Shown: in pieces, positions 1-64,000 of the stretch
How positions within the stretch are numbered: position 1 is the stretch's first letter
Layout: each line of letters opens with the position of its first letter
Source of the DNA: Yoonia vestfoldensis
GTDB taxonomy: Bacteria; Pseudomonadota; Alphaproteobacteria; Rhodobacterales; Rhodobacteraceae
Assembly: GCF_002158905.1 (NCBI RefSeq)
Contig: NZ_CP021431.1
Location: 1,860,001 to 1,924,000 of the forward strand
DNA length: 64,000 bases
Direction of reading: 5' to 3'
Made by a program: the position numbers and the translations under genes
The notes under the pieces: generated by a model
What the model was told of the DNA's origin: nothing
Databases searched by the model: none
The model's input: only the letters and a program-made list of their open reading frames with translations

Positions 1-1743
1 GATGCGCTGCGCGGCGTGCCCGGTGTGGCGGTCGCGGGTGGCACCGATGCCGAGAATATCCTGATCCGCGGGATGCCCGCAGAATACACGCTGCTGCTGG
101 TCGATGGGCAAAGGCTGAATTCGCGCCAGTCGCGCACCAATGGCAGCGGCGGTGTGGACCAATATTTCATCCCGCCCGTCGCCGCGATCGCGCGGATCGA
201 AATCCTGCGCGGCCCGATGTCGGCGCTTTATGGCTCTGATGCGATTGGCGGTGTGATCAATATCATCACCAAGCCCGTGGCCCCGGTCTGGACCGGCTCT
301 GTCACGGTCGAAACCATGGCCCCGGTCGAATCCGACGACAGCGCCCAGACCCAAGGGACCTATTACCTCAGCGGGCCATTGGCGGGCGAGACGCTGGGCC
401 TGCAGCTTTGGGGGCGCAGGCTGGACCGTGCCGGATCAAGCCGGCTGGAAAACGGGTCTGTCGTCGGGGCGGATGATCGCGATGTCACCGATCACACCGC
501 ACGGCTGACATGGGCGCCTTGGGCCACAGAGACGTTTTTCCTGCAATTTGGCGGCACCGATATGCGCCGATCCGGCGATGCGACCGAATTCGACGACCGC
601 CGCCGGACCGCCGCGCTGGGATATGAGGGCGCACGGGGCGGCTGGGATCTGACAACGCTGCTGGCGCAGGAAGAGGCCCAGCGCGAAACATCGACCTCGC
701 GCACCGGACGCGCGCCCGAGATCACCACCACCAGCTTTGATTTCAAGGCATCCGGCACCGCCGGGGCGCAGGGCAACCACGGCTTGACGCTGGGGCTGCA
801 AATCCTGGACACGGCGATCCGCGACCAGAACCTGGGCCTGGGCGAGACCGAGACGACCCGGTTCGACAACCGCCAATGGGCCGTCTTTGCCGAAGATGTC
901 TGGGATCTGACCGACCGCGTCACGCTGACCTTGGGGGCGCGCTATACCGATGACGCCACTTTCGGCGGCGCGCTGACGCCGCGGGCCTATGCGACCTATG
1001 CGATCACCGATCATCTGGTGCTGGCGGGTGGGGTCTCGACCGGCTATAAAACGCCAGAGCTGCGCGAGACCACGCAAAGCTATTATTCCTGCACCGGCGG
1101 CAGCTGCGCGCGCGCTGTCGTGCCCGGCAATCCCGACCTGGAACCAGAGGAAAGCACCAGCTATGAGCTGGGCCTGCGTTATGAAACCGGCCTGACCACG
1201 GCGGCGATCACCGCCTATAAGACCGATTTTCGCAACCGGATCGACAGCCGTGACACCGGCACGCAATTCAGCGGCACCACCGATCTTTATGAATGGTTCA
1301 ACATCGGCAAGGCCGAGACCGCAGGCGTCGAAATCACCGCCAGCCATTTTGTCACAGCACGCGTCAAGATCGGCGGCAGCTATAGCTATACCCATTCCGA
1401 ACAGCTGACCGGTGATCTGCAAGGCGAGCCGTTTTCGCGCACGCCCAGCCATCAGGCCAGCCTGCGGTTTGACTGGCAGACTGCGCGGCCAGGTCTCGAT
1501 CTCTGGGCGGCGGCCAATTACATCGGTGACAGCAGCACCGCCAGCATCTCGCGCGGGGCCAAGGTCGTCACCGAATATGACGGCTATGCCACGCTGGATA
1601 TCGGGCTCAGCTATCCGCTCAATGACCAGCTGACCCTGCGCGGTGCGGTCTTCAACCTCACAGACACCGCGATCACCCAAGAGGATCAGGGCACAGCCAA
1701 GAACGGGCAGACCCTGCAGCTGGGCCTGACCGCCACATTCTAG
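1..1743 (+). CDS. TonB-dependent outer-membrane receptor (5' end outside window)
   Basis: The reading frame is open from base 1, so the signal peptide, TonB box and start of the plug lie upstream; 580 residues are visible. The plug is recognisable from NILIRGMP, LLLVDGQR, RIEILRGPMSALYGSDAIGGVINIITK-type sequence, followed by a beta-barrel ending in an aromatic residue (LGLTATF), as outer-membrane proteins do. The family imports iron siderophores, haem, cobalamin or metal chelates using TonB-ExbBD energy. It resembles the FepA/CirA-like group, but the ligand cannot be read from sequence. A Nik-type ABC importer follows on the same strand after a 176-base gap with its own control region, so the two probably form one uptake route for a chelated metal. 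Confidence 0.9.
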   Translation, partial: DALRGVPGVAVAGGTDAENILIRGMPAEYTLLLVDGQRLNSRQSRTNGSGGVDQYFIPPVAAIARIEILRGPMSALYGSDAIGGVINIITKPVAPVWTGSVTVETMAPVESDDSAQTQGTYYLSGPLAGETLGLQLWGRRLDRAGSSRLENGSVVGADDRDVTDHTARLTWAPWATETFFLQFGGTDMRRSGDATEFDDRRRTAALGYEGARGGWDLTTLLAQEEAQRETSTSRTGRAPEITTTSFDFKASGTAGAQGNHGLTLGLQILDTAIRDQNLGLGETETTRFDNRQWAVFAEDVWDLTDRVTLTLGARYTDDATFGGALTPRAYATYAITDHLVLAGGVSTGYKTPELRETTQSYYSCTGGSCARAVVPGNPDLEPEESTSYELGLRYETGLTTAAITAYKTDFRNRIDSRDTGTQFSGTTDLYEWFNIGKAETAGVEITASHFVTARVKIGGSYSYTHSEQLTGDLQGEPFSRTPSHQASLRFDWQTARPGLDLWAAANYIGDSSTASISRGAKVVTEYDGYATLDIGLSYPLNDQLTLRGAVFNLTDTAITQEDQGTAKNGQTLQLGLTATF

Positions 1744-1803
1744 CCCCGTGATAGGCGCTTGGCTTGGCCATAGATCAGCGATCTTACCCGGCCCTGTCTG
1801 ATC

Positions 1804-1870
1804 CTGTCTGGCAATGCTGTTTTCCGCTTGTGCTATGTAATGTTATAACATAACGATCCGTGCCAGACAG
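1804..1870. repeat. 10-bp inverted repeat flanking the palindrome
   Basis: CTGTCTGGCA (1804-1813) is exactly complementary to TGCCAGACAG (1861-1870), with the Zur-like palindrome between the arms. A separate six-base GC hairpin (CGCCCC/GGGGCG) follows at about 1873-1888 in the presumed leader. The arms could pair in DNA or mark two half-sites of another regulator. No function is established. Confidence 0.5.
1837..1854. promoter_or_regulatory. Zur-type palindromic operator
   Basis: GTAATGTTATAACATAAC reads the same on both strands except for one pair (16 of 18 bases). The central 12 bases ATGTTATAACAT are perfectly symmetric. From memory this core matches published zinc-repressor (Zur) boxes of alphaproteobacteria. 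It lies 66 bases before the chosen start of the NikA-like binding protein, where a repressor would control the importer operon. The assignment rests on motif similarity only; a Fur-family relative such as Nur or Mur is possible. Confidence 0.6.
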
Positions 1871-1919
1871 AACGCCCCGGCGGGGGCGGATCACTCTTTC
1901 ACCTATGACGGGAAACACC

Positions 1920-3443
1920 ATGACATTGTTCAAATCCACCGTGATGACCGGCCTTATGGCCCTGGCACTGGCTGCACCGGTGCGGGCGGATAACGTGCTG
2001 GATGTCGTGGCCCCGTTTGAAATCCAATCGCCCGAACCCGCGACCAGCGGCCATATCTTTACCCGTATGGGGATTGCCGAAACCTTGGTGGATGTCGATG
2101 ATCAGGGCCGGTTGCGGCCGGGGCTTGCGACGGCTTGGGCGGTGTCGGACGACGGGCGCAGCTGGCGTTTCGTGCTGCGCCAAGGCGTGCGCTTTCACGA
2201 TGGCAGCCCGATGACCGCCGCAGCGGTGGCCCATGCGCTTGAGATTGCCCAAGGCAAACCCGGCCCTGTCGCGGATCTGCCGATCGCGGCCATCAGCGCC
2301 GAGGAGGATGCGCTTGTCATCACCTTGACCGAACCGCGCGCCGCCCTGCCCGCCTTTCTGGCCGAAAGCCGCACGCAGATCCTGGCGCCGGCCGCTTATG
2401 GCGCGGATGGGCAGGCGCTGGCGGTGATCGGCACCGGCCCTTATCAGCTGACCGCATTGGTCCCGCCGCTCAGCCTGCGCGCCAGCGCCTTTGCCGATTA
2501 CTGGGGCCAGCCTGCGCATGTGCCAGAGGTCACCTATACCGCCATCGGCCGGGCGGAAACGCGGGCCTTGATGGCGGAATCGGGCGATGCGGATATCGTG
2601 TTCAATCTTGACCCCGCCAGCGTCACCCGGCTGTCGCAATCGGCGGCGGTGCAGGTGCTGTCGGTGGCGATTCCGCGCGCCCTGCTGGTCAAGGTCAATG
2701 CCGCGCATCCCTTTATGGACACAGCCGAGGCCCGCCAGGCCCTGAGCCTTGCGATTGACCGCGCGGGCATCGCGCAGGCGGTGCTGCGCTATCCGCAAGG
2801 GGCTGACCAGCTCTTTGCGCCCGCCATCAACGGCTGGCATAACAGCGCGCTTGCACCGCTGGCCTATGATCCGGCGGCAGCAAGGGCGCTTTTGGCGGCG
2901 CAGGGCTGGGAGGCCGGACCCGATGGCATCTTGATGCGCGCAGGCCAGCGGTTCGCGCTGACGCTGACCACCTATCCCGACCGGCCCGAACTGCCGCTGG
3001 TGGCGGCGGTGCTGGAACAGCAATTCCGCGCCATCGGGGTCGCGGTCACGATCAATAGCACCAATTCCTCGGAAATCCCCGCAGGGCATCAGGCCGGCAC
3101 GCTGGACCTGGGCCTGCTGGCGCGGAATTTCGCGCTGATCCCCGACCCGATCGGCACGGTGCTGTCCGATTACGCGCCGACCGGCGATTGGGGCGCGATG
3201 GGCTGGGACAATCCCGAGATCGTGGCGCTGGCACAGGCGCTTGCACGCGGTGACGCCAGCGTCAGTGAGGATGACGGCGATGCCGCGCGCGCAAGGATCA
3301 GCGCGATCCTGCAGGCCGAGCTGCCGGTGATACCCATCGCCTGGTACCGGCAGACGCTGGCCGTGGCGGCCGGGATCGACGGCGCGACCATCGACCCATG
3401 GGAGCGTGATTTCGGGCTGGCGCAGCTGCGGTTCGCCGAATGA
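1920..3443 (+). CDS. ABC importer substrate-binding protein, NikA/peptide family
   Basis: This is a periplasmic binding protein of solute-binding family 5, 507 residues. The ATG at 1920 was chosen because it gives a clean signal peptide (MTLFKSTVMTGLMALALA, cut near PVRA-DN). The longer frame from GTG 1860 would put about 20 charged residues before it and overlap the inverted repeat. Family hallmarks are the early F-x-G-S-P type segment (VRFHDGSPMTAAAV), a GTGPYQL motif and a C-terminal region with IPIAWYRQ. The stop overlaps the next start by four bases. Family members carry peptides, nickel or metal-opine complexes; the neighbouring TonB receptor and Zur-like box favour a metal or metallophore. 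Confidence 0.85.
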   Translation: MTLFKSTVMTGLMALALAAPVRADNVLDVVAPFEIQSPEPATSGHIFTRMGIAETLVDVDDQGRLRPGLATAWAVSDDGRSWRFVLRQGVRFHDGSPMTAAAVAHALEIAQGKPGPVADLPIAAISAEEDALVITLTEPRAALPAFLAESRTQILAPAAYGADGQALAVIGTGPYQLTALVPPLSLRASAFADYWGQPAHVPEVTYTAIGRAETRALMAESGDADIVFNLDPASVTRLSQSAAVQVLSVAIPRALLVKVNAAHPFMDTAEARQALSLAIDRAGIAQAVLRYPQGADQLFAPAINGWHNSALAPLAYDPAAARALLAAQGWEAGPDGILMRAGQRFALTLTTYPDRPELPLVAAVLEQQFRAIGVAVTINSTNSSEIPAGHQAGTLDLGLLARNFALIPDPIGTVLSDYAPTGDWGAMGWDNPEIVALAQALARGDASVSEDDGDAARARISAILQAELPVIPIAWYRQTLAVAAGIDGATIDPWERDFGLAQLRFAE

Positions 3444-4369
3444 ACATGCTGGTCGCGCGTCTGGTGCAGGCGCTGGCGGTGGCGCTGCTGGTGGGCGCGG
3501 CCACATTCGCGATGATGCGCAGCCTGCCCGGCGATGCCGCCTGGCGGATCGCTGCGGGGCGCTATGGCTATGACAATGTCACGGCCGCCGCCGCCGATGC
3601 GGTGCACGCCGAATTGGGGCTGGGCGGGCCATGGCTGCCCGCCTTCGCGCAATGGATGGGCGATCTGCTACGGCTTGATTTCGGGGTGTCGCTGGTCTCT
3701 GGCCAGCCGGTGCTGCAAGAGATCGCGCATCAATTGGGCGCATCGCTTTGGCTGGCGCTGGCGGCTGTGGGGCTGTCATTGCTGATCGGGCCGCCTTTGG
3801 GCATTCTGGCGGGGCTACGTCCGGGGGGCTGGCTGGACCAGAGCCTGCTGCTGGTCTCGACCGCGCTGAAGGCTGTGCCACAATTCCTGATGGCGCTGAT
3901 CTTGATCCTTGTGCTGTCGGTGCAATGGGGCTGGCTGCCTGCGGCGGGCTATGGCACGGCGCGGCATTTCATCCTGCCCGCATTGGCGCTGGGGCTGGGG
4001 CTGGCGGCGGTCAATGCACGGATTGCGCGCGATGCGATGGCCCGTATCGCGGCGATGCCTTTCTATCATTTCGCCCGGTGGAAAGGGCTTAGCCGCCGTC
4101 AGGTGCTTTGGCGGCACGGGCTGCGCAATGTCGCGGTGCCGCTGCTGACCTATCTGGGGCTGCAATTCGTCCTGCTGGTCGAAGGCGTCGTGGTGATCGA
4201 ATCCATCGTCGGCTGGCCGGGGATCGGGCATGCGCTGGTCCATGCCGTCTTTTCGCGTGATGTGCCGATGGTGCAGGGCACGGCCTTGGTGCTGGGGCTG
4301 GGCTTTGTGCTGGTCAATGCGCTGATTGATCTGGCCCTCGTGCGGATCGACCCGAGGAAAGCGCAATGA
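3440..4369 (+). CDS. ABC importer permease, NikB/DppB-like
   Basis: An inner-membrane permease of 309 residues with an N-terminal membrane segment (LVQALAVALLVGAATFAMM), several further hydrophobic segments and the binding-protein-dependent permease signature near the end (HGLRNVAVPLLTYLG, then GVVVIESIVGWPGIG). It forms the channel with the next gene product. The ATG lies in the ATGA overlap with the binding-protein gene and the stop lies in another ATGA overlap with the second permease. This indicates strict translational coupling. Substrate is inferred from context only. Confidence 0.88.
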   Translation: MNMLVARLVQALAVALLVGAATFAMMRSLPGDAAWRIAAGRYGYDNVTAAAADAVHAELGLGGPWLPAFAQWMGDLLRLDFGVSLVSGQPVLQEIAHQLGASLWLALAAVGLSLLIGPPLGILAGLRPGGWLDQSLLLVSTALKAVPQFLMALILILVLSVQWGWLPAAGYGTARHFILPALALGLGLAAVNARIARDAMARIAAMPFYHFARWKGLSRRQVLWRHGLRNVAVPLLTYLGLQFVLLVEGVVVIESIVGWPGIGHALVHAVFSRDVPMVQGTALVLGLGFVLVNALIDLALVRIDPRKAQ

Positions 4370-5178
4370 CACAGAGCCCAAGACATCGCTGGCCGCACTG
4401 GCCGCTTGGGCGCAGCATCGGGGCGGTTCTTTTGGTGATGATCGCGCTTTTCGCCATTTGGGGGCCAAAGCTGGTGCCGGGCGATCCTTTCGCGCAATCC
4501 TTGATGGCATCGCTGGCCGGGCCTGACGCGGGCGCGCCTTTCGGCCATGACCATCTGGGGCGGTCGCTCTGGCACCGGCTGGCCGCCGCCCTGCGGCTGT
4601 CGCCCTTGATCGCGCTGGCCGCAGTGGCGACGGCGGCTATGGCGGGGCTGGGGCTTGGCATGCTGGCCGCCGCCTGTGGCGGCTGGACCGAGCGCGCGCT
4701 GGTGATCCTGGCCGATGCGCTGATGGCGCTGCCGGGGCTTTTGCTGGTGCTGATCGTGCTGGCGATCATGCCGGGCACGGCGACAGGGTTCTGGGCCGGG
4801 CTATCGCTGGTTTTATGGGTGGAATTCTTCCGCCTGACCCGCGCCAGCGCCCGCAGCGTCCTGGCCAGCCCCGCGGTGCAGGCGGCGCGGCTTTTGGGAT
4901 TTGGCTGGGCCTATATCTTTCGCACCCATCTCTGGCCGGAAATGGCCCCCATGATGCTGACCACCGCCGCCTTTGGCACGGCAACCGCGATCATGGCGAT
5001 TGCGGCATTGGGCTTTGTCAGCGTCGGAATGACCGCGCCGACACCGGAACTGGGGCTGATGATGGTCGAATTGCTGCCCTATTGGCGCGAGGCCCCGCTG
5101 GCCTTGCTGACCCCGGTGCTGGCCAGTTTTGCGCTGCTGCTGGGCCTGACCTTGCTGGCGGGGGGGCATCGCGCATGA
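4366..5178 (+). CDS. ABC importer permease, NikC/DppC-like
   Basis: The second permease, 270 residues. It carries the DppC-type motif FGHDHLGRSLWHRL after the first membrane helix and about five more hydrophobic segments. The coupling-loop region is LLGFGWAYIFRTHLWPE. It pairs with the preceding permease and overlaps both neighbours by four bases (ATGA). It is slightly shorter than typical DppC proteins. Confidence 0.87.
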   Translation: MTQSPRHRWPHWPLGRSIGAVLLVMIALFAIWGPKLVPGDPFAQSLMASLAGPDAGAPFGHDHLGRSLWHRLAAALRLSPLIALAAVATAAMAGLGLGMLAAACGGWTERALVILADALMALPGLLLVLIVLAIMPGTATGFWAGLSLVLWVEFFRLTRASARSVLASPAVQAARLLGFGWAYIFRTHLWPEMAPMMLTTAAFGTATAIMAIAALGFVSVGMTAPTPELGLMMVELLPYWREAPLALLTPVLASFALLLGLTLLAGGHRA

Positions 5179-6671
5179 GCCTGTTGCAGGCCGAGGATAT
5201 CGCCGTTTTCGATGGCCAGACCCGGCTGGTCGCGCCGGTCTCGTTGCGGCTGGACCCCGGCGCGCCGCTGATCATCCTGGGCGAGACCGGATCGGGCAAA
5301 AGCCTTTTGGCGCAGGCGATCATGGGCATTCTGCCCGCGCCCTTGCGCGCCGAAGGGCAGGTCCGGATCGCGGGGCTGACCCTGCGCGCGCGCGACCCCG
5401 CGGGGTTTCGCGGGCTGTGGGGCCGCCAGATCGCAGTGCTGCCGCAAGAACCCTGGCTGTCGCTTGATCCGCTGATGCGCGCAGCCCCCCAGGTGGCCGA
5501 GGCGCATCAGCTGGTGGGCGGCCTGCCCCCTGCCGCCGCCCGCCTGCAAACGGCGGTCGATCTGGCCGCGCTTGGGCTGACAGATGCCCAGGCGCATTAT
5601 CCGCATCATTTGTCCGGCGGTATGGCGCAGCGTGTGGCCATTGCCGCAGCGCGCGCAGGCGGCGCGCCCGTGGTGATCGCGGATGAACCGACCAAGGGGC
5701 TTGATGCGGCCCGCCGCGATGATGTGGCGGCGCTGCTGCTTGCGGCCATGGCGCAAGGCGGCGGATTGCTGGTGATCACCCATGACCTTGCGCTGGCCCG
5801 CAAGATCGGCGGCCAACTGATCGTGCTGCGCGCAGGCGCGGTGGTGGAAACCGGCAGGACGGCGGATGTTTTCGCAGCCCCCCAAGCCGCCTATACAAAA
5901 GCTTTGATCGCAGCCGACCCCGCCTTCTGGCCCAAAGCCGCGCGCAGGACGACCCCCCAAGCCAGCAGCGGCGAGATATTGTTGCAGGCGCAGGATTGCA
6001 GCTTGTCGCGCGGCACCAAGAACCTGATGCAGGGGGTCAACCTGATGCTGCGCGCGGGGCAGATCCTTGGCATCACCGGCCCGTCGGGCTGTGGCAAATC
6101 CAGCCTTGGCGATGCGCTGCTGGGGCTGTTGGCACCCGATCAGGGCCGGATCATCCGCGCGCCGGACCTGGCCCGCACGGCATTTCAGAAATTATATCAA
6201 GACCCTGTTGCGGCCTTTGCGCGCAAACGGCTGTTGGGCCAGACGCTCGCCGATGTCGCGCGGTTGCATCACGCGCCTGCGGGGCAGATCGACGCTCTTT
6301 TGGCGCGGCTCAGGCTTGATCCGGTCTTGCTGACGCGCAGGCCGGATGCGGTCTCGGGCGGCGAGCTGCAACGCCTTGCGCTGTTGCGCGCGATGCTGGC
6401 CCGGCCCCGCGCGCTTTTCGCGGACGAGCCGACCTCGCGGCTGGATCCGATCACCCAGCGCGATGTCATGGCGCTGATCTGCGATCTGGCGCGCCGTGAC
6501 GGCCTTGCGCTGGCGCTGGTCAGCCATGACGCCGCCCTGATCAATGCCGTGGCCGATGATGTGTTGGCGCTGCCTGCGGCGGTGCAGCCGTCCGGCCCGC
6601 CCGCTTTTGCCAGATCAGCAGCGCCGCCGCGACCGCCAGCCCGCCAAGATCGGTCAGCAGACCGGCCTTGA
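5175..6671 (+). CDS. Fused two-domain ABC ATPase, NikDE/DppDF-like
   Basis: A single polypeptide of 498 residues with two ATPase domains. The first has Walker A GETGSGKSLL, signature LSGGMAQRV and Walker B VVIADEPTKGLDA. The second has Walker [11 protein letters not shown], signature VSGGELQRLALLRA and Walker B ALFADEPTSRLDP. It powers the preceding two permeases. Start at 5175 is set by the ATGA overlap; a longer open frame upstream is an artefact inside the permease gene. The last roughly 25 residues are Pro/Arg-rich, lie outside the ATPase fold and are encoded antisense to the converging TRAP gene, a 131-base tail-to-tail overlap. Confidence 0.87.
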   Translation: MSLLQAEDIAVFDGQTRLVAPVSLRLDPGAPLIILGETGSGKSLLAQAIMGILPAPLRAEGQVRIAGLTLRARDPAGFRGLWGRQIAVLPQEPWLSLDPLMRAAPQVAEAHQLVGGLPPAAARLQTAVDLAALGLTDAQAHYPHHLSGGMAQRVAIAAARAGGAPVVIADEPTKGLDAARRDDVAALLLAAMAQGGGLLVITHDLALARKIGGQLIVLRAGAVVETGRTADVFAAPQAAYTKALIAADPAFWPKAARRTTPQASSGEILLQAQDCSLSRGTKNLMQGVNLMLRAGQILGITGPSGCGKSSLGDALLGLLAPDQGRIIRAPDLARTAFQKLYQDPVAAFARKRLLGQTLADVARLHHAPAGQIDALLARLRLDPVLLTRRPDAVSGGELQRLALLRAMLARPRALFADEPTSRLDPITQRDVMALICDLARRDGLALALVSHDAALINAVADDVLALPAAVQPSGPPAFARSAAPPRPPARQDRSADRP

Positions 6672-8781
6672 GCATGCCCAGCGCGCTGGCCACCAGCAGC
6701 ACACGCGCGGGCCAAGCGGCCTTGCCAAAGAACCAGCCGATCACGCCGCAGGACAACAGATAGATCCCCAGCAGCGCAGAGGCCACGACATGGATCGTCG
6801 CAACCGGCCCGCCCTGCAACAGCAAAGCATCCGAGAAAAAGAACATATAAGGCACCACGAAAGCCGCCAGCCCGATGCGGAACGCCTCGACGCTGGTCTT
6901 CATCGGGTCCGATTGCGCCAGCGCCGCACCGGCATAAGCCGCCAGCGCCACCGGCGGCGTGATGGCGGACATGACCGCAAAGTAAAAGATAAAGAAATGC
7001 GCGGTCAGCGGTGCGATCCCCAGATTGATCAGGCCGGGCGCGATCACGCTGGCGGCCACCGCATAGGCCGCCGTGGTCGGCATGCCCATCCCCAGCACGA
7101 TGGCAACCAGCATGGAAAACACCATCGCCAGCAATTGCGATTGATCCGCAATACCCAGCAAAAGCGCCGAAAACCGCGTGCCGATGCCGGTCAGCGCGAT
7201 CACCCCCACGATAATCCCCGCCGCCGCGCAAACCGCGACCAGCTGAAAGGTCATCCTTGCGCCGGTATCTAGCGCGTTGAACAATTGCCGTGGCCCCATC
7301 CGATGCGGTGTCAACCAAGAGACGACAGCCGCCGTCATCATCGCCAGAGTGCCGCAGCGGATCACCGAATAGCCCATGTAAAGCGCGCCGATCAGCACGA
7401 TGATCGGGGAAAACAGATAGGCTTGTTTCATCAGCCCCGCCAGATTGGGCAACGCCGATCTGGGCAGGCCCATCATCGCGAATTTCTGCGCCATCAGATC
7501 GACCATGAAATAGATCGATGCGAAATAAAGCACCGCCGGGATCAGCGCGGCCCAGACGATATCCATATAGGGGATGCCGGTGATCTCGGCCATGATAAAG
7601 GCCCCTGCCCCCATGATCGGCGGCATGATCTGCCCGCCCGTAGAGGCCGCAGCCTCGATTGCCGCGGCGGTCTGGCGCCGATAGCCGACCTTTTGCATCA
7701 GCGGGATGGTCAGGCTGCCGGTCGCGACCACATTGCCCGCCGAAGTGCCGTTGATCATGCCCATCAGCCCCGAGGAAAATACCGCCACCTTGGCCGGGCC
7801 GCCGCGCCTATGGCCCGCCATGGCAAAGGCCACATTGACGAAATAGGCCCCGACCCGCGTGGTCTGCAAAAAGGCGGCAAAGACCACGAACAAGATGATA
7901 TAGGTCGAGGAAATCGCGATTGGCGCGCCAAGGATGCCGTTATCGGTGAACAGATAGGAAAAGAACCGCTTGGGCGCGTAACCGCTATGCGCCAGTATCC
8001 CCGGCAGCCAAGGCCCTGCAAAAGCATAGCCGACAAAGACCCCCGCGATCACCACCAGCGCCAGCCCCGCCATCCGGCGCACCGCTTCGAAAATCAGGAT
8101 GATCGCGGTGATCGCCGCCCACATATCCGAGGGCAGCGCCATCGGCATGCCGGCGCGCATCTGCAAGGCGCGCACGAAAAAGATAAGATAGGCCATCGCC
8201 GCCACTGTCGCCAAGGCCAGCAGCACATCGGACCGGGCAAAGCGGTCATTGCGCCGGGCGCGGAATATCCAGCCATGCAGCACCGCCAGCGCAGTGCCGA
8301 TGGTCAGCGGCAGACCGAAACTGGTCATCGCCCAGCCCGGTGCGGCGGCACTGCCGAAAATCCACCAATTCCCCCAGATCGCCGCAATCGCGGCCAGCCC
8401 GTAAAACACGCCCGCCCCCGCCAGACCAAGCAGCGCAAGATCGCCCGCCCCGCGCCTTTTGCCAGGGATCGTTCCGGGGATCGTTCCGGGGATCGTTCCG
8501 GGGACCGGATGCGCGCCGAACAGCAAAAAGCCCAGCGCCAGCCCGCCGGCCAGATGCAACAGCCGGTAGGTCCAGCTTTCCAGCGGATAAAGGTTCATCA
8601 CCGCCAGGTGAAACAGCGTATAGCCCGCGCAGGCGGCGGCAAAGACAAGGTGCCGGCTGCCGGTGAAACTGCGCTGATTGCTGGCCGGCAGATCCTCATC
8701 CACCGCGACGGCGACAATCGGCGCATCGCTGTCGCCTTGGGCCTGCGCTGGGGGCATGTCACCGCGAACGGGTTGTGTCAT
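6541..8781 (-). CDS. TRAP transporter fused 4TM/12TM permease (TAXI system)
   Basis: A 746-residue integral membrane protein combining the small and large TRAP permease subunits, the form that works with TAXI-type receptors. Visible features are many hydrophobic helices, the conserved segment INGTSAGNVVATGSLTIP, the stretch AASTGGQIMPPIMGAGAFIMAE, and later GMGMPTTAAYA. The transporter couples solute uptake to an ion gradient. It lies 78 bases downstream of the receptor gene, separated by a hairpin. A short Pro-Gly-Thr-Ile repeat lies in a loop between early helices. Its C-terminal tail overlaps the end of the converging ATPase gene. The substrate is unknown; the nearby dehydrogenase suggests a dicarboxylate. 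Confidence 0.9.
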   Translation of the reverse strand: MTQPVRGDMPPAQAQGDSDAPIVAVAVDEDLPASNQRSFTGSRHLVFAAACAGYTLFHLAVMNLYPLESWTYRLLHLAGGLALGFLLFGAHPVPGTIPGTIPGTIPGKRRGAGDLALLGLAGAGVFYGLAAIAAIWGNWWIFGSAAAPGWAMTSFGLPLTIGTALAVLHGWIFRARRNDRFARSDVLLALATVAAMAYLIFFVRALQMRAGMPMALPSDMWAAITAIILIFEAVRRMAGLALVVIAGVFVGYAFAGPWLPGILAHSGYAPKRFFSYLFTDNGILGAPIAISSTYIILFVVFAAFLQTTRVGAYFVNVAFAMAGHRRGGPAKVAVFSSGLMGMINGTSAGNVVATGSLTIPLMQKVGYRRQTAAAIEAAASTGGQIMPPIMGAGAFIMAEITGIPYMDIVWAALIPAVLYFASIYFMVDLMAQKFAMMGLPRSALPNLAGLMKQAYLFSPIIVLIGALYMGYSVIRCGTLAMMTAAVVSWLTPHRMGPRQLFNALDTGARMTFQLVAVCAAAGIIVGVIALTGIGTRFSALLLGIADQSQLLAMVFSMLVAIVLGMGMPTTAAYAVAASVIAPGLINLGIAPLTAHFFIFYFAVMSAITPPVALAAYAGAALAQSDPMKTSVEAFRIGLAAFVVPYMFFFSDALLLQGGPVATIHVVASALLGIYLLSCGVIGWFFGKAAWPARVLLVASALGMLKAGLLTDLGGLAVAAALLIWQKRAGRTAAPPQAAPTHHRPRH
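8465..8500 (-). repeat. Three exact 12-bp tandem repeats inside the TRAP permease gene
   Basis: The unit GGGATCGTTCCG (plus strand) occurs three times in a row with a partial fourth. On the minus strand it encodes repeated Pro-Gly-Thr-Ile in a loop before a Lys/Arg-rich segment. Length is a multiple of three, so copy-number change would keep the frame. Confidence 0.9.
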
Positions 8782-8813
8782 GGGATCACCGGCAAAGAGA
8801 GGATAAGACAGCA

Positions 8814-8836
8814 GCGGGCAGCGGCATGCTGCCCGC
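8814..8836 (-). repeat. Intercistronic hairpin between TAXI receptor and TRAP permease
   Basis: GCGGGCAGC (8814-8822) pairs perfectly with GCTGCCCGC (8828-8836) across a five-base loop. It follows the receptor gene in the transcript and has no T-run, so it probably protects or processes the upstream message rather than ending transcription. Confidence 0.65.
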
Positions 8837-8859
8837 CTGATCAGCGCGCCACTGCGGGG

Positions 8860-9828
8860 TTAGCGCAGGTTTTCGGGGATATTGATGCCGATTTCGGTGT
8901 AATATTGCACCGCACCGGGATGGAACGGCATGAAATTGTTCCGGTCCCAGTTTTCCGCCAGCGTCTCGATCGCCGAGGCGTGGATCTGCACCATGCGGGC
9001 GTTATCCTCGAGCGCCAGCTTGGTGATCTCATAGGCCAGACTGTCGGGAAGCGTCGCATTGGCAATGGCGAAATTCCACATCGACACCGTGGCGACATCA
9101 TTGTCCTGACCGCTGTAGGTGCCTGCCGGAATGGTAAAGCGCGCCATTGACGGCACCGCATCCAGAAAGGTCTGGATGTTGTCATCGCTCATCGACAAAA
9201 AGACCACATCCTGTTCCACGGCCAGCTGGCTGAAAGCACCGGTCGGCAGGCCCGCGGCAAAAACGAACGCATCGATCAACCCGTCGCCCAATTGCCCTGC
9301 CGCATCGGATGCGCCTGCAAAGCTTGCATTGACGTTCATCCCGGTGGCGTCGAAATAGCGCTGCCAATAGGTGGCAGAGGTCCCCGCCGCAGGGCCCATA
9401 TTGACCCGCTTACCGGCCAGATCCTCAAAGCTGGTGATCCCGGATGCGGTCAGCACCGCAGCCTGCAACGGGGTCTGATACATCGGGAACAGCGCGCGCA
9501 GCTGATCCGCCGCAACGCCGGGCATCAATTCGCTTTCGCCATTCATGATTTCTTGGGCGGGGCCGGTGGTGGTGAACCCCAAAAGCGTCTCGCCGGTCTC
9601 GACCAGCACGACATTCTGACCGGGGCCGCCGGTGACTTCGACGCTGGTCGACAGGCCCAGCCTTTCGCCGATCATCGCCCCCAGCCCCGAGCCCCAGACG
9701 AAATAGGCCCCGCCCTGCGATCCGGTGGAAATGCTGAGGCTGTTGGGCCAGCCGTCACGGTCCTGGGCGGCGGCAGGAAGTGCCAGCATGGCACCGGCGA
9801 CAAAGGTTGCGGCAGCGTTCAGTTTCAT
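8860..9828 (-). CDS. TAXI-family TRAP solute receptor
   Basis: A periplasmic receptor of 322 residues. The signal peptide is MKLNAAATFVAGAMLALPAAA, followed by the family pattern SISTGSQGGAYFVWGSGLGAMI. Conserved GPAAGTSATYWQRY and YEITKLALEDNA stretches are present. The start at 9828 is favoured over an upstream in-frame codon because of the GGGAGGAG ribosome site and the signal peptide. It delivers solute to the fused TRAP permease downstream. TAXI receptors bind small carboxylates such as glutamate or 2-oxoglutarate in characterised cases. Confidence 0.9.
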   Translation of the reverse strand: MKLNAAATFVAGAMLALPAAAQDRDGWPNSLSISTGSQGGAYFVWGSGLGAMIGERLGLSTSVEVTGGPGQNVVLVETGETLLGFTTTGPAQEIMNGESELMPGVAADQLRALFPMYQTPLQAAVLTASGITSFEDLAGKRVNMGPAAGTSATYWQRYFDATGMNVNASFAGASDAAGQLGDGLIDAFVFAAGLPTGAFSQLAVEQDVVFLSMSDDNIQTFLDAVPSMARFTIPAGTYSGQDNDVATVSMWNFAIANATLPDSLAYEITKLALEDNARMVQIHASAIETLAENWDRNNFMPFHPGAVQYYTEIGINIPENLR

Positions 9829-9931
9829 GGTGTTTCTCCTCCCATGGGTTCCTCGGGCATCGCATTCCTCGTTTTGCGATGGCCGTTGATGAACCTTGCA
9901 AGCTGCCGCCAGACCGCTCAATGCGCCGAAA

Positions 9932-9937
9932 ATTATA
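9932..9937 (-). promoter_or_regulatory. TATAAT -10 element of the TAXI-TRAP operon
   Basis: A perfect TATAAT on the minus strand lies about 105 bases before the receptor start. No good -35 box sits at the right distance, which fits a promoter needing an activator. The LysR gene ends immediately upstream. The surrounding AATATAATTT resembles TATATAATTC in the lysR-dehydrogenase gap. Confidence 0.4.
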
Positions 9938-9953
9938 TTCAATTTCGTTATGA

Positions 9954-10868
9954 TCAGGCGCTGTCTTCGATCTCTTTCAAATGATCATCCAACGTGGCCA
10001 GCAAGGCGTCGCGCTGCGCATCCCTTGTGCCACGGGTCCAGGCCGCCGCCAGGATCAGTTTCGACAATGTCCGCCCCGGTGCCACCTCGAGCGGCACAAA
10101 GCTGACGCCCGGCACCGAGATCCGCGCCGTCCAGCGCGGCACGATGGCAAGGCCGGTGCCGGTCGCGACCAGATTGACAATCGTGTGTTTTTCTTCCGCC
10201 ACCTGCGCGATCCGCGCGGTCAGCCCGGCATCAAGGAACAATTTGATCGTCAGGTCATGCGAATGCGGCCGCGACCGGCGGTCCGGCACGATCAGGGGCG
10301 CATCCGCCAGATCGGTGATCGCGATCCGGGGTTGGCGCGCCAGCGGATGATCGGTTGGCAAGGCGACCACGGCCGTTTCAAAGAACAATGTGCGAAAGGT
10401 GATGCGCGGGTCGCGGATATCGGGGGGCCTGCAAAACACGATATCCAGGCTGCCGCTAAGCAGTTTCGGCAAAAGATGGATGGTCTTTTGTTCGACAAGC
10501 TGCACCTCGATCGCGGGATGCGCCGCGCGCAGATGCTGCAACAGCTGCGGCATCAGCCCTGCCGCCGCGCTGTCGATGGCCCCGACTTTCAGCACCGGCG
10601 TCTGGCGTCGGCGCAGCCCGCGCAAACGCGCGTCCAGCCGGTCGGCCTGCGCCACCAGCGCGCGCGCATCCTCGAGGATGGCGGCCCCCGCCTCGGTCAA
10701 AGCGACCGACCGCGTGGTGCGCAGGAACAGCCGCGTTTCCAGCCGGTCTTCGAGAATGCGGATCTGGCGACCCAGCGAGGCGGGCAGCATATCCAGCGAT
10801 TGCGCCGCGCGCCCGAAATGCAGCAGATCGGCGACAGCCAGAAAGCAGCGCAATTGATGCGTATCCAT
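9954..10868 (-). CDS. LysR-family transcriptional regulator
   Basis: A 304-residue regulator with an N-terminal winged helix-turn-helix (QLRCFLAVADLLHFGRAAQSL, then RQIRILEDRLETRLFLRTTR) and a LysR substrate-binding domain. It has a strong GGAAGGA ribosome site. It is transcribed away from the dehydrogenase gene and towards the TAXI-TRAP genes. It therefore probably controls one or both in response to a carboxylate inducer; the target is inferred from position. Confidence 0.9.
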   Translation of the reverse strand: MDTHQLRCFLAVADLLHFGRAAQSLDMLPASLGRQIRILEDRLETRLFLRTTRSVALTEAGAAILEDARALVAQADRLDARLRGLRRRQTPVLKVGAIDSAAAGLMPQLLQHLRAAHPAIEVQLVEQKTIHLLPKLLSGSLDIVFCRPPDIRDPRITFRTLFFETAVVALPTDHPLARQPRIAITDLADAPLIVPDRRSRPHSHDLTIKLFLDAGLTARIAQVAEEKHTIVNLVATGTGLAIVPRWTARISVPGVSFVPLEVAPGRTLSKLILAAAWTRGTRDAQRDALLATLDDHLKEIEDSA

Positions 10869-10885
10869 GATGCGGGTCCTTCCCC

Positions 10886-10915
10886 TTGGCGCATTATTTC
10901 ATTTCTGTATATAAT
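10886..10915 (+). promoter_or_regulatory. Promoter in the lysR-dehydrogenase gap
   Basis: TTGGCG (10886-10891) and a perfect TATAAT (10910-10915) are separated by 18 bases on the plus strand, in a notably AT-rich stretch (about 10891-10930). This would give the dehydrogenase mRNA a leader of roughly 160 bases. The region is also the expected LysR binding site; direct repeats of TTCATT are visible. Confidence 0.4.
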
Positions 10916-11082
10916 TCATTGCAAATTGAGCCGTCCAGCCCCTTGCCCCTAATCTGGCGCTGTGACTGCCGGACGGCATCGCGGGGGGACAGCAGGCAAG
11001 GGGCAAGCGCACCGCCTGGGGTCTGCGCTGCGGCCGGCTGGAAAACGCGACGGGAAACGGGCCGCAAAAGGATATGATCGCC

Positions 11083-12156
11083 ATGAAACATTACAAGATA
11101 GCTGCCATCCCCGCCGATGGCATCGGCCCCGAAGTGATCGCCGCCGGTCTTCAGGCGCTTGACGCCTTGGCGCGGCGCGATGGCGGTTTTGCGCTGGATG
11201 TCACCCAGTTTGACTGGGGGTCAGAACGCTATCGCCAGACCGGCGCGATGATGCCTGCGGATGGGACCGCGCAGCTGCGCGCGTTTGATGCGATCTTTTT
11301 CGGCGCGGTGGGCGCGCCCGATGTGCCTGATCACATCACGCTATGGGGCCTGCGCCTGCCGATCTGCCAGGGCTTTGACCAATATGCCAATGTCCGCCCC
11401 ACCCGTATCTTGCCGGGGATCGTGTCACCGCTGGCCAATATCGGGCCGGGCGATCTGGATTGGGTGATCGTGCGCGAAAATTCTGAAGGCGAATATTCCG
11501 GCCATGGCGGGCGCGCCCATAAGGGCCTGCCCGAAGAGGTCGGCACCGAAGTCGCGATCTTTACCCGTGTCGGCGTGACCCGAATCATGCGCTATGCATT
11601 CCAGCTGGCCCAATCGCGCCCGCGCAAATTTCTGACCGTGGTCACGAAATCCAATGCGCAAAGGTTTGGCATGGTCATGTGGGATGAAATCGCCGCCGAA
11701 GTCGCGCAGGATTTTCCCGATGTGACCTGGGACAAGATGCTGGTCGATGCGATGACGGTGCGGATGGTGAAAAACCCGCGCAGTCTGGACACGATCGTGG
11801 CGACCAATCTGCATGCGGATATCCTGTCCGATCTTGCCGGTGCGCTGGCCGGCAGCCTGGGGGTCGCGCCCACGGCCAATATCGACCCCGAACGCCGCTA
11901 TCCGTCGATGTTCGAACCGATCCATGGCTCGGCTTTCGATATCACCGGCAAAGGCATTGCCAATCCGGTGGCGACTTTCTGGACGGCAGCGCAGATGCTG
12001 GATCACCTGGGCGAACCCGCCGCCGCCCAAAGGATGATGCGGGCGGTCGAAAAGGTCTGCGCCGAGAGCGTGATGACCCCCGATGTCGGCGGCACCGCCA
12101 CAACGCAAGAGGTCACCGACGCCGTCTGCGAAGCGATCCGCGCCGAGAATATCTGA
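11083..12156 (+). CDS. D-malate / tartrate dehydrogenase (isocitrate/isopropylmalate DH family)
   Basis: An NAD-dependent beta-decarboxylating dehydrogenase, 357 residues, starting AAIPADGIGPEVIAAG. The family signature NLHADILSDLAGALAGSLG lies near residue 245. Family members act on D-malate, tartrate, isocitrate or 3-isopropylmalate. The absence of leuCD neighbours and the presence of a LysR and TRAP importer point to the DmlA/TtuC type. The ATG at 11083 has an AAAGGA site ten bases upstream; ATG 11074 would be only one base from it. Confidence 0.85.
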   Translation: MKHYKIAAIPADGIGPEVIAAGLQALDALARRDGGFALDVTQFDWGSERYRQTGAMMPADGTAQLRAFDAIFFGAVGAPDVPDHITLWGLRLPICQGFDQYANVRPTRILPGIVSPLANIGPGDLDWVIVRENSEGEYSGHGGRAHKGLPEEVGTEVAIFTRVGVTRIMRYAFQLAQSRPRKFLTVVTKSNAQRFGMVMWDEIAAEVAQDFPDVTWDKMLVDAMTVRMVKNPRSLDTIVATNLHADILSDLAGALAGSLGVAPTANIDPERRYPSMFEPIHGSAFDITGKGIANPVATFWTAAQMLDHLGEPAAAQRMMRAVEKVCAESVMTPDVGGTATTQEVTDAVCEAIRAENI

Positions 12157-12373
12157 CGCGGTGATGCCCGCCTGCCGCCGGGGATGACGATTCGACCGGG
12201 CGGGGATCAGAGCCGTATCACGGGCGCGCATGATGCGCGGCCCGCCGCGATGTCATGAATGCCACCGCCACCGGGCAGATGCTGGCAGGCCCTTGTTTTC
12301 AGGGGGTTTCAGCCCGTATTCGGCGCGTTTATGACCCTCGCGGCAGGGCCGAAAAAACAGGCAAATGGCCGCT

Positions 12374-12413
12374 TTGTCATATTGCTGTTACAAAACTGAA
12401 ACAAGAGCGTCAC
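12374..12413 (+). promoter_or_regulatory. Pho box array upstream of pstS
   Basis: Four 7-base half-sites repeat every 11 bases: TTGTCAT (12374), CTGTTAC (12385), CTGAAAC (12396) and GCGTCAC (12407), with spacers ATTG, AAAA and AAGA. This is the PhoB binding layout (CTGTCAT-like repeats with A-rich four-base spacers) and amounts to two adjoining boxes. A weak -10 candidate, GATTAG, begins near 12421. The rest of the 318-base gap 12157-12474 shows no gene and no other recognisable site. Confidence 0.85.
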
Positions 12414-12474
12414 CTGAGAAGATTAGGCACCGGCCCAGGGCAACGCATGTCCTAGCTAAATTTCAGGAGAAGCC

Positions 12475-13509
12475 ATGTTCAATCTCAAAGTTTCCGCGTC
12501 GGTCCTTGCGATCGCCGCCGTTTCCGCCACTGCAGCGGCCGCCCGTGACGAAATCCGCGTTGTTGGTTCGTCCACAGTATTTCCTTACAGCCAAGCCGTT
12601 GCTGAACAATTTTCCAATATGATCGGCGCGCCATCGCCCATCGTCGAATCCACCGGCACCGGTGGCGGCATGCAGATTTTCTGCGGCGGTATCGGTGAAC
12701 AGCATGCTGACATGACCGGCGCATCGCGCGCCATGAAATCGGGTGAATTCGAATTGTGCCAGACCAATGGCGTGACCGATATCACCGAGATCTATTTCGG
12801 CTCTGACGGCCTGTCGATTGCCATGTCGCGCGCGGCAGATTTTGACTGGGACCTGACCCTGACAGAAATCTTCCTGGCGCTGGCAGCGCAGGTTCCCGTT
12901 GATGGCGCATGGGCCGATAACCCCTATACCACATGGAACCAGATCAACCCCGATCTGCCCGAAGTCAGCATTCTGGCCTATGGCCCCCCACCAACATCGG
13001 GCACCCGTGACGCCTTTGTCGAACTGGCGATGCATGCCGGTTGCGAAGAGCTGGATTTCGTCAAGGACGGCGGTTTCGACAGTGATTGGGTCAGCGCAAA
13101 TTGTTCGCGCATGCGCACCGACGGGCCATTCGTCGAAGCCGGCGAAAACGATAACCTGATCGTGCAGCGCCTGCAGGCGGATGCCAATGCCATGGGTATC
13201 TTTGGTTATTCCTTCCTGTTCGAAAACACCGATACGCTGAAAGCTGTCCAGATCGGCGGCGTCGAGCCTTCGGTGGATACAATCGCATCGGGTGATTACC
13301 CCGTGTCGCGGCCGCTGTTCGTTTACGTCAAGAACGCCCATCGCGGCGTGATCCCGAACCTGCAGGAATTCGTCGAAGAATTCGTGTCGGAAGATGCAAT
13401 CGGTTTTGGTGGTTACCTGTCCGAGCGTGGCCTGGTGCCATTGGCCGATGCCCGCCGCGAACAGACCCGCGACGACTCGATCAATGCCGTGACCTTCACG
13501 ATGGAATAA
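12475..13509 (+). CDS. pstS: Phosphate ABC transporter substrate-binding protein
   Basis: A periplasmic phosphate-binding protein of 344 residues with signal peptide MFNLKVSASVLAIAAVSATAAAA, followed by RVVGSSTVFPYSQAVAEQF and VESTGTGGGMQIFCGG. These are phosphate-contact regions of the family. AGGAGA sits five bases before the start. It is the first gene of the Pho-box operon and is followed by a strong terminator, so it should be made in excess of the membrane parts. Membership of the long alphaproteobacterial PstS group is inferred from sequence character. Confidence 0.93.
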   Translation: MFNLKVSASVLAIAAVSATAAAARDEIRVVGSSTVFPYSQAVAEQFSNMIGAPSPIVESTGTGGGMQIFCGGIGEQHADMTGASRAMKSGEFELCQTNGVTDITEIYFGSDGLSIAMSRAADFDWDLTLTEIFLALAAQVPVDGAWADNPYTTWNQINPDLPEVSILAYGPPPTSGTRDAFVELAMHAGCEELDFVKDGGFDSDWVSANCSRMRTDGPFVEAGENDNLIVQRLQADANAMGIFGYSFLFENTDTLKAVQIGGVEPSVDTIASGDYPVSRPLFVYVKNAHRGVIPNLQEFVEEFVSEDAIGFGGYLSERGLVPLADARREQTRDDSINAVTFTME

Positions 13510-13526
13510 ACGCCATCTGGCGACAG

Positions 13527-13554
13527 ACTGCCCGGCCAAGGTCGGGCAGTTTTT
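13527..13554 (+). terminator. Attenuating terminator between pstS and pstC
   Basis: ACTGCCCG (13527-13534) pairs with CGGGCAGT (13543-13550) across an eight-base loop and runs directly into a T-tract. This is a textbook intrinsic terminator just after pstS. Partial read-through would supply the downstream pstCAB-phoU-phoB genes. Confidence 0.85.
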
Positions 13555-13575
13555 ACTTTGACTTCGGGTGATACC

Positions 13576-14952
13576 ATGACCTTGACCGCCTTTGTGATCC
13601 TTTTCGTGCTTGCCGCTCTGGCCTATGTGCTGAACCGCCGCGCGGCTGCTGCGATCGTCTCTGGGGGGCAAAGGTTACATTCGTTAACCCAATTCCACGG
13701 GCTTTATGCCCTGCTGACCGTGCTGGTGCCGGTCTTTGTTATTTTGTGCCTTTTCATCGCGCTGAAAACCACGGCCATCAATGCGATGGTGATGGGCGGT
13801 TTGCCCGATGGCGTGCTGGACGGTCTGGATACCGGCGGCGTGCAATTGGTGCTGGCAGAGATCCGGTCCGTGTCGCGCGGCCAGATCTTTGGCACGCCCG
13901 AAGCCTGGAAAATCGCCGCGGCGGACCGGCTGGTCGCTTTGTCCTATAACGCCGATATCTTGCTGGTCGTGCTGGTGGGGGCAACCGCGCTGGGCTTGTT
14001 GCTTTTCGCGCGCTGGCGCGTCAGCGCAGAATTCCGCGCCCGCCAGGCCAGCGAAGGCATCGTGCTGGGGCTGATGATCGCCTGTTCGCTGGTGGCCATC
14101 CTGACCACGATCGGGATCGTTTTCGCGCTGGTCTTCGAGGCCTATCGGTTTTTCCAGATGGTCTCTTTCACCGAATTCCTGTTCGGCGTGAATTGGGAAC
14201 CGCAAATCCCGATCCGCGCCGATCAGATCGCGGCCGAGGGTGCTTTTGGCTGGTTGCCGGTGATCGTCGGCACGATGGTCGTGGGCACGGTGGCCATGGT
14301 GCTGGCAACGCCGGTCGGGCTGTTGTCGGCGATCTATCTGAATGAATTCGCGCCGCGCAAAGTGCGGTCCGTGGTCAAGCCTTTGTTGGAAATCCTCGCC
14401 GGGATCCCCACCGTGGTCTACGGCTTTTTCGCGATCCTTGTGGTGGCGCCTGCGCTGCGCAGCGGCGGGGCCGATCTGGGGCTGGATATTTCGCCCAATA
14501 CCGCGCTGGCGGCGGGCGGTGTGATGGGGATCATGCTGATCCCGTTCATTTCATCCTTTGCCGATGACGCGCTGGCCGCCGTGCCGCGCAGCCTGCGCGA
14601 CGGGTCCATCGCCTTGGGGGCGACGCGCGGGGAAACCATGCTCAAAGTGCTGTTCCCTGCCGCCATTCCGGGCATCGTTGGCGGCATTCTGCTGGCGATC
14701 AGCCGCGCCATCGGCGAGACGATGATCGTGGTGATGGCCGCCGGCCTGATGGCCAAGATGACGATCAACCCGCTGGATTCGGTGACCACGGTGACCGTGC
14801 AGATCGTCACCTTGCTGATCGGCGACACCGCCTTTGACAACCCCAAGACGCTGGCCGCCTTTGCGCTGGGTCTGATGTTGTTCATCCTGACATTGGGCAT
14901 CAACGTGCTGGCCCTGCGTATCGTGCGCAAATACCGCGAAATCTATGATTGA
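13576..14952 (+). CDS. pstC: Phosphate ABC transporter permease PstC
   Basis: An inner-membrane permease of 458 residues, well above the roughly 320 of E. coli PstC. The extra length is an N-terminal half with several membrane segments, typical of alphaproteobacterial PstC. The permease core runs from GTMVVGTVAMVLATPVGLL through LKVLFPAAIPGIVGG. ATG 13576 is preferred to TTG 13558 because the TTG would fall right after the terminator T-tract with no ribosome site. Confidence 0.92.
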   Translation: MTLTAFVILFVLAALAYVLNRRAAAAIVSGGQRLHSLTQFHGLYALLTVLVPVFVILCLFIALKTTAINAMVMGGLPDGVLDGLDTGGVQLVLAEIRSVSRGQIFGTPEAWKIAAADRLVALSYNADILLVVLVGATALGLLLFARWRVSAEFRARQASEGIVLGLMIACSLVAILTTIGIVFALVFEAYRFFQMVSFTEFLFGVNWEPQIPIRADQIAAEGAFGWLPVIVGTMVVGTVAMVLATPVGLLSAIYLNEFAPRKVRSVVKPLLEILAGIPTVVYGFFAILVVAPALRSGGADLGLDISPNTALAAGGVMGIMLIPFISSFADDALAAVPRSLRDGSIALGATRGETMLKVLFPAAIPGIVGGILLAISRAIGETMIVVMAAGLMAKMTINPLDSVTTVTVQIVTLLIGDTAFDNPKTLAAFALGLMLFILTLGINVLALRIVRKYREIYD

Positions 14953-14963
14953 GGCTTTGATCA

Positions 14964-16259
14964 ATGGCTGACACCACCCATAGCGGCGCACCCGTCCCGC
15001 AGCGCACATCCCTGACCGAGACATCGGCCGCAATCACCAAGCGCAAGCGCAAGGATCTTGTGTTGCAGGGCTTTGGCCTGACCGCGATCTTCATCGCCTT
15101 TTCGGTGATGTTCCTGCTGTTCGCTTCCTTGATCAGCAGCGGCTATACCGCCTTTGTGCAGACCCATGTGACGCTGGATGTCTATATCGACCCCGAAGAG
15201 GTCAGCGTCGAGGCCCTGCCCCGTGGCGGGTTCCAGGATGTGCTGCAAGCCGCCATTCTGGCCAAAGTGCCCAGCGCCGACCCGCAAACCGATGCGCGCA
15301 ATCTGCGAGGCATCCTGTCCAATGGCGCGCAATTCTATCTGCGCGACAGGGTCGTGGCCGACACCAGCCTGATCGGCCAGACGATTTCGATCACGGTGCC
15401 GGTATCGGACCCTTATGACCAGCTGAACAAGGGCAATATCGACCGCGCCACCCCGGAATCCCAGCGCCGTCTGGATGATCAGGCCGTCGGATGGTTTGAC
15501 GAATTGATCGCCGCTGGCGCGATCTCCAAGCCGCTGAATTTCGCGCTGCTGACCAATGCCGACAGCCGCTTTCCGGAACTGGCGGGGCTGCGCGGCGCCT
15601 TGGTCGGCACGTTCTGGGCCTTGCTGGTCTGTTTCGTGATTTCCTTTCCCATCGGGATCGGTGCGGCGATCTATCTGGAAGAATTCGCGCCCAAGAACAA
15701 AGTTTCCGATTTCATCGAGGTGAATATCAACAACCTTGCCGCCGTGCCATCGGTTGTCTTTGGTCTGCTCGCCCTCGCGGTATTCCTGAATTATTTCGGC
15801 ATGCCGCGATCGGCCCCTTTCGTGGGCGGGTTGACGCTGGCGCTGATGACCATGCCCACGATCATCATCGCCACGCGCGCCGCGCTGAAGGCCGTGCCGC
15901 CGTCGATCCGCGAAGCGGCGCTGGGTGTGGGCGCGTCCAAACAGCAGGTGGTGTTCAACCATGTGCTGCCCCTGGCGATGCCCGGCATCCTGACCGGCAC
16001 GATCATCGGTCTGGCCCAGGCCCTGGGGGAAACCGCGCCTTTGCTGCTGATCGGGATGAATGCCTTTATCACCTCGGCCGCCTCTTCGCCCTTTGACGCG
16101 GCGACCGCCCTGCCCACCCAGATCTTCATCTGGGCCGACAGTCCCGAACGCGGCTTTGTCAGCCGGACCTCTGCTGCTATTCTGGTCTTGCTGACCTTCC
16201 TGATCTTCATGAACGGGATCGCCATCTACCTGCGCAGCAAATTTGAACGCCGTTGGTAA
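14964..16259 (+). CDS. pstA: Phosphate ABC transporter permease PstA (DUF3333 N-terminus)
   Basis: A 431-residue partner of PstC. After one membrane helix ([20 protein letters not shown]) comes a periplasmic region of about 170 residues of the DUF3333 type. The core permease domain follows ([46 protein letters not shown]). GAGG lies nine bases before the ATG. It is 11 bases after pstC. Confidence 0.92.
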
Positions 16260-16270
16260 AGGACAGCATC

Positions 16271-17068
16271 ATGGATGACCTCAGACGCATTGAAAGAACC
16301 ACCGACATGAGTGACACAAAGATTTCCGCCAAAGGTGTGCAGGTCTATTACGCCGAGACACATGCGATCAAGGATGTCAGCGTCGATATCGGCGACAAGA
16401 CCGTGACGGCCTTTATCGGCCCCTCGGGCTGCGGCAAATCCACCTTTCTGCGCTGCCTGAACCGGATGAATGACACGATCGACATCTGCCGCGTGCAGGG
16501 CAGCATCACGATGGATGGTCAGGATATCTATGATCCGCGCGTCGATCCGGTGCAATTGCGTGCCAAGGTCGGGATGGTGTTCCAGAAACCCAACCCTTTC
16601 CCCAAATCAATCTATGACAACGTGGCTTATGGCCCCAAGATCCACGGGCTGGCCCGCACCAAGGCCGATATGGACCAGATCGTCGAAGCGTCGCTGCGCC
16701 GCGCCGCGCTGTGGAACGAGGTCAAGGACCGGCTCGACGCGCCCGGCACCGGCCTGTCGGGGGGCCAGCAGCAGCGCCTGTGCATCGCCCGCGCTGTCGC
16801 CACCGCCCCCGAGGTGCTGCTGATGGATGAACCCTGTTCGGCGCTTGACCCGATTGCCACCGCCCAGATCGAGGAATTGATCGACGAATTGCGCCAGCAA
16901 TTCTCGGTGGTGATCGTCACCCATTCGATGCAACAGGCCGCCCGCGTCAGCCAGAAAACCGCCTTTTTCCACCTGGGTCATCTGGTCGAATTCAACGAGA
17001 CCGACCAAATTTTCACCAACCCCCAAGACCCGCGCACCGAAAGCTATATCACCGGCAGGATCGGGTAA
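16271..17068 (+). CDS. pstB: Phosphate ABC transporter ATPase PstB
   Basis: The energising subunit, 265 residues, with Walker [10 protein letters not shown], PstB-specific [10 protein letters not shown], signature [14 protein letters not shown] and Walker [13 protein letters not shown]. The ATG at 16271 has AAAGGA seven bases upstream. An inner ATG at 16307 ([10 protein letters not shown]) is a possible shorter start with a poorer site, and a TTG at 16253 would overlap pstA. Confidence 0.93.
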
Positions 17069-17079
17069 GGACCATGACC

Positions 17080-17796
17080 ATGAACGACAATCATATCGTC
17101 GCCTCTTTTGACCGTGACCTTGAAAGCATCCAGGCCACCATGATCAAGATGGGCGGCCTTGTCGAACAGGCGCTTGCGGATTCCGCACAGGCGCTGCGCA
17201 AGCGTGACGATGCGCTGGCGCAAACCATCCGCCGGGGCGACAAGGTGATCGACGATCTCGATATCGTGCTGAAATCGGATGCGGCCCGCCTTTTGGCGCT
17301 GCGCTCGCCGACGGCCAAGGATTTGCGTCTGGTGCTGGCCGTGATGGAGATCAGCTCGCATCTGGAACGCTGCGGCGATTACGCCAAGAATATCGCCAAA
17401 CGCACCATCGCCATGTCGGGTGCCCCGGCGATAGAGGGCACGCTATCGGATATGGCGCGGATGTCGGCCTTTGTCGAAACCATGGTCCGCGACGCGCTGG
17501 ACGCCTTTATCCAGCGCGACCCGGTCAAGGCGGCCGAAATCATCGCACGCGACGCCGAAGCGGACCAGATTTACAACACGCTGTTCCGGTCCTTCCTGAC
17601 CCATATGATGGAAGACCACAAGAATATCACCGTGGGCATGCATCTGCATTTCATCGCCAAGAATATCGAACGCGTGGGCGATCATGCGACGGGGATCGCC
17701 GAACAGACGATCTATGCCGTCACCGGGGCTTTGCCCGAGGATGACCGCCCCAAACAGGACAATACCACCTCGGCGCTTTTGGAAAGTGATGTCTGA
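17080..17796 (+). CDS. phoU: Phosphate signalling protein PhoU
   Basis: A 238-residue, all-helical protein with two PhoU repeats (SFDRDLESIQATMIKMGGL and HMMEDHKNITVGMHLHFIAKNIERVGDH). The conserved metal-site helices ERCGDYAKNIAKR and ERVGDHATGIAE are present. It links PstSCAB activity to the PhoR/PhoB system. ATG 17080 is eight bases from AAGGA; ATG 17074 is only two bases from it. The stop overlaps the phoB start. Confidence 0.92.
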   Translation: MNDNHIVASFDRDLESIQATMIKMGGLVEQALADSAQALRKRDDALAQTIRRGDKVIDDLDIVLKSDAARLLALRSPTAKDLRLVLAVMEISSHLERCGDYAKNIAKRTIAMSGAPAIEGTLSDMARMSAFVETMVRDALDAFIQRDPVKAAEIIARDAEADQIYNTLFRSFLTHMMEDHKNITVGMHLHFIAKNIERVGDHATGIAEQTIYAVTGALPEDDRPKQDNTTSALLESDV

Positions 17797-18485
17797 TGGC
17801 CGATCTGCAACCATCTGTTCTGGTGGTCGAGGATGAACCCGCACAGCGCGAAGTGCTGGCCTATAACCTCGAAAGCGAAGGGTTTCGCGTGATCAAGGCC
17901 GCCGATGGCAGCGAGGCCTTGCTGCTGATCGAGGAAGAACAGCCCGATCTGATCCTGCTGGATTGGATGCTGCCCGGCACATCGGGCATTGAAATCTGCC
18001 GCCAGATCAAAAGCCGCCCTGCCTTTCGGATGACGCCGGTCATCATGCTGTCAGCACGGTCCGAAGAGGTGGACAAGGTCCGCGGTCTGGAAACCGGTGC
18101 CGATGATTACATCTCCAAGCCTTATTCGATCATCGAGCTTCTGGCGCGGGTCAAGGCGCATCTGCGCCGGTCGCGTCCTGCCACGATGGGCGAAAGGCTG
18201 GTCTATCACGACATCCTGCTGGATTCCGAGACCCACAAGGTGTTTCGCGGCGAAAAGGAATTAAAGCTCGGGCCGACCGAATTTCGCCTGCTGACCACTT
18301 TCATGGAAAAGCCCGGCCGCGTCTGGAGCCGGGATCAGCTGCTGGACCGGGTCTGGGGGCGCGATATCTATGTCGATACGCGCACCGTCGATGTCCATGT
18401 CGGCCGCTTGCGCAAAGTGCTGGGCAGCCATGGCGGCGAGGATCTGATCCGCACCGTGCGCGGCGCGGGATATGCGCTTGGCTAG
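17796..18485 (+). CDS. phoB: Phosphate regulon response regulator PhoB
   Basis: A 229-residue OmpR-type regulator. The receiver domain has the acidic cluster VVEDEPAQRE, phospho-acceptor Asp56 in LILLDWMLPG and the conserved Lys in ISKPYS. The C-terminal winged helix includes LGPTEFRLLTTFMEKPGRVWSRDQLLDRVWG. It binds Pho boxes such as the one before pstS, giving autoregulation. No phoR kinase gene is adjacent. Confidence 0.93.
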   Translation: MADLQPSVLVVEDEPAQREVLAYNLESEGFRVIKAADGSEALLLIEEEQPDLILLDWMLPGTSGIEICRQIKSRPAFRMTPVIMLSARSEEVDKVRGLETGADDYISKPYSIIELLARVKAHLRRSRPATMGERLVYHDILLDSETHKVFRGEKELKLGPTEFRLLTTFMEKPGRVWSRDQLLDRVWGRDIYVDTRTVDVHVGRLRKVLGSHGGEDLIRTVRGAGYALG

Positions 18486-19678
18486 ACCATAGCGCCCGGC
18501 TGGCCTGCCCCCGCCGCCAGCGCATGCATGACCCCGCGCAATTCGGCCAGCCCGCGCAGCCGGCCGATCAGCGGATAGCCCGGCACAAGATCGCGGTCGA
18601 AATCGGACAGCAGCACATGGCCATGATCCGGCCGGAACGGGATCAGGTGATCGGCGCGCCCTGTCGCGCGGCGCCGGGCCTCTTCCGCCAGCAAGACGCC
18701 GATCAAGGCCACCATATCGGTGTCACCCTCCAGATGGGCGGCTTCTTCGAAACTGCCATCGGGGAATTTGCGCACATTGCGCAGATGCACGAAATGGATG
18801 CGCCCTGCGACCATGCGCGCGATGGCAGGCACGTCATTGGCCGGATTGGCCCCCAGCGATCCTGAACAAAGCGTAAAGCCATTGGCCGGATCATCAAAGG
18901 CCTGCGCGATCCAGGCCAGATCATCGCCATCCGACACGATCCGGGGCAGCCCCAGAATATCGCGCGGCGGATCGTCGGGATGCACGCACATGCGGATGCC
19001 CAGATCGGCGGCGGCGGGGATCACCTCGGCCAGAAAGCGCTGGTAATTGGCGCGCAGGGCGGTGCGGTCGATCCCGTCATAGGCCCGCAGCGCGCGCCGC
19101 AGCCCGTCGATATCATAGCGGTCAAACGCCCCCGGCAGGCCGGACATGATCGCCTTGAGCAGATCATCGCGATCCTGCTGGCTGGCCTGCTGAAACCAGA
19201 TCGCCGCCCGGGCGCGGACATCTTCGGGGTAATCATCGGCTGCGGCGGCGCGCCCCAGCATATGCAATTCAAACGCGGCCATCCGGTCGGCAGAAAACCG
19301 CAGGCAGCTGCCGCCGCGCGCGACCGGCGCGGCCAGTTCGGTGCGGGTCCAATCCAGCAACGGCATGAAATTGTAACAGACCACCTGCACGCCTTCGGCC
19401 GCCAGATTGGCCAGCGACTGGCGGTAATTGGCAAAGAGGCGGGCCAGATCGCCGGTGCCGCGCTTGATATCTTCATGCACGGGCAGGCTTTCGACGACGG
19501 ACCAGCTGAAACCGGCCTGGTCGATCTGCGCCTTGCGCGTGGCAATCGCGTCCCGTGGCCAGACCGCGCCATAGGGGATTTCATGCAGCGCCGTCACGAT
19601 GCCTGCCGCCCCTGTCTGGGCAATCTCGGGCAGGGTGATCCCGTCGAATTGTCCATACCACCGCCATGTTTCAAGCAT
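18482..19678 (-). CDS. uxuA: D-mannonate dehydratase UxuA
   Basis: A 398-residue enzyme converting D-mannonate to 2-keto-3-deoxy-D-gluconate in the glucuronate branch. The N-terminus (TWRWYGQFDGITLPEIAQTG, GAVWPRD) and internal MCVHPDDPPRDILGLPRI and HLRNVRKF match the family, including metal-site His and Cys residues. It is the last gene of the uronate operon, 27 bases after uxaA, with AGGTGAG before its start. Its stop codon interlocks with the converging phoB stop in one CTAG. Confidence 0.93.
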   Translation of the reverse strand: MLETWRWYGQFDGITLPEIAQTGAAGIVTALHEIPYGAVWPRDAIATRKAQIDQAGFSWSVVESLPVHEDIKRGTGDLARLFANYRQSLANLAAEGVQVVCYNFMPLLDWTRTELAAPVARGGSCLRFSADRMAAFELHMLGRAAAADDYPEDVRARAAIWFQQASQQDRDDLLKAIMSGLPGAFDRYDIDGLRRALRAYDGIDRTALRANYQRFLAEVIPAAADLGIRMCVHPDDPPRDILGLPRIVSDGDDLAWIAQAFDDPANGFTLCSGSLGANPANDVPAIARMVAGRIHFVHLRNVRKFPDGSFEEAAHLEGDTDMVALIGVLLAEEARRRATGRADHLIPFRPDHGHVLLSDFDRDLVPGYPLIGRLRGLAELRGVMHALAAGAGQPGAMV

Positions 19679-19705
19679 GTCTCACCTGTCTTTTCGCTAT
19701 CTGCA

Positions 19706-21238
19706 TTACATTACCGCGCCGATCTGCCAGGGCAGGAATTCATGATCGCCAAGCCCCAGCATTTCCGATTTGCTGGGCGCGCCAGAGGCGGTGGCGATGA
19801 TCAGATCAAGGATCGCCGCCCCCTTTTGCGACAGGCTGACGCCGCCTGACACCACGTCGCCGCAGTTCAGATCCATGTCATCTGTCATGCTGGCGAACAG
19901 CAGGTCATTCGTCGCCAGCTTGATCGTCGGCGCAGGTTTGGACCCGAATGCCGACCCCCGCCCCGTGGTAAAGACGATGATCTGCGCGCCCCCCGCGATC
20001 TGGCCAGTGGCCGAGACCGGGTCATAGCCCGGCGTATCCATGAAGACAAAGCCAGGCGCGCGCACCTTTTCGGCGTAATCATAAACCGCCATCAGCGGGG
20101 TCGCCCCGGCCTTGGCCACCGCGCCCAGGGATTTTTCAAGGATCGTCGTGATCCCGCCCTGTTTATTGCCCGGAGAGGGATTGTTATCCATCGACCCGCC
20201 GCCCTGGGCTGCGTAATCTTGCCACCAGCGCAGCTGGTCGATCAGCTTGCGCGCCACCGCATCGCTGCTGGCGCGGCGCAGCAATAATTGCTCGGCGCCG
20301 TAAATCTCGGGGGTTTCGGACAGGATCGCAGTGCCGCCCAGCCCGACCAGCAGGTCCGAGGCCACCCCGAGCGCCGGATTGGCGGTGATCGCGGAAAACC
20401 CGTCCGACCCGCCGCATTGCAGCCCCACACGCAGGCTGGCGACCGGACAGGGGCTGCGCCGCGCCTGATTGACCTGCGGCAGGATCGCGCGCAGATGCGC
20501 CTTGATCCGGTCGATGGTGGCACGGGTGCCGCCGCTATCCTGAATGGTCAGCGCATGAAACCGGTCGCTGCCGGCATCGCCCGCCTTGGCGCGCATCCGC
20601 GCGATCTGCATCACCTCGCAGCCCAGCCCGACAAAGACGGCCGCCCCCACATTGGGATGGGTCGCATAGCCCCAGAGCACGCAGTCCAGAATATCAAACC
20701 CCGGTCCCGCAGCCGCCATGCCACAGCCGGTCCCATGTGCCAGCGCGATCACCCCGTCGATATTGGTGTAACCCTGCAGGCTGCCTTCGGCCTCGATTTC
20801 CGCCGCAGCCCGGCGGATCACGGTGGCCGAACAATTCACCGTGGCCAAAAGCGCGATGTAATTGCGCGTGCCGACCTGCCCATCCGCACGGCGGTAGCCG
20901 TCAAAGCTGCGCGGTGCACAGACCGGCACCATGGCCTGCGCTGCTGCCAGATCGGCCCCTATCGCGTAATCCTGATCATGCGCGGAAAAGGCGCAATTAT
21001 GGCTATGCACATGATCGCCCAAGCCGATATCGGCGGTGGCCTGCCCGATCACCTGGCCGAATTTGCGCAGCGCCGCGCCGCGCGGGATCGCTTGGGTGGC
21101 CAGCTTATGCCCCGCCGCAATCGCGACAGCCAACGGGCGTCCGCAACCCAACGGATCAGCGCCCGCCGCCGCGCGCGCGGTCAGCACCGCGACATTATCC
21201 GCAGGATGCAGACGCAGGGTCGGTGCTGCGGGTGTCAT
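19706..21238 (-). CDS. uxaA: D-altronate dehydratase UxaA
   Basis: A 510-residue dehydratase giving 2-keto-3-deoxygluconate from D-altronate (galacturonate branch). An N-terminal SAF-like domain (LHPADNVAVLTARAAAGA, HVHSHNC) is followed by the catalytic region (GYRRADGQVGTRNYIALLATVNCS; GCEVMQIARM; DNNPSPGNKQGGI). The start at 21238 sits in an ATGA overlap with uxuB, so the upstream in-frame codon at 21259 is less likely. Having it beside uxuA lets one operon serve both uronate isomers. Confidence 0.92.
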   Translation of the reverse strand: MTPAAPTLRLHPADNVAVLTARAAAGADPLGCGRPLAVAIAAGHKLATQAIPRGAALRKFGQVIGQATADIGLGDHVHSHNCAFSAHDQDYAIGADLAAAQAMVPVCAPRSFDGYRRADGQVGTRNYIALLATVNCSATVIRRAAAEIEAEGSLQGYTNIDGVIALAHGTGCGMAAAGPGFDILDCVLWGYATHPNVGAAVFVGLGCEVMQIARMRAKAGDAGSDRFHALTIQDSGGTRATIDRIKAHLRAILPQVNQARRSPCPVASLRVGLQCGGSDGFSAITANPALGVASDLLVGLGGTAILSETPEIYGAEQLLLRRASSDAVARKLIDQLRWWQDYAAQGGGSMDNNPSPGNKQGGITTILEKSLGAVAKAGATPLMAVYDYAEKVRAPGFVFMDTPGYDPVSATGQIAGGAQIIVFTTGRGSAFGSKPAPTIKLATNDLLFASMTDDMDLNCGDVVSGGVSLSQKGAAILDLIIATASGAPSKSEMLGLGDHEFLPWQIGAVM

Positions 21239-22695
21239 GCCACTACACTTTGCGCACATGCGGCCACCGCCTGCTTTGCCCCATGCCGCGCGAGGTCTTC
21301 GGCGGCAGCGATCACGGGGCCCTCGATCCGCGCGGCAAGCGTTGCGGGAAACACGGCCCTGACCGCGAGCAACCCACGCACCCTGTCGGCGGGGCTGTCG
21401 GCGGCATCGCAGATCGCGCGCAGCTGCGCGGCCAGCGGGTCTTTGACATCAATCGCCGCGCCTTTTTCATCTTTGCCCGCGACATAATGCATCCAGCCCG
21501 CCACCACGAGGCAGAGCCCCGGCGCCGCGCGCCCGGCATCGAGATTGGCCGCCAGCGTGCCCAAGATCCGCTGCGGCAGTTTCTGGCTGCCATCCATGGC
21601 GATCTGCCATGTCCGGTGCCGGATCGCGGGATTGGCATAGCGTTCAAACAGCGCCTCGGCGTAATCAGGCAGGCTGACGCCTGCGGGCGCATCGACGACG
21701 GGCGCGATTTCATCGGCCCAAAGCGCGCGCAGGAAAGCCGCGAAATCGGGGTCCGCCACGGTTTGGGCAATCGTTTCATGCCCCGCCAGATAGCCCAGAT
21801 AGGCCAGCGCCGAATGGGTGCCGTTCAGCATCCGCAATTTCATATGTTCATAGGCGGTCACATCCGGCACCAGCGCGGCCCCGGCGGCGGCGAAATCGGG
21901 ACGCGCGCCCCCGACGAAATCATCCTCGATCGCCCATTGGCGGAAATCTTCGTGCAACACCGGGGCCGCGTCATGGCGGCCGGTCAGGCGGGCCACGCGC
22001 GCGATATCGTCTTGGGTTGTCGCAGGGGTGATCCGGTCCACCATCGTCGCCGGAAACCGCCCCTTTTCGGCGATCCAATCGGCCAGGGCCGGGTCGATCA
22101 GCCGCGCGAGATCCAGCACGACACCGCGCACCAGCTTGCCGTTTTCGGGCAGGTTGTCGCAGGTCAGCACGGTAAAGGGCGCATGGCCCGCCAGCCGCCG
22201 CAATTGCAAGGCGCGCACGATATACCCCGGCGCAGAGCGCGGCAGATCATGCGCCAGATCGTGGATGATATCAGGATGATCGCGGTTCAGCGCCCCGGTG
22301 GCAGGCGCATGGCAATAGCCTTTTTCGGTCACCGTCAGCGAAACGATCCGCACGGCGGGATCGACCATCGCGCGCAGCACGGCGGCGGGGTCTTCGGGGG
22401 CGACCAGCACATGGTCCAGCACCTCGATCACCTGGGCCAGATCGCCTTCGGGGCGCAAGGTCACCGACGTATAGGCCCAATCCTGCGGGGCCAAAGCATC
22501 GCGTGTGCCGGGGCTTTGCAATGAAACACCGATCACGCCCCAATCGCCGCCTGCGGCCTGCATCGCCTCGGCCACATAGATGGCACCAAAGGCGCGGTAA
22601 AACGCCCCCAGCCCCAGATGGACGATGCCGACACCGGGGCGCGGGGTCTTGCTGCGGGTCAGACGATTATCGTGCAAGCCAGCCTCCATCGACAT
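21235..22695 (-). CDS. uxuB: Mannitol-dehydrogenase-family uronate reductase (UxuB/UxaB)
   Basis: An NAD-dependent polyol dehydrogenase of 486 residues with GVGIVHLGLGAFYRAF near the start, EKGYCH, TCDNLPENG and the family core VPDVTAYEHMKLRMLNGTHSALAYLGYLAG. It reduces fructuronate to mannonate or tagaturonate to altronate. As the only such gene in the operon it may serve both branches. The ATG at 22695 lacks a ribosome site, whereas GGAGG lies five bases before an in-frame TTG at 22677, a credible alternative start. It overlaps kduD. Confidence 0.88.
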   Translation of the reverse strand: MSMEAGLHDNRLTRSKTPRPGVGIVHLGLGAFYRAFGAIYVAEAMQAAGGDWGVIGVSLQSPGTRDALAPQDWAYTSVTLRPEGDLAQVIEVLDHVLVAPEDPAAVLRAMVDPAVRIVSLTVTEKGYCHAPATGALNRDHPDIIHDLAHDLPRSAPGYIVRALQLRRLAGHAPFTVLTCDNLPENGKLVRGVVLDLARLIDPALADWIAEKGRFPATMVDRITPATTQDDIARVARLTGRHDAAPVLHEDFRQWAIEDDFVGGARPDFAAAGAALVPDVTAYEHMKLRMLNGTHSALAYLGYLAGHETIAQTVADPDFAAFLRALWADEIAPVVDAPAGVSLPDYAEALFERYANPAIRHRTWQIAMDGSQKLPQRILGTLAANLDAGRAAPGLCLVVAGWMHYVAGKDEKGAAIDVKDPLAAQLRAICDAADSPADRVRGLLAVRAVFPATLAARIEGPVIAAAEDLARHGAKQAVAACAQSVVA

Positions 22696-23410
22696 TCAAT
22701 ATCGCGCCATGAACATAGGCCGCCGCAGGCGTGCACAGATAAACCGCCGCCCCCGCGATATCGGCAGGATCGCCCCAGCGCCCGGCGGGGATACGGTCAA
22801 GGATCGCCTGATTGCGGTCGGGATCGGCGCGCAAAGCCTCGGTATTATTGGTGGCGATATAGCCGGGGGCGACGGCATTGACGTTGATCCCCTTGGCCGC
22901 CCATTCATTGGCCAAAAGTTTCGTCAGCCCCGCGACCCCATGTTTGGACGCCGTATAGGACGGCACCCTGATGCCGCCCTGAAACGACAAAAGCGAGGCG
23001 ATATTGACCACCCTGCCCTGCATCTGCCGCGCGATCAGGTCGCGCGCAAAGGCCTGGGTGGTGAAAAACAGCGCCTTGAGATTGACATCCATCACCGAGT
23101 CCCAATCATTTTCGGTGAAATCGACGGCATCGGCGCGGCGGATGATGCCCGCATTATTGATCAAGATGTCATAATCCTGGCCTGCGAACAGGTCTTGGCC
23201 CGCCATCGGATCGGTGAAATCGACCAGCACCGATGATGCGGACCCACCTGCGGCCGTGATCAGCGCTTCGGTGTCGTCACAGGAGCGACGCCCGGCGCAG
23301 ACCACCGCGGCCCCGGCCTGTGCCAGACCAAGTGCAATGGCCTGCCCGATGCCGGTATTGGCCCCGGTCACCAGCGCGCGGCGGCCTGTCAGGGAAAATG
23401 CGCCATTCAT
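22667..23410 (-). CDS. kduD: 2-deoxy-D-gluconate 3-dehydrogenase / KduD, short-chain dehydrogenase
   Basis: An SDR of about 247 residues that reduces 3-deoxy-D-glycero-2,5-hexodiulosonate to 2-keto-3-deoxygluconate in unsaturated-uronate breakdown. It has TGANTGIGQAIALGLAQAGA (cofactor site), NNAGI, YTASKHGVAGLTK (catalytic Tyr and Lys), and ends in GGWLAR as KduD proteins do. A GTG at 23422 overlapping the kduI stop is an alternative start. It stands directly after kduI, its pathway partner. Confidence 0.9.
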   Translation of the reverse strand: MNGAFSLTGRRALVTGANTGIGQAIALGLAQAGAAVVCAGRRSCDDTEALITAAGGSASSVLVDFTDPMAGQDLFAGQDYDILINNAGIIRRADAVDFTENDWDSVMDVNLKALFFTTQAFARDLIARQMQGRVVNIASLLSFQGGIRVPSYTASKHGVAGLTKLLANEWAAKGINVNAVAPGYIATNNTEALRADPDRNQAILDRIPAGRWGDPADIAGAAVYLCTPAAAYVHGAILNVDGGWLAR

Positions 23411-23418
23411 AACGCCCG

Positions 23419-24243
23419 TCACAGCAGGGCCTCGGCGGGCAGCATATCCATGTCCTTGTAATCGATATTATCGCCCGCCATCGCCCAGATGAACGTATAA
23501 GACCCGATCCCCGCCCCCGCATGGATCGACCAGGGCGGCGACAAGGCGCCTTGTTCATTGGCGATGAACAGATGGCGGGTCTCGGTCGGGGCGCCCATCA
23601 GATGCAGGACGCGCGCCTCGGGGGTCATGCCGAAGTAAAGATAAGCCTCCATCCGGCGGTCATGGACATGGGCGGGCATCGTGTTCCAGACCGACCCGTC
23701 CAGCAAGGTGGTATAGCCCAAAACCAGCTGGCAGCTTTCCATCACCAGCGGGTGGATGAACTGGCGGATGATGCGTTTGTTGGATGTCTCGGTCGCGCCC
23801 AGATTGACCTCGACCGCATCTTCTACGGTGATCAGCCGGGTCGGACAGGCCCGATGCGCCGGGGCCGAGGTGATATAGAACCGCCCCTGCCCGCCAAAGG
23901 TGACAGGCCCCGACCCCATGCCCAGATACAGCACATCGCCTTTGTTCATCGCATGGGTTTGGCCTGCGGCGGTGACGCTGCCCGTCGCGCCGATATTGAC
24001 GATGCCCATTTCGCGGCGGTCCAGAAACGAGGGCGTGCGGGTTTCATCGACATGATCCAACGTCAGATCCGCGCCATCGGGCACCGCACCGCCCATCACG
24101 AAACGGTCGTAATGGGTATAGACCAGCCGGATCTGGCCTTGCTGAAACATATCCGGCGTCAGGAAATGCTGGCGCAGCGTCGCCGTATCCATGCCTTTGG
24201 CGTGGTCTTGGTGGATGGCGTGGCGGGTTTCGACATGCAGCAT
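23419..24243 (-). CDS. kduI: 5-dehydro-4-deoxy-D-glucuronate isomerase KduI
   Basis: A 274-residue cupin-fold isomerase acting between KdgF and KduD in pectin- or alginate-type unsaturated uronate breakdown. Recognisable parts are LTPDMFQQGQIRLVYTHYDRFVMGG, the zinc-site region MPAHVHDRRMEAYLYF and the end GAGIGSYTFIWAMAGDN. It is preceded by kdgF with a 12-base gap. Confidence 0.93.
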   Translation of the reverse strand: MLHVETRHAIHQDHAKGMDTATLRQHFLTPDMFQQGQIRLVYTHYDRFVMGGAVPDGADLTLDHVDETRTPSFLDRREMGIVNIGATGSVTAAGQTHAMNKGDVLYLGMGSGPVTFGGQGRFYITSAPAHRACPTRLITVEDAVEVNLGATETSNKRIIRQFIHPLVMESCQLVLGYTTLLDGSVWNTMPAHVHDRRMEAYLYFGMTPEARVLHLMGAPTETRHLFIANEQGALSPPWSIHAGAGIGSYTFIWAMAGDNIDYKDMDMLPAEALL

Positions 24244-24255
24244 GGGATGGATCCT

Positions 24256-24570
24256 TTATAGAAAATCGTCGCGGCGGGGGGTGAAGCTGTCGATCAGCTG
24301 ACCGGGGTCCAGACAGACAACCCCGTGCGGGGTCTCCGAGGGGATGATGAAACTGTCGCCCGGCCCGACCTCTGTCACGCTGTCGCCGATGGTGAACCGG
24401 AACCGGCCAGAGGCAACATAAGTCGCTTGCAGATGCGGATGCTGGTGCATCGCGCCAGCGGCACCGGCCTTGGCAAAGCGGAAGGCCACCACCATCAGAT
24501 CGGGGGCATCCGCCAGCACCTGCCGGGTCACATCGGGGCCTGTGGGGATCACGGGGAAAGCTGTCATCAT
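24256..24570 (-). CDS. kdgF: KdgF-like cupin, unsaturated uronate ring-opening protein
   Basis: A single-domain cupin of 104 residues with the metal-binding motif HQHPHLQATYVASGRFRF and the second motif PSETPHGVVCLDPG. KdgF proteins turn 4,5-unsaturated uronates into the linear ketone used by KduI. Placement immediately before kduI and kduD supports this over the many other small cupins. Two adjacent ATGs (24570, 24567) are possible. It is four bases after the TRAP permease gene. Confidence 0.85.
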   Translation of the reverse strand: MMTAFPVIPTGPDVTRQVLADAPDLMVVAFRFAKAGAAGAMHQHPHLQATYVASGRFRFTIGDSVTEVGPGDSFIIPSETPHGVVCLDPGQLIDSFTPRRDDFL

Positions 24571-24574
24571 CTTT

Positions 24575-25855
24575 TCACCGGAATTGCGCGGGCAGCCAAA
24601 GCGACAGCGCGGGAATATAGGTGACCAGCATCAGCGTCACCAAAGCGGCCAGATAGAACGGCCAGATCGTGCGCACGGCCTCCCAGATGGAAATCCGCCC
24701 GACCGCGCAGCCGACAAACAAGACCGCCCCCACGGGCGGTGTGCAGAGGCCGATGCCAAGGTTCAGGATCAAGATGATCCCGAAATGCACCGGATCGACC
24801 CCGAAAGCCTGCGCCACCGGCAAAAAGATCGGCGTGGTGATCACGATCAGCGGCGACATATCCATGAAGGTGCCCAGCATCAGCAGGGCCAGGTTGATCA
24901 TCAGCAGGATCAGGATCGGATTGTCCGAGACACCTTGCATGAAATCGACGATCGCGGTCGGCACTTTGAGATAGGCCAGCAACCAGGCAAAAGACGCCGC
25001 ACAGCCGATCACCAGCAGCACCATCGCCGTTGTGCGCACCGCCCCCATCGTCGCGGCGACAAATTCGCCCCATGGCAAAGAGCGATAGACGAAAAGCGTG
25101 ATGAACAGCGCATAGACCACCGCGATATTCGAGCTTTCAGAGGCGGTGAACACCCCCGAGCGCACCCCGCCAAAGATGATCGCCACCAAGATCAGCCCCG
25201 GCAGCGCCGAAACGAAAAGAACCCCCAGCATCCGCAGACCGGGGAAAGGCTCGGTCGGATAGCCGCGTTTGCGCGCCACGATCCAGGCCGCTACCATCAG
25301 CGACAGCGCCAGCAGCAGGCCGGGGATGATGCCGGCGGTGAACAGATCCGCGATAGACAGCCGCCCCCCCGCCGAGATCGAATAGATGATCAGGTTATGC
25401 GAGGGCGGCAGCATCAGCGCGATAATGGATGAAACAACCGTGATATTGACTGCATAATCAGCGCCATAGCCGCGTTCCTTCATCTGCGGGACCATCAGCC
25501 CGCCCACCGCGGATGCATCAGCCGCCGCCGATCCCGAAACGCCGCCGAACATCACCGAGGCCACGATATTGACCTGCCCCAGCCCGCCGCGCAGATGCCC
25601 GATCAGCGCGCCTGCCAGCGCCACCAGCCGCCGCGCGATATCGCCGCGCACCATCAGATCGCCCGCATAGATGAAAAACGGGATCGCCATCAGCGCAAAG
25701 ACCGAAATGCCCGAATTCAGCCGCTGGAACACCACCAGGGGCGGCAGTCCCAGATAGACGACCGTCGCGAAAGACGCCACGCCCAGACAAAAGGCGACCG
25801 GCGTGCCGATCAGCAAAAGAAAGACGAAAGTGCCGAATAAGACGTAAAGTTCCAT
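24575..25855 (-). CDS. TRAP transporter large permease, DctM type
   Basis: A 426-residue membrane protein with about twelve hydrophobic segments and the DctM landmarks FGGVSGSAAADASAVGGLMVP, LMLPPSHNLIIYS and DMSPLIVITTPIFLPVA. It forms the ion-coupled transport channel with the DctQ subunit encoded three bases upstream. Its place among the uronate genes makes a hexuronate or unsaturated uronate the likely substrate. Confidence 0.92.
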   Translation of the reverse strand: MELYVLFGTFVFLLLIGTPVAFCLGVASFATVVYLGLPPLVVFQRLNSGISVFALMAIPFFIYAGDLMVRGDIARRLVALAGALIGHLRGGLGQVNIVASVMFGGVSGSAAADASAVGGLMVPQMKERGYGADYAVNITVVSSIIALMLPPSHNLIIYSISAGGRLSIADLFTAGIIPGLLLALSLMVAAWIVARKRGYPTEPFPGLRMLGVLFVSALPGLILVAIIFGGVRSGVFTASESSNIAVVYALFITLFVYRSLPWGEFVAATMGAVRTTAMVLLVIGCAASFAWLLAYLKVPTAIVDFMQGVSDNPILILLMINLALLMLGTFMDMSPLIVITTPIFLPVAQAFGVDPVHFGIILILNLGIGLCTPPVGAVLFVGCAVGRISIWEAVRTIWPFYLAALVTLMLVTYIPALSLWLPAQFR

Positions 25856-25858
25856 CTG

Positions 25859-26380
25859 CTATTCCTCTGTCACTTCGTCACCGAAACGCGCGGTTTTCAG
25901 GCCAGCGGCCCGCCGCGCCAGCCGTTCGGCCGAAAAGATCACGATCAAGACCCCGCTTAGGGTCAGCGGGATGAAGGCGACACCGCCGGGCAGGCCCAGC
26001 GTCGGCATGCTGGCGGTCCATGTGCGGGTCAGCAGCTCAAAGCCGAACCAGGCCATGCCCGCGCCAAACCCCGCAACCACCAGATCCGACACCGAATGCA
26101 GGACCCGCACGATCCGCTGCGGCAGCACCATCAACAGCACGTCAAAGCTGAGGTGATAGCCTTCGCGCGTGCCGACCGCCGCACCCAGCAGGATGAACCA
26201 GCCCATCAACAGGATCGAGGTCGGCTCGGTCCATGTCAGCGGCGCGCCGACGACATAGCGCGCAAAAACCTGCGCTGCGACCAGCGCTGTCATCGCGACC
26301 AGCGCAATCCCCGCAACCCAAAGCGCGCCGCGCGCCAAAAGGCCCAGCAGCCCCGCGATGCCGATCATCCGTTGCTGCAT
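25859..26380 (-). CDS. TRAP transporter small permease, DctQ type
   Basis: A 173-residue membrane protein with four hydrophobic segments and the typical stretch VFARYVVGAPLTWTEPTSILLMGWFILLG. The Arg/Glu pair in this stretch is characteristic of DctQ. The start at 26380 (MQQRMIGIAG) begins just before the first membrane helix; the open frame extends 21 residues further upstream with a polar, unlikely N-terminus. It partners DctM. Confidence 0.88.
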   Translation of the reverse strand: MQQRMIGIAGLLGLLARGALWVAGIALVAMTALVAAQVFARYVVGAPLTWTEPTSILLMGWFILLGAAVGTREGYHLSFDVLLMVLPQRIVRVLHSVSDLVVAGFGAGMAWFGFELLTRTWTASMPTLGLPGGVAFIPLTLSGVLIVIFSAERLARRAAGLKTARFGDEVTEE

Positions 26381-26480
26381 GACGCGGCCCCGCTGAACGC
26401 GATGTGATCTTGGCCCATCTTGTGAAATCCCTGTCTGCCGCACCGCTGTCTGGCCGCGCCGGATTTGTCGCCTATCTTGC

Positions 26481-26518
26481 GCCCTGGCACGAAAGGGTTT
26501 CCCCGCCCGTGCCAGGGC
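26481..26518 (-). repeat. Intercistronic hairpin after the DctP gene
   Basis: GCCCTGGCACG (26481-26491) and CGTGCCAGGGC (26508-26518) form a perfect 11-base-pair stem with a 16-base loop. It sits between the binding-protein and small-permease genes, in a gap of 163 bases. No T-run follows on the transcript, so stabilisation or processing of the dctP message is more likely than termination. Confidence 0.75.
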
Positions 26519-26543
26519 CTGTCAACCTGCCTGTGGCAAGCGC

Positions 26544-27527
26544 TTATTCGGTCGCCTGAATCCGCATGACCAGATCACGCAATTCATCCGAGGTCACATG
26601 CTTTTCATAGACCGGCACCATGGCTTCGATGAACGGGGTCTTGTCGATATCGGTGATGATCTGCACACCCGCCGCGCGCACCTGGTCTTCGGAGGCTTTT
26701 TCCCGTGCGGCCCACATCTCGCGCATCACCGGCACTGAATCGCGCGCCGCCTGGCGCACCAGCGCCTGGTCATCAGCGGATAGCCCGTCCCAGCTTTGCT
26801 TCGACATGACCAGCACTTCGGGGACGATCAGATGTTCGTTGAGCGTGTAATAGCCCGCAACCTCGTAATGGCCCGAGGATTCGAACGAGGGCCAGTTGTT
26901 TTCCGCGCCGTCGATCACGCCGGTCTGGATCGAGGAATAGACCTCGCCATAAGGCAGCGGCGTGGCGCTGGCGCCCATCGCGGTCATCATATCCACGAAG
27001 ATATCCGATTGCATGACGCGGATCTTCAGACCGGCCATATCCTCGAAGGATTCGATGGGGCGCTGGCTGTTGTAGAAACTGCGCGACCCGCCGTCGAAAT
27101 AGGCCAGACCGATCAGGTCATGCGGTTCAAACGCGGCCAGGATTTCGTCACCGATCGGGCCATCCATGACCCGGTGCATGTGATCCACCGACCGGAAGAT
27201 AAAGGGCAGCGACACGACCTTGGTCTGTTCGACAAGGTTGTTGAACGGCCCCATGCTGACGCGGTTCAAATCGATCACGCCAAAGCGGGTCTGTTCGATC
27301 GTGTCGCGTTCCTCGCCCAGCTGCGCGGAATGGAACACTTCGATGCAGATGCGCCCGTCAGAGCGGTCTTGCAGCAAGGCCCCCATATGTTTGACGGCCT
27401 CGACCGTGGGATAGCCGTCCGGATGCGTATCCGACGACCGCAAGGTGATTTCGCAGGCCGCAGCCGCCTGGCCGACAAAGGCCACGCTGGCCAGCAATGC
27501 GGCGGTCAATGTCTTGGTGATTGTCAT
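26544..27527 (-). CDS. TRAP transporter solute-binding protein, DctP type
   Basis: A 327-residue periplasmic receptor. The signal peptide is [24 protein letters not shown], followed by the DctP-family segments [20 protein letters not shown] and [47 protein letters not shown]. The Arg in KIRVMQS is the usual carboxylate anchor. GGGAGGAG precedes the ATG. In this operon the ligand is probably a hexuronate such as galacturonate or glucuronate. Confidence 0.92.
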
Positions 27528-27553
27528 GGTCTCTCCTCCCGTTGATGGCCCTG

Positions 27554-28957
27554 TCAGAGCCGATAGGCTTGTTTGGCAAGCCGGTATGCGAGGTCATGGG
27601 CGACCTCGAATGCGTCCTCCTCGACCATGCGTCCGCTGGCGCAGAGCGTGGCGAGATAGGCACAATCCACACGCCGCGCCACATCATGGCGGGCGGGGAT
27701 CGAACAAAAGGCGCGGGTATCGTCGTTAAAGCCGACGGTATTATAAAAGCCCGCGGTTTCCGTGGTCAGTTCGCGGAACCGGCGCATCCCTTCGGGGCTG
27801 TCGAAAAACCACCAGGGCGGCCCCAGTTTCAGCGCGGGATAGACCCCCGCCAAAGGCGCCAATTCGCGCGACAGCGTGGTTTCATCCAGCATGAACACGA
27901 TCACCGACAGGCGCGGGTCGGTGCCATAGGCATCCAGCAAGGGTTTCAGGTTGCGCACGAAATCGGTGCGCGTCGGGATATCAAAGCCTTTGTCGCGCCC
28001 GAAAGCGGCGAACATCGGGGCGGAATGGTTGCGCCATGCGCCGGCATGGATTTGCAGGACCAACCCGTCATCAAGGCTCATCCGGGCCATTTCGGTCAGC
28101 ATCTGGCCCCGGAAAGCATCGGCCTGTTCGGCTGTGGCGCGGCCGGTCTTGACGATATCGAACAGCGCCGCCGCATCCTGTGCAGACAGGTTTTCGGTGC
28201 GCGCGGTCGGATGGCCGTGATCCGAAGACGTGGCCCCGAAACCGATGAAATAGGCGCGCCGCGCGCGATGCGCCGCCAGATAGCCCGCCCAGGTCATCGC
28301 ATCCTCGCCGGTCAATTCGCCCAGACGGGTCAGATTGCCGACAAAACCATCAAATTCCGGATCAACCACCGCATCGGGCCGATAGGCGGTGATCACCCGC
28401 CCCTGCCAGCCGCTGTCGCGGATCATCCGGTGCCAGCGCAGATCATCCAGCGCGCTTTCGGTGGTGGCCAGAACCTCGATATTGAACCGCGCGAACAAGG
28501 CGCGCGGCCGGAATGCGGGTTGCGCCAGGCTATCGGTGATCCGGTCATAAAGCGCATCGGCATTCTGGGGCGTCAGCCGGTCGTGGATGTCAAAGACCTC
28601 GGCAAAAGCATGGGTCAGCCAGATCCATGAGGGCGTGCCGCGCAACAGGTGGAAATTCTGCGCGAACAGCCGCCAGATCGCGCGCCCGTCGCGTTGCGCG
28701 GCATGGCCATCGGCCCGTGGCACCCCCAGCGCATCCAGATCGACACCTTGGGAAAACAGCATCCGGAACACATAATGATCCGGCGTCACAAAAAGCTGCG
28801 CCGCATCGGCAAAGGCCGCATCCTCGGCAAACCAGCGCGGGTCGGTATGGCCATGCGGGCTGATGATCGGCAGACCGCCGATCTGGTCATAAAGCGCGCG
28901 CGCCAAGCCTCGGGCGCTGCCTTCCAGCGGGAAAAGACGGTTCTGGTCCAGCAGCAT
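27554..28957 (-). CDS. uxaC: Uronate isomerase UxaC
   Basis: A 467-residue amidohydrolase-fold isomerase converting D-glucuronate to fructuronate and D-galacturonate to tagaturonate. It carries the metal-site motif [15 protein letters not shown] and conserved [27 protein letters not shown] and [16 protein letters not shown]. It is the first gene of the ten-gene operon, directly behind the promoter at 29006-29034. Confidence 0.94.
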
Positions 28958-29005
28958 GACACGATTCCCCAGCCTGCAAGCGGCCTCCCCGCCGCGTCCG
29001 ATAGA

Positions 29006-29034
29006 CTAATATTCTAGATTACCAACCTTGTCAA
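29006..29034 (-). promoter_or_regulatory. Promoter of the uronate operon with overlapping operator-like sequence
   Basis: On the minus strand TTGACA (29034-29029), a 17-base spacer and TATTAG (29011-29006) form a near-consensus sigma-70 promoter 49 bases before uxaC. The spacer contains TTGGTAATCTAGAATATTAG, an imperfect palindrome centred on CTAG. This resembles GntR/FadR-type operators with a TGGT half. The divergent GntR gene is the obvious candidate repressor. Confidence 0.6.
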
Positions 29035-29057
29035 CGCGGGTTCTTTGCCGCTAAACT
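29028..29057 (+). promoter_or_regulatory. Promoter of the gntR-kdgK pair
   Basis: TTGTCA (29028-29033), 18 bases and TAAACT (29052-29057) form a plausible plus-strand promoter 30 bases before the regulator start. Its -35 box overlaps that of the divergent uronate promoter, so one bound regulator could control both. Confidence 0.4.
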
Positions 29058-29086
29058 GCAAAAGACAGAAAAGCGGAGATCGTCCC

Positions 29087-29791
29087 ATGGCAGCCTCATC
29101 GGCATTGCGGGCCCTGGCCCCACCTGACCGGCCCACGATTGCGGATCAGGTCTTTGAAAGCCTGCAGGCCGGCATCTTGTCGCTGGAACTGCCCCCCGGC
29201 GCGAAATTGTCCGAGATCGATGTCGCCAGCCAGATGGAAGTGTCGCGCCAACCGGTGCGCGACGCCTTTTACCGGCTGTCGAAACTGGGGTTTCTGGTGA
29301 TCCGGCCGCAGCGGTCCACCACTGTCAGCCTGATTTCGGAATCGGCCGTTTTGCGCGCCCGCTATATCCGCACCGCGATCGAGGTCGAAAATATCCGCAC
29401 TGCGGCCACCCGCCTGACGCCCGCCGATCACGCAGCCCTGGCAGATCTGCTGGCCGCCCAGCAACAGGCCCATGCCGCACAGGACAAACGCCTGTTCCAC
29501 CAGCTTGACGACCAGTTCCACCATGAAATCTGCCAACGCTCGCATGTCGGGTTCGCCTGGGATCTGATCAATGAAAACAAGGCCCATATGGACCGCGTGC
29601 GGATGCTGTCGCTCAGCTTTGCCTCGCCGCAGGTGATCAAGGATCATGGCGATATCCTTGACCATCTGATCCGCCGCGATGCGACGGCAGCGGCCGATGC
29701 GATGCGTCTGCACCTGTCGCGGATTGCCGATTTGATCGACCGGCTTCGGTTCGAAAAACACGCCTGGTTCGAAAGCGAACCCAGCGCATGA
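29087..29791 (+). CDS. GntR-family (FadR/FCD) regulator of the uronate genes
   Basis: A 234-residue regulator. The N-terminal winged helix (DQVFESLQAGILSLELPPGAKLSEIDVASQMEVSRQPVRDAFYRLSKLG region) is followed by a helical FCD ligand domain with the metal-type His pattern DDQFHHEICQRSH. The start at 29087 follows GGAG; a longer frame from 29045 would run back through the promoter. UxuR/ExuR/KdgR-like repressors of this family respond to uronates or 2-keto-3-deoxygluconate. Its divergence from uxaC supports that role. Confidence 0.9.
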   Translation: MAASSALRALAPPDRPTIADQVFESLQAGILSLELPPGAKLSEIDVASQMEVSRQPVRDAFYRLSKLGFLVIRPQRSTTVSLISESAVLRARYIRTAIEVENIRTAATRLTPADHAALADLLAAQQQAHAAQDKRLFHQLDDQFHHEICQRSHVGFAWDLINENKAHMDRVRMLSLSFASPQVIKDHGDILDHLIRRDATAAADAMRLHLSRIADLIDRLRFEKHAWFESEPSA

Positions 29792-30696
29792 CCCGCATCG
29801 TCGCGATTGGCGAGGCGATGGTCGAGCTGGCCCCTGCGGGGGCGGATGATCTTTACCGCGCGGGTTTTGCCGGTGATACGCTGAACACGGCCTGGTATCT
29901 GCGCAAGCTGCTGCCCGCCAGCGATCAGATCGCCTATTTCACCGCGCTGGGCCAGGATGCCCTGTCGGATAAACTGCTGGCGTTCATCGCTGCTGCGGGG
30001 CTGGACACGGCCCATATCGCGCAGCGCGACGACAGCAGTGTCGGGCTTTACATGATCAGCCTGACCAATGGCGAACGCAGTTTCAGCTATTGGCGCGGGC
30101 AAAGCGCGGCGCGCCGGATGCTTGCGGATGACAGGGCTTTGCGCGCGGCCTTGCAAGGGGCGGATCTGGCCTATCTGTCGGGGATTACGCTGGCGATCCT
30201 GCCGCCAGAGGCCCGCGCGCGCCTGTTCGATCTGCTGCGCGATTTTCGCCAAGCGGGGGGCAAGGTCGCCTTTGACCCCAATCTGCGCCCGCGCCTTTGG
30301 CCCGATCCCAAAACCATGACCGAGACGGTGATGCAGGCCGCCGCACTGAGCGATATCGCGCTGCCCTCGTTCGAGGATGAGGCGGGCTGGTTCAATGATC
30401 CGACCCCAGCCGCCACCGCGCGCCGCTACCGCGAGGCGGGCGTGGCGCTGGTCGTGGTCAAGAACGGGGCAGACCCGATGATCCTGGCAACGGCGGATCA
30501 ATCGCTGACGCTGACCCCGCCCCGCGTGACCGATGTCGTGGACACCACCGCCGCAGGCGATAGTTTCAACGCGGGCTTTCTGGCCAGCTATCTGCAGCAG
30601 GGCGATCTGGAACAGGCAGGCCATGCCGGGGCCAGCCTTGCCGCAGCCGTGATCGGCCAGATCGGGGCGCTGGTCGCCTTGGACCACGACGCCTGA
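29788..30696 (+). CDS. kdgK: 2-dehydro-3-deoxygluconate kinase KdgK (PfkB family)
   Basis: A 302-residue sugar kinase phosphorylating the shared end product of all three uronate branches. PfkB hallmarks are GEAMVELAP at the start and the C-terminal DVVDTTAAGDSFNAGFLASYL with the catalytic Asp in the GD motif. It overlaps the regulator gene by four bases, giving a regulator-kinase unit opposite the catabolic operon. The KDPG aldolase needed to finish the pathway is not in the window. Confidence 0.92.
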   Translation: MTRIVAIGEAMVELAPAGADDLYRAGFAGDTLNTAWYLRKLLPASDQIAYFTALGQDALSDKLLAFIAAAGLDTAHIAQRDDSSVGLYMISLTNGERSFSYWRGQSAARRMLADDRALRAALQGADLAYLSGITLAILPPEARARLFDLLRDFRQAGGKVAFDPNLRPRLWPDPKTMTETVMQAAALSDIALPSFEDEAGWFNDPTPAATARRYREAGVALVVVKNGADPMILATADQSLTLTPPRVTDVVDTTAAGDSFNAGFLASYLQQGDLEQAGHAGASLAAAVIGQIGALVALDHDA

Positions 30697-30741
30697 CCAC
30701 AGCGCCGCGCGCGGCACCCCATCCGCGATGCAAAACGCCTG

Positions 30742-31425
30742 TCAAAGCACCCGCAGGTCCGACACCCGCGCCACAACACGGGTGCCGCTGTTTTCGCTAT
30801 TGGCCGAAATCGCCACCGCGACAAGCTGTTGCAGATCCTGTCCGAAAACCCGTGGAAAATCCTGCGTCAGATCGACCTCTTCGAAAAACTGTCCGGGCTG
30901 GGCCGGACGCGTGATCAGATTGCGCAGACGCTGCGGCGCATGCGGGCTGGGCACGATCGTGCCGGGGGGCTGGCCACCGCCCCAGGTATACATCAGCACC
31001 TGCGCTGCGGAATGCAGCATCATCCGGCGGATGCTGGTGTCGGGGCGGATTTTGGCGGCGGCCTCGGGGGGCATGCTGACAAAGAACATGCCCAGATTGC
31101 GGTCATCATTGCCGATCTGCGACAGATCAGAGGGCGGCACCGATTGGTCTACTGCCCAGGACCATGTGGCGCGCCGCGCGCGCCGCAAATCCACCGGCAG
31201 CACCCGGTAGAGGATCGAGGACGACCGATCCGCGACCACATCAACATTTGTGCCCCGCAGGGTAAATTGGTTCGGCGTCAGGCGCCGAAAGGTCAGATGC
31301 TCCCATGCCGCATCAAAAGGCACCGGCGTCGCTGCCGCGCGCCCTGCTGTCAGCAAGCCCGCAGCACCGGCAGCCAGCCCAAGGCCGCTGACAAGCGCCC
31401 GGCGACGGGTGAACAAAGCGGTCAT
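30742..31425 (-). CDS. DUF3047-type secreted protein
   Basis: A 227-residue protein that I place in the DUF3047 family by its layout. It begins with TRRRALVSGLGLAAGAAGLL, a probable Tat or Sec signal with a three-Arg motif. The body includes SSSILYRVLPVD, RRATWSWAVDQSVPPSDLSQIGNDDRNLGMFFVSMP and VLMYTWGGGQPPGTIVPSPHAP. AAAGGAG precedes the start. The function of the family is not known to me. It stands alone, divergent from the SDR cassette and converging on kdgK. Confidence 0.75.
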   Translation of the reverse strand: MTALFTRRRALVSGLGLAAGAAGLLTAGRAAATPVPFDAAWEHLTFRRLTPNQFTLRGTNVDVVADRSSSILYRVLPVDLRRARRATWSWAVDQSVPPSDLSQIGNDDRNLGMFFVSMPPEAAAKIRPDTSIRRMMLHSAAQVLMYTWGGGQPPGTIVPSPHAPQRLRNLITRPAQPGQFFEEVDLTQDFPRVFGQDLQQLVAVAISANSENSGTRVVARVSDLRVL

Positions 31426-31660
31426 GGATCACTCCTTTCGCAAAAATACAATTATGTCTTTATCAGATACGGCCAGCGCCGCAGGTGCGTTTCATGCAAA
31501 ACGTCACTTTGCCGTGATCTGCGACATGACAGAACCGGCCCCGCCGGACACAAGTTGGTGAGTTTCCGAAGCCTTTTCGCGGTTTTGCTTTGCATGATAG
31601 GGTCGGTATGCCAGCGGTGGCACCGGGCGCGCCGCCGCCCGCCCCGCCCACCAGCGCAGG

Positions 31661-32452
31661 ATGGATCATATCGCGATGCAGGATCAAGACCCGCCCTTGC
31701 AGAGGCCGCCCTTGCACAGGCCCCCCGCAGGCAGGCCCCCCGCAGGCAGGCCCACCGCAAACAGGCAAAGCTGGCTGGTCACCGGGGCCAGCGCGGGGAT
31801 CGGGCTTGCGATCTGCCGGGCCTTGCATGATGCGGGGCATGAGGTGACAGGCTTTGGCCGCAGGCAAGCGCAGGACCTGCCCGCCGATTTCCCCGATATC
31901 GCCTATCACCCGGTCGATCTGGCGACGGCGCAGGGCTGCCAGCTGCTGGCTGCGCGCGCGCCTGCGCGGCTGGATATGGCGCTGCTGAATGCCGGCATTG
32001 GCCATTACCGCCCGCTCTGCCGCGAAACGCCCCAGGCGATCAGCGATGTGCTGGCGGTCAACCTGCTGATGCCGATGCTGACGGCACAGCTGCTGTTTGC
32101 GGCTTTGCAGGCGCGGCGGGGGGTGCTGGGGCTGGTCGGCTCTGTCGCCTATCGCGGGGCGGCGGGCATGCCGGTCTATGCCGCCAGCAAGGCCGGGCTG
32201 GACGGTTTTGGCCGGTCGCTGCGCAGCGAATGGCAAGGCCGCGTCGATGTGCGCGTGATCCATCCCGGACCGACCGCAACCGGCATGGCCGGGCGCGCGG
32301 GGCTGACATCGCCGCTGGCGCTGCGGATGATGCTGCCGGTCGCTTCGGTCGCGGCAGGCATCATTGATGCGATGCAGGGCCAAGGCCGGATGCGGCGGCG
32401 CGTCTCTTTTGGCGCGGTGATCCGGCAAAAGATCACGGGCCGCGCGGCATGA
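31661..32452 (+). CDS. Short-chain dehydrogenase, first gene of a four-gene cassette
   Basis: A 263-residue classical SDR. The nucleotide site is TGASAGIGLAICRAL, followed by LNAGIGHYRPL, and the catalytic region is VGSVAYRGAAGMPVYAASKAGLDGFGRSL with Tyr and Lys of YxxxK. A Pro/Arg-rich head of about 30 residues encoded by 15-base repeats precedes the fold. Translation might instead start at ATG 31676 or later within it, and no strong ribosome site is visible. Substrate is unknown. The end overlaps the next SDR by four bases. Confidence 0.82.
   Translation: MDHIAMQDQDPPLQRPPLHRPPAGRPPAGRPTANRQSWLVTGASAGIGLAICRALHDAGHEVTGFGRRQAQDLPADFPDIAYHPVDLATAQGCQLLAARAPARLDMALLNAGIGHYRPLCRETPQAISDVLAVNLLMPMLTAQLLFAALQARRGVLGLVGSVAYRGAAGMPVYAASKAGLDGFGRSLRSEWQGRVDVRVIHPGPTATGMAGRAGLTSPLALRMMLPVASVAAGIIDAMQGQGRMRRRVSFGAVIRQKITGRAA
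31689..31763 (+). repeat. Five degenerate 15-bp tandem repeats at the SDR 5' end
   Basis: Units begin at 31689, 31704, 31719, 31734 and 31749. The third and fourth are identical (GGCCCCCCGCAGGCA). They encode Pro-Pro-Ala-Gly-Arg-like pentapeptides before the dehydrogenase fold and keep the reading frame. Confidence 0.85.
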
Positions 32453-33177
32453 GGGCGCTGATCACCGGCGGCAGCGACGGGCTGGGCGCGGCGATCGTGC
32501 GCGCGCTGCGCAGCAAGGGGGCCGCGCTCTGGATCATCGACCAAACCGTGCCGCAGACAGGCGCAGATCAGCAATTTGTGCCCTGCGATCTGGCGCAGGC
32601 CGATGCTGTCGCGGCTTTGCCCGCCAGATTGCACGGCGCAGGCCCGTTCGATCTGGTCGTGATGTGCGCAGGCATCAACGCCGTCGGCCCGTTCGAGACC
32701 ATGCCCCCGGCCATGATCCGCAAGGTGCATGACATCAATTGCGCGGCCCCGATCCTGCTGGCGCAGGGGCTGCTGGCGCGCGGGCTGATCGCACCGGGCG
32801 GGCGGGTGATCTTTATCGCCTCGGTGTCGCATTACACGGGCTATCCGGGGGCCAGCACCTATGCGGGCGGCAAGGATGCGCTGGTCGCCTTTGCGCGCGC
32901 GTTGCGGCCGGCGCTTTGGCGCGATCACCGGATCATTGTGCAGGTCGCCACCCCCGGCCCGATGCAGACCGCCCATGCCGCGCGCCATGCGCCTTTGGGC
33001 AGCAGCGGCCGTGGCCGGGCCTGCCCCGACCGTATCGCCCGCCGCATCCTGCGCAGCAGATGGCGCAGCATCATCGTGCCGGGGGCCGCGTCACAGGCGA
33101 TGGCCCTGTTCGGGCGGCTTTTCCCCGCGCAGGCAACAAAGACGATGCGCAAATTGCTCTATGAGCGGCTGCCATGA
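32449..33177 (+). CDS. Short-chain dehydrogenase, second gene of the cassette
   Basis: A 242-residue SDR with ITGGSDGLGAAIVRALRSKGA, CAGINAVGPFETM and the active-site region IASVSHYTGYPGASTYAGGKDALVAF (YxxxK). The C-terminal third is basic and ends with ATKTMRKLLYERLP, which may associate with the membrane. It is distinct in sequence from the SDR just upstream. ATGA overlaps at both ends indicate co-translation with both neighbours. Substrate is unknown. Confidence 0.82.
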   Translation: MRALITGGSDGLGAAIVRALRSKGAALWIIDQTVPQTGADQQFVPCDLAQADAVAALPARLHGAGPFDLVVMCAGINAVGPFETMPPAMIRKVHDINCAAPILLAQGLLARGLIAPGGRVIFIASVSHYTGYPGASTYAGGKDALVAFARALRPALWRDHRIIVQVATPGPMQTAHAARHAPLGSSGRGRACPDRIARRILRSRWRSIIVPGAASQAMALFGRLFPAQATKTMRKLLYERLP

Positions 33178-34241
33178 AGCGGCTTGTCCTGATCGGCGCC
33201 GGTCTTGCGCATCTGGAGGTGCTGCGCCGTCTGGCCATGACGCCTTTGCCCGAGACAGAGATCATCCTGATCACCAAGGATCGCCAAGCCGTCTATGCCG
33301 GCATGTTGCCCGGCGTCGTGGCGGGCCATTACGCGCCCGCGCAGATGACGGTGGATGCCGCCGGTCTTGCCCGCGCTGCCAAGGTCGGTTTTCGGCAAGG
33401 CGCGATCAGCGGCCTTGATCTGGCCAGATCAGAGGTCATTCTGGATGATGCCACCCGGCTGGGTTTCAGCATTCTCAGCCTCAATACCGGGGCATGGCCG
33501 CGCGATATCGGGCTGGACCGCAGCCTGCCGGTCCTGAAAATAAAGCCCGCCCCGGCCTTTGTCGATGCGTTGCAGGATTGGGAAGATCAGGTCAGTCCGG
33601 GCGCGCCTGTTGGCGTGGTCGGCGGCGGTGCGGCGGGGATCGAGCTGGCGCTGGCGCTGGCGCATCGCTGGGGCGACAGCCGCCCTGCCCCGATCCTGAT
33701 CGAACGCTCGGGCCTGCGGCTTGACCGGATCCCCGCCGCCGCGCGCCGGCCCCTGCGCCGGCATCTGGCGCGCGCGGGCATTGCCGTGCATACCGCCGCC
33801 ACCGCCCCGCACCTTGCGCTGGCGATCAATGCGGCAGGCGCGGCCCCGCCCGATTGGCTGGCGCAAACCGGGCTTGCGCGCAATACGCTTGGCTATCTGG
33901 CGATCGGCCCGAGCTTGCAGGTCGCGGGGCAGGACCATATCTTTGCCAGCGGTGACGTGGCCAGCATGGCCGATCATCCGCGCGCCAAGGCCGGTGTTTT
34001 CGCCGTCCGCCAAGGGCCGGTGCTGTTTGCCAATCTGCAACGCGCGCTGGCGGGGGAACCCTTGCTGGCGCATCGCCCGCAGAGTGATTGGCTGAGCCTG
34101 ATCGGCACCGGCCCCAAACATGCCATCGCCACGCGCAACGGCATCGCGCTGCAAGGGCGCTGGGCCTGGCGGATCAAGGATATCAATGATCGCAGCTATC
34201 TGGCGCGCTACCGCGCCTTGCTGGAAAAGGACATGCCATGA
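33174..34241 (+). CDS. Stand-alone flavoprotein homologous to the N-terminal domain of SelD fusions
   Basis: A 355-residue pyridine-nucleotide-disulfide-oxidoreductase-type protein. GAGLAHLEVLRRLAMTPLP, YAGMLPGVVAGHY and LSLNTGAWPRDIG are the pattern of the oxidoreductase domain fused to selenide-water dikinase in many bacteria. The second nucleotide site is VGVVGGGAAGIELALALA, and IFASGDVASM is the FAD-binding end motif. No redox Cys pair is visible. No selD or selenium genes are nearby, so the protein acts alone or with the adjacent TVP38 protein. The relation to quinone or NADH dehydrogenases is inferred. Confidence 0.8.
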   Translation: MKRLVLIGAGLAHLEVLRRLAMTPLPETEIILITKDRQAVYAGMLPGVVAGHYAPAQMTVDAAGLARAAKVGFRQGAISGLDLARSEVILDDATRLGFSILSLNTGAWPRDIGLDRSLPVLKIKPAPAFVDALQDWEDQVSPGAPVGVVGGGAAGIELALALAHRWGDSRPAPILIERSGLRLDRIPAAARRPLRRHLARAGIAVHTAATAPHLALAINAAGAAPPDWLAQTGLARNTLGYLAIGPSLQVAGQDHIFASGDVASMADHPRAKAGVFAVRQGPVLFANLQRALAGEPLLAHRPQSDWLSLIGTGPKHAIATRNGIALQGRWAWRIKDINDRSYLARYRALLEKDMP

Positions 34242-34987
34242 CCGCACCGCCCCCCGCCCCGCCGCGCAAGTCCCGGCTGCTGCGCTTTGCCCCGCTTGTG
34301 GTGATCCTTGCCGCCCTTGGCGCGATGTATGCGGCTGGCTTGCAAGAGATCTTCAGCCTCGACTGGCTGGCAGCCCAACGCGGCAGCCTGCGCGCGCTGA
34401 TCGCGGATCATTATGCGCTCAGCCTGATCAGTTTCGCGCTGATCTATGTCGTGGCGGTGGCGACGGCCTTTCCGGCGGCATCCATGCTGACGATCAGCGG
34501 CGGGTTCCTGTTTGGCTGGCTGGTGGGCGGCAGCGTCGTGGTGATCAGCGCCACGCTGGGCGCATCGCTGTTGTTTCTGGCGGCGCGCACATCCTTTGGG
34601 GCGGGGCTGCGCGCGATTGCGGGGCCGCGCGTGAACCGCCTGGCCGAAGCGTTCGAGAACAACGCCTTTGCGACGCTGATCGTGCTGCGGCTTGCGCCGA
34701 TCTTTCCGTTCTTTGCGATGAATATCGCGCCTGCGCTGTTCCGGGTACCGCTATCGACCTATATGCCCGCGACGCTGATCGGGATCGCCCCCGGCACCTT
34801 TGCCTTTGCCTATCTGGGGTCGGGCATCGACAGCGTGCTGGCCAGCGCCGCCGCCGCAGGGCAAAGCGTGCAGATCTCCGATCTGGTCACGCCAGAGCTG
34901 ACCATCGCCTTTGGCGCGCTGGCGCTGGTCGCGGCAATCCCGCCGGTGATCCGCAAACTCTATCCAAGGCGCACGCCAAAGCCGTGA
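34238..34987 (+). CDS. TVP38/TMEM64 (DedA-like) membrane protein
   Basis: A 249-residue integral membrane protein. The family core is FPAASMLTISGGFLFGWLVGG, then LAARTSFG, then LIVLRLAPIFPFFAMNIAPALFRVPLSTYMPATLIGIAPGTFAFAYLG. TVP38 proteins are thought to handle lipids or ions across membranes and are often genetically linked to flavoprotein oxidoreductases, as here. It overlaps the flavoprotein gene by four bases and ends the cassette. It converges on the Opp-type ATPase gene two bases later. Confidence 0.88.
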   Translation: MTAPPPAPPRKSRLLRFAPLVVILAALGAMYAAGLQEIFSLDWLAAQRGSLRALIADHYALSLISFALIYVVAVATAFPAASMLTISGGFLFGWLVGGSVVVISATLGASLLFLAARTSFGAGLRAIAGPRVNRLAEAFENNAFATLIVLRLAPIFPFFAMNIAPALFRVPLSTYMPATLIGIAPGTFAFAYLGSGIDSVLASAAAAGQSVQISDLVTPELTIAFGALALVAAIPPVIRKLYPRRTPKP

Positions 34988-34989
34988 CG

Positions 34990-35976
34990 CTAGCTGATCC
35001 GCCCCTCTTGCAAGGCGTGACAGGCGACACCGGCCAGAACCTGCGGCACCTCACGCTTGCAGCGCTCATTGGCAAAAGGACAGCGCGGATGGAACGCACA
35101 GCCCGAGGGCGGGTCGATGGGCGATGGAATTTCGCCTTCGACCTGTTTGCGTCGGCGGCCTGTCATCTCGATATCAGGGACCGCATCCAGCAACATGCGC
35201 GTATAGGGGTGTTGTGGCGCATCGAACAGCGCGCCCGCCTCGGCCACTTCGGCCAGACGGCCCAGATAAAGCACGCCGATATCATTCGCCATATGCCGCA
35301 CGACCTGCAAATTATGCGAGATGAAGACATAGGTCAGGCCGAAATCCTTTTGCAGGTCTTTCATCAGGTTCAGGATCTGCGCCTGAACCGAGACATCAAG
35401 CGCGGATGTCGGCTCGTCACAGACGATGAAATCGGGGTTCGCGGCCAAGGCGCGCGCAATCGCGATACGCTGGCGCTGGCCCCCCGAAAACTGATGCGGG
35501 AATTTCACGCCATCTTCGGGGGCAAGGCCCACCAGCGTCAGCAATTCGCCCACGCGCAGGCGCTGGTCACGGCTGCTCATCCCGCGTTCAAAGACGCGCA
35601 AGGGTTCGGCCACGATATCCACGACCCGCCAGCGCGGGTTCAGGCTGGCCAGCGGGTCCTGAAAGATCATCTGGAACCGGCGGCGCAAGGCGCGCGCCTT
35701 GGCCCCGCGCAACCCGTCCTTGAGAGAGGTGCCGTCAAAGACGATATCCCCCTTGCTGGGGGTCAGCAGGCCCACGATCAGCCGCGCAATGGTGGATTTG
35801 CCCGACCCGCTTTCGCCGACAAGGGCAAAGGTTTCGCCCTGTTTGACGGTGAAACTGACGTCATCGACAGCGTTGACATAAAGCTTGCCGGTGCCTTCGA
35901 TCTTGCGGTTCAGCCAGGGCTGCGACACGTCAAAGCGGCGCGACAGGCCGCGGACATCCAAAAGCGTCTTGGTCAT
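34990..35976 (-). CDS. Oligopeptide-type ABC importer ATPase (OppF/DppF-like)
   Basis: A 328-residue ATPase with Walker A GESGSGKSTIARL, signature FSGGQRQRIAIARAL and Walker B FIVCDEPTSALDV. The C-terminal oligopeptide domain contributes a Cys cluster (GCAFHPRCPFANERC) typical of DppF and likely an iron-sulfur site. The start at 35976 lies in an ATGA overlap with the preceding ATPase gene; the longer open frame is an artefact. Last gene of the five-gene importer operon. Confidence 0.92.
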   Translation of the reverse strand: MTKTLLDVRGLSRRFDVSQPWLNRKIEGTGKLYVNAVDDVSFTVKQGETFALVGESGSGKSTIARLIVGLLTPSKGDIVFDGTSLKDGLRGAKARALRRRFQMIFQDPLASLNPRWRVVDIVAEPLRVFERGMSSRDQRLRVGELLTLVGLAPEDGVKFPHQFSGGQRQRIAIARALAANPDFIVCDEPTSALDVSVQAQILNLMKDLQKDFGLTYVFISHNLQVVRHMANDIGVLYLGRLAEVAEAGALFDAPQHPYTRMLLDAVPDIEMTGRRRKQVEGEIPSPIDPPSGCAFHPRCPFANERCKREVPQVLAGVACHALQEGRIS

Positions 35977-36983
35977 TCTGCGGTCAGCCTTTCTGCGGAT
36001 GCGGTCGTGGCGTCCTGCGGCGGGTAAAGCCAGCAGGCCACACGGCGACCGGGGGCTGTTTGCACGGCCTGCGGTTGGTCCACGCGGCATTTGTCCATCA
36101 CATGCGGGCAGCGCGGGTTAAAGGCGCAACCACGCGGGATGGCCGACAGGCGCGGCATTGATCCGGGGATCTGGGTCAGCCGGTCCAGATTGGCCCCCAG
36201 ACGCGGGATCGCCCCCATCAGGCCGGATGAATAGGGATGCTGGGCGTCCTTGATCACATCACGCACCGGGCCGATTTCGGCGATCCGGCCCGCATACATC
36301 ACCGCGACACGGTCGGCGGTTTCCGCGATCACCCCCATGTCATGGGTGACCAGCATGATCGAGGCGCCATTTTCGGCGCAAAGCCGTTTCATCACATCAA
36401 TGATCTGCGCCTGCACTGACACATCAAGCGCGGTCGTCGGTTCATCCGCGATCACCAGATCAGGCCCCGCGCAAAGGGCCAGCGCAATGACCACGCGCTG
36501 GCGCATACCGCCCGAAAACTGATGCGGATAATCGTCGATCCGGCGGCTGGCATCGGGGATGCCCACATCATCCAGCAATTGCACGGCCTTCTTGCGCGCC
36601 TCTGTCACCGACAATGGCAGATGGGTGCGGATCGTCTCGATCAGCTGTTCGGAAATCCGGTAAAGCGGGTTCAGCGATGTCAGCGGGTCCTGAAAGATCA
36701 TGCCGATCTTGCGGCCACGGATCTTGCGCATCTCGGCAGCGGGCAGATTGTCGATGCGGCGGCCTTGCAAGATCACCTCGCCCTGCGCGATCCGGCCGGG
36801 ACGGTCGATCAGCCCCATGATGGCAGAGCCGGTCATCGACTTGCCGGCACCGGATTCCCCCACCACGCCCAGCACCTCGCCGGGCATGATGTCAAAGGAA
36901 ATATCCTGCACCGCGGTCAGGATGCCACGGCGCGTGGGGAATTCCACCGTCAGGTTGCGGACAGACAATAGCGGTTCGGTCAT
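35973..36983 (-). CDS. Oligopeptide-type ABC importer ATPase (OppD/DppD-like)
   Basis: A 336-residue ATPase with Walker A GESGAGKSMTGSA, signature FSGGMRQRVVIALAL, Walker B LVIADEPTTALDV and a C-terminal Cys cluster (GCAFNPRCPHVMDKC). It forms the ATPase heterodimer with the next gene product. It follows the permease gene by eight bases. Confidence 0.92.
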   Translation of the reverse strand: MTEPLLSVRNLTVEFPTRRGILTAVQDISFDIMPGEVLGVVGESGAGKSMTGSAIMGLIDRPGRIAQGEVILQGRRIDNLPAAEMRKIRGRKIGMIFQDPLTSLNPLYRISEQLIETIRTHLPLSVTEARKKAVQLLDDVGIPDASRRIDDYPHQFSGGMRQRVVIALALCAGPDLVIADEPTTALDVSVQAQIIDVMKRLCAENGASIMLVTHDMGVIAETADRVAVMYAGRIAEIGPVRDVIKDAQHPYSSGLMGAIPRLGANLDRLTQIPGSMPRLSAIPRGCAFNPRCPHVMDKCRVDQPQAVQTAPGRRVACWLYPPQDATTASAERLTAE

Positions 36984-36991
36984 AGCGCGTC

Positions 36992-37969
36992 CTATCGCAA
37001 TTTGGGGTTCAGCGCATCGCGCAGCCAGTCACCCAGCAGGTTGACCGACAGCGCCAGCGCGATCAGCGTGACGGCGGGAAAGAACAAGATCCACCATTCG
37101 CCCGAGAACAGGAATTGCTGGCCAATACGGATCAGCGTGCCCAAGCTTGGCTGCGTCGGCGGCACACCGACCCCGAGGAAGGACAAGGTCGCCTCTTCGA
37201 TAATGGCCAGCGCCAATGAAATCGTCCCGATCACCAGCACCGGCCCCAGCACATTGGGCAGCACATGGCGCAGCAAGATCAGGATCGGATGCACGCCCAT
37301 GATCCGCGCGGCGGAGACGTAATCCTTTTGCCGTTCCACCATGGTCGCGCCGCGCACCGTGCGCGCGAATTGCGCCCAATTCGACAGACCGATCGCCAGG
37401 ATCAGCACCCAGACGGCCATGCTTTCCTGCTGGCTGGGCGGGATCAGCCCGCGCGCGATGCCAAAGATCAGCAGCGCGATCAGGATCGCGGGAAAGGACA
37501 GCTGGATATCGGTGATCCGCATGATCACCGCATCAATGGTGCCCCCGTTATAACCCGCGACCAACCCCAGCGACACGCCCAGCGTCATCGCGAACAGCGT
37601 CGCAAGGATACCGACGAATAGCGACACACGGCTGCCATACATGATCGTGGACAGCACATCGCGGCCTTGGTTATCGGCGCCCATCAGGAAATAATTATCG
37701 GTAAAGGCCCCGGTGCTGGCCGGCGGGGTGAACCCGTCCATCAGGTTCAGGCTGGCGGGGTTGAACGGGTTATAGGGCGCGATCAAAGGCGCGAAAACGG
37801 CCATCAGGATCAGCGCCAAGGCCACGAAGGTCGCAACCACCGTCACCGGCGAGGTCCGCCAGGAATAAAAGATATCGCTGTCCAGCGCGCGCGCTATCCG
37901 GCCCTCGGCACGGACCGGCACGATCATATCCTCGGCGGGGATGTCTTTGACAAATTTGCGGTTTTCCAT
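36992..37969 (-). CDS. Oligopeptide-type ABC importer permease (OppC/DppC-like)
   Basis: A 325-residue permease with a polar N-terminal head, a first helix (VTVVATFVALALILMAVFAPLIA) and the DppC motif MGADNQGRDVLSTIMYGSRVSL. The coupling segment MGVHPILILLRHVLPNVLGPVLV is near the end. It is three bases after the OppB-like gene. Confidence 0.92.
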   Translation of the reverse strand: MENRKFVKDIPAEDMIVPVRAEGRIARALDSDIFYSWRTSPVTVVATFVALALILMAVFAPLIAPYNPFNPASLNLMDGFTPPASTGAFTDNYFLMGADNQGRDVLSTIMYGSRVSLFVGILATLFAMTLGVSLGLVAGYNGGTIDAVIMRITDIQLSFPAILIALLIFGIARGLIPPSQQESMAVWVLILAIGLSNWAQFARTVRGATMVERQKDYVSAARIMGVHPILILLRHVLPNVLGPVLVIGTISLALAIIEEATLSFLGVGVPPTQPSLGTLIRIGQQFLFSGEWWILFFPAVTLIALALSVNLLGDWLRDALNPKLR

Positions 37970-37972
37970 GGT

Positions 37973-38953
37973 TTACTTCCCTGCCCCGCCATCGACGCGC
38001 AGCCGCGGATCGACAACGTAATACAGAATATCGACGACCAGATTGATCAGCACGAAGACCAGCGCGATGAACATCAGATAGGCCGCCATCACCGGCACAT
38101 CGACCACCTGCACCGAGACGATGAACAAAGACCCCACACCCGGCCATTGGAACACGGTTTCGGTGACGATGGCAAAGGCGATGACCGACCCCAGTTGCAG
38201 GCCGGTGATGGTGATCACGGGCACCATCGTGTTTTTCAGCGCATGGCCGAAATTGATGGCGCGCTGGGTCAATCCGCGCGCCTTGGCAAAGCGGATGTAT
38301 TCGGTGCGCAGCACTTCCAGCATCTCGGCCCTGACCAGACGCATGATCAGCGTAAGCTGGAACAGCGACAGCGTGATCGCGGGCAGGATCAGCGATTTCA
38401 GCCCGCTTTCGGTCAGGAAACCGGTGCGCCACCAGCCCAGATCGACGACCTCGCCGCGCCCGAAAGACGGCAGCCAGCCCAGTTCAACCGCGAAAATATA
38501 GATCAGCCCGATCCCGATCAGGAATGTCGGCAGGCTGACACCCACCAGCGACAAAGCCATGATCCCCGCCGAGGACCAGGCCTTGGGCCGCAGCGCGGTA
38601 TAGACGCCAAAGATCACCCCAAAGATCAGCGCGATACTGGCCGAGACCAGCGCCAATTCGATTGTCGCGGGCAGGCGGCTGAGGATCAGCTCGGTCACGG
38701 GCTGTTGCAGGCGATAGGAAATGCCGAATTCGCCTTGGGCGGCATTGGCGATGAAACGGGCGAATTGCACGATGACGCTGTCGTTCAGCCCCAGCCTTTC
38801 GCGCATGATTTCCTGATCTTCCAGCCGCGTATCGACGCCGACCATGCTGGCGATCGGGTCACCCACATAGCGAAAGACGATGAACGCGATCAGCGCCACG
38901 AACAGCATGACAACGACGGATTGCGCAAGCCGTCTGATGATGAAGGCCAGCAT
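37973..38953 (-). CDS. Oligopeptide-type ABC importer permease (OppB/DppB-like)
   Basis: A 326-residue permease beginning MLAFIIRRLAQSVVVMLFVALIAF, the usual OppB start. This supports the ATG at 38953 over the longer open frame from 39007, which would run into the upstream hairpin. The coupling region is RAINFGHALKNTMVPVITITGLQ, then VFQWPGVGSLFI. The operon order is binding protein, OppB, OppC, OppD, OppF. Confidence 0.92.
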   Translation of the reverse strand: MLAFIIRRLAQSVVVMLFVALIAFIVFRYVGDPIASMVGVDTRLEDQEIMRERLGLNDSVIVQFARFIANAAQGEFGISYRLQQPVTELILSRLPATIELALVSASIALIFGVIFGVYTALRPKAWSSAGIMALSLVGVSLPTFLIGIGLIYIFAVELGWLPSFGRGEVVDLGWWRTGFLTESGLKSLILPAITLSLFQLTLIMRLVRAEMLEVLRTEYIRFAKARGLTQRAINFGHALKNTMVPVITITGLQLGSVIAFAIVTETVFQWPGVGSLFIVSVQVVDVPVMAAYLMFIALVFVLINLVVDILYYVVDPRLRVDGGAGK

Positions 38954-38977
38954 CGGGCGACCCCTTTTTGAATGAAA

Positions 38978-39015
38978 GAACCGCCTTGCGTCGGAAGCCC
39001 GAGACAAGGCGGTTC
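38978..39015 (-). repeat. Intercistronic hairpin after the oligopeptide-type binding protein
   Basis: GAACCGCCTTG (38978-38988) and CAAGGCGGTTC (39005-39015) form a perfect 11-base-pair stem with a 16-base loop between the binding-protein and first permease genes. On the transcript it is followed by CTTTCATTC, a weak U-rich stretch, so partial termination or message protection are both possible. Confidence 0.75.
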
Positions 39016-39031
39016 ATGGTAACGTGACGGA

Positions 39032-40615
39032 TCAGTCTGCGAAGGTGACGCTGGTCATCAGCGGCTGGTTCTCAGGATGAACCGGCAGGGTGATACGGTC
39101 GTTCATCGCATAAGCCAAGACCTGATTATGGATCGGCAGCAGCACACGGTCCGCCTTCACCACGTCCCAGATTTCGGCAACCGTCGCGGCGCGGGCTTCC
39201 AGATCGGTTTCCGTGCCCAGCGATTTGATCATCGCGTCCAGTTCGGGGTTGGAATAAAGACCGCCGTTATAGGCGCCATAGCTGCCTTCTTTGGAATGCA
39301 CCAAGTCGTTGAAGACATAGGCGGAATCGAATGTCGGCACGCCCCAGCCCAGCATGTAGAAATCAGTCTCGTTGCTGGTGACCAGCGGCGAATGCTGCGC
39401 CACAGGGCGCGAGGCCAGCGTGACATTGATCCCGATCCGGCCCAGCATGCCGACAACGGCCTGGCTGATCGCCTCGTCGTTGACGTAGCGGTTGTTGGGG
39501 GTATCCAGCGTCACGCTGAACCCGTCGGGATAGCCCGCTTCGGTCAGCAATGCGCGCGCGCGGTCCAGATCGACGGCGGGATAGGCGTCCAGCTCTGGGG
39601 TCCAGCCCGCGACGAAAGGCGGGTTCGGAATGCCTGTCGGGATCGACTGGCCGCGCATCACGACCGCCTGGATCGCTTCGCGGTCGATGGCCAGTTCCAT
39701 GGCTTCGCGCACCAGCGGGTTGTTGAACGGGTTGCTGTCGGTGACATTGGACGAGGCCAGCGGTTCATCACCGAATTTATAGCCAAAATAGATCACCCGG
39801 TTTTCAGCGCCGGTTTCGATCTTGATCCCGTCGGTGCCGCTGAGGCGTTCGATATCCTGCACCGGCACGTCCTGCACGATGTCAACCTCGCCCGACAGCA
39901 GCGCGGCAACGCGTGTCGCGGCATCCGAAATCGGCAGATAGATGATTTCCGTCACGGCAGGGGCGGTGTCGGCCCAGTGGTTTTCGTTCACGGTCAGGAC
40001 CGAGCGCACATCGACTTCGCGCGATTGCAGGATATAGGGGCCGGTGCCATTGGTGTTGCGCACGGCGAAATTATCCTCGCCTGCGGCGTAATCCTGCACT
40101 TCGACGACGTTATTGGCCTCGGACCAATCCTTGTCCATGATGAACGTATTGGTCAGGTTATTGGGATAGAGCGGCGACGGGCCGGTCATGCGGACTTCGA
40201 CGGTGTAATCATCAACGGCGGTGACTTCGGCCACATCGACATGCAGCTGGCGCATGTTGGATTTTTCCGACCGCGCGCGGTCCAGCGAAAAGACCACATC
40301 CTCGGCGGTGAAAGCCGCGCCATCATGGAAGGTCACGCCTTCGCGCAAGGTAAAGACCCAAGTGTCGGGGGATCCGTCCTTGATCGCCCAAGATGTCGCC
40401 AGACGTGGCGTCAACGTGCCTTCGACATCGCGGTCCATCAGCGTTTCATAGACATGATGGGCAAAGTTATGCGTCGGCCCCTGGTTTTGCGAATGCGGGT
40501 CCAGCGTCAGGGCATCGGATGCCCGCGCCCAGCGGATCGTTTCGGCCGATGCCTGCGACACGATCAGTGTCGAGGACAGTAACATCGCAGAAAGACTAAG
40601 GATTTGTCTGGTCAT
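39032..40615 (-). CDS. Oligopeptide-type ABC importer substrate-binding protein
   Basis: A 527-residue family-5 periplasmic binding protein. The signal peptide is MTRQILSLSAMLLSSTLIVSQASA, then ETIRWARASDALTLDPHSQNQGPTHNF. The family motif LREGVTFHDGAAFTAEDVVFSLDRA is clear. The ATG at 40615 follows GGAG and the signal peptide; the frame runs on upstream without sense. Substrates of this family include peptides, opines and glycosides; nothing nearby identifies the ligand. Confidence 0.9.
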   Translation of the reverse strand: MTRQILSLSAMLLSSTLIVSQASAETIRWARASDALTLDPHSQNQGPTHNFAHHVYETLMDRDVEGTLTPRLATSWAIKDGSPDTWVFTLREGVTFHDGAAFTAEDVVFSLDRARSEKSNMRQLHVDVAEVTAVDDYTVEVRMTGPSPLYPNNLTNTFIMDKDWSEANNVVEVQDYAAGEDNFAVRNTNGTGPYILQSREVDVRSVLTVNENHWADTAPAVTEIIYLPISDAATRVAALLSGEVDIVQDVPVQDIERLSGTDGIKIETGAENRVIYFGYKFGDEPLASSNVTDSNPFNNPLVREAMELAIDREAIQAVVMRGQSIPTGIPNPPFVAGWTPELDAYPAVDLDRARALLTEAGYPDGFSVTLDTPNNRYVNDEAISQAVVGMLGRIGINVTLASRPVAQHSPLVTSNETDFYMLGWGVPTFDSAYVFNDLVHSKEGSYGAYNGGLYSNPELDAMIKSLGTETDLEARAATVAEIWDVVKADRVLLPIHNQVLAYAMNDRITLPVHPENQPLMTSVTFAD

Positions 40616-40645
40616 GTCGGGAACTCCATTCCTTGATTTTCGGGC

Positions 40646-40662
40646 ATGCAGCCGTGCTGCAT
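40646..40662. repeat. Inverted repeat in the leader before the binding-protein gene
   Basis: ATGCAGC-CGT-GCTGCAT is a perfect 7-base inverted repeat about 31 bases upstream of the binding-protein start. It lies in the 204-base gap 40616-40819 that also must hold the operon promoter. No convincing -35/-10 pair was found in that gap. Confidence 0.4.
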
Positions 40663-40819
40663 CGCGTCCTGCCCGGCAACAGAGATGATTCATCCATCTT
40701 TTGCAATGGCCAAGACGCGGCCCGCCCGACAGAGCGGCGATCTGGCGCCAAGTGTTCGCAATGGCAGCCTGGCTGCACAAAAGCTGGGCAGACCATGGCG
40801 CGCGCGCAGGGATCAGCCG

Positions 40820-41665
40820 TCAGGGACGCCCGACAAATTCAAAGCTGAACGTGGTCTGCGCGCCTGCGGGCGGGGCCGGAAAGGGGGCCGCGCGGCGGAT
40901 ATGGTCCAGCGCCAGCCGGTCCAGCGCGGCAGAGCCAGAGGATTGCGCCACGCTGACATCGCCAAGCGCCCCCGAGGCCGCAATCGCAAAGCGCACCACG
41001 ACGCTGCCGCGCGCGGGGGCGTTCTGACGCCGGACGCGGGTGATCTGGCGCAGCACCTGCCCGGGATAGCTGGCCGCTGCGGCCTGCCCGCCGGTGCTGT
41101 CGGGTGCCGGTGCCGCCCCCGATGCGGCCGCCTGCCCCTGCGGGCGGGCCTGTGTGCTGCCACGGGTGGCATCGGTTGATGCCGTGCCTGCCTGGCGTGG
41201 CGGATTGGCCTGTGGGGTGGGTGCAGCTTGCCGTGCGGGGCGCGCAACGGGGCGCAGCGATGTCGCGGGGGCGCTATCGGGCAGCGCATGGGTCGGGTCG
41301 GGCGCTGCTTGCGCGGCGGTTTCACGCGGGCTGACCGGGGGCGCGACCGTGCTGGCAACCGGCGCGCTGGTGGCCGGCGCGGGGGCCACGGGCACCGCCA
41401 GATCAGCGACCGCCGATGCAGGCAGCGCAAGGCTGCGCGCGGTGACAGGCTGCGCCACGGGGGGCTGCGCTGGCGGGGTGACAGGTGTTGATCCAGCCAC
41501 GAAATCCGCGAAAGCCGCCCCCAAGGCCGCGTGATCCGGCGCGCCGCCGCCTGCGATCTCCAGCCGCTGCGGCGCTGGCACCGCGATCAGCAGCCCCGCC
41601 GCATGCAAGCCCCCCGACAGCGCCAGCGCCAGCAATCCGCCCCCCAAGGCGCGCAGCCGGATCAT
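40820..41665 (-). CDS. tonB: TonB energy-transducing protein
   Basis: A 281-residue periplasm-spanning protein. The N-terminal membrane anchor LALALSGGLHAAGLLIAV contains the SxxxH motif needed for ExbBD coupling. A long Pro/Ala-rich linker (about residues 50-190) follows, then a TonB C-terminal domain (YPGQVLRQITRVRRQNAPARGSVVVRF through FSFEF). It delivers energy to outer-membrane receptors, here most likely the haem receptor. It is the last gene of the minus-strand haem operon and overlaps exbD. Confidence 0.9.
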   Translation of the reverse strand: MIRLRALGGGLLALALSGGLHAAGLLIAVPAPQRLEIAGGGAPDHAALGAAFADFVAGSTPVTPPAQPPVAQPVTARSLALPASAVADLAVPVAPAPATSAPVASTVAPPVSPRETAAQAAPDPTHALPDSAPATSLRPVARPARQAAPTPQANPPRQAGTASTDATRGSTQARPQGQAAASGAAPAPDSTGGQAAAASYPGQVLRQITRVRRQNAPARGSVVVRFAIAASGALGDVSVAQSSGSAALDRLALDHIRRAAPFPAPPAGAQTTFSFEFVGRP

Positions 41666-42048
41666 GGCGCAAGCCCGGTTTGCGTCACCAGCCGCAGGTC
41701 CTGCCCGGTTGCGCTGCGCAGGGCGGCGGCGAGAGCGATCAGTTCACGCGCGGGCAGATTGCGATCCGGCAAAAGCCGCAAGCCACCGCTTTGATCCGCT
41801 TGCGCGGCGGCGAATGCGGCAGGTGTCGTCACTTCGGCGCGCCATAACAGCGTGCCATCCGCCAGCACCACCAGCGCATCATCCGGCACCCGCGCGGCGG
41901 CGATATCCGCATCGACCAGCTGCATGTCACGTTCCAATGGCTGGGCCACCTGCCCTGCGATCAAAAAGAACACCAGCATCAGGAAGACCACGTTGATCAG
42001 CGCGATTGTCGGTTCAGGCTTGGCGCGGGGCGGCGGGGCAAGACGCAT
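41662..42048 (-). CDS. exbD: ExbD-like protein lacking the membrane aspartate
   Basis: A 128-residue ExbD/TolR-family protein: short cytoplasmic head, one membrane helix and a periplasmic domain. In the helix (TIALINVVFLMLVFFLIAG) the position of the essential proton-carrying Asp (D25 in E. coli ExbD) is Asn19. The periplasmic domain (LRLLPDRNLPARELIALAAAL) is intact. It follows a second ExbD gene with the Asp by four bases, suggesting a mixed ExbD dimer rather than a dead gene. Confidence 0.85.
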   Translation of the reverse strand: MRLAPPPRAKPEPTIALINVVFLMLVFFLIAGQVAQPLERDMQLVDADIAAARVPDDALVVLADGTLLWRAEVTTPAAFAAAQADQSGGLRLLPDRNLPARELIALAAALRSATGQDLRLVTQTGLAP

Positions 42049-42052
42049 CGGA

Positions 42053-42421
42053 TCACCCGCCGATCAGGCGCAGGCTGATCCCCGGCACGGTTTGCGCGAC
42101 CACCAGCACATCGACCAGCCGCTGGGCTGTGACATCCGCAGCAGGGGCGACCAGCACCAGCCCGCCATCCAGCGCCGTCATCGCGGCGGGCAGACCGGCC
42201 AGGGTGATCTCGGCCACGTTCAGCGTGATCGCATCGGCGGTGATGCGCAAAAAGGCAGGCGGCGCGCCCGAGCCAGCGGCCCCGGCTGTCGCCGCGATGA
42301 AGGGCAGATCGCCAAAGCGGGTAAAGGTCGATGACAGCATGAAAAACAACAATAGCAGAAAGATCACATCAATCAGCGATGTCAGCGACAGCCGCCGTCT
42401 GCGCAGCGCGGGCCTAACCAT
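42053..42421 (-). CDS. exbD: ExbD proton-channel subunit
   Basis: A 122-residue ExbD protein with basic head PALRRRR, a helix SLTSLIDVIFLLLLFFML containing the expected Asp18, and a periplasmic domain. With ExbB it forms the proton-driven motor for TonB. It overlaps exbB by eight bases. It is the more conventional of the two ExbD copies. Confidence 0.9.
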   Translation of the reverse strand: MVRPALRRRRLSLTSLIDVIFLLLLFFMLSSTFTRFGDLPFIAATAGAAGSGAPPAFLRITADAITLNVAEITLAGLPAAMTALDGGLVLVAPAADVTAQRLVDVLVVAQTVPGISLRLIGG

Positions 42422-43037
42422 GGGCCAGACCGGGGTGCAAAGCGCCTTCGATCAGCGTCTCGGCGATGCGGCGTTCATGGGCCATGCGGCCCTCGAACCA
42501 GGACAGGATCGCGGTCAGCGGCATTGCCACGGCCAGCCCCGCCGCCGTGGTCATCAAGGCCACCCAGATCCCGCCCGCCAGCACGGATGGATCAACGCTT
42601 TGCCCGGCCTCTTGCATCGCGCGAAAGGCCGCGATCATGCCCAGCACGGTGCCGAACAGCCCCAAAAGCGGGGCGGTCTGCGCCACGGCATCAAGCAGGC
42701 GAAACCCGCCTTCCAGCCGGGCCAGCCGCGTCTCGGCCAGCGCATAAAGCCGGTCGCGCGCATCACGCGCCTCTAGCGCCAGCGCCAGCACCGGTCCCAG
42801 ATGCGATTGCGCCGCTTCGGCCAGGGCCAGCGCGCGGGCCTGCTGGCCTGCATCAGAGGCCGCGAGTGCGGCCAGCAAGGGCGCATGCCGCCCGACCCCT
42901 GCGGCATAGAATTGCGCCAGTTTCCACAGCACCACGGCCCCCGACAGCACCGACAGGCCGATCAGCAGCGCAACGACCCAGCCGCCCAGATCAATGAAAG
43001 CGACCAGCGCATCGCGCGCCTGCAAAAGATGGATCAT
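42414..43037 (-). CDS. exbB: ExbB/TolQ/MotA-family proton channel protein
   Basis: A 207-residue membrane protein with three hydrophobic segments. The MotA/TolQ/ExbB signature lies in LDAVAQTAPLLGLFGTVLGMIAAF and ILAGGIWVALMTTAAGLAVAMPLTAI-type sequence. It makes the pentameric channel that holds the ExbD pair. The start overlaps the preceding gene by four bases. Confidence 0.92.
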   Translation of the reverse strand: MIHLLQARDALVAFIDLGGWVVALLIGLSVLSGAVVLWKLAQFYAAGVGRHAPLLAALAASDAGQQARALALAEAAQSHLGPVLALALEARDARDRLYALAETRLARLEGGFRLLDAVAQTAPLLGLFGTVLGMIAAFRAMQEAGQSVDPSVLAGGIWVALMTTAAGLAVAMPLTAILSWFEGRMAHERRIAETLIEGALHPGLAHG

Positions 43038-43489
43038 TGCATTACCTCGACATCATCCACAGAAACCGTGACATGCAGCGCCTGCGCACAGGCGGAATCC
43101 TGCACCGCCTCGCCGGTGCAGGAGGCGACGCCGTTGATCAGCAGCTGGGCGATCTCTGGGCAGGCGATCCCGGCCACATCGAATTGGCGCACGCGGCGCG
43201 CATCCACGGGCAGCGCGCCGAAATCAAACAGCGTCAGCGCAGCGACCCGGCCCGCCTGATCGAAAAGCACCGTTTCCAGCGCCAGCGTGGTCAAAGGCGC
43301 CAGCGCATTATCCGCGACGAAGGTCAGCCGGCAGGCATTATCCACAGGATCAAGCCGGTTCAGATCGACCGCGATCCCGCCCGCCTGCTGTGCCGCCGCA
43401 GGCCATGCGAGCGCCAGAACAAGAACGGGCGCAAGAACAGGCGCAAGCACAGGGGCAAGAACAGGCGCAATGATCCCTGCCCTTACCAT
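43034..43489 (-). CDS. Small secreted protein of the haem locus, unknown function
   Basis: A 151-residue protein with an unusual repetitive signal region (four Ala-Pro-Val-Leu units encoded by 12-base repeats), then a mature part of about 115 residues. Four to five Cys are visible (DNACRLTF, GIACPEIA, ASCTGEAVQDSACAQ), suggesting disulfide bonds in the periplasm. It lies between hmuR and exbB with overlaps on both sides, so it is part of the haem operon. I do not recognise a named family. Confidence 0.7.
   Translation of the reverse strand: MVRAGIIAPVLAPVLAPVLAPVLVLALAWPAAAQQAGGIAVDLNRLDPVDNACRLTFVADNALAPLTTLALETVLFDQAGRVAALTLFDFGALPVDARRVRQFDVAGIACPEIAQLLINGVASCTGEAVQDSACAQALHVTVSVDDVEVMQ
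43421..43468 (-). repeat. Four 12-bp tandem repeats in a signal-peptide coding region
   Basis: Plus-strand units AAGAACGGGCGC, AAGAACAGGCGC, AAGCACAGGGGC and AAGAACAGGCGC run in series. On the coding strand they give repeated Ala-Pro-Val-Leu in the hydrophobic core of the signal peptide. Confidence 0.9.
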
Positions 43490-45588
43490 GTCAGGCTCCG
43501 CGCCAGGCTGATCTTGAAGGTCCGTCCACGGCCTTGGTCCAGCGACAGGTTGTTGCGATAGGCCGTATCTTGCAGGTTTTCGACCGCCAGCTGCAGATCG
43601 AAGCCTGCGAGCGCGCCGTCATCGGGCCGCCATGTCACAAAGACATCCTGCGTGGTATAACCTGCAAAAGACGTATCGGTGACCACCCCGGACGTCACGT
43701 TGCGGGTCGATGTCGTGATGTCATCGACGAAAGTGCCGCGCCAGCCGAATTCAAGCCCCCGGTCGGGCAACCGCCGGCCCAATGTCACTGCGGCCTGATC
43801 GGCGGGTGTCGTGGCCAGCGTATAGCCGAAATCACCATCGGTGCCGCGCACGCTGGACAGCGCCAGCCGCCCGAACAGATTATGCGCTTCATACCCGGCC
43901 TCGATCTCGGCACCTTCGAAATCGGCCTGCGCCAGATTGCGGAAGAACACCGTATCGCTGCTGGGGGTCACGGTCACAAAATCGTCGATCCGGTTGCGAA
44001 AGGCGGTCAGTTTCAATTGCAGGTTATCGCCCGCCGCGAACAACCCGTCGCGGCTATAGGTCAGGCCGAGTTCGACATTGGTGGCCTCTTCCTTGTCCAG
44101 ATCAAGCGCTGCGGATTTGGTCCCCGAAAAGGAATAAAGCTCGTCCAGCGTCGGCAGCCGTTCGGTCCGCGCGACCGAGCCAAAGACCGCCAGATCATCG
44201 GTCACGTCATAAAGTGCCGCCAATGTCAGCGCGCTTGCCTCATCGGTGACGGTGGCGCCATTGGGCACTTCGGCGCCCGGTTCGCGTTCGGCAAAGTCGA
44301 TACGCGCGCCGGGGATCAGGGTCAGCCGGTCACCGATCACGATTTCGGCCTGCGCATAGACGCCGATCTTGCGGTCGCTGCCCTCGGGGTGGAAGCCCAG
44401 CAGCCCGGCGCTGTCGGCGACGCGGTCCTGCGTGGTGGCCTGCATCCCGAAGGTCAGGAAATTATCCCAGCCTGCCCCGCTAAAGGCGGCGGTATTCTCG
44501 GCGGTCAGCATCGCGGTGCGATAGGCATAGGTCACATCGCAGAAGACATTGGCATTCGAGGCTGTCGGCAGACAGGTCTGCGGCGCCCCCGAGGTGCTGC
44601 GCGCGTTGGATTGCTCGACCGTGGTGTCGGAATAGGACAGCTGCACGCGCGGATTGAACCAGCCGCCCCCCGCATGATCCCAAGCGATGCTGAACGTGTC
44701 ATCCGTCACCGACCGGTCCACCGTGCCAAAGGCATTGGTGATCGCATCACCGCCACCGGTCTGCGCCAGCGAGGCATTATCGGCATCCGATGAAAAGCGC
44801 TGCGCCGACAGCCGCAGGGTCTGGAGATCGCCCAGCTGGAACGTGCCTTTCAACAGGGCCGAGGGGGCCTCGAATCCGCTGCCCGCCACGGTGGCACCTG
44901 CGCCGTCGTCATAATCATCGGCGCGGCGATAGCCCAGCGCGGCCAGAAATTCGGCCCCCTCGACGGGGCGCGCGGCATAGATCATCGACCCCAGATGGCC
45001 GTTGCCATTGCTGTCATAGCCATATTTCAGCCGCAGCGCGCCGCTGCCATCCTCGGGGATGAAATCGCTGGCATCCTTGGTCTCGAACCGGACCACGCCG
45101 CCGATGGCACCCGATCCGTAAAGCGTGGCCGAGCCCGGCCCGCGCAAAATCTCGACCCGGCGGTAAAGCTCGGGGTCCGAAAAGAACGACCCCATGCGAT
45201 ATTGTTCATAGAATTTCGGCACGCCATCGACATTGACGATGATCCGCGCCTCTGATGCGGATTGTTCCGTCGCCCCGATCCCGCGGATGTTGAAGGCAAA
45301 GCCCAGGGGCCGGTCCGATCCCGCCGTCTGCGCACCCGGCACATTGCGCAGGATCTGGCCCACATTGGCCGCCTGTTCGCGGTCGATATCTTGCTGGTCC
45401 AGCACGCTGACCGCCTGCGGCGTGTCAATCGCGACCTTTTGCTGGCCGGCACCAAAGATCAGCCGCCCCAGAAAGGTGCCGCTGTCCACTTGGGCCTGTT
45501 GGGCCGTGGCCATGCCTGCGGCCAGGATTGCTGTTGTTGTCAAAAGGCAGGCCAGGCCCAGCCTGCGAGGACGTATGCGCATCGTCAT
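43483..45588 (-). CDS. hmuR: TonB-dependent haem/haemoglobin-type receptor
   Basis: A 701-residue outer-membrane receptor with signal peptide ending MATAQQ, a plug (VSVLDQQDIDREQAANVGQILRNVPG, FNIRGIG, RRVEILRGPGSATLYGSGAIGGVV) and a 22-strand-type barrel ending in LARSLTW. Its place beside hmuSTUV and tonB-exbBD makes haem the likely ligand. The usual FRAP/NPNL haem motifs are not clear; ERLPTLDELYSF is at the FRAP position. The ATG at 45588 has GGAG at suitable spacing. It is the first gene of the minus-strand operon. Confidence 0.9.
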   Translation of the reverse strand: MTMRIRPRRLGLACLLTTTAILAAGMATAQQAQVDSGTFLGRLIFGAGQQKVAIDTPQAVSVLDQQDIDREQAANVGQILRNVPGAQTAGSDRPLGFAFNIRGIGATEQSASEARIIVNVDGVPKFYEQYRMGSFFSDPELYRRVEILRGPGSATLYGSGAIGGVVRFETKDASDFIPEDGSGALRLKYGYDSNGNGHLGSMIYAARPVEGAEFLAALGYRRADDYDDGAGATVAGSGFEAPSALLKGTFQLGDLQTLRLSAQRFSSDADNASLAQTGGGDAITNAFGTVDRSVTDDTFSIAWDHAGGGWFNPRVQLSYSDTTVEQSNARSTSGAPQTCLPTASNANVFCDVTYAYRTAMLTAENTAAFSGAGWDNFLTFGMQATTQDRVADSAGLLGFHPEGSDRKIGVYAQAEIVIGDRLTLIPGARIDFAEREPGAEVPNGATVTDEASALTLAALYDVTDDLAVFGSVARTERLPTLDELYSFSGTKSAALDLDKEEATNVELGLTYSRDGLFAAGDNLQLKLTAFRNRIDDFVTVTPSSDTVFFRNLAQADFEGAEIEAGYEAHNLFGRLALSSVRGTDGDFGYTLATTPADQAAVTLGRRLPDRGLEFGWRGTFVDDITTSTRNVTSGVVTDTSFAGYTTQDVFVTWRPDDGALAGFDLQLAVENLQDTAYRNNLSLDQGRGRTFKISLARSLTW

Positions 45589-45652
45589 GACCGATTCTCC
45601 ATCCGGATTTAAGGTTTCGGCTGGCTGTCACGCTGGCATGCATCAAGGTGTC

Positions 45653-45681
45653 TTGACCCCCGACGACGGGCGTTCTAGTTA
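45653..45681 (+). promoter_or_regulatory. Candidate promoter of hmuSTUV
   Basis: TTGACC (45653-45658), 17 bases and TAGTTA (45676-45681) lie about 120 bases before hmuS. It overlaps a facing promoter for hmuR, so the two operons may share one iron-responsive control site. I could not identify a clear Fur, Irr or RirA box in the gap. Confidence 0.35.
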
Positions 45682-45700
45682 TTCCGACACAAACAGTCAA
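45672..45700 (-). promoter_or_regulatory. Candidate promoter of the hmuR operon
   Basis: On the minus strand TTGACT (45700-45695), 17 bases and TAGAAC (45677-45672) form a fair sigma-70 promoter about 84 bases before hmuR. Confidence 0.45.
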
Positions 45701-45801
45701 GTACTGCGCCTGATCTTCCAGCCAAGCCTTTGGGGCCATGCCAGATCCGGGACCTCGCGCGTCCATCCCCGCTGCCAGCGGGGCAACCAGAGGTCAAACC
45801 G

Positions 45802-46845
45802 ATGATGATTCTATCCCCCGACCGTGCTGCGGAAATTGCGTCCATCCGCGCCGAAAAGCCGAAACTGCGCGCGCGTGATCTGGCCGATATGCTGGGCATC
45901 CGCGAGGCCGAGATTCTGGCCGCCGACCTGGGTCATGGCGTGCGCAGGATCCAGGCCCATCCCGACCAGCTGATGCCGCGCATCGCCGCGCTTGGCGATG
46001 TGATGGCGCTGACCCGCAATGATTTCTGCGTGCATGAACGGCGCGGGCGCTATCTGGATTACCGCGCGGGCGCCCATGCGGGGATGGTGCTTGGCCCCGA
46101 TATCGACCTACGGATTTTCCCCAGCCATTGGGTCCATGGTTTCGCGGTCGACAGCACCGGGCCGGATGGCACAAGACGCAGTTTGCAGATCTTTGACGCG
46201 GCCGGTGACGCGGTCCACAAGATCCATCTGCAACCCGCATCAGACCTTGCCGCCTATGACGCCCTGGTCGCTGATCTGGCCCTGCCCGATGATGCGCCTT
46301 TCGACCTGGCCCCGCGCGCCTTGCCAGAGCCTGTCCGCATCAACGAGGCGAAATGCGACGAATTGCGCAGCGGCTGGGAAAAGATGACCGATACCCACCA
46401 GTTTCTGGCCATGACCAGCCGGCTGAAATTCGACCGGCTGGGGGCCTATCTGTCCATCGGCGCGCCCTGGGCGGTGCCGCTGCCGGTCAATGCGGTCGAA
46501 CAGGCGCTGCGGCAGGCCGGGGCGCAGGCCGTGCCGATCATGGTCTTTGTCGGCAATCGCGGCTGTATCCAGATCCATTCTGGCCCGGTCGAAAAGCTGG
46601 AACCGATGGGCCCTTGGTTCAACGTGCTTGACCCGCTTTTCAACCTGCATCTGCGCGCAGATAAGGTCGATCAGGTCTGGTTAGTGCGCAAACCCACCAA
46701 GCGCGGCGATGCGATCTCGGTCGAGGCGTTTGACAAACAGGGCCGCTTGATCCTGCAAATCTTTGGCAAACGCGCCGAGGCCGCGACGGATACAGGCGCC
46801 TGGGATGCGCTGGCCAAGGGGCTGACGGCCGAGGTGATGGCATGA
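45802..46845 (+). CDS. hmuS: HmuS-type haemin-degrading/haem-handling protein
   Basis: A 347-residue cytoplasmic protein made of two similar halves. It contains RARDLADMLGIREAEILAA near the start, VHERRGRYLDYR and KWDELRSGWEKMTDTHQF-like sequence in the second half (CDELRSGWEKMTDTHQFLAM). HmuS/ChuS/PhuS proteins accept imported haem and help degrade it or pass it to haem oxygenase. ATG 45802 follows AGAGG; a longer frame from 45730 is unlikely. It overlaps hmuT by four bases. Confidence 0.92.
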   Translation: MMILSPDRAAEIASIRAEKPKLRARDLADMLGIREAEILAADLGHGVRRIQAHPDQLMPRIAALGDVMALTRNDFCVHERRGRYLDYRAGAHAGMVLGPDIDLRIFPSHWVHGFAVDSTGPDGTRRSLQIFDAAGDAVHKIHLQPASDLAAYDALVADLALPDDAPFDLAPRALPEPVRINEAKCDELRSGWEKMTDTHQFLAMTSRLKFDRLGAYLSIGAPWAVPLPVNAVEQALRQAGAQAVPIMVFVGNRGCIQIHSGPVEKLEPMGPWFNVLDPLFNLHLRADKVDQVWLVRKPTKRGDAISVEAFDKQGRLILQIFGKRAEAATDTGAWDALAKGLTAEVMA

Positions 46846-47702
46846 TCCGCCAGATCGCAGCCAGCCTTGCGGCCGTGGTGGTTTTGGCCCCCGCAGCCTT
46901 TGCCGAGACCCCGTCACGCGTGATTGCGGCGGGCGGGTCCGTTGCTGAAATCATCCATGCTTTGGGGGCCGGTGACCGGCTGATCGCCCGCGATACCACG
47001 TCATCCTTTCCGCCCGAGGTCGCGGCCTTGCCCGATATCGGCTATGTCCGCGCGCTATCGGCGGAAAACCTGATCGCCATGACCCCCGATCTGGTCATTG
47101 CCGAACATGACGCAGGACCGCCCGAAGTGCTGGAGCTGTTGCAACGCTCGGGCATCGGGTTGGTGATGGTGCCACAGGCGCTAGATCCAGAGGGCGTGAT
47201 GGCCAAGATCGCCACGGTGGCCACGGCGCTGGATCTGCCGCAGGCCGGGGCCGCCTTGCAGGCGCAGGTCGCGGCACGGCTGGAACAGGCCCGCGCCGCC
47301 GGGGCGGCCTTGCCCGCGCCACCACGGGTCATGTTCATCCTGTCGATGCAGGGCGGGCGGTTGCTGGTCGGCGGTCAGGGCACATCGGCCGAGGCGATGA
47401 TCGCACTGGCCGGTGGCACCAATGCCGTCACGGCGCTGGAAGGCTATAAGCCGCTGACCGACGAGGCCGCGATTGCCGCGAACCCTGACCTGATCCTGAT
47501 GATGGACCGGGGCGGTGATCATGCCGTGACACTGGCCGATATTGCCGCCCATCCCGCCCTGGGGCTGACCGATGCGGCCATTCACCAGCATGTTGTCACC
47601 ATGGACGGGCTTTATCTGCTGGGCTTTGGCCCGCGCACGGGTGATGCAGCGCTAGAGCTGAACACCCATCTGCGCCGCCTGAGCGATGCGGTAAAAGGCT
47701 GA
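46842..47702 (+). CDS. hmuT: Haemin ABC transporter substrate-binding protein HmuT
   Basis: A 286-residue periplasmic binding protein of the iron-chelate type. The signal peptide is MIRQIAASLAAVVVLAPAAFA, then RVIAAGGSVAEIIHALGAGDRLIARDTTS and LPDIGYVRALSAENLIAMTPDLVIAEHDAGPPEV, both typical of HmuT. The Tyr in GYVRAL corresponds to the haem-iron ligand region of the family. It overlaps its neighbours on both sides. Confidence 0.93.
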   Translation: MIRQIAASLAAVVVLAPAAFAETPSRVIAAGGSVAEIIHALGAGDRLIARDTTSSFPPEVAALPDIGYVRALSAENLIAMTPDLVIAEHDAGPPEVLELLQRSGIGLVMVPQALDPEGVMAKIATVATALDLPQAGAALQAQVAARLEQARAAGAALPAPPRVMFILSMQGGRLLVGGQGTSAEAMIALAGGTNAVTALEGYKPLTDEAAIAANPDLILMMDRGGDHAVTLADIAAHPALGLTDAAIHQHVVTMDGLYLLGFGPRTGDAALELNTHLRRLSDAVKG

Positions 47703-48769
47703 TGGTCGCCCTTGCCGATAGCCCCGCAATGGCGGGCGACCGGTCCCAGCGCGCGCGGCGTGTGGCCTTTGGGCTGGCGGCGCTGCTGGGGCTGACGGGC
47801 CTGCTGAGCCTGTCGCATGGCGCATCGGGCGTGCGGCTTGATCTTGTGGCGCAAAGCTGGCTGGCGGGCCATGATGTGCCAGCGCGCGACTGGCTGATCT
47901 TGTGGGAAATCAGGCTGCCACGGATGCTGACCGGCGTGCTGGTCGGTGCCTCGCTGGCGGTGGGCGGTGCGGTGATGCAGGGGCTGTTTCGCAATCCTTT
48001 GGCCGATCCGGGGCTGGTCGGTGTCGGCGCGGGGGCCGGTCTGGGGGCTGTGCTGGCCATCGTGCTGGGCGGACAGGCGCCGGCATGGGTCGCGGCTTGG
48101 CTGGGCTGGAACATGGTGCCGGTTGCGGCTTTCATCGGGGGCTGGCTGTCGACCATGGTGCTGTACCGCGTCTCGACCCGCGCGGGGCGGACATCGACCG
48201 CGACGATGCTGCTGGCGGGGATCGCGCTTGGCGCGCTGGCGGGGGCGGCGACAGGCATCCTGGTCTATGTCGCCGATGACCGGCAATTGCGCGATCTGAC
48301 CTTCTGGGGGCTGGGGTCGCTGGGCGGGGCATCCTGGCCCAAGATCGCGGCGGCAGGCCCCGTGATGCTGCTGGCGCTGCTGGCCGCACCGTTCCTTGCG
48401 CGCGGGCTGAACGGGCTGGCGCTGGGCGAGGCTGCGGCCCATCACATCGGGCTGCCGGTGCAACGGGTCAAACATGTGGCGATCCTGACCGTCGCCGCCG
48501 CAACAGGGGCCGCCGTGGCGGTATCGGGCGGCATCGGGTTTATCGGGATCGTGGTGCCGCATCTGCTGCGGCTGGCGACGGGGCCGGACCACCGTTATCT
48601 GCTGGTCAATGCGGCCTTGCTGGGGGCCACGCTTTTGTTGCTGGCCGATCTGATCGCGCGCAGCATCATCGCCCCCGCCGAATTGCCCATCGGGATCGTC
48701 ACGGCGGTGATCGGCGCGCCGGTGTTCCTGTGGATCCTGCTGCGCCGCCGTGGCTTGGTGGATTTGTGA
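47702..48769 (+). CDS. hmuU: Haemin ABC transporter permease HmuU
   Basis: A 355-residue permease of the FecCD/BtuC family with about ten helices. Landmarks are LPRMLTGVLVGASLAVGGAVMQGLFRNPLADPGLVGVGAGAG, GEAAAHHIGLPV and SGGIGFIGIVVPHLLRL. The start shares one base with the hmuT stop and the end shares one base with hmuV. Confidence 0.93.
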   Translation: MVALADSPAMAGDRSQRARRVAFGLAALLGLTGLLSLSHGASGVRLDLVAQSWLAGHDVPARDWLILWEIRLPRMLTGVLVGASLAVGGAVMQGLFRNPLADPGLVGVGAGAGLGAVLAIVLGGQAPAWVAAWLGWNMVPVAAFIGGWLSTMVLYRVSTRAGRTSTATMLLAGIALGALAGAATGILVYVADDRQLRDLTFWGLGSLGGASWPKIAAAGPVMLLALLAAPFLARGLNGLALGEAAAHHIGLPVQRVKHVAILTVAAATGAAVAVSGGIGFIGIVVPHLLRLATGPDHRYLLVNAALLGATLLLLADLIARSIIAPAELPIGIVTAVIGAPVFLWILLRRRGLVDL

Positions 48770-49557
48770 TGCTAAGCATTCGTTCCTTACGCGCCGCATT
48801 GGGCCGCACGCCCGTCTTGCACGGGATCACCGCCAGTGCCAGCGCCGGCCGGATCGTCGCCGTGATCGGGCCGAACGGGTCGGGCAAGACCACGCTTTTG
48901 CGCGCTATTTCGGGCGATGTGGGCTATGACGGGCAGATCGCGCTGGACGGCGATGATCTGGCCAGCCTCAAGCCTTGGGAATTGGCCGCGCGCCGCGCTG
49001 TGCTGCCGCAGGCCGCGAGCCTGGCCTTTCCCTTCACCGTGGCCGAGGTGGTGCGCCTTGGGCTGACAAATGGCACGCAGGCCGACCGGTCCGATCTGAT
49101 CGGGCGCGCCTTGGCCGAGGTTGATCTGGCGGGCTTTTCAGGACGCTATTACCAGGAATTATCCGGCGGCCAGCAGGCGCGGGTGCAATTGGCCCGCGTG
49201 CGCACGCAGGTCTGGGACCCCGTGGTGGCGGGCCGGCCGCGCTGGTTGTTTCTGGACGAGCCTGTCGCGGCGCTGGATATCGCGCATCAGATCGGCGTGA
49301 TGCGGGTGCTGCGCCGCTTTGCCGATGCCGGTGGCGGGGTGGTCATCGTGCTGCATGACCTGAACCTTGCCGCGATGGTGGCCGATGATATCTGGCTGAT
49401 CCATGACGGGCTGCTGCTGGATGCGGGATCGCCCGCGCGGGTGATCGGCGGCCCTGCCCTGGCCGAGGCTTATGGCTGCCCTATCGTGGCCAACCGGCTG
49501 CCCGGCCCAAAGGCGACCTTTGTGCTGCCGCATGGGTTATGGGCGGCTGCGGGCTGA
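48769..49557 (+). CDS. hmuV: Haemin ABC transporter ATPase HmuV
   Basis: A 262-residue ATPase with Walker A GPNGSGKTTL, signature LSGGQQARVQLARV and Walker B WLFLDEPVAALDI. A short insertion before Walker B (RTQVWDPVVAGRPR) is typical of HmuV. The ATG at 48769 is set by TGATG coupling with hmuU; the frame upstream of it is within hmuU. Confidence 0.93.
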   Translation: MLSIRSLRAALGRTPVLHGITASASAGRIVAVIGPNGSGKTTLLRAISGDVGYDGQIALDGDDLASLKPWELAARRAVLPQAASLAFPFTVAEVVRLGLTNGTQADRSDLIGRALAEVDLAGFSGRYYQELSGGQQARVQLARVRTQVWDPVVAGRPRWLFLDEPVAALDIAHQIGVMRVLRRFADAGGGVVIVLHDLNLAAMVADDIWLIHDGLLLDAGSPARVIGGPALAEAYGCPIVANRLPGPKATFVLPHGLWAAAG

Positions 49558-49611
49558 ACGGCGCAAACTTGGGCGGGAACCTGTGGCAGGGGCTTGCGGT
49601 TGCAAGCCATC

Positions 49612-50736
49612 ATGGCAGCCCAAGACCAGACCAGCCCCAAAACCCGCCTGCAGACCCGGCTGCGCGGATTTCTGAACAGCCTTGCCCGGCCCCGGCGCGA
49701 GCTGTTGCGCATCGCCTTGCAGACCGGGGCGGCGACCCTTGCGACCTATCTGCTGGTCGCAGGCCTGGGCGGGCTTGATCTGTCATGGGCCATCATCTCG
49801 GCCCTGCTGACCATCGGGATGAGCGCGGATCTATCCTATACCTATGCGGTCAACCGCACCGCTGGGGCCTGTCTTGGGGCGCTAATCGGGCTGGCGCTTG
49901 CGGTCTTGATCGGCGGTCCCGCGATCTATGCGCTGCTGGTCGCGGTGATCCTGGCCAATATGGTCGCCACGATCTGGCCAAGCCTGCAATATGGCGCTGT
50001 CACCGCCGCCATCGTCGCGCTGGAACCGGACCCCGAACTGGCGGCGGCGCTGTCGCGCACCGGGGCCATTGTCGCGGGCAGCTGCATTGGCGCGGTGGCA
50101 AGTTTCCTGATCTGGCCGATGCGCGGCCGTGACCGTGCCGAGATCGGGATATTGGACACATTGCACGATTGCCAGGACATGCTGACGCTGATCAACCGCG
50201 GCGTCAGCACCGACGAACATGACAGGCGCGACGCGCTGCATCGCCGGTTTCTGCAACATCTGGATATCGCCCGGTCGCGGGTGGCGGAATCGCGCTTTTC
50301 GCCCGCCTTGAAAACCGGTGCCGATCTGCGCTCTGCGGTGCGCGGCGTCGAGACCTTGTGGCATGCGCTGGTGATCCTCGACCGGGCCGTGACCACCGAA
50401 CGCGGCGATATCAGCGCTGCGGCATTGGACCGGCTGGCCCCTGCTGTCGATGCCGTGCAGGACAGCGCAAAACGCCAGATTGATCGCATCATCGCCATGG
50501 TCAAAGGCACGCGCGACACCGCCCCGCCGCACGATGATCTGCACAGCGTGGTGGCACGGGCGCGCGATCAGGCGACCGATCTTGCCCAAGAGGCCGCGAC
50601 GGATTGGCCCGGACAGGCGCGCGCGCTGCATAGCGTGATTTTCGGATTGAACGAAACCGAACGCCAGCTGGACCAGATCAGCAAGATCTTGGCGGTGCCC
50701 GATGACAGGCCCGATGACGCGCGCGGCGTCACCTGA
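49612..50736 (+). CDS. FUSC-family (aromatic acid exporter-like) membrane protein
   Basis: A 374-residue protein. The N-terminal half has about five to six membrane helices (IALQTGAATLATYLLVAGL, AIISALLTIGMSA, GACLGALIGLALAVLIGG, SRTGAIVAGSCIGAVASFLIW) in the FUSC/ArAE pattern. The C-terminal half is a soluble helical domain. Half-FUSC proteins are usually linked to efflux of aromatic or other small compounds, not proven here. It follows hmuV by 54 bases with no strong ribosome site; a TTG at 49594 is possible. Confidence 0.75.
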   Translation: MAAQDQTSPKTRLQTRLRGFLNSLARPRRELLRIALQTGAATLATYLLVAGLGGLDLSWAIISALLTIGMSADLSYTYAVNRTAGACLGALIGLALAVLIGGPAIYALLVAVILANMVATIWPSLQYGAVTAAIVALEPDPELAAALSRTGAIVAGSCIGAVASFLIWPMRGRDRAEIGILDTLHDCQDMLTLINRGVSTDEHDRRDALHRRFLQHLDIARSRVAESRFSPALKTGADLRSAVRGVETLWHALVILDRAVTTERGDISAAALDRLAPAVDAVQDSAKRQIDRIIAMVKGTRDTAPPHDDLHSVVARARDQATDLAQEAATDWPGQARALHSVIFGLNETERQLDQISKILAVPDDRPDDARGVT

Positions 50737-50757
50737 TCGGCAAAGCCGCCGCAGCGC

Positions 50758-50796
50758 ATCTGTGATCGGGGGCATCCTTTCATCCTGATCACAGAT
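50758..50796. repeat. 10-bp inverted repeat downstream of the FUSC gene
   Basis: ATCTGTGATC (50758-50767) and GATCACAGAT (50787-50796) pair perfectly, with further G-C/G-U pairs inside the loop. A T5 run follows about 13 bases later. It could end the upstream transcript or serve as an operator for the next gene. The remainder of the gap 50737-50957 shows a direct repeat ATATCGCCC (50881, 50908) and no gene. Confidence 0.55.
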
Positions 50797-50957
50797 CCAG
50801 CAGACCGCCTTTTTGGGGATTGATCGGGGCGCGCGATGGCCGCCCATATCCGCCGGGTTGCGCCTGATATGACAGGAACCATATCGCCCAGCGCGCGTTT
50901 GCAACCTATATCGCCCGGCCAGCTGGCGGCCGTGTCGGACCATAACAGGAGAATGAT

Positions 50958-52073
50958 ATGACGCAGGTCGCGCAGGATGAAAAACGCTATCGCTGGATCG
51001 GGGCGGCGGTCGCCCTTGTGGCGCTGGCGGGATGGTTGGTCGCGCTTTATTTCTGGTCTGCCGCCGGCGAGGCCCGCGACAGGCTGGCCCAGCATGTGAC
51101 CCTGCATGGCACGACCCAAGAGCTGGAACAGCAGATCACCACCCTGCGCGCGCAAACCCAAGAGGCCCGCACGATGCGCGATACCGCCTTTGGCGAGCGC
51201 GACACGCTCAGCACCGAGCTGGACCAGATGCGCCGCGATTTCACCACGCTGGACCAAGACAGCACCGCCTTGCGCAGCAGCAACGCTAGCCTGCAAAGCG
51301 CCTTGGACGAAGGCCGCCAGAACCTGTCAGAGATCACCGCCGCGCTGTCCGAGACCCAAGACCGCGCGACCGAGGCCACGCAGGAATTATCCGATATCGG
51401 CGCAAGGCTTGAAACCGCGCGCGCGCAAGAGGCCGCCTTGCGATCCACCCTGTCGGCACTGAATGCGCAAGCCGCAAGCCTGACCGCGCAGGCCGCAGAT
51501 GCCGAGGACCGCATCCAGGCCGCCCGCGACGCCGAAGCCACGCTGGAACAGCGCCAGCAAAGCGCGCGTGACGCGCAGGCCGAGATTGAAAGCACCCGCG
51601 CCCGCTTGCAGGCGGCGGTCGCGCGGCTGTCGCAGCAGCGTGATGCGCTGGTCGATGATGCACAAGCCGCCCGCGCGCAGGTGCAGGCGCTGCATGGCGT
51701 GACCCGCGATTTGGCAGCACTGCTGGCCCGGCGCAGCGATGATCTGCAAACTATCGAAGCGCGGATCAGCAGTACGCAGCAAGTCTCTGGTCTGGCGCTG
51801 GCCACGGCCTATGCGCATGACAACATCCGCATCCGCTTTGCGCCAGACGGGGCTTTTACGATGCGCAACACCAGAACTGGCCGCGCCGTGACCGGCGACT
51901 ATACCCTGTCCGCGGGCCAGATCACCTTTGACGGGGTTGCGGGCGATACCGGCTCTGCCGCTTTTCCGATGCGCTGCGCGCTGTCGATCCGCCAAGACGG
52001 CTTTGCGCTGGCAGATGACGACGGGTCTTGTGCGCTGCTGGACGGGATGGATTTCACCCGCGCCGAAGGCTAG
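50958..52073 (+). CDS. Membrane-anchored coiled-coil protein, unknown function
   Basis: A 371-residue protein. One N-terminal membrane helix (WIGAAVALVALAGWLVALYFW) is followed by a coiled coil of about 220 residues rich in Gln, Arg, Glu and Ala heptads. A small C-terminal domain of about 90 residues follows (IRIRFAPDGAFTMRNTRTGRAVTGDYTLSAGQITFDG, then FPMRCALSIRQDGF). AGGAG precedes the ATG. The membrane orientation suggests that coil and tail lie in the periplasm. The tail looks like a small beta domain. I do not recognise a named family. Confidence 0.75.
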   Translation: MTQVAQDEKRYRWIGAAVALVALAGWLVALYFWSAAGEARDRLAQHVTLHGTTQELEQQITTLRAQTQEARTMRDTAFGERDTLSTELDQMRRDFTTLDQDSTALRSSNASLQSALDEGRQNLSEITAALSETQDRATEATQELSDIGARLETARAQEAALRSTLSALNAQAASLTAQAADAEDRIQAARDAEATLEQRQQSARDAQAEIESTRARLQAAVARLSQQRDALVDDAQAARAQVQALHGVTRDLAALLARRSDDLQTIEARISSTQQVSGLALATAYAHDNIRIRFAPDGAFTMRNTRTGRAVTGDYTLSAGQITFDGVAGDTGSAAFPMRCALSIRQDGFALADDDGSCALLDGMDFTRAEG

Positions 52074-52094
52074 CGCCCCGCGCGCCCGCCCCGG

Positions 52095-52373
52095 TCAGCG
52101 CGGGCTGAGGTAATCAGCCGAGACATAGCCCGTCACCCCCGGCGCATCCGCCAGCGTCACCCGGCACCAGCGCTGCCCCAATTCGGTCACGCAATCCTGC
52201 TGCGTCAAGGCGGTGCCATCGGGCAGGCCCATGATGACCGTGAACCCCAGCCCCGGCCCTGCCCGCAGTTTGAGCATATCATCAGGCCCGGCCCCCGCGA
52301 CAACCACATTGCCGCCGCTGCATCCGGCGACCAATATCAGGGCGGTAACGGCAAGAACGCATATCCGGTGCAT
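52095..52373 (-). CDS. SH3-domain lipoprotein
   Basis: A 92-residue protein with lipoprotein signal MHRICVLAVTALILVAGC (lipobox LVAGC, Cys18) and one bacterial SH3 domain (MLKLRAGPGLGFTVIMGLPDGTALTQ, then RWCRVTL and GYVSADYL). Such domains bind cell-wall peptides or partner proteins in the periplasm. It is single-gene, between converging neighbours. Confidence 0.85.
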   Translation of the reverse strand: MHRICVLAVTALILVAGCSGGNVVVAGAGPDDMLKLRAGPGLGFTVIMGLPDGTALTQQDCVTELGQRWCRVTLADAPGVTGYVSADYLSPR

Positions 52374-52459
52374 CAGCTGACCTTTGCTTGGTGGCGGTTA
52401 TCTGGTGTTATCGCATCCGCCTTGGCGCGGGTGAAGCCCAAAACGCGCGCCCCGCGTGA

Positions 52460-53092
52460 TTACCAGCGCAGCAGCCAGCGGCCCGATACGGCCCCCAGCA
52501 GCGCAACCGACAAAATCGCCGCCCCATAAGCGGGCAGCACGAAAAGCACGGCATCCTGATTGCAGTAAAATGAATAGAGCGCCGCCGCAGCCCCGCCTGC
52601 GGCCAGCCCCGCCAGCGCGCCCGCCAGCTGCGGCCGCAGCACCGCCCCGGCGCGCAGCGACCACAAAAGCGCCGCCAGCAATGGCAGGCCCAGCATCGGC
52701 ACGCTGATCAGGCAGACCCACAGGCTGGGGATCGCCAGCGCCTCGGGCAGCGCGGCCAGCCCCAGGCGGTGCAGATGAAAGGCAAAGACCGCCAGCAGCG
52801 ATGCTGCAAAGACCCCCAGCAGCGCCCAGCGCCAGCCCGCCGTCATCCCCGGACGGGCCAGGCGGATCACCACACCAAAGGCCAGCCCCGCCAGCGCCGC
52901 CGGCAGGATCGTTTTCAGCACCGGCACAGACCCCAGCGCCGTGCCGATATCCGCGCGCATCCCCCACAAAGCACCAAAAGCCACCAGGCAGATCGCCAGC
53001 GCCACGGGCAGCGCGCGCACCAGCCGCGCCGCGATGCCGGGCTGGCGCAAAGTATCGGCGGCAAGTGCCGCGATCAGCGCGTCGGTCTTCAT
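52460..53092 (-). CDS. nrsF: NrsF-type membrane anti-sigma factor (DUF1109)
   Basis: A 210-residue protein with about six membrane helices, matching the DUF1109/NrsF family that holds SigF inactive at the membrane. Cys127 (SLWVCLIS) and Cys177 (YSFYCNQD) are 50 residues apart, the same spacing as the two functionally important Cys of Caulobacter NrsF as I recall them. The gene overlaps sigF by four bases. It likely releases SigF on metal or redox stress. Confidence 0.9.
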   Translation of the reverse strand: MKTDALIAALAADTLRQPGIAARLVRALPVALAICLVAFGALWGMRADIGTALGSVPVLKTILPAALAGLAFGVVIRLARPGMTAGWRWALLGVFAASLLAVFAFHLHRLGLAALPEALAIPSLWVCLISVPMLGLPLLAALLWSLRAGAVLRPQLAGALAGLAAGGAAAALYSFYCNQDAVLFVLPAYGAAILSVALLGAVSGRWLLRW

Positions 53093-53631
53093 TCGATCAT
53101 CCTTTCACGCAATTGCGCCAGCGCCCGCAGCCCCCGGTGCAAGGCCACCCGCACAGCGCCTTCGCTCATGCCCAGACGCGCCGCCGTCTCGGCCGTGGTT
53201 TCCCCGCGCAGGCCAAAGCCGCGCAGGATATCTGCCGCGCGCGGCTCTAGCGCGCCCAACAGCTTTTCCATATCGCGCCCCGCCATCGGGTCCGGCCCCT
53301 GCGGCGCGGCAAGCCCCTGCGCGAAATCCTCGATCGCAACCTCGACACGGCGGCCACGGGCGCGGAAAGCATCCACCACCTTGTGCCGGGCGATGGCATA
53401 AAGCCAAGGGCGCAGCGGCGCGGTTTCGACCCATGTATGCCGCTTGGTATGGATGGCCAACAGCACATCCTGGACCACATCCTCGCAGGTCTCTGGCCCA
53501 AGCCCCGCCCCCCGCGCCTGCACAACGCGGCGCAAAACCGGCGTGATCGCCTGCAACAGATGGCGGTAAGCCACCGTATCACCGGCATTGGCGGCGCGCA
53601 TCAGATCATCCCAAGGGGCGTTTTTGTCCAA
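53089..53631 (-). CDS. sigF: ECF sigma factor SigF
   Basis: An ECF sigma factor with region 2 ([56 protein letters not shown]) and region 4 ([31 protein letters not shown]). The open frame reaches 53700, but the SigF-type promoter at 53645-53670 lies inside that extension. Translation must therefore begin downstream of it. TTG 53631 (after AGGGA) gives 180 residues; ATG 53601 (after GGGA) gives 170 residues and a longer leader, and is also credible. It controls the divergent buf operon and itself. Confidence 0.88.
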
Positions 53632-53644
53632 GTCATGATCCCTG

Positions 53645-53670
53645 TTCGTCCCGCCTGCGGCAAATGTTAC
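53645..53670 (-). promoter_or_regulatory. SigF-dependent promoter of sigF-nrsF
   Basis: On the minus strand GTAACA (53670-53665), exactly 16 bases, and CGAA (53648-53645). This matches the Caulobacter SigF consensus GTAACC-N16-CGAA known to me, except the last base of the -35 box. An identical arrangement precedes bufA on the other strand. Confidence 0.8.
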
Positions 53671-53739
53671 AGCCATGCGCCGCCGCTTGCCCAGAAACAA
53701 ATGGCTGGGCTTTCAGCGGTTCACATGGACGTGAGCGGC

Positions 53740-53765
53740 GTAACACAGGGCCGCAATGGCGCGAA
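53740..53765 (+). promoter_or_regulatory. SigF-dependent promoter of the buf operon
   Basis: GTAACA (53740-53745), 16 bases and CGAA (53762-53765), the same element as before sigF. It would give the bufA message a leader of about 43 bases carrying the CAGGAG ribosome site. Confidence 0.8.
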
Positions 53766-53814
53766 TTGCTTTGCGGGACTGCATTGGCGCAGCCCATCAA
53801 CAGGAGTGATCTTC

Positions 53815-54126
53815 ATGACGACCAAAACGCTTTCGCTTTCTCTTGCTGCTTCGCTGGCCTCGGCGCTGACCCTGTCCGCCGGAGCCGTCAACGCACAACA
53901 AGCCACGATGGAAAAATGCTTTGGCATCTCGCTGGCCGGGGCCAATGATTGCGCCGCCGGTCCTGGCACCACATGCGCGGGCACATCCACCGTCGATTAC
54001 CAGGGCAACGCCTGGACGCTGGTCGCCACCGGCACCTGCACCGAGATCACCTTGCCCGCCATGGCCGATGGATCCGCGCGCATGGGCGCGCTGCAGGAAC
54101 TGGACCGCGATCTGCCCCCGGCATGA
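53815..54126 (+). CDS. bufA: Bufferin precursor BufA1 (DUF2282)
   Basis: A 103-residue precursor with signal peptide [20 protein letters not shown] and cleavage near AVNA-QQ (residue 27). The mature part has four Cys (35, 46, 54, 75) in the DUF2282 pattern: [39 protein letters not shown]. Bufferins are modified on Cys by a multinuclear iron oxidative enzyme and bind copper in the periplasm. The next genes are exactly that enzyme and its partners. The start follows CAGGAG; a longer open frame back to 53383 is antisense to sigF. Confidence 0.93.
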
Positions 54127-54195
54127 TCTGCCCTCACCTGATCTGAACGCAGGGGCGGGGATATCGCCCCGCCCTGTTATCGAAAGGATTTTGTC

Positions 54196-55044
54196 ATGCC
54201 CGCATTGCCCCGCAGGCCCGGATTGGGGTTCAAACCGCAGCATTTCGCGCAGATGATGGCCACCGACGCCATCGGTTTCATCGAGGTTCATGCCGAGAAT
54301 TACATGGGCGATGGCGGCGCGCCCCATGCGATGCTGGCCGCCTTGCGTGACCGCCATGCCCTGTCCATACACGGGATCGGCCTGTCGATCGGCAGCGCGC
54401 AGGGGCTGGACCGCGCCCATCTTGCACGGCTGCGCGCCTTGATCGCGCGTTATCAACCGCATAGCTTTTCGGAACATCTGGCCTGGTCCAGCCATGGTGC
54501 GGCCTGGCTCAACGATCTTTTGCCCCTGCCCTATACGCCCCAAAGCCTGGCCACGATCTGCGCCCATGTGGATCAGGTGCAGGACAGCCTGGGCCGCCAG
54601 ATGCTGCTGGAAAACCCCGCCACCTATGTGACCTTCGCCAGCTCGACCCTGTCCGAGACCGATTTTCTGACCGAATTGGTGCGCCGCACCGGCTGTGGGC
54701 TGCTGCTTGATATCAACAATGTCTTTGTCTCTGCCACCAATCACCGCTTTGATGCGCGTGCCTATCTGGACGATTTTCCACTCTTTGCCGTGGGTGAAAT
54801 CCACCTGGCCGGGCATGATAGCGAAGATTTGCCATCCGGTCCGCTGCTGATCGACAGCCATGGCGCGCCCGTGGCCGCGCCTGTCTGGGCGCTTTATGCG
54901 CAGGTGCTGGCCCGCACCGGCCCTTTGCCCACGCTGATCGAATGGGACAATGACCTGCCCGATTTCGCCACCCTGTTGGCCGAGGCCAACCGCGCGCAGG
55001 CGATCTTGCAGGATGCGCAAAGGCAGCAGACCAATGCAGCCTGA
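54196..55044 (+). CDS. bufB: Multinuclear non-haem iron oxidative enzyme BufB (DUF692/MNIO)
   Basis: A 282-residue TIM-barrel enzyme that modifies Cys residues of the bufferin precursor. Family metal-site and core motifs are present: VHAENY (28-36), SIHG (His59), SEHLAW (Glu93, His94), LLENPATYV (Glu139), [12 protein letters not shown] (Asp172, Asn174, His183), EIHLAGH (Glu201, His203, His207), DSHG (Asp220, His222), EWDNDLP (Glu249). It overlaps bufC by 11 bases. Confidence 0.94.
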
Positions 55045-55780
55045 CAGCCACGGCGCCCTGCAAGCGGCGTTTGAGGCCGCCTTGTGGCAGCCGGACCCGC
55101 CTGCCGGGCTGCGCGCACCGGTGATGGACGACCTGGCGCAGCGTTTCGCGGTTTACCGCAACAATGTGCAGCACAGCCTGACGCGCGCACTGGCCGCGCG
55201 GTTCATCGTGGTGGAACACTTGGTCGGCCCCGCGTTCTTTGCCGCGATGGCGCGGGTCCATATCGCGCAGAACCCGCCGCAAAGTCCTGTTTTGCTGGCT
55301 TGGGGGGGCGATTTTGCGGATTTTCTGGATGGCTTTGCCCCGGTCGCGCATCTGCCGTTTCTGGGCGATGTGGCGCGGCTGGAATATGCGCGCGGCCTTG
55401 CCTATCACGCCGCGGATGCGCTGCCGCTTGACGCAGAGGCGCTGGCCGTCACCCCGCCCGAGACCTTGCAGCTGGCGCTGCATCCTTCGGTGCAGCTGTT
55501 CACATCGGCGCATCCTGCGCTGCAAATCTGGCAGGCCCATCAGCCCGGCGCGGCGCGCGGCGCGCTGCGCGCCGGACCCGACCATGCGCTGATCGCGCGC
55601 GCGCCGGATTTCAGCATCCTGACCACCGCGCTGGACCCGGGCACAAATGCTGTCCTGCGCGCCTTGGCGGCCGGCGAGACATTGGCCACCGCCGCGCGCC
55701 ATGCTGACCCGACGGCCGCGCTGACCCTGCTTTTGCGCCACGGTCTGATCACCGCAATCACCACAGGAGTATCCTCATGA
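55034..55780 (+). CDS. bufC: BufC-type partner of the MNIO enzyme (DUF2063)
   Basis: A 248-residue protein. The N-terminal DUF2063-like domain ([38 protein letters not shown], then [21 protein letters not shown]) is followed by a C-terminal part. In MNIO systems such proteins recognise and present the precursor peptide to the enzyme. ATG 55034 lies just inside the end of bufB; the open frame upstream is antisense noise. It overlaps bufD by four bases. Confidence 0.9.
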
Positions 55781-56250
55781 CCCTCATCACAGCCCTGCGC
55801 GACCGCATCGGGCAGATCAATGCGCTGGCCGATCATCTGCCCCAGGATGCCGTGGCTTTGGCCGCACGGCTGTTTCCGGCTGTTGTTTTCTGGCAATCGG
55901 CGCGCACCAAGGTCGATGGAATCACGATCAAGGAATCGACCTATTTTTTGTTCGAACAGGTCTATGCGCTGCCCCTGATCGCGCCCGCAACCGCCGCCCA
56001 GCTGGCGACATTGGCCGAACATCTGCTGCCGCTGCTGCTGGTGTTTGGGCTTTTTGCGCGGCTTGGCGCGCTGGGGCTGCTGGTGATGACGGCGGTGATC
56101 CAGATTTTCGTCTTTCCGGCGGCCTGGGTGACGCATGGGCTCTGGGCGGCGGCGCTGCTGGTGGTGCTGGCGCAGGGGCCGGGGCGGCTGTCGCTGGATC
56201 ACCTGCTGGGGCTGGATCATGGCCGCGCGCGGCCCAAGCCGCTGTCCTAA
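55777..56250 (+). CDS. bufD: BufD-type DoxX membrane protein
   Basis: A 157-residue DoxX-family membrane protein with four helices and typical segments [55 protein letters not shown] and [14 protein letters not shown] sequence. It ends the bufABCD operon. Its role in bufferin systems is not settled; membrane redox or metal handling has been suggested for DoxX proteins. Confidence 0.9.
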
Positions 56251-56292
56251 GGTCAAGGCCTGGGACATTTTTGCGCCAGCGCCGCCAAGGGA

Positions 56293-56323
56293 TTGACACC
56301 CAAAGGTTGTTGTTGCCTATCGT
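56293..56323 (+). promoter_or_regulatory. Weak promoter before the histidine kinase
   Basis: A perfect TTGACA (56293-56298) is followed after 19 bases by TATCGT. The spacing is long, so this is a tentative call in the 108-base gap after bufD. Confidence 0.3.
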
Positions 56324-56358
56324 AAAACCTTAACCACGTTCAGGATGGGTGGCGGTGG

Positions 56359-58011
56359 ATGGCGATCGAGCAAAGGGGCGGATATCAGGCAGTGCATGGA
56401 AGCGCGGCCAGACCCTCTGACAGGTTCCGTGGCGAGATCCGGCTGCTGGCGCTGGCGGCGCTGCTGATCTGGCTCGTTCTGGGGCTGGTCGTGGTGATGA
56501 TGGGCAAAAAGGAATGGGACGGGATCACATCGACCGTGCAATCCAATGCGACCACCGTCGCCCGGCTGCTGGCGGTGCAATCGGACCAATTGCTGCTGAC
56601 GGCGGATGTGACGCGCGATCACGCCGCGCGCGTGCTGGGCGATGCGGGGCCATTCATCGCGGACCGCGCCGCACAACAGGCGCTGGCGCAGATGATCACC
56701 CGCAGCCAGACCATCGTGTCGATCTGGGTCGGCGACGCGCGCGGCGATGCCGTGCTGACAACGCGCGAATACCCCACGCCGGACCTGAATGCCGCCAGCC
56801 GCGACTATTTTACCACCGTGCGCGATGATCCGACACGGCTGTTCGTCGGCAATCTGATCGATAGCCAATATCCGGCCGAGGCTTTGCTGATCAACACCAG
56901 CCGCCGCCTGTCGCATCCTGACGGGACGATGCGGGGGTTCATCCAGATCTCGCTTGATCCGGCGACGATCAGCCAGACCTTCCAGCATGTCGAAATCGGG
57001 TTTGATGCGGCGCTGTGGTGGATCGGTCCCAATGGGCGGGCCTTGATCCGCGACCCTGCCCTGCCCCCCCAAGAGCTTGACGCGCGCATGCCCCCCGGTG
57101 CCCGTGATTGGCCGCGCAATTGGCCGGGTGACGGCGGCCCTGGTCCGGCCGAGGCGCTGACCGGACAATCCGGCATCGACGGCACCGAACGGCTGTTTTT
57201 CTGGAGCGATGCCCCCCTTTACGGCAGCCGCATCATCGTGGGCGTGTCACGCGCGGCGATGGTGGACCGCTGGATGGTGCAGATGATCTGGGCCACGGCG
57301 CTGGCCTTTGCGGTGGGTCTGGCGGGGATGGCCATTCTGTGGCTGCTTTATCGCTCGCGCCAGCGCGGTGCGATCTATGCGGCGCAGCTGGAAAATGACG
57401 TGCGCGACCGGACCCAGGCGCTGGCGCTGGCGATCGCGCAAAAAGACGTGGTGATGCAGGAATTGAGCCACCGGGTCCGCAACGCCTTTGCGACGATCCT
57501 GGCGCTGACCCGGCTGATGCTGCGCTCTAGCGACACGCTGGACAGGCTGCGCCACGATTTCCCGCCCCGGCTCGAAGCATTGGCGCGCAGCCATCTGGTG
57601 CTGGTCGATGCACAGGTGCGCGACAATGCGCAGATCAATGATCTGGTGCAGGCCTCGCTGGCGCCCTATGAAAACGACGAGACGCGGGTCGTGCTGACAG
57701 GTCCGGCGGTGGAATTATCGGCAAATGCGACGCTGGGGGTCGGGTTGATCCTGCATGAGCTGGTCACCAATGCCGTCAAATACGGCAGCCTTTCGGTGCC
57801 GGGGGGCACGATCAGCGTGCAATGGCAGGCGCAGCCCGAGGCGATCCAGCTGATCTGGCAGGAATCCGGTGGCCCTGCCGTCACCCCCCCGTCAGAGCGC
57901 GGATCAGGCTCGATGATCATCGACCGCGCGGCGTCTTTGTTCGGCGGGATCTTCACGCGCGATTTCGCCACGGATGGCGTGCGCGCGGAACTGACGATCC
58001 CTGTCGCATGA
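56359..58011 (+). CDS. HWE/HisKA_2-type sensor histidine kinase with periplasmic sensor
   Basis: A 550-residue kinase: first helix LLALAALLIWLVLGLVVVMM, a periplasmic Cache-like sensor (about residues 55-300, including AASRDYFTTVRDD and GFIQISLD), second helix ALAFAVGLAGMAILWLLY, then a HisKA_2 dimerisation domain with the phospho-His in MQELSHRVRNAFATILALTRLM. The ATPase domain has N-box HELVTNAVKYG and SGSMIIDRAASLFGG. Kinases of this type often feed the PhyR/EcfG general stress pathway, but neither gene is adjacent. The ligand is unknown. Confidence 0.88.
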   Translation: MAIEQRGGYQAVHGSAARPSDRFRGEIRLLALAALLIWLVLGLVVVMMGKKEWDGITSTVQSNATTVARLLAVQSDQLLLTADVTRDHAARVLGDAGPFIADRAAQQALAQMITRSQTIVSIWVGDARGDAVLTTREYPTPDLNAASRDYFTTVRDDPTRLFVGNLIDSQYPAEALLINTSRRLSHPDGTMRGFIQISLDPATISQTFQHVEIGFDAALWWIGPNGRALIRDPALPPQELDARMPPGARDWPRNWPGDGGPGPAEALTGQSGIDGTERLFFWSDAPLYGSRIIVGVSRAAMVDRWMVQMIWATALAFAVGLAGMAILWLLYRSRQRGAIYAAQLENDVRDRTQALALAIAQKDVVMQELSHRVRNAFATILALTRLMLRSSDTLDRLRHDFPPRLEALARSHLVLVDAQVRDNAQINDLVQASLAPYENDETRVVLTGPAVELSANATLGVGLILHELVTNAVKYGSLSVPGGTISVQWQAQPEAIQLIWQESGGPAVTPPSERGSGSMIIDRAASLFGGIFTRDFATDGVRAELTIPVA

Positions 58012-58030
58012 CCCGCAAACCGCCGCCCCG

Positions 58031-58633
58031 ATGACCAGCTGGCTGCATCAGGACCGGCTAGAGGCCGTGCTGGCCGCGATCAGCGCCAGCGGCGCGCGGC
58101 GCGTGCTGGATCTGGGCTGTGGCGACGGCGATCTGTTCGTGCATCTGGCCGCGATGCCGGCGCTGAATGCCGTGGTCGGGATCGATATCTGCAACGCCTC
58201 GCTTGACCGGCTGCGCGCGCGATTGGCCCGGATGAAGGTGACCGCCGCCAAGATCGATCTGCGCCACGGGTCGATGACCGAGCCCGCCGCCGATCTGGCA
58301 GGTTATGATTGCGCGGTGCTGCTAGAGACGATCGAACATATCGACCCCGATCAATTGTCGCGGCTGGAACGCGCGCTGTTCACGGTGTTGCGCGCGCAGA
58401 CGATCATCATCACGACACCCAATGCGGAATTCAATCCGCTATTGGGCGTGCCAGCGCATCGGATGCGCCACCCCGACCACCGTTTCGAATGGGACCGCCG
58501 CCGGTTTCGCACATGGTGCGCGCGTGCGGCCAAGGCGGCGGGCTATGCCGCCACCTTTCACGATATCGCCGGTGCGCATCCCACGCTGGGCGGCGCAAGC
58601 CAGATGGCGGTCTTTACCCGGCCCGCAGGCTAG
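58031..58633 (+). CDS. Stand-alone Hen1-type RNA 3'-terminal 2'-O-methyltransferase domain
   Basis: A 200-residue SAM methyltransferase. Motif I is RVLDLGCGDGDLF. The Hen1-specific features are the metal-binding LLETIEHID (Glu99, Glu102, His103) and TPNAEFNPLL followed by RMRHPDHRFEWDRRRFRTW (further His ligands among 143, 147 and 150). Bacterial Hen1 normally carries an N-terminal domain of some 250 residues and is paired with the RNA-repair ligase Pnkp. Both are missing here. It may methylate RNA 3' ends alone or have another substrate. It ends in a CTAG shared with the converging stop codon. Confidence 0.75.
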   Translation: MTSWLHQDRLEAVLAAISASGARRVLDLGCGDGDLFVHLAAMPALNAVVGIDICNASLDRLRARLARMKVTAAKIDLRHGSMTEPAADLAGYDCAVLLETIEHIDPDQLSRLERALFTVLRAQTIIITTPNAEFNPLLGVPAHRMRHPDHRFEWDRRRFRTWCARAAKAAGYAATFHDIAGAHPTLGGASQMAVFTRPAG

Positions 58634-59475
58634 GCCAGCGCGGCGCGCACCGCCTCTGCCAGCGGGGTGGTCGGCCTGCCGATCAGCTGACGCAGGCTGC
58701 CAGAGCGATCGGCCAGCCAGCCATCGCCGGCTTTTTGATCCACATCGACCAGCAAAGCCGCGAAACCCGCAGGCAGGCCGATGCTTTGCAAAATGCCCTG
58801 ATACACATCGCCGGGCAGATCGTTATAGGGGATGGTCTTGCCGGTCTGGCGCGACACTTCGGCGGCGATATCGGCCAGCGTGATCGCGGCATCACCGCCC
58901 AGCTCATAGACCTGTCCGGCATGGGCCTCATCCGCCGCGACCACCGCCAGCGCCTGCGCATAATCGGCGCGGGTGGCGGGGGTAAAGCAGGCCTCGCCCG
59001 CAGCGCCGATCATGGCGCCCGCGCTGATCGCCGCATCCAGCGTGCCGGTCCAGTTTTCGGTATACCAGCCATTGCGCAGGATCGTGGCGGTCAGGCCTGC
59101 GTCCTTGATCGCAGCCTCGGTCGCGCGGTGATCGCAGGCGATCAGCAGCGGCGAGCGATCGGCCTGCAGGATCGAGGTATAGACGATCCGGCCCACGCCC
59201 GCCGCCTTGGCCGCGTTGATGACATTGCGGTGCTGGCCGACGCGGTCGTTGAAATCGCTCGATGAAATCAGCACCAGCACATCGACGTCTTGCAACGCAG
59301 CCCCCATCCCCTGCGGTGCGGTATAGTCAAAGGCGCGCGCGGCAAAGCCAAGATCCGTCGCTTTGCCCAGATCGCGGACAAGGGCTGTAATCTGGGCAGG
59401 ATCGACAAGCGTTTTGAGATGGGCAAGCGCCAAGCCGCCCAATTGGCCGGTGGCACCGGTGATGGCGATGGTCAT
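58630..59475 (-). CDS. NmrA-type NAD(P)H:quinone oxidoreductase, QorB-like
   Basis: A 281-residue atypical SDR with MTIAITGATGQLGGLALAHL at the start. VLVLISSSDFNDRVGQHRNVINAAKAAGVGRIVYTSIL and LRNGWYTENW are shared with QorB/YtfG quinone oxidoreductases. The ATG at 59475 follows GGAG; the open frame further upstream reaches into the regulator's control region. It is divergent from an HxlR regulator, the classic arrangement for quinone- or electrophile-responsive control. Confidence 0.88.
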   Translation of the reverse strand: MTIAITGATGQLGGLALAHLKTLVDPAQITALVRDLGKATDLGFAARAFDYTAPQGMGAALQDVDVLVLISSSDFNDRVGQHRNVINAAKAAGVGRIVYTSILQADRSPLLIACDHRATEAAIKDAGLTATILRNGWYTENWTGTLDAAISAGAMIGAAGEACFTPATRADYAQALAVVAADEAHAGQVYELGGDAAITLADIAAEVSRQTGKTIPYNDLPGDVYQGILQSIGLPAGFAALLVDVDQKAGDGWLADRSGSLRQLIGRPTTPLAEAVRAALA

Positions 59476-59533
59476 GAAAGGCTCCGTTCGTTGATGTTGA
59501 CGGGGCAGAGATAAAGGGATACGCACGAAAAGG

Positions 59534-59558
59534 AAGTACACACATTTTTGTAAGTATC
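59534..59558. promoter_or_regulatory. Candidate HxlR operator between qorB-like and hxlR genes
   Basis: AAGTACACACATTTTTGTAAGTATC is an AT-rich island in the 89-base divergent gap. AAGTA is repeated 18 bases apart and TACA/TGTA form a short inverted repeat around the centre. HxlR-family repressors commonly bind such sites between divergent genes; this is a positional inference. Confidence 0.4.
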
Positions 59559-59564
59559 AAAAAC

Positions 59565-59918
59565 ATGGCAGAAGACCTGATCCCCGATGTTTTGAACGCC
59601 CGCTGCCCGTCGCGTGCGGTGCTGAACCATGTGACCAGCCGCTGGGGCCTGCTGATCCTGATCGCCTTGCAGGACGGCACTTTGCGGTTCAGCGCGCTGC
59701 GCCGCCGGATCGGGGGCGTGTCCGAACGGATGCTGGCGCAATCTTTGCGGCTGCTCGAAGATGACGGCTTTGTCCGGCGCAGGGCGCATCCGGTGGTGCC
59801 GCCGCATGTCGATTACACCCTGACGCCACTGGGGTGCGAGGTGGCGGCAAAGGTGCATGCCTTGGCCAAGCTGATCGAGACCAATCTGGGGCAGATCATC
59901 GCCCAGCGCAAAAGCTGA
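59565..59918 (+). CDS. HxlR-family winged-helix regulator
   Basis: A 117-residue regulator. The HxlR domain begins at CPSRAVLNHVTSRWGLLILIAL. FSALRRRIGGVSERMLAQSLRLLEDDGFVRRRAH and VDYTLTPLGCEVAAKVHAL complete the winged helix. Cys near residue 13 (NARCPSR) is the usual position of a redox- or electrophile-sensing Cys in QorR/YodB-like members. It most likely represses the divergent quinone oxidoreductase. Confidence 0.88.
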   Translation: MAEDLIPDVLNARCPSRAVLNHVTSRWGLLILIALQDGTLRFSALRRRIGGVSERMLAQSLRLLEDDGFVRRRAHPVVPPHVDYTLTPLGCEVAAKVHALAKLIETNLGQIIAQRKS

Positions 59919-59995
59919 GCACCTGCGCTGCGGTTGAAACTTGGGCATTGATCAGCGCATAAGCAGCAAAGCAGCGACAGAACAGGCAGGACAGC

Positions 59996-60760
59996 ATGAC
60001 CAGAACAGCCATCATCACGGGCGGATTATCAGGCATGGGGCTGGCCACCGCGCGCCGGCTGCATGCGCAGGGCGTAACAGTCTGTATCGGCGCAAGACGC
60101 GGCGCGGATGAGGCCGCGATCAAGGCCCTGCACAAGGCCATCGGTGCGCCGGTGATGACAGGCGCGCTGGATGTGCGGTCCACCGACAGCGTGGCGGCGT
60201 TCGTCGCGGCGGTCGAGGCCGCGCATGGCAAGGTCGATATCCTGATCAATACCGCAGGCGTCTATGAAGAAGCACCGGTGATCGACCATCCTGACGCCAT
60301 GTGGGATGCCACGATCGACACCAATCTGACCGGCACGTTCAAGATGATCCGCGCCGTGCTGCCCGGCATGAAGGCGCGGCACTGGGGGCGGATCGTCAAT
60401 CTTGCCTCGGTCGCGGCCCATCAGGGCATGGCGAATAACGCGGCCTATTGCGCGTCAAAGGCGGGGCTCTTGGGCTTGGGCCGCTGCGTCAGCCTGGAAG
60501 GCGCGGCCTATGGCGTCACCTGCGTCAGCATCAGCCCGACATGGGTCGAGACCGAAATGCTGCGCCAGTTCATCGATCAGGAAATCGCCGATACCGGTGC
60601 AGACCGCGCCGCCGTGCGCGCCAAATACGAGGCCTCTAACCCCCAAGGCGCGCTGGTCCAACCAGATGAAATCGCCGATCTGATCGCCTTTCTGGTCAGC
60701 GATGCGGGCCGCGCGATCACGATGGAGGATATTCAGGTCAATGCCGGGTCTTTGTGGTGA
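59996..60760 (+). CDS. Short-chain dehydrogenase, 3-hydroxybutyrate-dehydrogenase-like
   Basis: A 254-residue classical SDR with TGGLSGMGLATARRLHAQGV, LINTAGVYEEAPV and NLASVAAHQGMANNAAYCASKAGLLGLGR (Ser, Tyr, Lys triad). It ends in VNAGSLW after QPDEIADLIAFLVSDAGRAITME, typical of classical SDRs. AGGA precedes the ATG. The substrate cannot be assigned. It overlaps the end of the converging A-T-R gene by 28 bases. Confidence 0.82.
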   Translation: MTRTAIITGGLSGMGLATARRLHAQGVTVCIGARRGADEAAIKALHKAIGAPVMTGALDVRSTDSVAAFVAAVEAAHGKVDILINTAGVYEEAPVIDHPDAMWDATIDTNLTGTFKMIRAVLPGMKARHWGRIVNLASVAAHQGMANNAAYCASKAGLLGLGRCVSLEGAAYGVTCVSISPTWVETEMLRQFIDQEIADTGADRAAVRAKYEASNPQGALVQPDEIADLIAFLVSDAGRAITMEDIQVNAGSLW

Positions 60761-63543
60761 CGCGCCGCCGCGCCCAGCCGTGCCTGGATCAGCGCGGCAG
60801 GGTCTGACAGCGCTTGGCATGGCAGGCCGCTGATCTGCATCCACATCGCCTGCGCGGCACCATGATCCAGCGTTGCGCGGGCGTGCAGCACTGACAGATC
60901 ACTGGCGATCAAGGCGCGCTCGGCCTCGGACAAGGGCGCATCACGCAGCCAATCCGCGACGGGCAAGGCCGTCATGCCCTGCGGCGGGCTGGTATAGATA
61001 TCGGGGGTCAGGTTGTAATAGGCCAGCCCCGCTGGCGCGCGCAGCCCTGCCAGAAACTGTGCGGCGGCAGCCACATCGATCATCCGGAACGTCAGCCCCT
61101 CTGGCACAGCTTGCATCCGCGCGCAGGCCGCCATGATGATTTCATAGATATCATTGGGGTTCGGCGCATGCAGGTCATAAAGCGAGGGCAGCCGCACGAT
61201 GGCCGCCGGCACGCCTGATGCCGCGATCTGCGCCTCGGCGGCGATCTTGGCCGCGCCATAGCCGGAACATTGCGGGTAGATGGTGGTGGCCGCTTCGGGA
61301 TAGCGGCCGCCCTGATCGGGGAAAACCGCCGATGAGGATGAAAACCGCAGATCGGCCCCGGCCTCCTGGCAGAATTGCACGATTGTGGCGATGCCCGCCT
61401 TTGACCAGCTTTCCATATGGTCGCGATCCACCGCCAGATTGACCATCGCCGCGCAATGGATCACCTGCCGGGTACTGTTGGCCAAGGCGGCGTAATCGGC
61501 ATCGCACAGCCCAAAACGCGGCGCGTCAATGCCCGCAGGCACCAGCACCAGCCGCGCAGGATCGACGCCCTGCGCAGCGGCGATAGCATGCAGCCGGTCC
61601 AGCGGGTCGCGGCGTTTGGGGCGGATCAGGCAATAGATCACCTCGTCCTGCGGCAAGATCTGGGCCGCCGCCGCCAGCACGCGGCTGCCCAGAAACCCCG
61701 TCGCCCCCGTCAGCAACAGACCGGGGCGGTCGAACCGGCCCTGCGCCTGGATCTTGGGGGCCGTGTCGGACAAAAGGGCATGCAAACGGCCCAGAGGCAC
61801 GTTCAGCGCGAAATCGAAATCGACCGCGCGGCCGTAATGCTGTTCCAGCGCCAGCAGAAAGGTCACCGCCATCAGCGAATCGCCGCCCTGGTCATGAAAT
61901 GACAGATCCGGGTCAAGCGCCGCTGTCTCGCAGCCCATCACCAAGGCCGCCTGCGCCATGCTCGCCCGTGGATCGGCCCCGCCCGCATCCTGCGTCACAA
62001 GGCCGGTAATCGGCGGCAAGGCCTTGTAATCATATTTGCCCGACACCGGATGCAGCGGCATCGCCTCCAGCCGCACCAGATAGGCAGGCACGCAATAGGC
62101 GGGCAATTCCGCGCGCAAAGCCTGCGACAGCCCCGCAGGCATCCGCACCTGCCCTGCGCCGATCCCCCAGCGCGCGCGGTTCGCCGCAGATTGGTCAGCA
62201 TCAGCGCAATAATAGAACACCAGCGCCTTGCCCTGCCCCGGCACATCCTGCACCCAAGGCAAAGCCGAGGCGCAATCCACAAAGCCGCGCAAGGAGTCTG
62301 TCAGCTCGCGCGTCTGGATCGAATGACCCCGCAGTTTGAGCATATGCGCCACGCGACCCATGACATGGATCATGCCATCCGCCGTCACATAGCCTTGGTC
62401 GCCGGTGTCATAAAGCCGCGTCGCCTGCCCCGCGATGGTCACTGCGCGAAACCGCAGCGCGGTTTCCTCGGGCCGGTTGACATAGCCGGGGCCCAGCATC
62501 CGCGCGCCTTCGAAATGCAGCAGGCCGGGGGTGCCGGGCGGGCAAGGCTGGTCGTGATCATCCAGCACCACGGCGCGCAGATAGGGCATGGCCCTGCCCA
62601 CGGCACCGGCGTTGCGCGGGTCGGACTGGCCCGATACCTGCGTCATGCAGATATCATGCGTTTCGCAGATTGAATAAAGATTCCATAATGTTGCATCCGC
62701 AAGCTTGGCTTGCGCCGCCGTGATCAGCGCGTCAGTGACCACCTCGCCGTTCAGGATCACGCGGCGCAGGGCCAGACCGGCGGCCGCCTTGGCCGTCCAG
62801 CCTTGCAGCATCTTGTCAAAGGCCGAAGGGGTGAACAGCATCTCGGTCACGCGGTGGCGGATCAGGAAGGCCAGCAGCGCCTCGGGGTTCATCAATTCGG
62901 CAAAGCGCGGGATGCAAAGCTGCGCGCCATCGCGCAAAGGCCGGAACATTTCCCAGATCGCGAAAATATAGATGCCGACGATCTGGTCCGGCCCATAAGG
63001 CGTATAGGCGTCGCGCCACAGATAGGACAGATAGGCCGCATCCTGCGTGACGGGGATGCATTTGGGCTTGCCCGTCGTGCCCGAGGTCGCGACCAGATAG
63101 ATGATGTCATCGGGCGCCACATCGGCGGCGCGGATCGGCGCGGGCGGCGCATCGGCAAAGCCCGCGATGACCTGCGCCACATCAATGTTTCGGATATGCG
63201 CGGGCAGCTGGGCTGGACCGGCAGGCTCTGCCAGCAGCACCAGATCGATGCCAAGTTCCGACAGGATGTTGCCCAGCACCTCTTGCGGCATGGCCGGGTC
63301 CAGATGCACGAAAGGCCGCCCCAGCACGACGCAGGCCGTGACCGCCGCCCCGAACAGGGTGCCGGGTTTGCCAAAGACCGCGACCGGCCCGTCAGGCAGA
63401 TGCGCGCCAATCCGCTGGATGCAATCGGCCAGCTGGCCATAGGTCAGCGATAGATCGGCATCGGTGATCGCCTTGCGCGCGCCATGCGTCTGCAAGGCAA
63501 GGGCAAGCTGCGCAGGCACGGTCGTTATCGGCTTTTCATGCAT
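60733..63543 (-). CDS. Adenylation-carrier-reductase (A-T-R) enzyme, NRPS-like carboxylic acid reductase
   Basis: A 936-residue three-domain protein. Adenylation domain, about 1-515: TSGTTGKPK at 153-161, SICETHDICMTQ, YDTGDQGYVTADG, and Lys in SGKYDYKALP. Carrier domain, about 525-595: DQGGDSL with the phosphopantetheine Ser556. NAD-dependent thioester reductase, about 610-925: TGATGFLGSRVLAAA, SSSAVFP, and YxxxK in GYGAAK. It should activate a carboxylic acid, hold it as a thioester and reduce it to an aldehyde or alcohol. There is no condensation domain. ATG 63543 has AAAGAGG at eight bases; ATG 63567 does not. Confidence 0.9.
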   Translation of the reverse strand: MHEKPITTVPAQLALALQTHGARKAITDADLSLTYGQLADCIQRIGAHLPDGPVAVFGKPGTLFGAAVTACVVLGRPFVHLDPAMPQEVLGNILSELGIDLVLLAEPAGPAQLPAHIRNIDVAQVIAGFADAPPAPIRAADVAPDDIIYLVATSGTTGKPKCIPVTQDAAYLSYLWRDAYTPYGPDQIVGIYIFAIWEMFRPLRDGAQLCIPRFAELMNPEALLAFLIRHRVTEMLFTPSAFDKMLQGWTAKAAAGLALRRVILNGEVVTDALITAAQAKLADATLWNLYSICETHDICMTQVSGQSDPRNAGAVGRAMPYLRAVVLDDHDQPCPPGTPGLLHFEGARMLGPGYVNRPEETALRFRAVTIAGQATRLYDTGDQGYVTADGMIHVMGRVAHMLKLRGHSIQTRELTDSLRGFVDCASALPWVQDVPGQGKALVFYYCADADQSAANRARWGIGAGQVRMPAGLSQALRAELPAYCVPAYLVRLEAMPLHPVSGKYDYKALPPITGLVTQDAGGADPRASMAQAALVMGCETAALDPDLSFHDQGGDSLMAVTFLLALEQHYGRAVDFDFALNVPLGRLHALLSDTAPKIQAQGRFDRPGLLLTGATGFLGSRVLAAAAQILPQDEVIYCLIRPKRRDPLDRLHAIAAAQGVDPARLVLVPAGIDAPRFGLCDADYAALANSTRQVIHCAAMVNLAVDRDHMESWSKAGIATIVQFCQEAGADLRFSSSSAVFPDQGGRYPEAATTIYPQCSGYGAAKIAAEAQIAASGVPAAIVRLPSLYDLHAPNPNDIYEIIMAACARMQAVPEGLTFRMIDVAAAAQFLAGLRAPAGLAYYNLTPDIYTSPPQGMTALPVADWLRDAPLSEAERALIASDLSVLHARATLDHGAAQAMWMQISGLPCQALSDPAALIQARLGAAARHHKDPALT

Positions 63544-63618
63544 CAAAAACGCCTCTTTCCCTGCCATTTGCGACGATGCCCCGGTATCGGGCCAGCGCTG
63601 CGGAAGGTCAAGTCACGT

Positions 63619-64000
63619 TCAGCTGCGCTTGAGGGTCAAAAGCGCCAGCAAAGCGGCCAGCCCGATGGTGGCCGTCAGCCAGACCGCATTGACGCCCCAG
63701 CCTGTCAGCGCCGCGCCAAAGATCAGCGGTGCCGCCGCCTGGCTGATCCGCGCGGGCGCATTCAGCCAGCCCAGCCGCTGGCCGTAACCCGCCGCCCCGA
63801 ACAGCGACAGCGGCAAGGTGCCTTTGGCGATGGTCATGATCCCGTTGCCCGCCCCGTGCAGCAGCGCAAAGACATAGGCCGCCGGTCCGCCGACAGAGAT
63901 CAGCGCCACCGCCGCCACCGGATGCGCCGCCGCCGCCAGCCGGGTCGAAACCAGCGGATGAAACCGCTGCAACAGGCCGAATTCCAGCAGCCGCGCCGCG
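63619..64000 (-). CDS. MFS transporter, C-terminal part (5' end outside window)
   Basis: The minus-strand frame is open to the window edge, so only about 126 C-terminal residues are visible. Several hydrophobic helices are seen (AAVALISVGGPAAYVFALLHGAGNGIMTIAKG, AAAPLIFGAALTGWGVNAVWLTATIGLAALLALL), with GQRLGWLNAPARISQAAAP typical of MFS carriers. It is encoded upstream of the A-T-R gene in the same direction, 76 bases apart, so it may export or import a compound related to that enzyme. Confidence 0.75.
   Translation of the reverse strand, partial: AARLLEFGLLQRFHPLVSTRLAAAAHPVAAVALISVGGPAAYVFALLHGAGNGIMTIAKGTLPLSLFGAAGYGQRLGWLNAPARISQAAAPLIFGAALTGWGVNAVWLTATIGLAALLALLTLKRS

Follow-up and report, generated by a model that had tools for sequence, protein, structure and literature searches.

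Does the gene cluster at positions 52460–56250 of the window (a stretch of 64 000 nucleotides from Yoonia vestfoldensis, a marine bacterium) form a complete bufferin unit with its own switch, and which other signals might control it? The six components that a first-pass annotation had named here are all present and adjacent, in the arrangement of Caulobacter CC3252–CC3257 and with the order and coordinates given, and all six proteins match Pfam families in a profile search. On this Yoonia-like Rhodobacterales chromosome, nrsF-sigF (minus strand) is divergent from and adjoins bufA-bufB-bufC-bufD (plus strand), so that the control and synthesis unit is contiguous, as had been claimed. Taken as a whole, the best explanation, which we regard as very probable, is that the locus is a complete Buf1 bufferin operon controlled by an ECF16 sigma/anti-sigma pair of its own.

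Gene content and families

The six genes are as follows.
52460..53092, minus strand: nrsF, membrane anti-sigma factor, 210 aa (PF06532, E = 6.7e-37, 127.7 bits)
53089..53631, minus strand: sigF, ECF16-type sigma factor (sigma-70 regions 2 and 4 in Pfam; NF009165, 213.4 bits, cut-off 198)
53815..54126, plus strand: bufA, Buf1 precursor, 103 aa (PF10048, E = 1.6e-23, 82.9 bits, cut-off 22.4)
54196..55044, plus strand: bufB, MNIO bufferin maturase, 282 aa (NF050167 MNIO_BufB, 385.2 bits, cut-off 310; PF05114, MbnB_TglH_ChrH, E = 5.4e-106)
55034..55780, plus strand: bufC, DUF2063 partner protein, 248 aa (PF09836, E = 1.5e-23; 11-nt overlap with bufB)
55777..56250, plus strand: bufD, DoxX membrane protein, 157 aa (PF07681, E = 1.9e-14; ATGA overlap with bufC)

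These matches bear out the annotated identities of the buf products: a DUF2282 precursor with four cysteines, an MNIO enzyme (which also passes the bufferin-maturase cut-off), a DUF2063 partner and a DoxX protein. The BufA cysteines are residues 35, 46, 54 and 75, and the corresponding columns hold cysteine in 90, 89, 89 and 88 of 90 aligned rows, respectively; by eye, the N-terminus follows the n/h/AxA pattern of a Sec-type signal peptide to about AVNA/QQ. BufB has solved relatives in 3bww, 8hci and MbnB. No solved relative of BufC came up in sequence searches, and its match to the HvfC-type family NF050145 (residues 10–220, 43.9 bits) is below the cut-off of 142. In a fold search its AlphaFold2 model (mean pLDDT 91.9) aligns along its full length with TglI, an MNIO partner protein (8hci_A, E = 9.3e-6, TM 0.61; 8hi7_A), and also with the DUF2063 structure 3dee (E = 2.5e-5, TM 0.54), as befits a DUF2063 partner protein with a putative RRE part. 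BufD reaches 50.8 bits against the HvfX family NF050144, below the cut-off of 80.

Judged from its sequence, the gene set is complete, standard and of an already known kind. Gene content, order, families and conserved residues are seen directly, as are the promoter sequences, the predicted BufC fold and the conservation of the palindrome and hairpin treated below, and the biochemical and regulatory steps given below for Yoonia vestfoldensis are all ones that we infer. Caulobacter crescentus CC3252–CC3257 (CCNA_03273 and 03362–03366) has the same six genes in identical order, likewise with a SigF box before each operon and an NrsF cysteine pair 50 residues apart; its SigF regulon additionally contains a second bufABC operon and msrPQ, whereas the whole Yoonia genome has a single DUF2282 gene and a single MNIO gene. 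Among 80 named relatives, a hand count gave 36 in which nrsF-sigF is oriented divergently to the buf genes and 20 in which sigF-nrsF lies downstream of them in the same direction. Even within the genus the switch is not found throughout, since one genome (G399) lacks any NrsF match.

An MNIO enzyme with a DUF2063 partner is also found in Buf2 bufferins, oxazolin (HvfABC) and fontiphorin, a group for which the class name captophorins has been proposed and in which thiooxazole binds copper; unlike theirs, the Yoonia precursor is a DUF2282 protein with four cysteines. According to PMC12452194, sigF/nrsF genes accompany Buf1 and not Buf2 clusters, the central cysteines of Buf1 are modified while the first and last are joined in a disulfide, and bufferin and oxazolin precursors have Sec signal peptides; the absorbance to be expected of the modified peptide is near 305 nm.

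The predicted SigF–NrsF switch and its promoters

The ATG of nrsF overlaps the sigF stop, the two genes sharing four bases. NrsF scores 78.4 against the NCBI equivalog NF042994 (cut-off 300) and is therefore homologous to, but not the same equivalog as, that family. Besides a nonconserved third cysteine (Cys35), it has the conserved pair Cys127/Cys177, and the 50-residue spacing pointed out by the annotation is exact. This spacing is kept in all 56 NrsF rows that have both cysteines (in an alignment of 58 rows, with the window sequence counted twice) and in the pairs given for Caulobacter (131/181), Bradyrhizobium (129/179) and Brucella (129/179); as a constant of the family, it adds no extra information at the Yoonia locus. 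EcfF-OsrA of Bradyrhizobium and BcrS-AbcS of Brucella likewise have DUF1109 anti-sigma factors with a cysteine pair 50 residues apart, and anti-sigma factors of the OsrA/AbcS type have six predicted transmembrane segments.

Each operon is preceded by an ECF16 promoter, GTAAC-N17-CGAA.
53645..53670, minus strand: SigF promoter of sigF-nrsF, GTAACA-N16-CGAA (TGTAACA...CGAA), ECF16 consensus match
53740..53765, plus strand: SigF promoter of bufABCD, GTAACA-N16-CGAA (CGTAACA...CGAA), ECF16 consensus match

The consensus given in PMC8315932 is (T/C)GTAAC-N17-CGAA, and the GTAAC-N17-CGAA form is common to EcfF-OsrA, BcrS-AbcS and the Yoonia promoters. Neither these promoters nor the palindrome and hairpin described below appear in the first-pass annotation. 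The sigF promoter falls inside the longest open reading frame, so that the listed sigF start is too far upstream. Judged from an alignment with relatives and from where the promoter lies, the start is probably TTG 53631, with ATG 53601 as the alternative; a TTG is in the matching position in relatives L104, L106, L107 and L110.

Genome-wide, GTAACM-N16-CGAA has four matches, two of which are the sigF and bufA promoters, against 21 for the reversed control; the looser GTAAY-N17-CGWA has 17 against 95. Since the reversed controls are commoner than the patterns, these counts prove nothing alone and the evidence is that of position: at loci with a sigF match, GTAAC-N16/17/18-CGWA is found near the start of sigF in 32 of 63 cases and near that of bufA in 39 of 70, and the backwards pattern in none and one, respectively. 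Fifteen of the 17 looser matches are outside the locus, all covered by open reading frames of 120–981 aa, ten with a Pfam domain and five without (L303, L304, L305, L311 and L312; 155–550 aa). Both SigF sites in the window are themselves covered by spurious 247-aa frames, which makes coverage alone weak evidence. Two promoter-like matches, one in a cytochrome c gene that neighbours a copper-ATPase-like frame and one in the gene of a PAS-HTH regulator that we take to be PpsR, were considered as SigF targets and are attributed to chance. The GTAAY-N17-CGWA scan gave no further convincing SigF box in the genome outside sigF-nrsF and bufABCD, and a general sigma-70 promoter scan stayed at chance level (one found, mean 0.7).

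Conserved signals flanking bufA

Two further elements lie on either side of bufA.
53721..53734, no strand assigned: palindrome TCACATGGACGTGA (TCAC-N6-GTGA), putative second-regulator site, 5 bp upstream of the bufA −35 box
54152..54175, plus strand: GC-rich intercistronic hairpin, GGGGCGGGG-ATATCG-CCCCGCCCT, stem kept in relatives with differing sequences

The palindrome resembles a site at which a second regulator would act. A TCACG-N4-CGTGA-type palindrome is present 4–7 bp upstream of the bufA −35 box in 32 of the 42 SigF-linked Rhodobacterales loci, the other ten lacking it at this spacing, and in Rhodobacter capsulatus (L124) the matching position holds TCACGGCTGCGTGA. The element might instead be a contact of SigF or RNA polymerase (UP-like) or a shared ancestral relic. 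Its near-fixed distance from the −35 box would suit such an origin, as would an A/T tract in the same position in several Hyphomicrobiales loci and the genome-wide frequency of strict TCACG-N4-CGTGA in 26 relatives, which shows no excess over the control. However, none of 60 regions upstream of sigF carries the palindrome, its core is found upstream of 34 of 62 bufA genes having no adjacent sigF, and the DNA around it is not conserved (a mean of 0.13 bits at −60..−31, against 0.56 bits at −24..−7); we therefore consider a contact site or relic somewhat unlikely.

No gene for the proposed second regulator was found, and no regulator was recognized on clustering the neighbours of 13 bufferin loci without sigF, where the clusters of at least five members, named by eye, were BufB, two of BufC/DoxX pieces, one threonyl-tRNA synthetase-like, one ThyX-like and one unrecognized. 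In the Caulobacter work, the bufA promoter (CC3254) was judged to be solely SigF-regulated and sigF itself to have extra input, which is the reverse of what is proposed here for bufA of Rhodobacterales.

In a sample of 149 genomes of Rhodobacteraceae, one per genus, 22 have NrsF above the cut-off and 106 have a DUF2282 gene; comparison of the lists by hand gave 88 with DUF2282 and no NrsF match. The 20 Rhodobacteraceae loci L084–L103 have bufA-bufB-bufC, often with a DoxX-like gene, as in Yoonia, but no sigF or nrsF match beside them. None of these 20 has a strict SigF box, while the looser GTAAC-N15..18-CGW occurs somewhere within 300 bp in four of 21 regions of loci without sigF. BufB of L084–L103 forms a separate clade, and a tandem GTGA-N11/12-GTGA element often takes the place of the SigF box. 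The pattern GTGA-N2-CACG-N5-GTGA is present in 76 of the 149 genomes, with 93 occurrences in all; by hand count, 33 of these lie a short way upstream of a DUF2282 match and 21 are copies of a single sequence, GTGAACCACGGCCAYGTGA, which is probably coding. No other target shared across the 149 genomes was established for the element.

The bufA-bufB hairpin is conserved in shape and not in sequence. Stems of at least 8 bp occur in 62 of 75 bufA-bufB gaps, where 8.4 are expected, and 15 of the 20 loci L084–L103 have the hairpin. Rfam gave nothing at gathering scores in 52000–56800. Terminator-like sites exceed shuffles (8 versus 3.1), none of them at this hairpin, which has no T run on its 3′ side. 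The hairpin probably lets bufA outnumber its enzymes.

On balance we lean, by a little, towards control of Rhodobacterales bufferin operons by an undescribed second regulator with a TCACG-N4-CGTGA-type operator, combined with a high precursor:enzyme ratio set by the hairpin. SigF-dependent operons would have a single operator immediately before the −35 box; in Rhodobacteraceae genera with bufferin and without NrsF, a tandem operator array would often replace SigF; and the structure-conserved hairpin would set the ratio in operons of both types. In the literature searched, neither the palindrome nor the hairpin nor another bufferin regulator is mentioned, except for a further regulator that in Caulobacter acts on sigF and CC2748; palindrome and hairpin are two conserved putative control signals that may be undescribed.

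Proposed operation and inducer

At rest, NrsF would keep SigF bound at the inner membrane. When copper is in excess, or under another thiol-reactive stress, NrsF would be acted on through Cys127/Cys177 and would free SigF, which would fire the GTAAC-N17-CGAA promoters of both divergent operons, feeding back positively on its own gene and turning on bufABCD; Caulobacter sigF was judged not strongly autoregulated (PMC3511200). BufB and BufC would turn the central Cys46 and Cys54 of BufA into copper-binding groups (5-thiooxazole by homology, with a mass loss of about 4 Da each), Sec would export the peptide, the Cys35–Cys75 disulfide would form, and the product would chelate periplasmic copper with the assistance of BufD in an unspecified role. 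In Rhodobacterales the second regulator, probably an activator, would act at bufA through the TCACG-N4-CGTGA-type site, and the hairpin 3′ of bufA would make precursor mRNA more abundant than enzyme mRNA. By analogy, the probable product of the gene set under metal stress is a modified peptide that traps copper.

Copper is proposed as the inducer from homologues. NrsF itself does not fix this choice, since ECF16/NrsF relatives respond to reactive oxygen species or HOCl. The switch might sense oxidants (HOCl, H2O2, singlet oxygen) and not copper, with bufferin as one output of a general thiol/oxidative-stress response in a probably phototrophic host; phototrophy is suggested by the presumed PpsR-like PAS-HTH regulator. 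With the same two cysteines, EcfF-OsrA responds to H2O2/singlet oxygen (PMC8315932) and BcrS-AbcS to HOCl, their named targets being methionine sulfoxide reductase and other stress genes, with no bufferin operon mentioned among them; a Caulobacter sigF mutant is impaired in stationary-phase oxidative stress (PMC8224329). Against this, Msr-type repair genes are common to several ECF16 regulons, whereas Yoonia has promoter-like matches outside likely genes only at sigF-nrsF and bufABCD. Published work states that CC3252–CC3257 is SigF-controlled, that Caulobacter SigF targets are not induced by agents generating reactive oxygen species (PMC3511200), that CC3252–CC3257 is upregulated by copper in four of four conditions (two values only under a laxer test) and that the sigF::Tn5 mutant is copper-sensitive (PMC8224329). 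Oxidant sensing in place of copper sensing is accordingly an unlikely account of the Yoonia switch.

We find it quite improbable that the Yoonia bufferin serves another soft metal (Au, Ag, Cd or Cr) more than copper. In Cupriavidus, Au, Ag and Cu each raise expression of gig, a related cluster that is without effect on copper resistance in strain CH34 (PMC8224329), and Caulobacter SigF responds to Cr and Cd (PMC3511200), but loss of sigF there gave no Cr/Cd phenotype (PMC3511200) and a strong Cu phenotype (PMC8224329).

The Yoonia unit confirms that in Rhodobacterales the Caulobacter-type switch and its bufferin operon are kept side by side in a single contiguous module, and what it adds is regulatory. 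The shared operator would offer a direct handle on the regulator of SigF-free bufferin operons, and the conserved hairpin would explain, in a way open to experiment, how a peptide that binds metal stoichiometrically could be made in excess over its enzymes.

Organization of the locus and its proteins

The locus lies in a genome of 3.99 Mb and comprises the following features.

52460–56250 (C1:1912460–1916250): the nrsF–sigF/bufABCD module
Minus strand: sigF and nrsF, overlapping each other by 4 bases
Plus strand: bufA, bufB, bufC and bufD, with overlaps of 11 bases (bufB/bufC) and 4 bases (bufC/bufD)
53721–53734: palindrome TCACATGGACGTGA, 5 bp ahead of the bufA −35 box
54127–54195: GC-rich hairpin in the bufA–bufB gap, its shape kept and its sequence varying in operons with and without sigF

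All six proteins match Pfam families. BufB exceeds the NCBI bufferin-maturase cut-off; BufC, BufD and NrsF match HvfC, HvfX and AntiSigF_NrsF, respectively, below the cut-offs. Gene order and the Pfam matches confirm the first-pass annotation of nrsF–sigF divergent from a complete, contiguous bufABCD, and its reading as a SigF–NrsF bufferin module is supported by the family matches and the BufB score. The genome contains one DUF2282 gene, one MNIO gene and one NrsF gene. The nearest named relatives of BufB (85–89% identity, in a search from which its own genome was possibly left out) are from Yoonia sp. M30B39 and Y. vestfoldensis, of the lineage Rhodobacterales. Directly downstream of nrsF is an SH3_3-domain lipoprotein-like gene (52095–52373, minus strand), found among 80 relatives only in the three Yoonia loci. 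The HWE histidine kinase gene after bufD (56359–58011, plus strand) adjoins the operon in only one of 80 loci (L106, Y. vestfoldensis DSM 16212).

The residues singled out in the first-pass annotation are conserved. The four Cys columns of the DUF2282 precursor BufA hold Cys in 90, 89, 89 and 88 of 90 aligned rows, with the window entered twice and tandem copies included. In NrsF, two columns hold Cys in 56 and 58 of 58 rows, and the proposed 50-residue spacing is constant wherever both are present. BufB, described as an MNIO enzyme with its motifs, has the stretches SEHLAW, LENP, DxNN and IDxH at least 95% conserved in 82 aligned rows, and over EN, DxNN and DxH the sequence aligns with that of the MNIO structure 3bww and, in part, with that of MbnB; these motifs presumably contain the iron-holding residues. 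The predicted model of BufC (mean pLDDT 91.9, from 27 sequences) matched below an E value of 0.001 only the MNIO partner TglI (8hci_A and 8hi7_A) and the DUF2063 protein 3dee, consistent with a DUF2063 partner protein.

CC3252–CC3257 of Caulobacter is the same unit as that in the window. Copper upregulates it under each of the four conditions, although two of the values pass only a laxer test, and sigF::Tn5 is copper-sensitive; the gig cluster of Cupriavidus had no effect on copper resistance (PMC8224329). Cys-to-serine substitutions in Caulobacter NrsF gave higher SigF activity (PMC3511200), and H2O2-triggered release by Bradyrhizobium OsrA requires Cys179 (PMC3420878). In Buf1 it is the central Cys that carry the modification, and a disulfide joins the first and last Cys (PMC12452194); the MNIO/DUF2063 class carries out thiooxazole chemistry (PMC13097082). 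By analogy, copper would be the signal for the module in the window and the BufA peptide would be modified in Y. vestfoldensis.

SigF promoters and distribution

GTAACA-N16-CGAA precedes both operons, each copy oriented outward, and is both the ECF16 consensus, GTAAC-N17-CGAA (PMC8315932), and the SigF box of Caulobacter (PMC3511200). GTAAY-N17-CGWA has 17 matches in the genome, and the 15 outside the locus all fall in ORFs, ten with a Pfam domain and five without. Among the window and 80 named relatives, GTAAC-N16/17/18-CGWA occurs near 32 of 63 sigF starts (backwards pattern, 0), 39 of 70 bufA starts where the locus has a sigF match (backwards, 1) and 10 of 20 where it has none (backwards, 2). 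Among the starts without a match are cases with a −10 variant (CGAC, CGAT or CGTC, for example) and sigF genes placed downstream of bufD, which need no box of their own. Tandem bufA pairs precede bufB in eight loci (L146, L147, L148, L156, L158, L159, L160 and L170), mostly from Rhizobiaceae; one of the two copies has a strict SigF box in seven of the eight.

Arrangements were counted by hand from a listing of 101 loci (80 named, the window and 20 others). In the 80, nrsF–sigF is divergent from the buf genes in 36 and sigF–nrsF is downstream in the same direction in 20; sigF was not seen in the available DNA of 20, and four have a weak or partial match. In a sample of the family with a single genome for each genus, NrsF scores above the cut-off in 22 of 149 genomes (any match in 23) and DUF2282 is present in 106, 88 of them without an NrsF match; NrsF is above the cut-off in 53 of 289 genomes of the class. 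The same-genus genome G399 gave no NrsF match. The 20 Rhodobacteraceae loci L084–L103, whose genomes gave no NrsF match, have no adjoining sigF match and no strict SigF box; two have a loose variant, and a still looser box lies somewhere within 300 bp in four of their 21 regions. Their BufB proteins and those of four other Rhodobacterales loci without sigF form one clade (support 1.0).

The palindrome upstream of bufA

TCAC-N6-GTGA lies 4–6 bp before GTAAY in 18 of 90 bufA regions (14 at exactly 5 bp) and 10–11 bp away in two more. With taxa assigned from record titles, the relaxed form CACR-N4-YGYGA at 4–7 bp occurs in 32 of 42 SigF-linked Rhodobacterales bufA loci, one of six Rhodobacterales loci without sigF and one of 32 other loci; the strict form is likewise in one of the 32 (Stappia). 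The shuffled mean, about 1.0, probably comes from a single row (L137) whose promoter copy was spared by shuffling. Across the 42 regions there are 40 different 24-mers, with higher information content at both half-sites. None of 60 sigF upstream regions, 37 with a recognisable GTAAY box, contains the relaxed palindrome. By eye, it is present in three of 15 bufA loci of other families (L259, L262 and L266). In L113, L153, L163, L165 and L167 it lies roughly 10–11, 16 or 20 bp from the −35 box, not 5; such larger spacings may be a sign of helical phasing.

The sequence upstream of bufA was also compared in 60 further family loci (L084–L103 and L187–L226; 62 regions), whose genomes, apart from G130 and G083, gave no NrsF match. 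Of the 62 regions, 34 contain CACG-N4-YGTGA (shuffled mean 0.10, backwards 0) and 34 contain GTGA-N11/12-GTGA (shuffled mean 0.2); because the patterns overlap, the two counts depend on each other. The strict form TCAC-N6-GTGA was seen in just two of 21 regions of L084–L103. Across the 60 loci a tandem element around GTGA-N2-CACG-N5-GTGA often replaces the SigF box. We read these sequence patterns as one putative operator for both groups, single in the window and often tandem in loci without sigF. Against this reading, CC3254 (the bufA of Caulobacter) was judged to be solely SigF-regulated, with the extra input there at sigF; in 26 relatives the strict palindrome occurs no more often than its control; no gene for a regulator acting at the palindrome was found; and the genome has three TCACR-N4-YGTGA sites, with no regulator recognised next to the other two.

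Separately, 21 of 93 family-wide matches to GTGA-N2-CACG-N5-GTGA are the nearly invariant GTGAACCACGGCCAYGTGA (e.g. L231, L232, L234 and C1:444868 in the Y. vestfoldensis genome itself), which probably lies inside one conserved coding region.

The bufA–bufB hairpin

In the window, the folding energy of the bufA–bufB gap is −25.6 kcal/mol (z = −2.17, or −1.7 with cruder shuffles). Of 81 loci including the window, six were excluded by gap length; the remaining 75 have a mean z of −2.2, with 45 below −2. Of the 75 gaps, 62 contain an unbroken stem of 8 bp or more, against 8.4 expected by shuffling, and 51 contain one of 10 bp or more, against 1.3; the arms comprise 48 distinct 8-mers. Stems of at least 8 bp occur in three (bufA end), four (bufB start) and 12 (bufA leader) of 75 neighbouring 65-nt stretches. 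The hairpin is also found in 15 of 20 loci without sigF (2.3 expected). In the window the hairpin is not followed by a T run, which makes mRNA stabilisation or partial attenuation a more likely role than full termination.

The module is an already known kind of unit, and the parts worth following at this locus are the bufA palindrome and the bufA–bufB hairpin.
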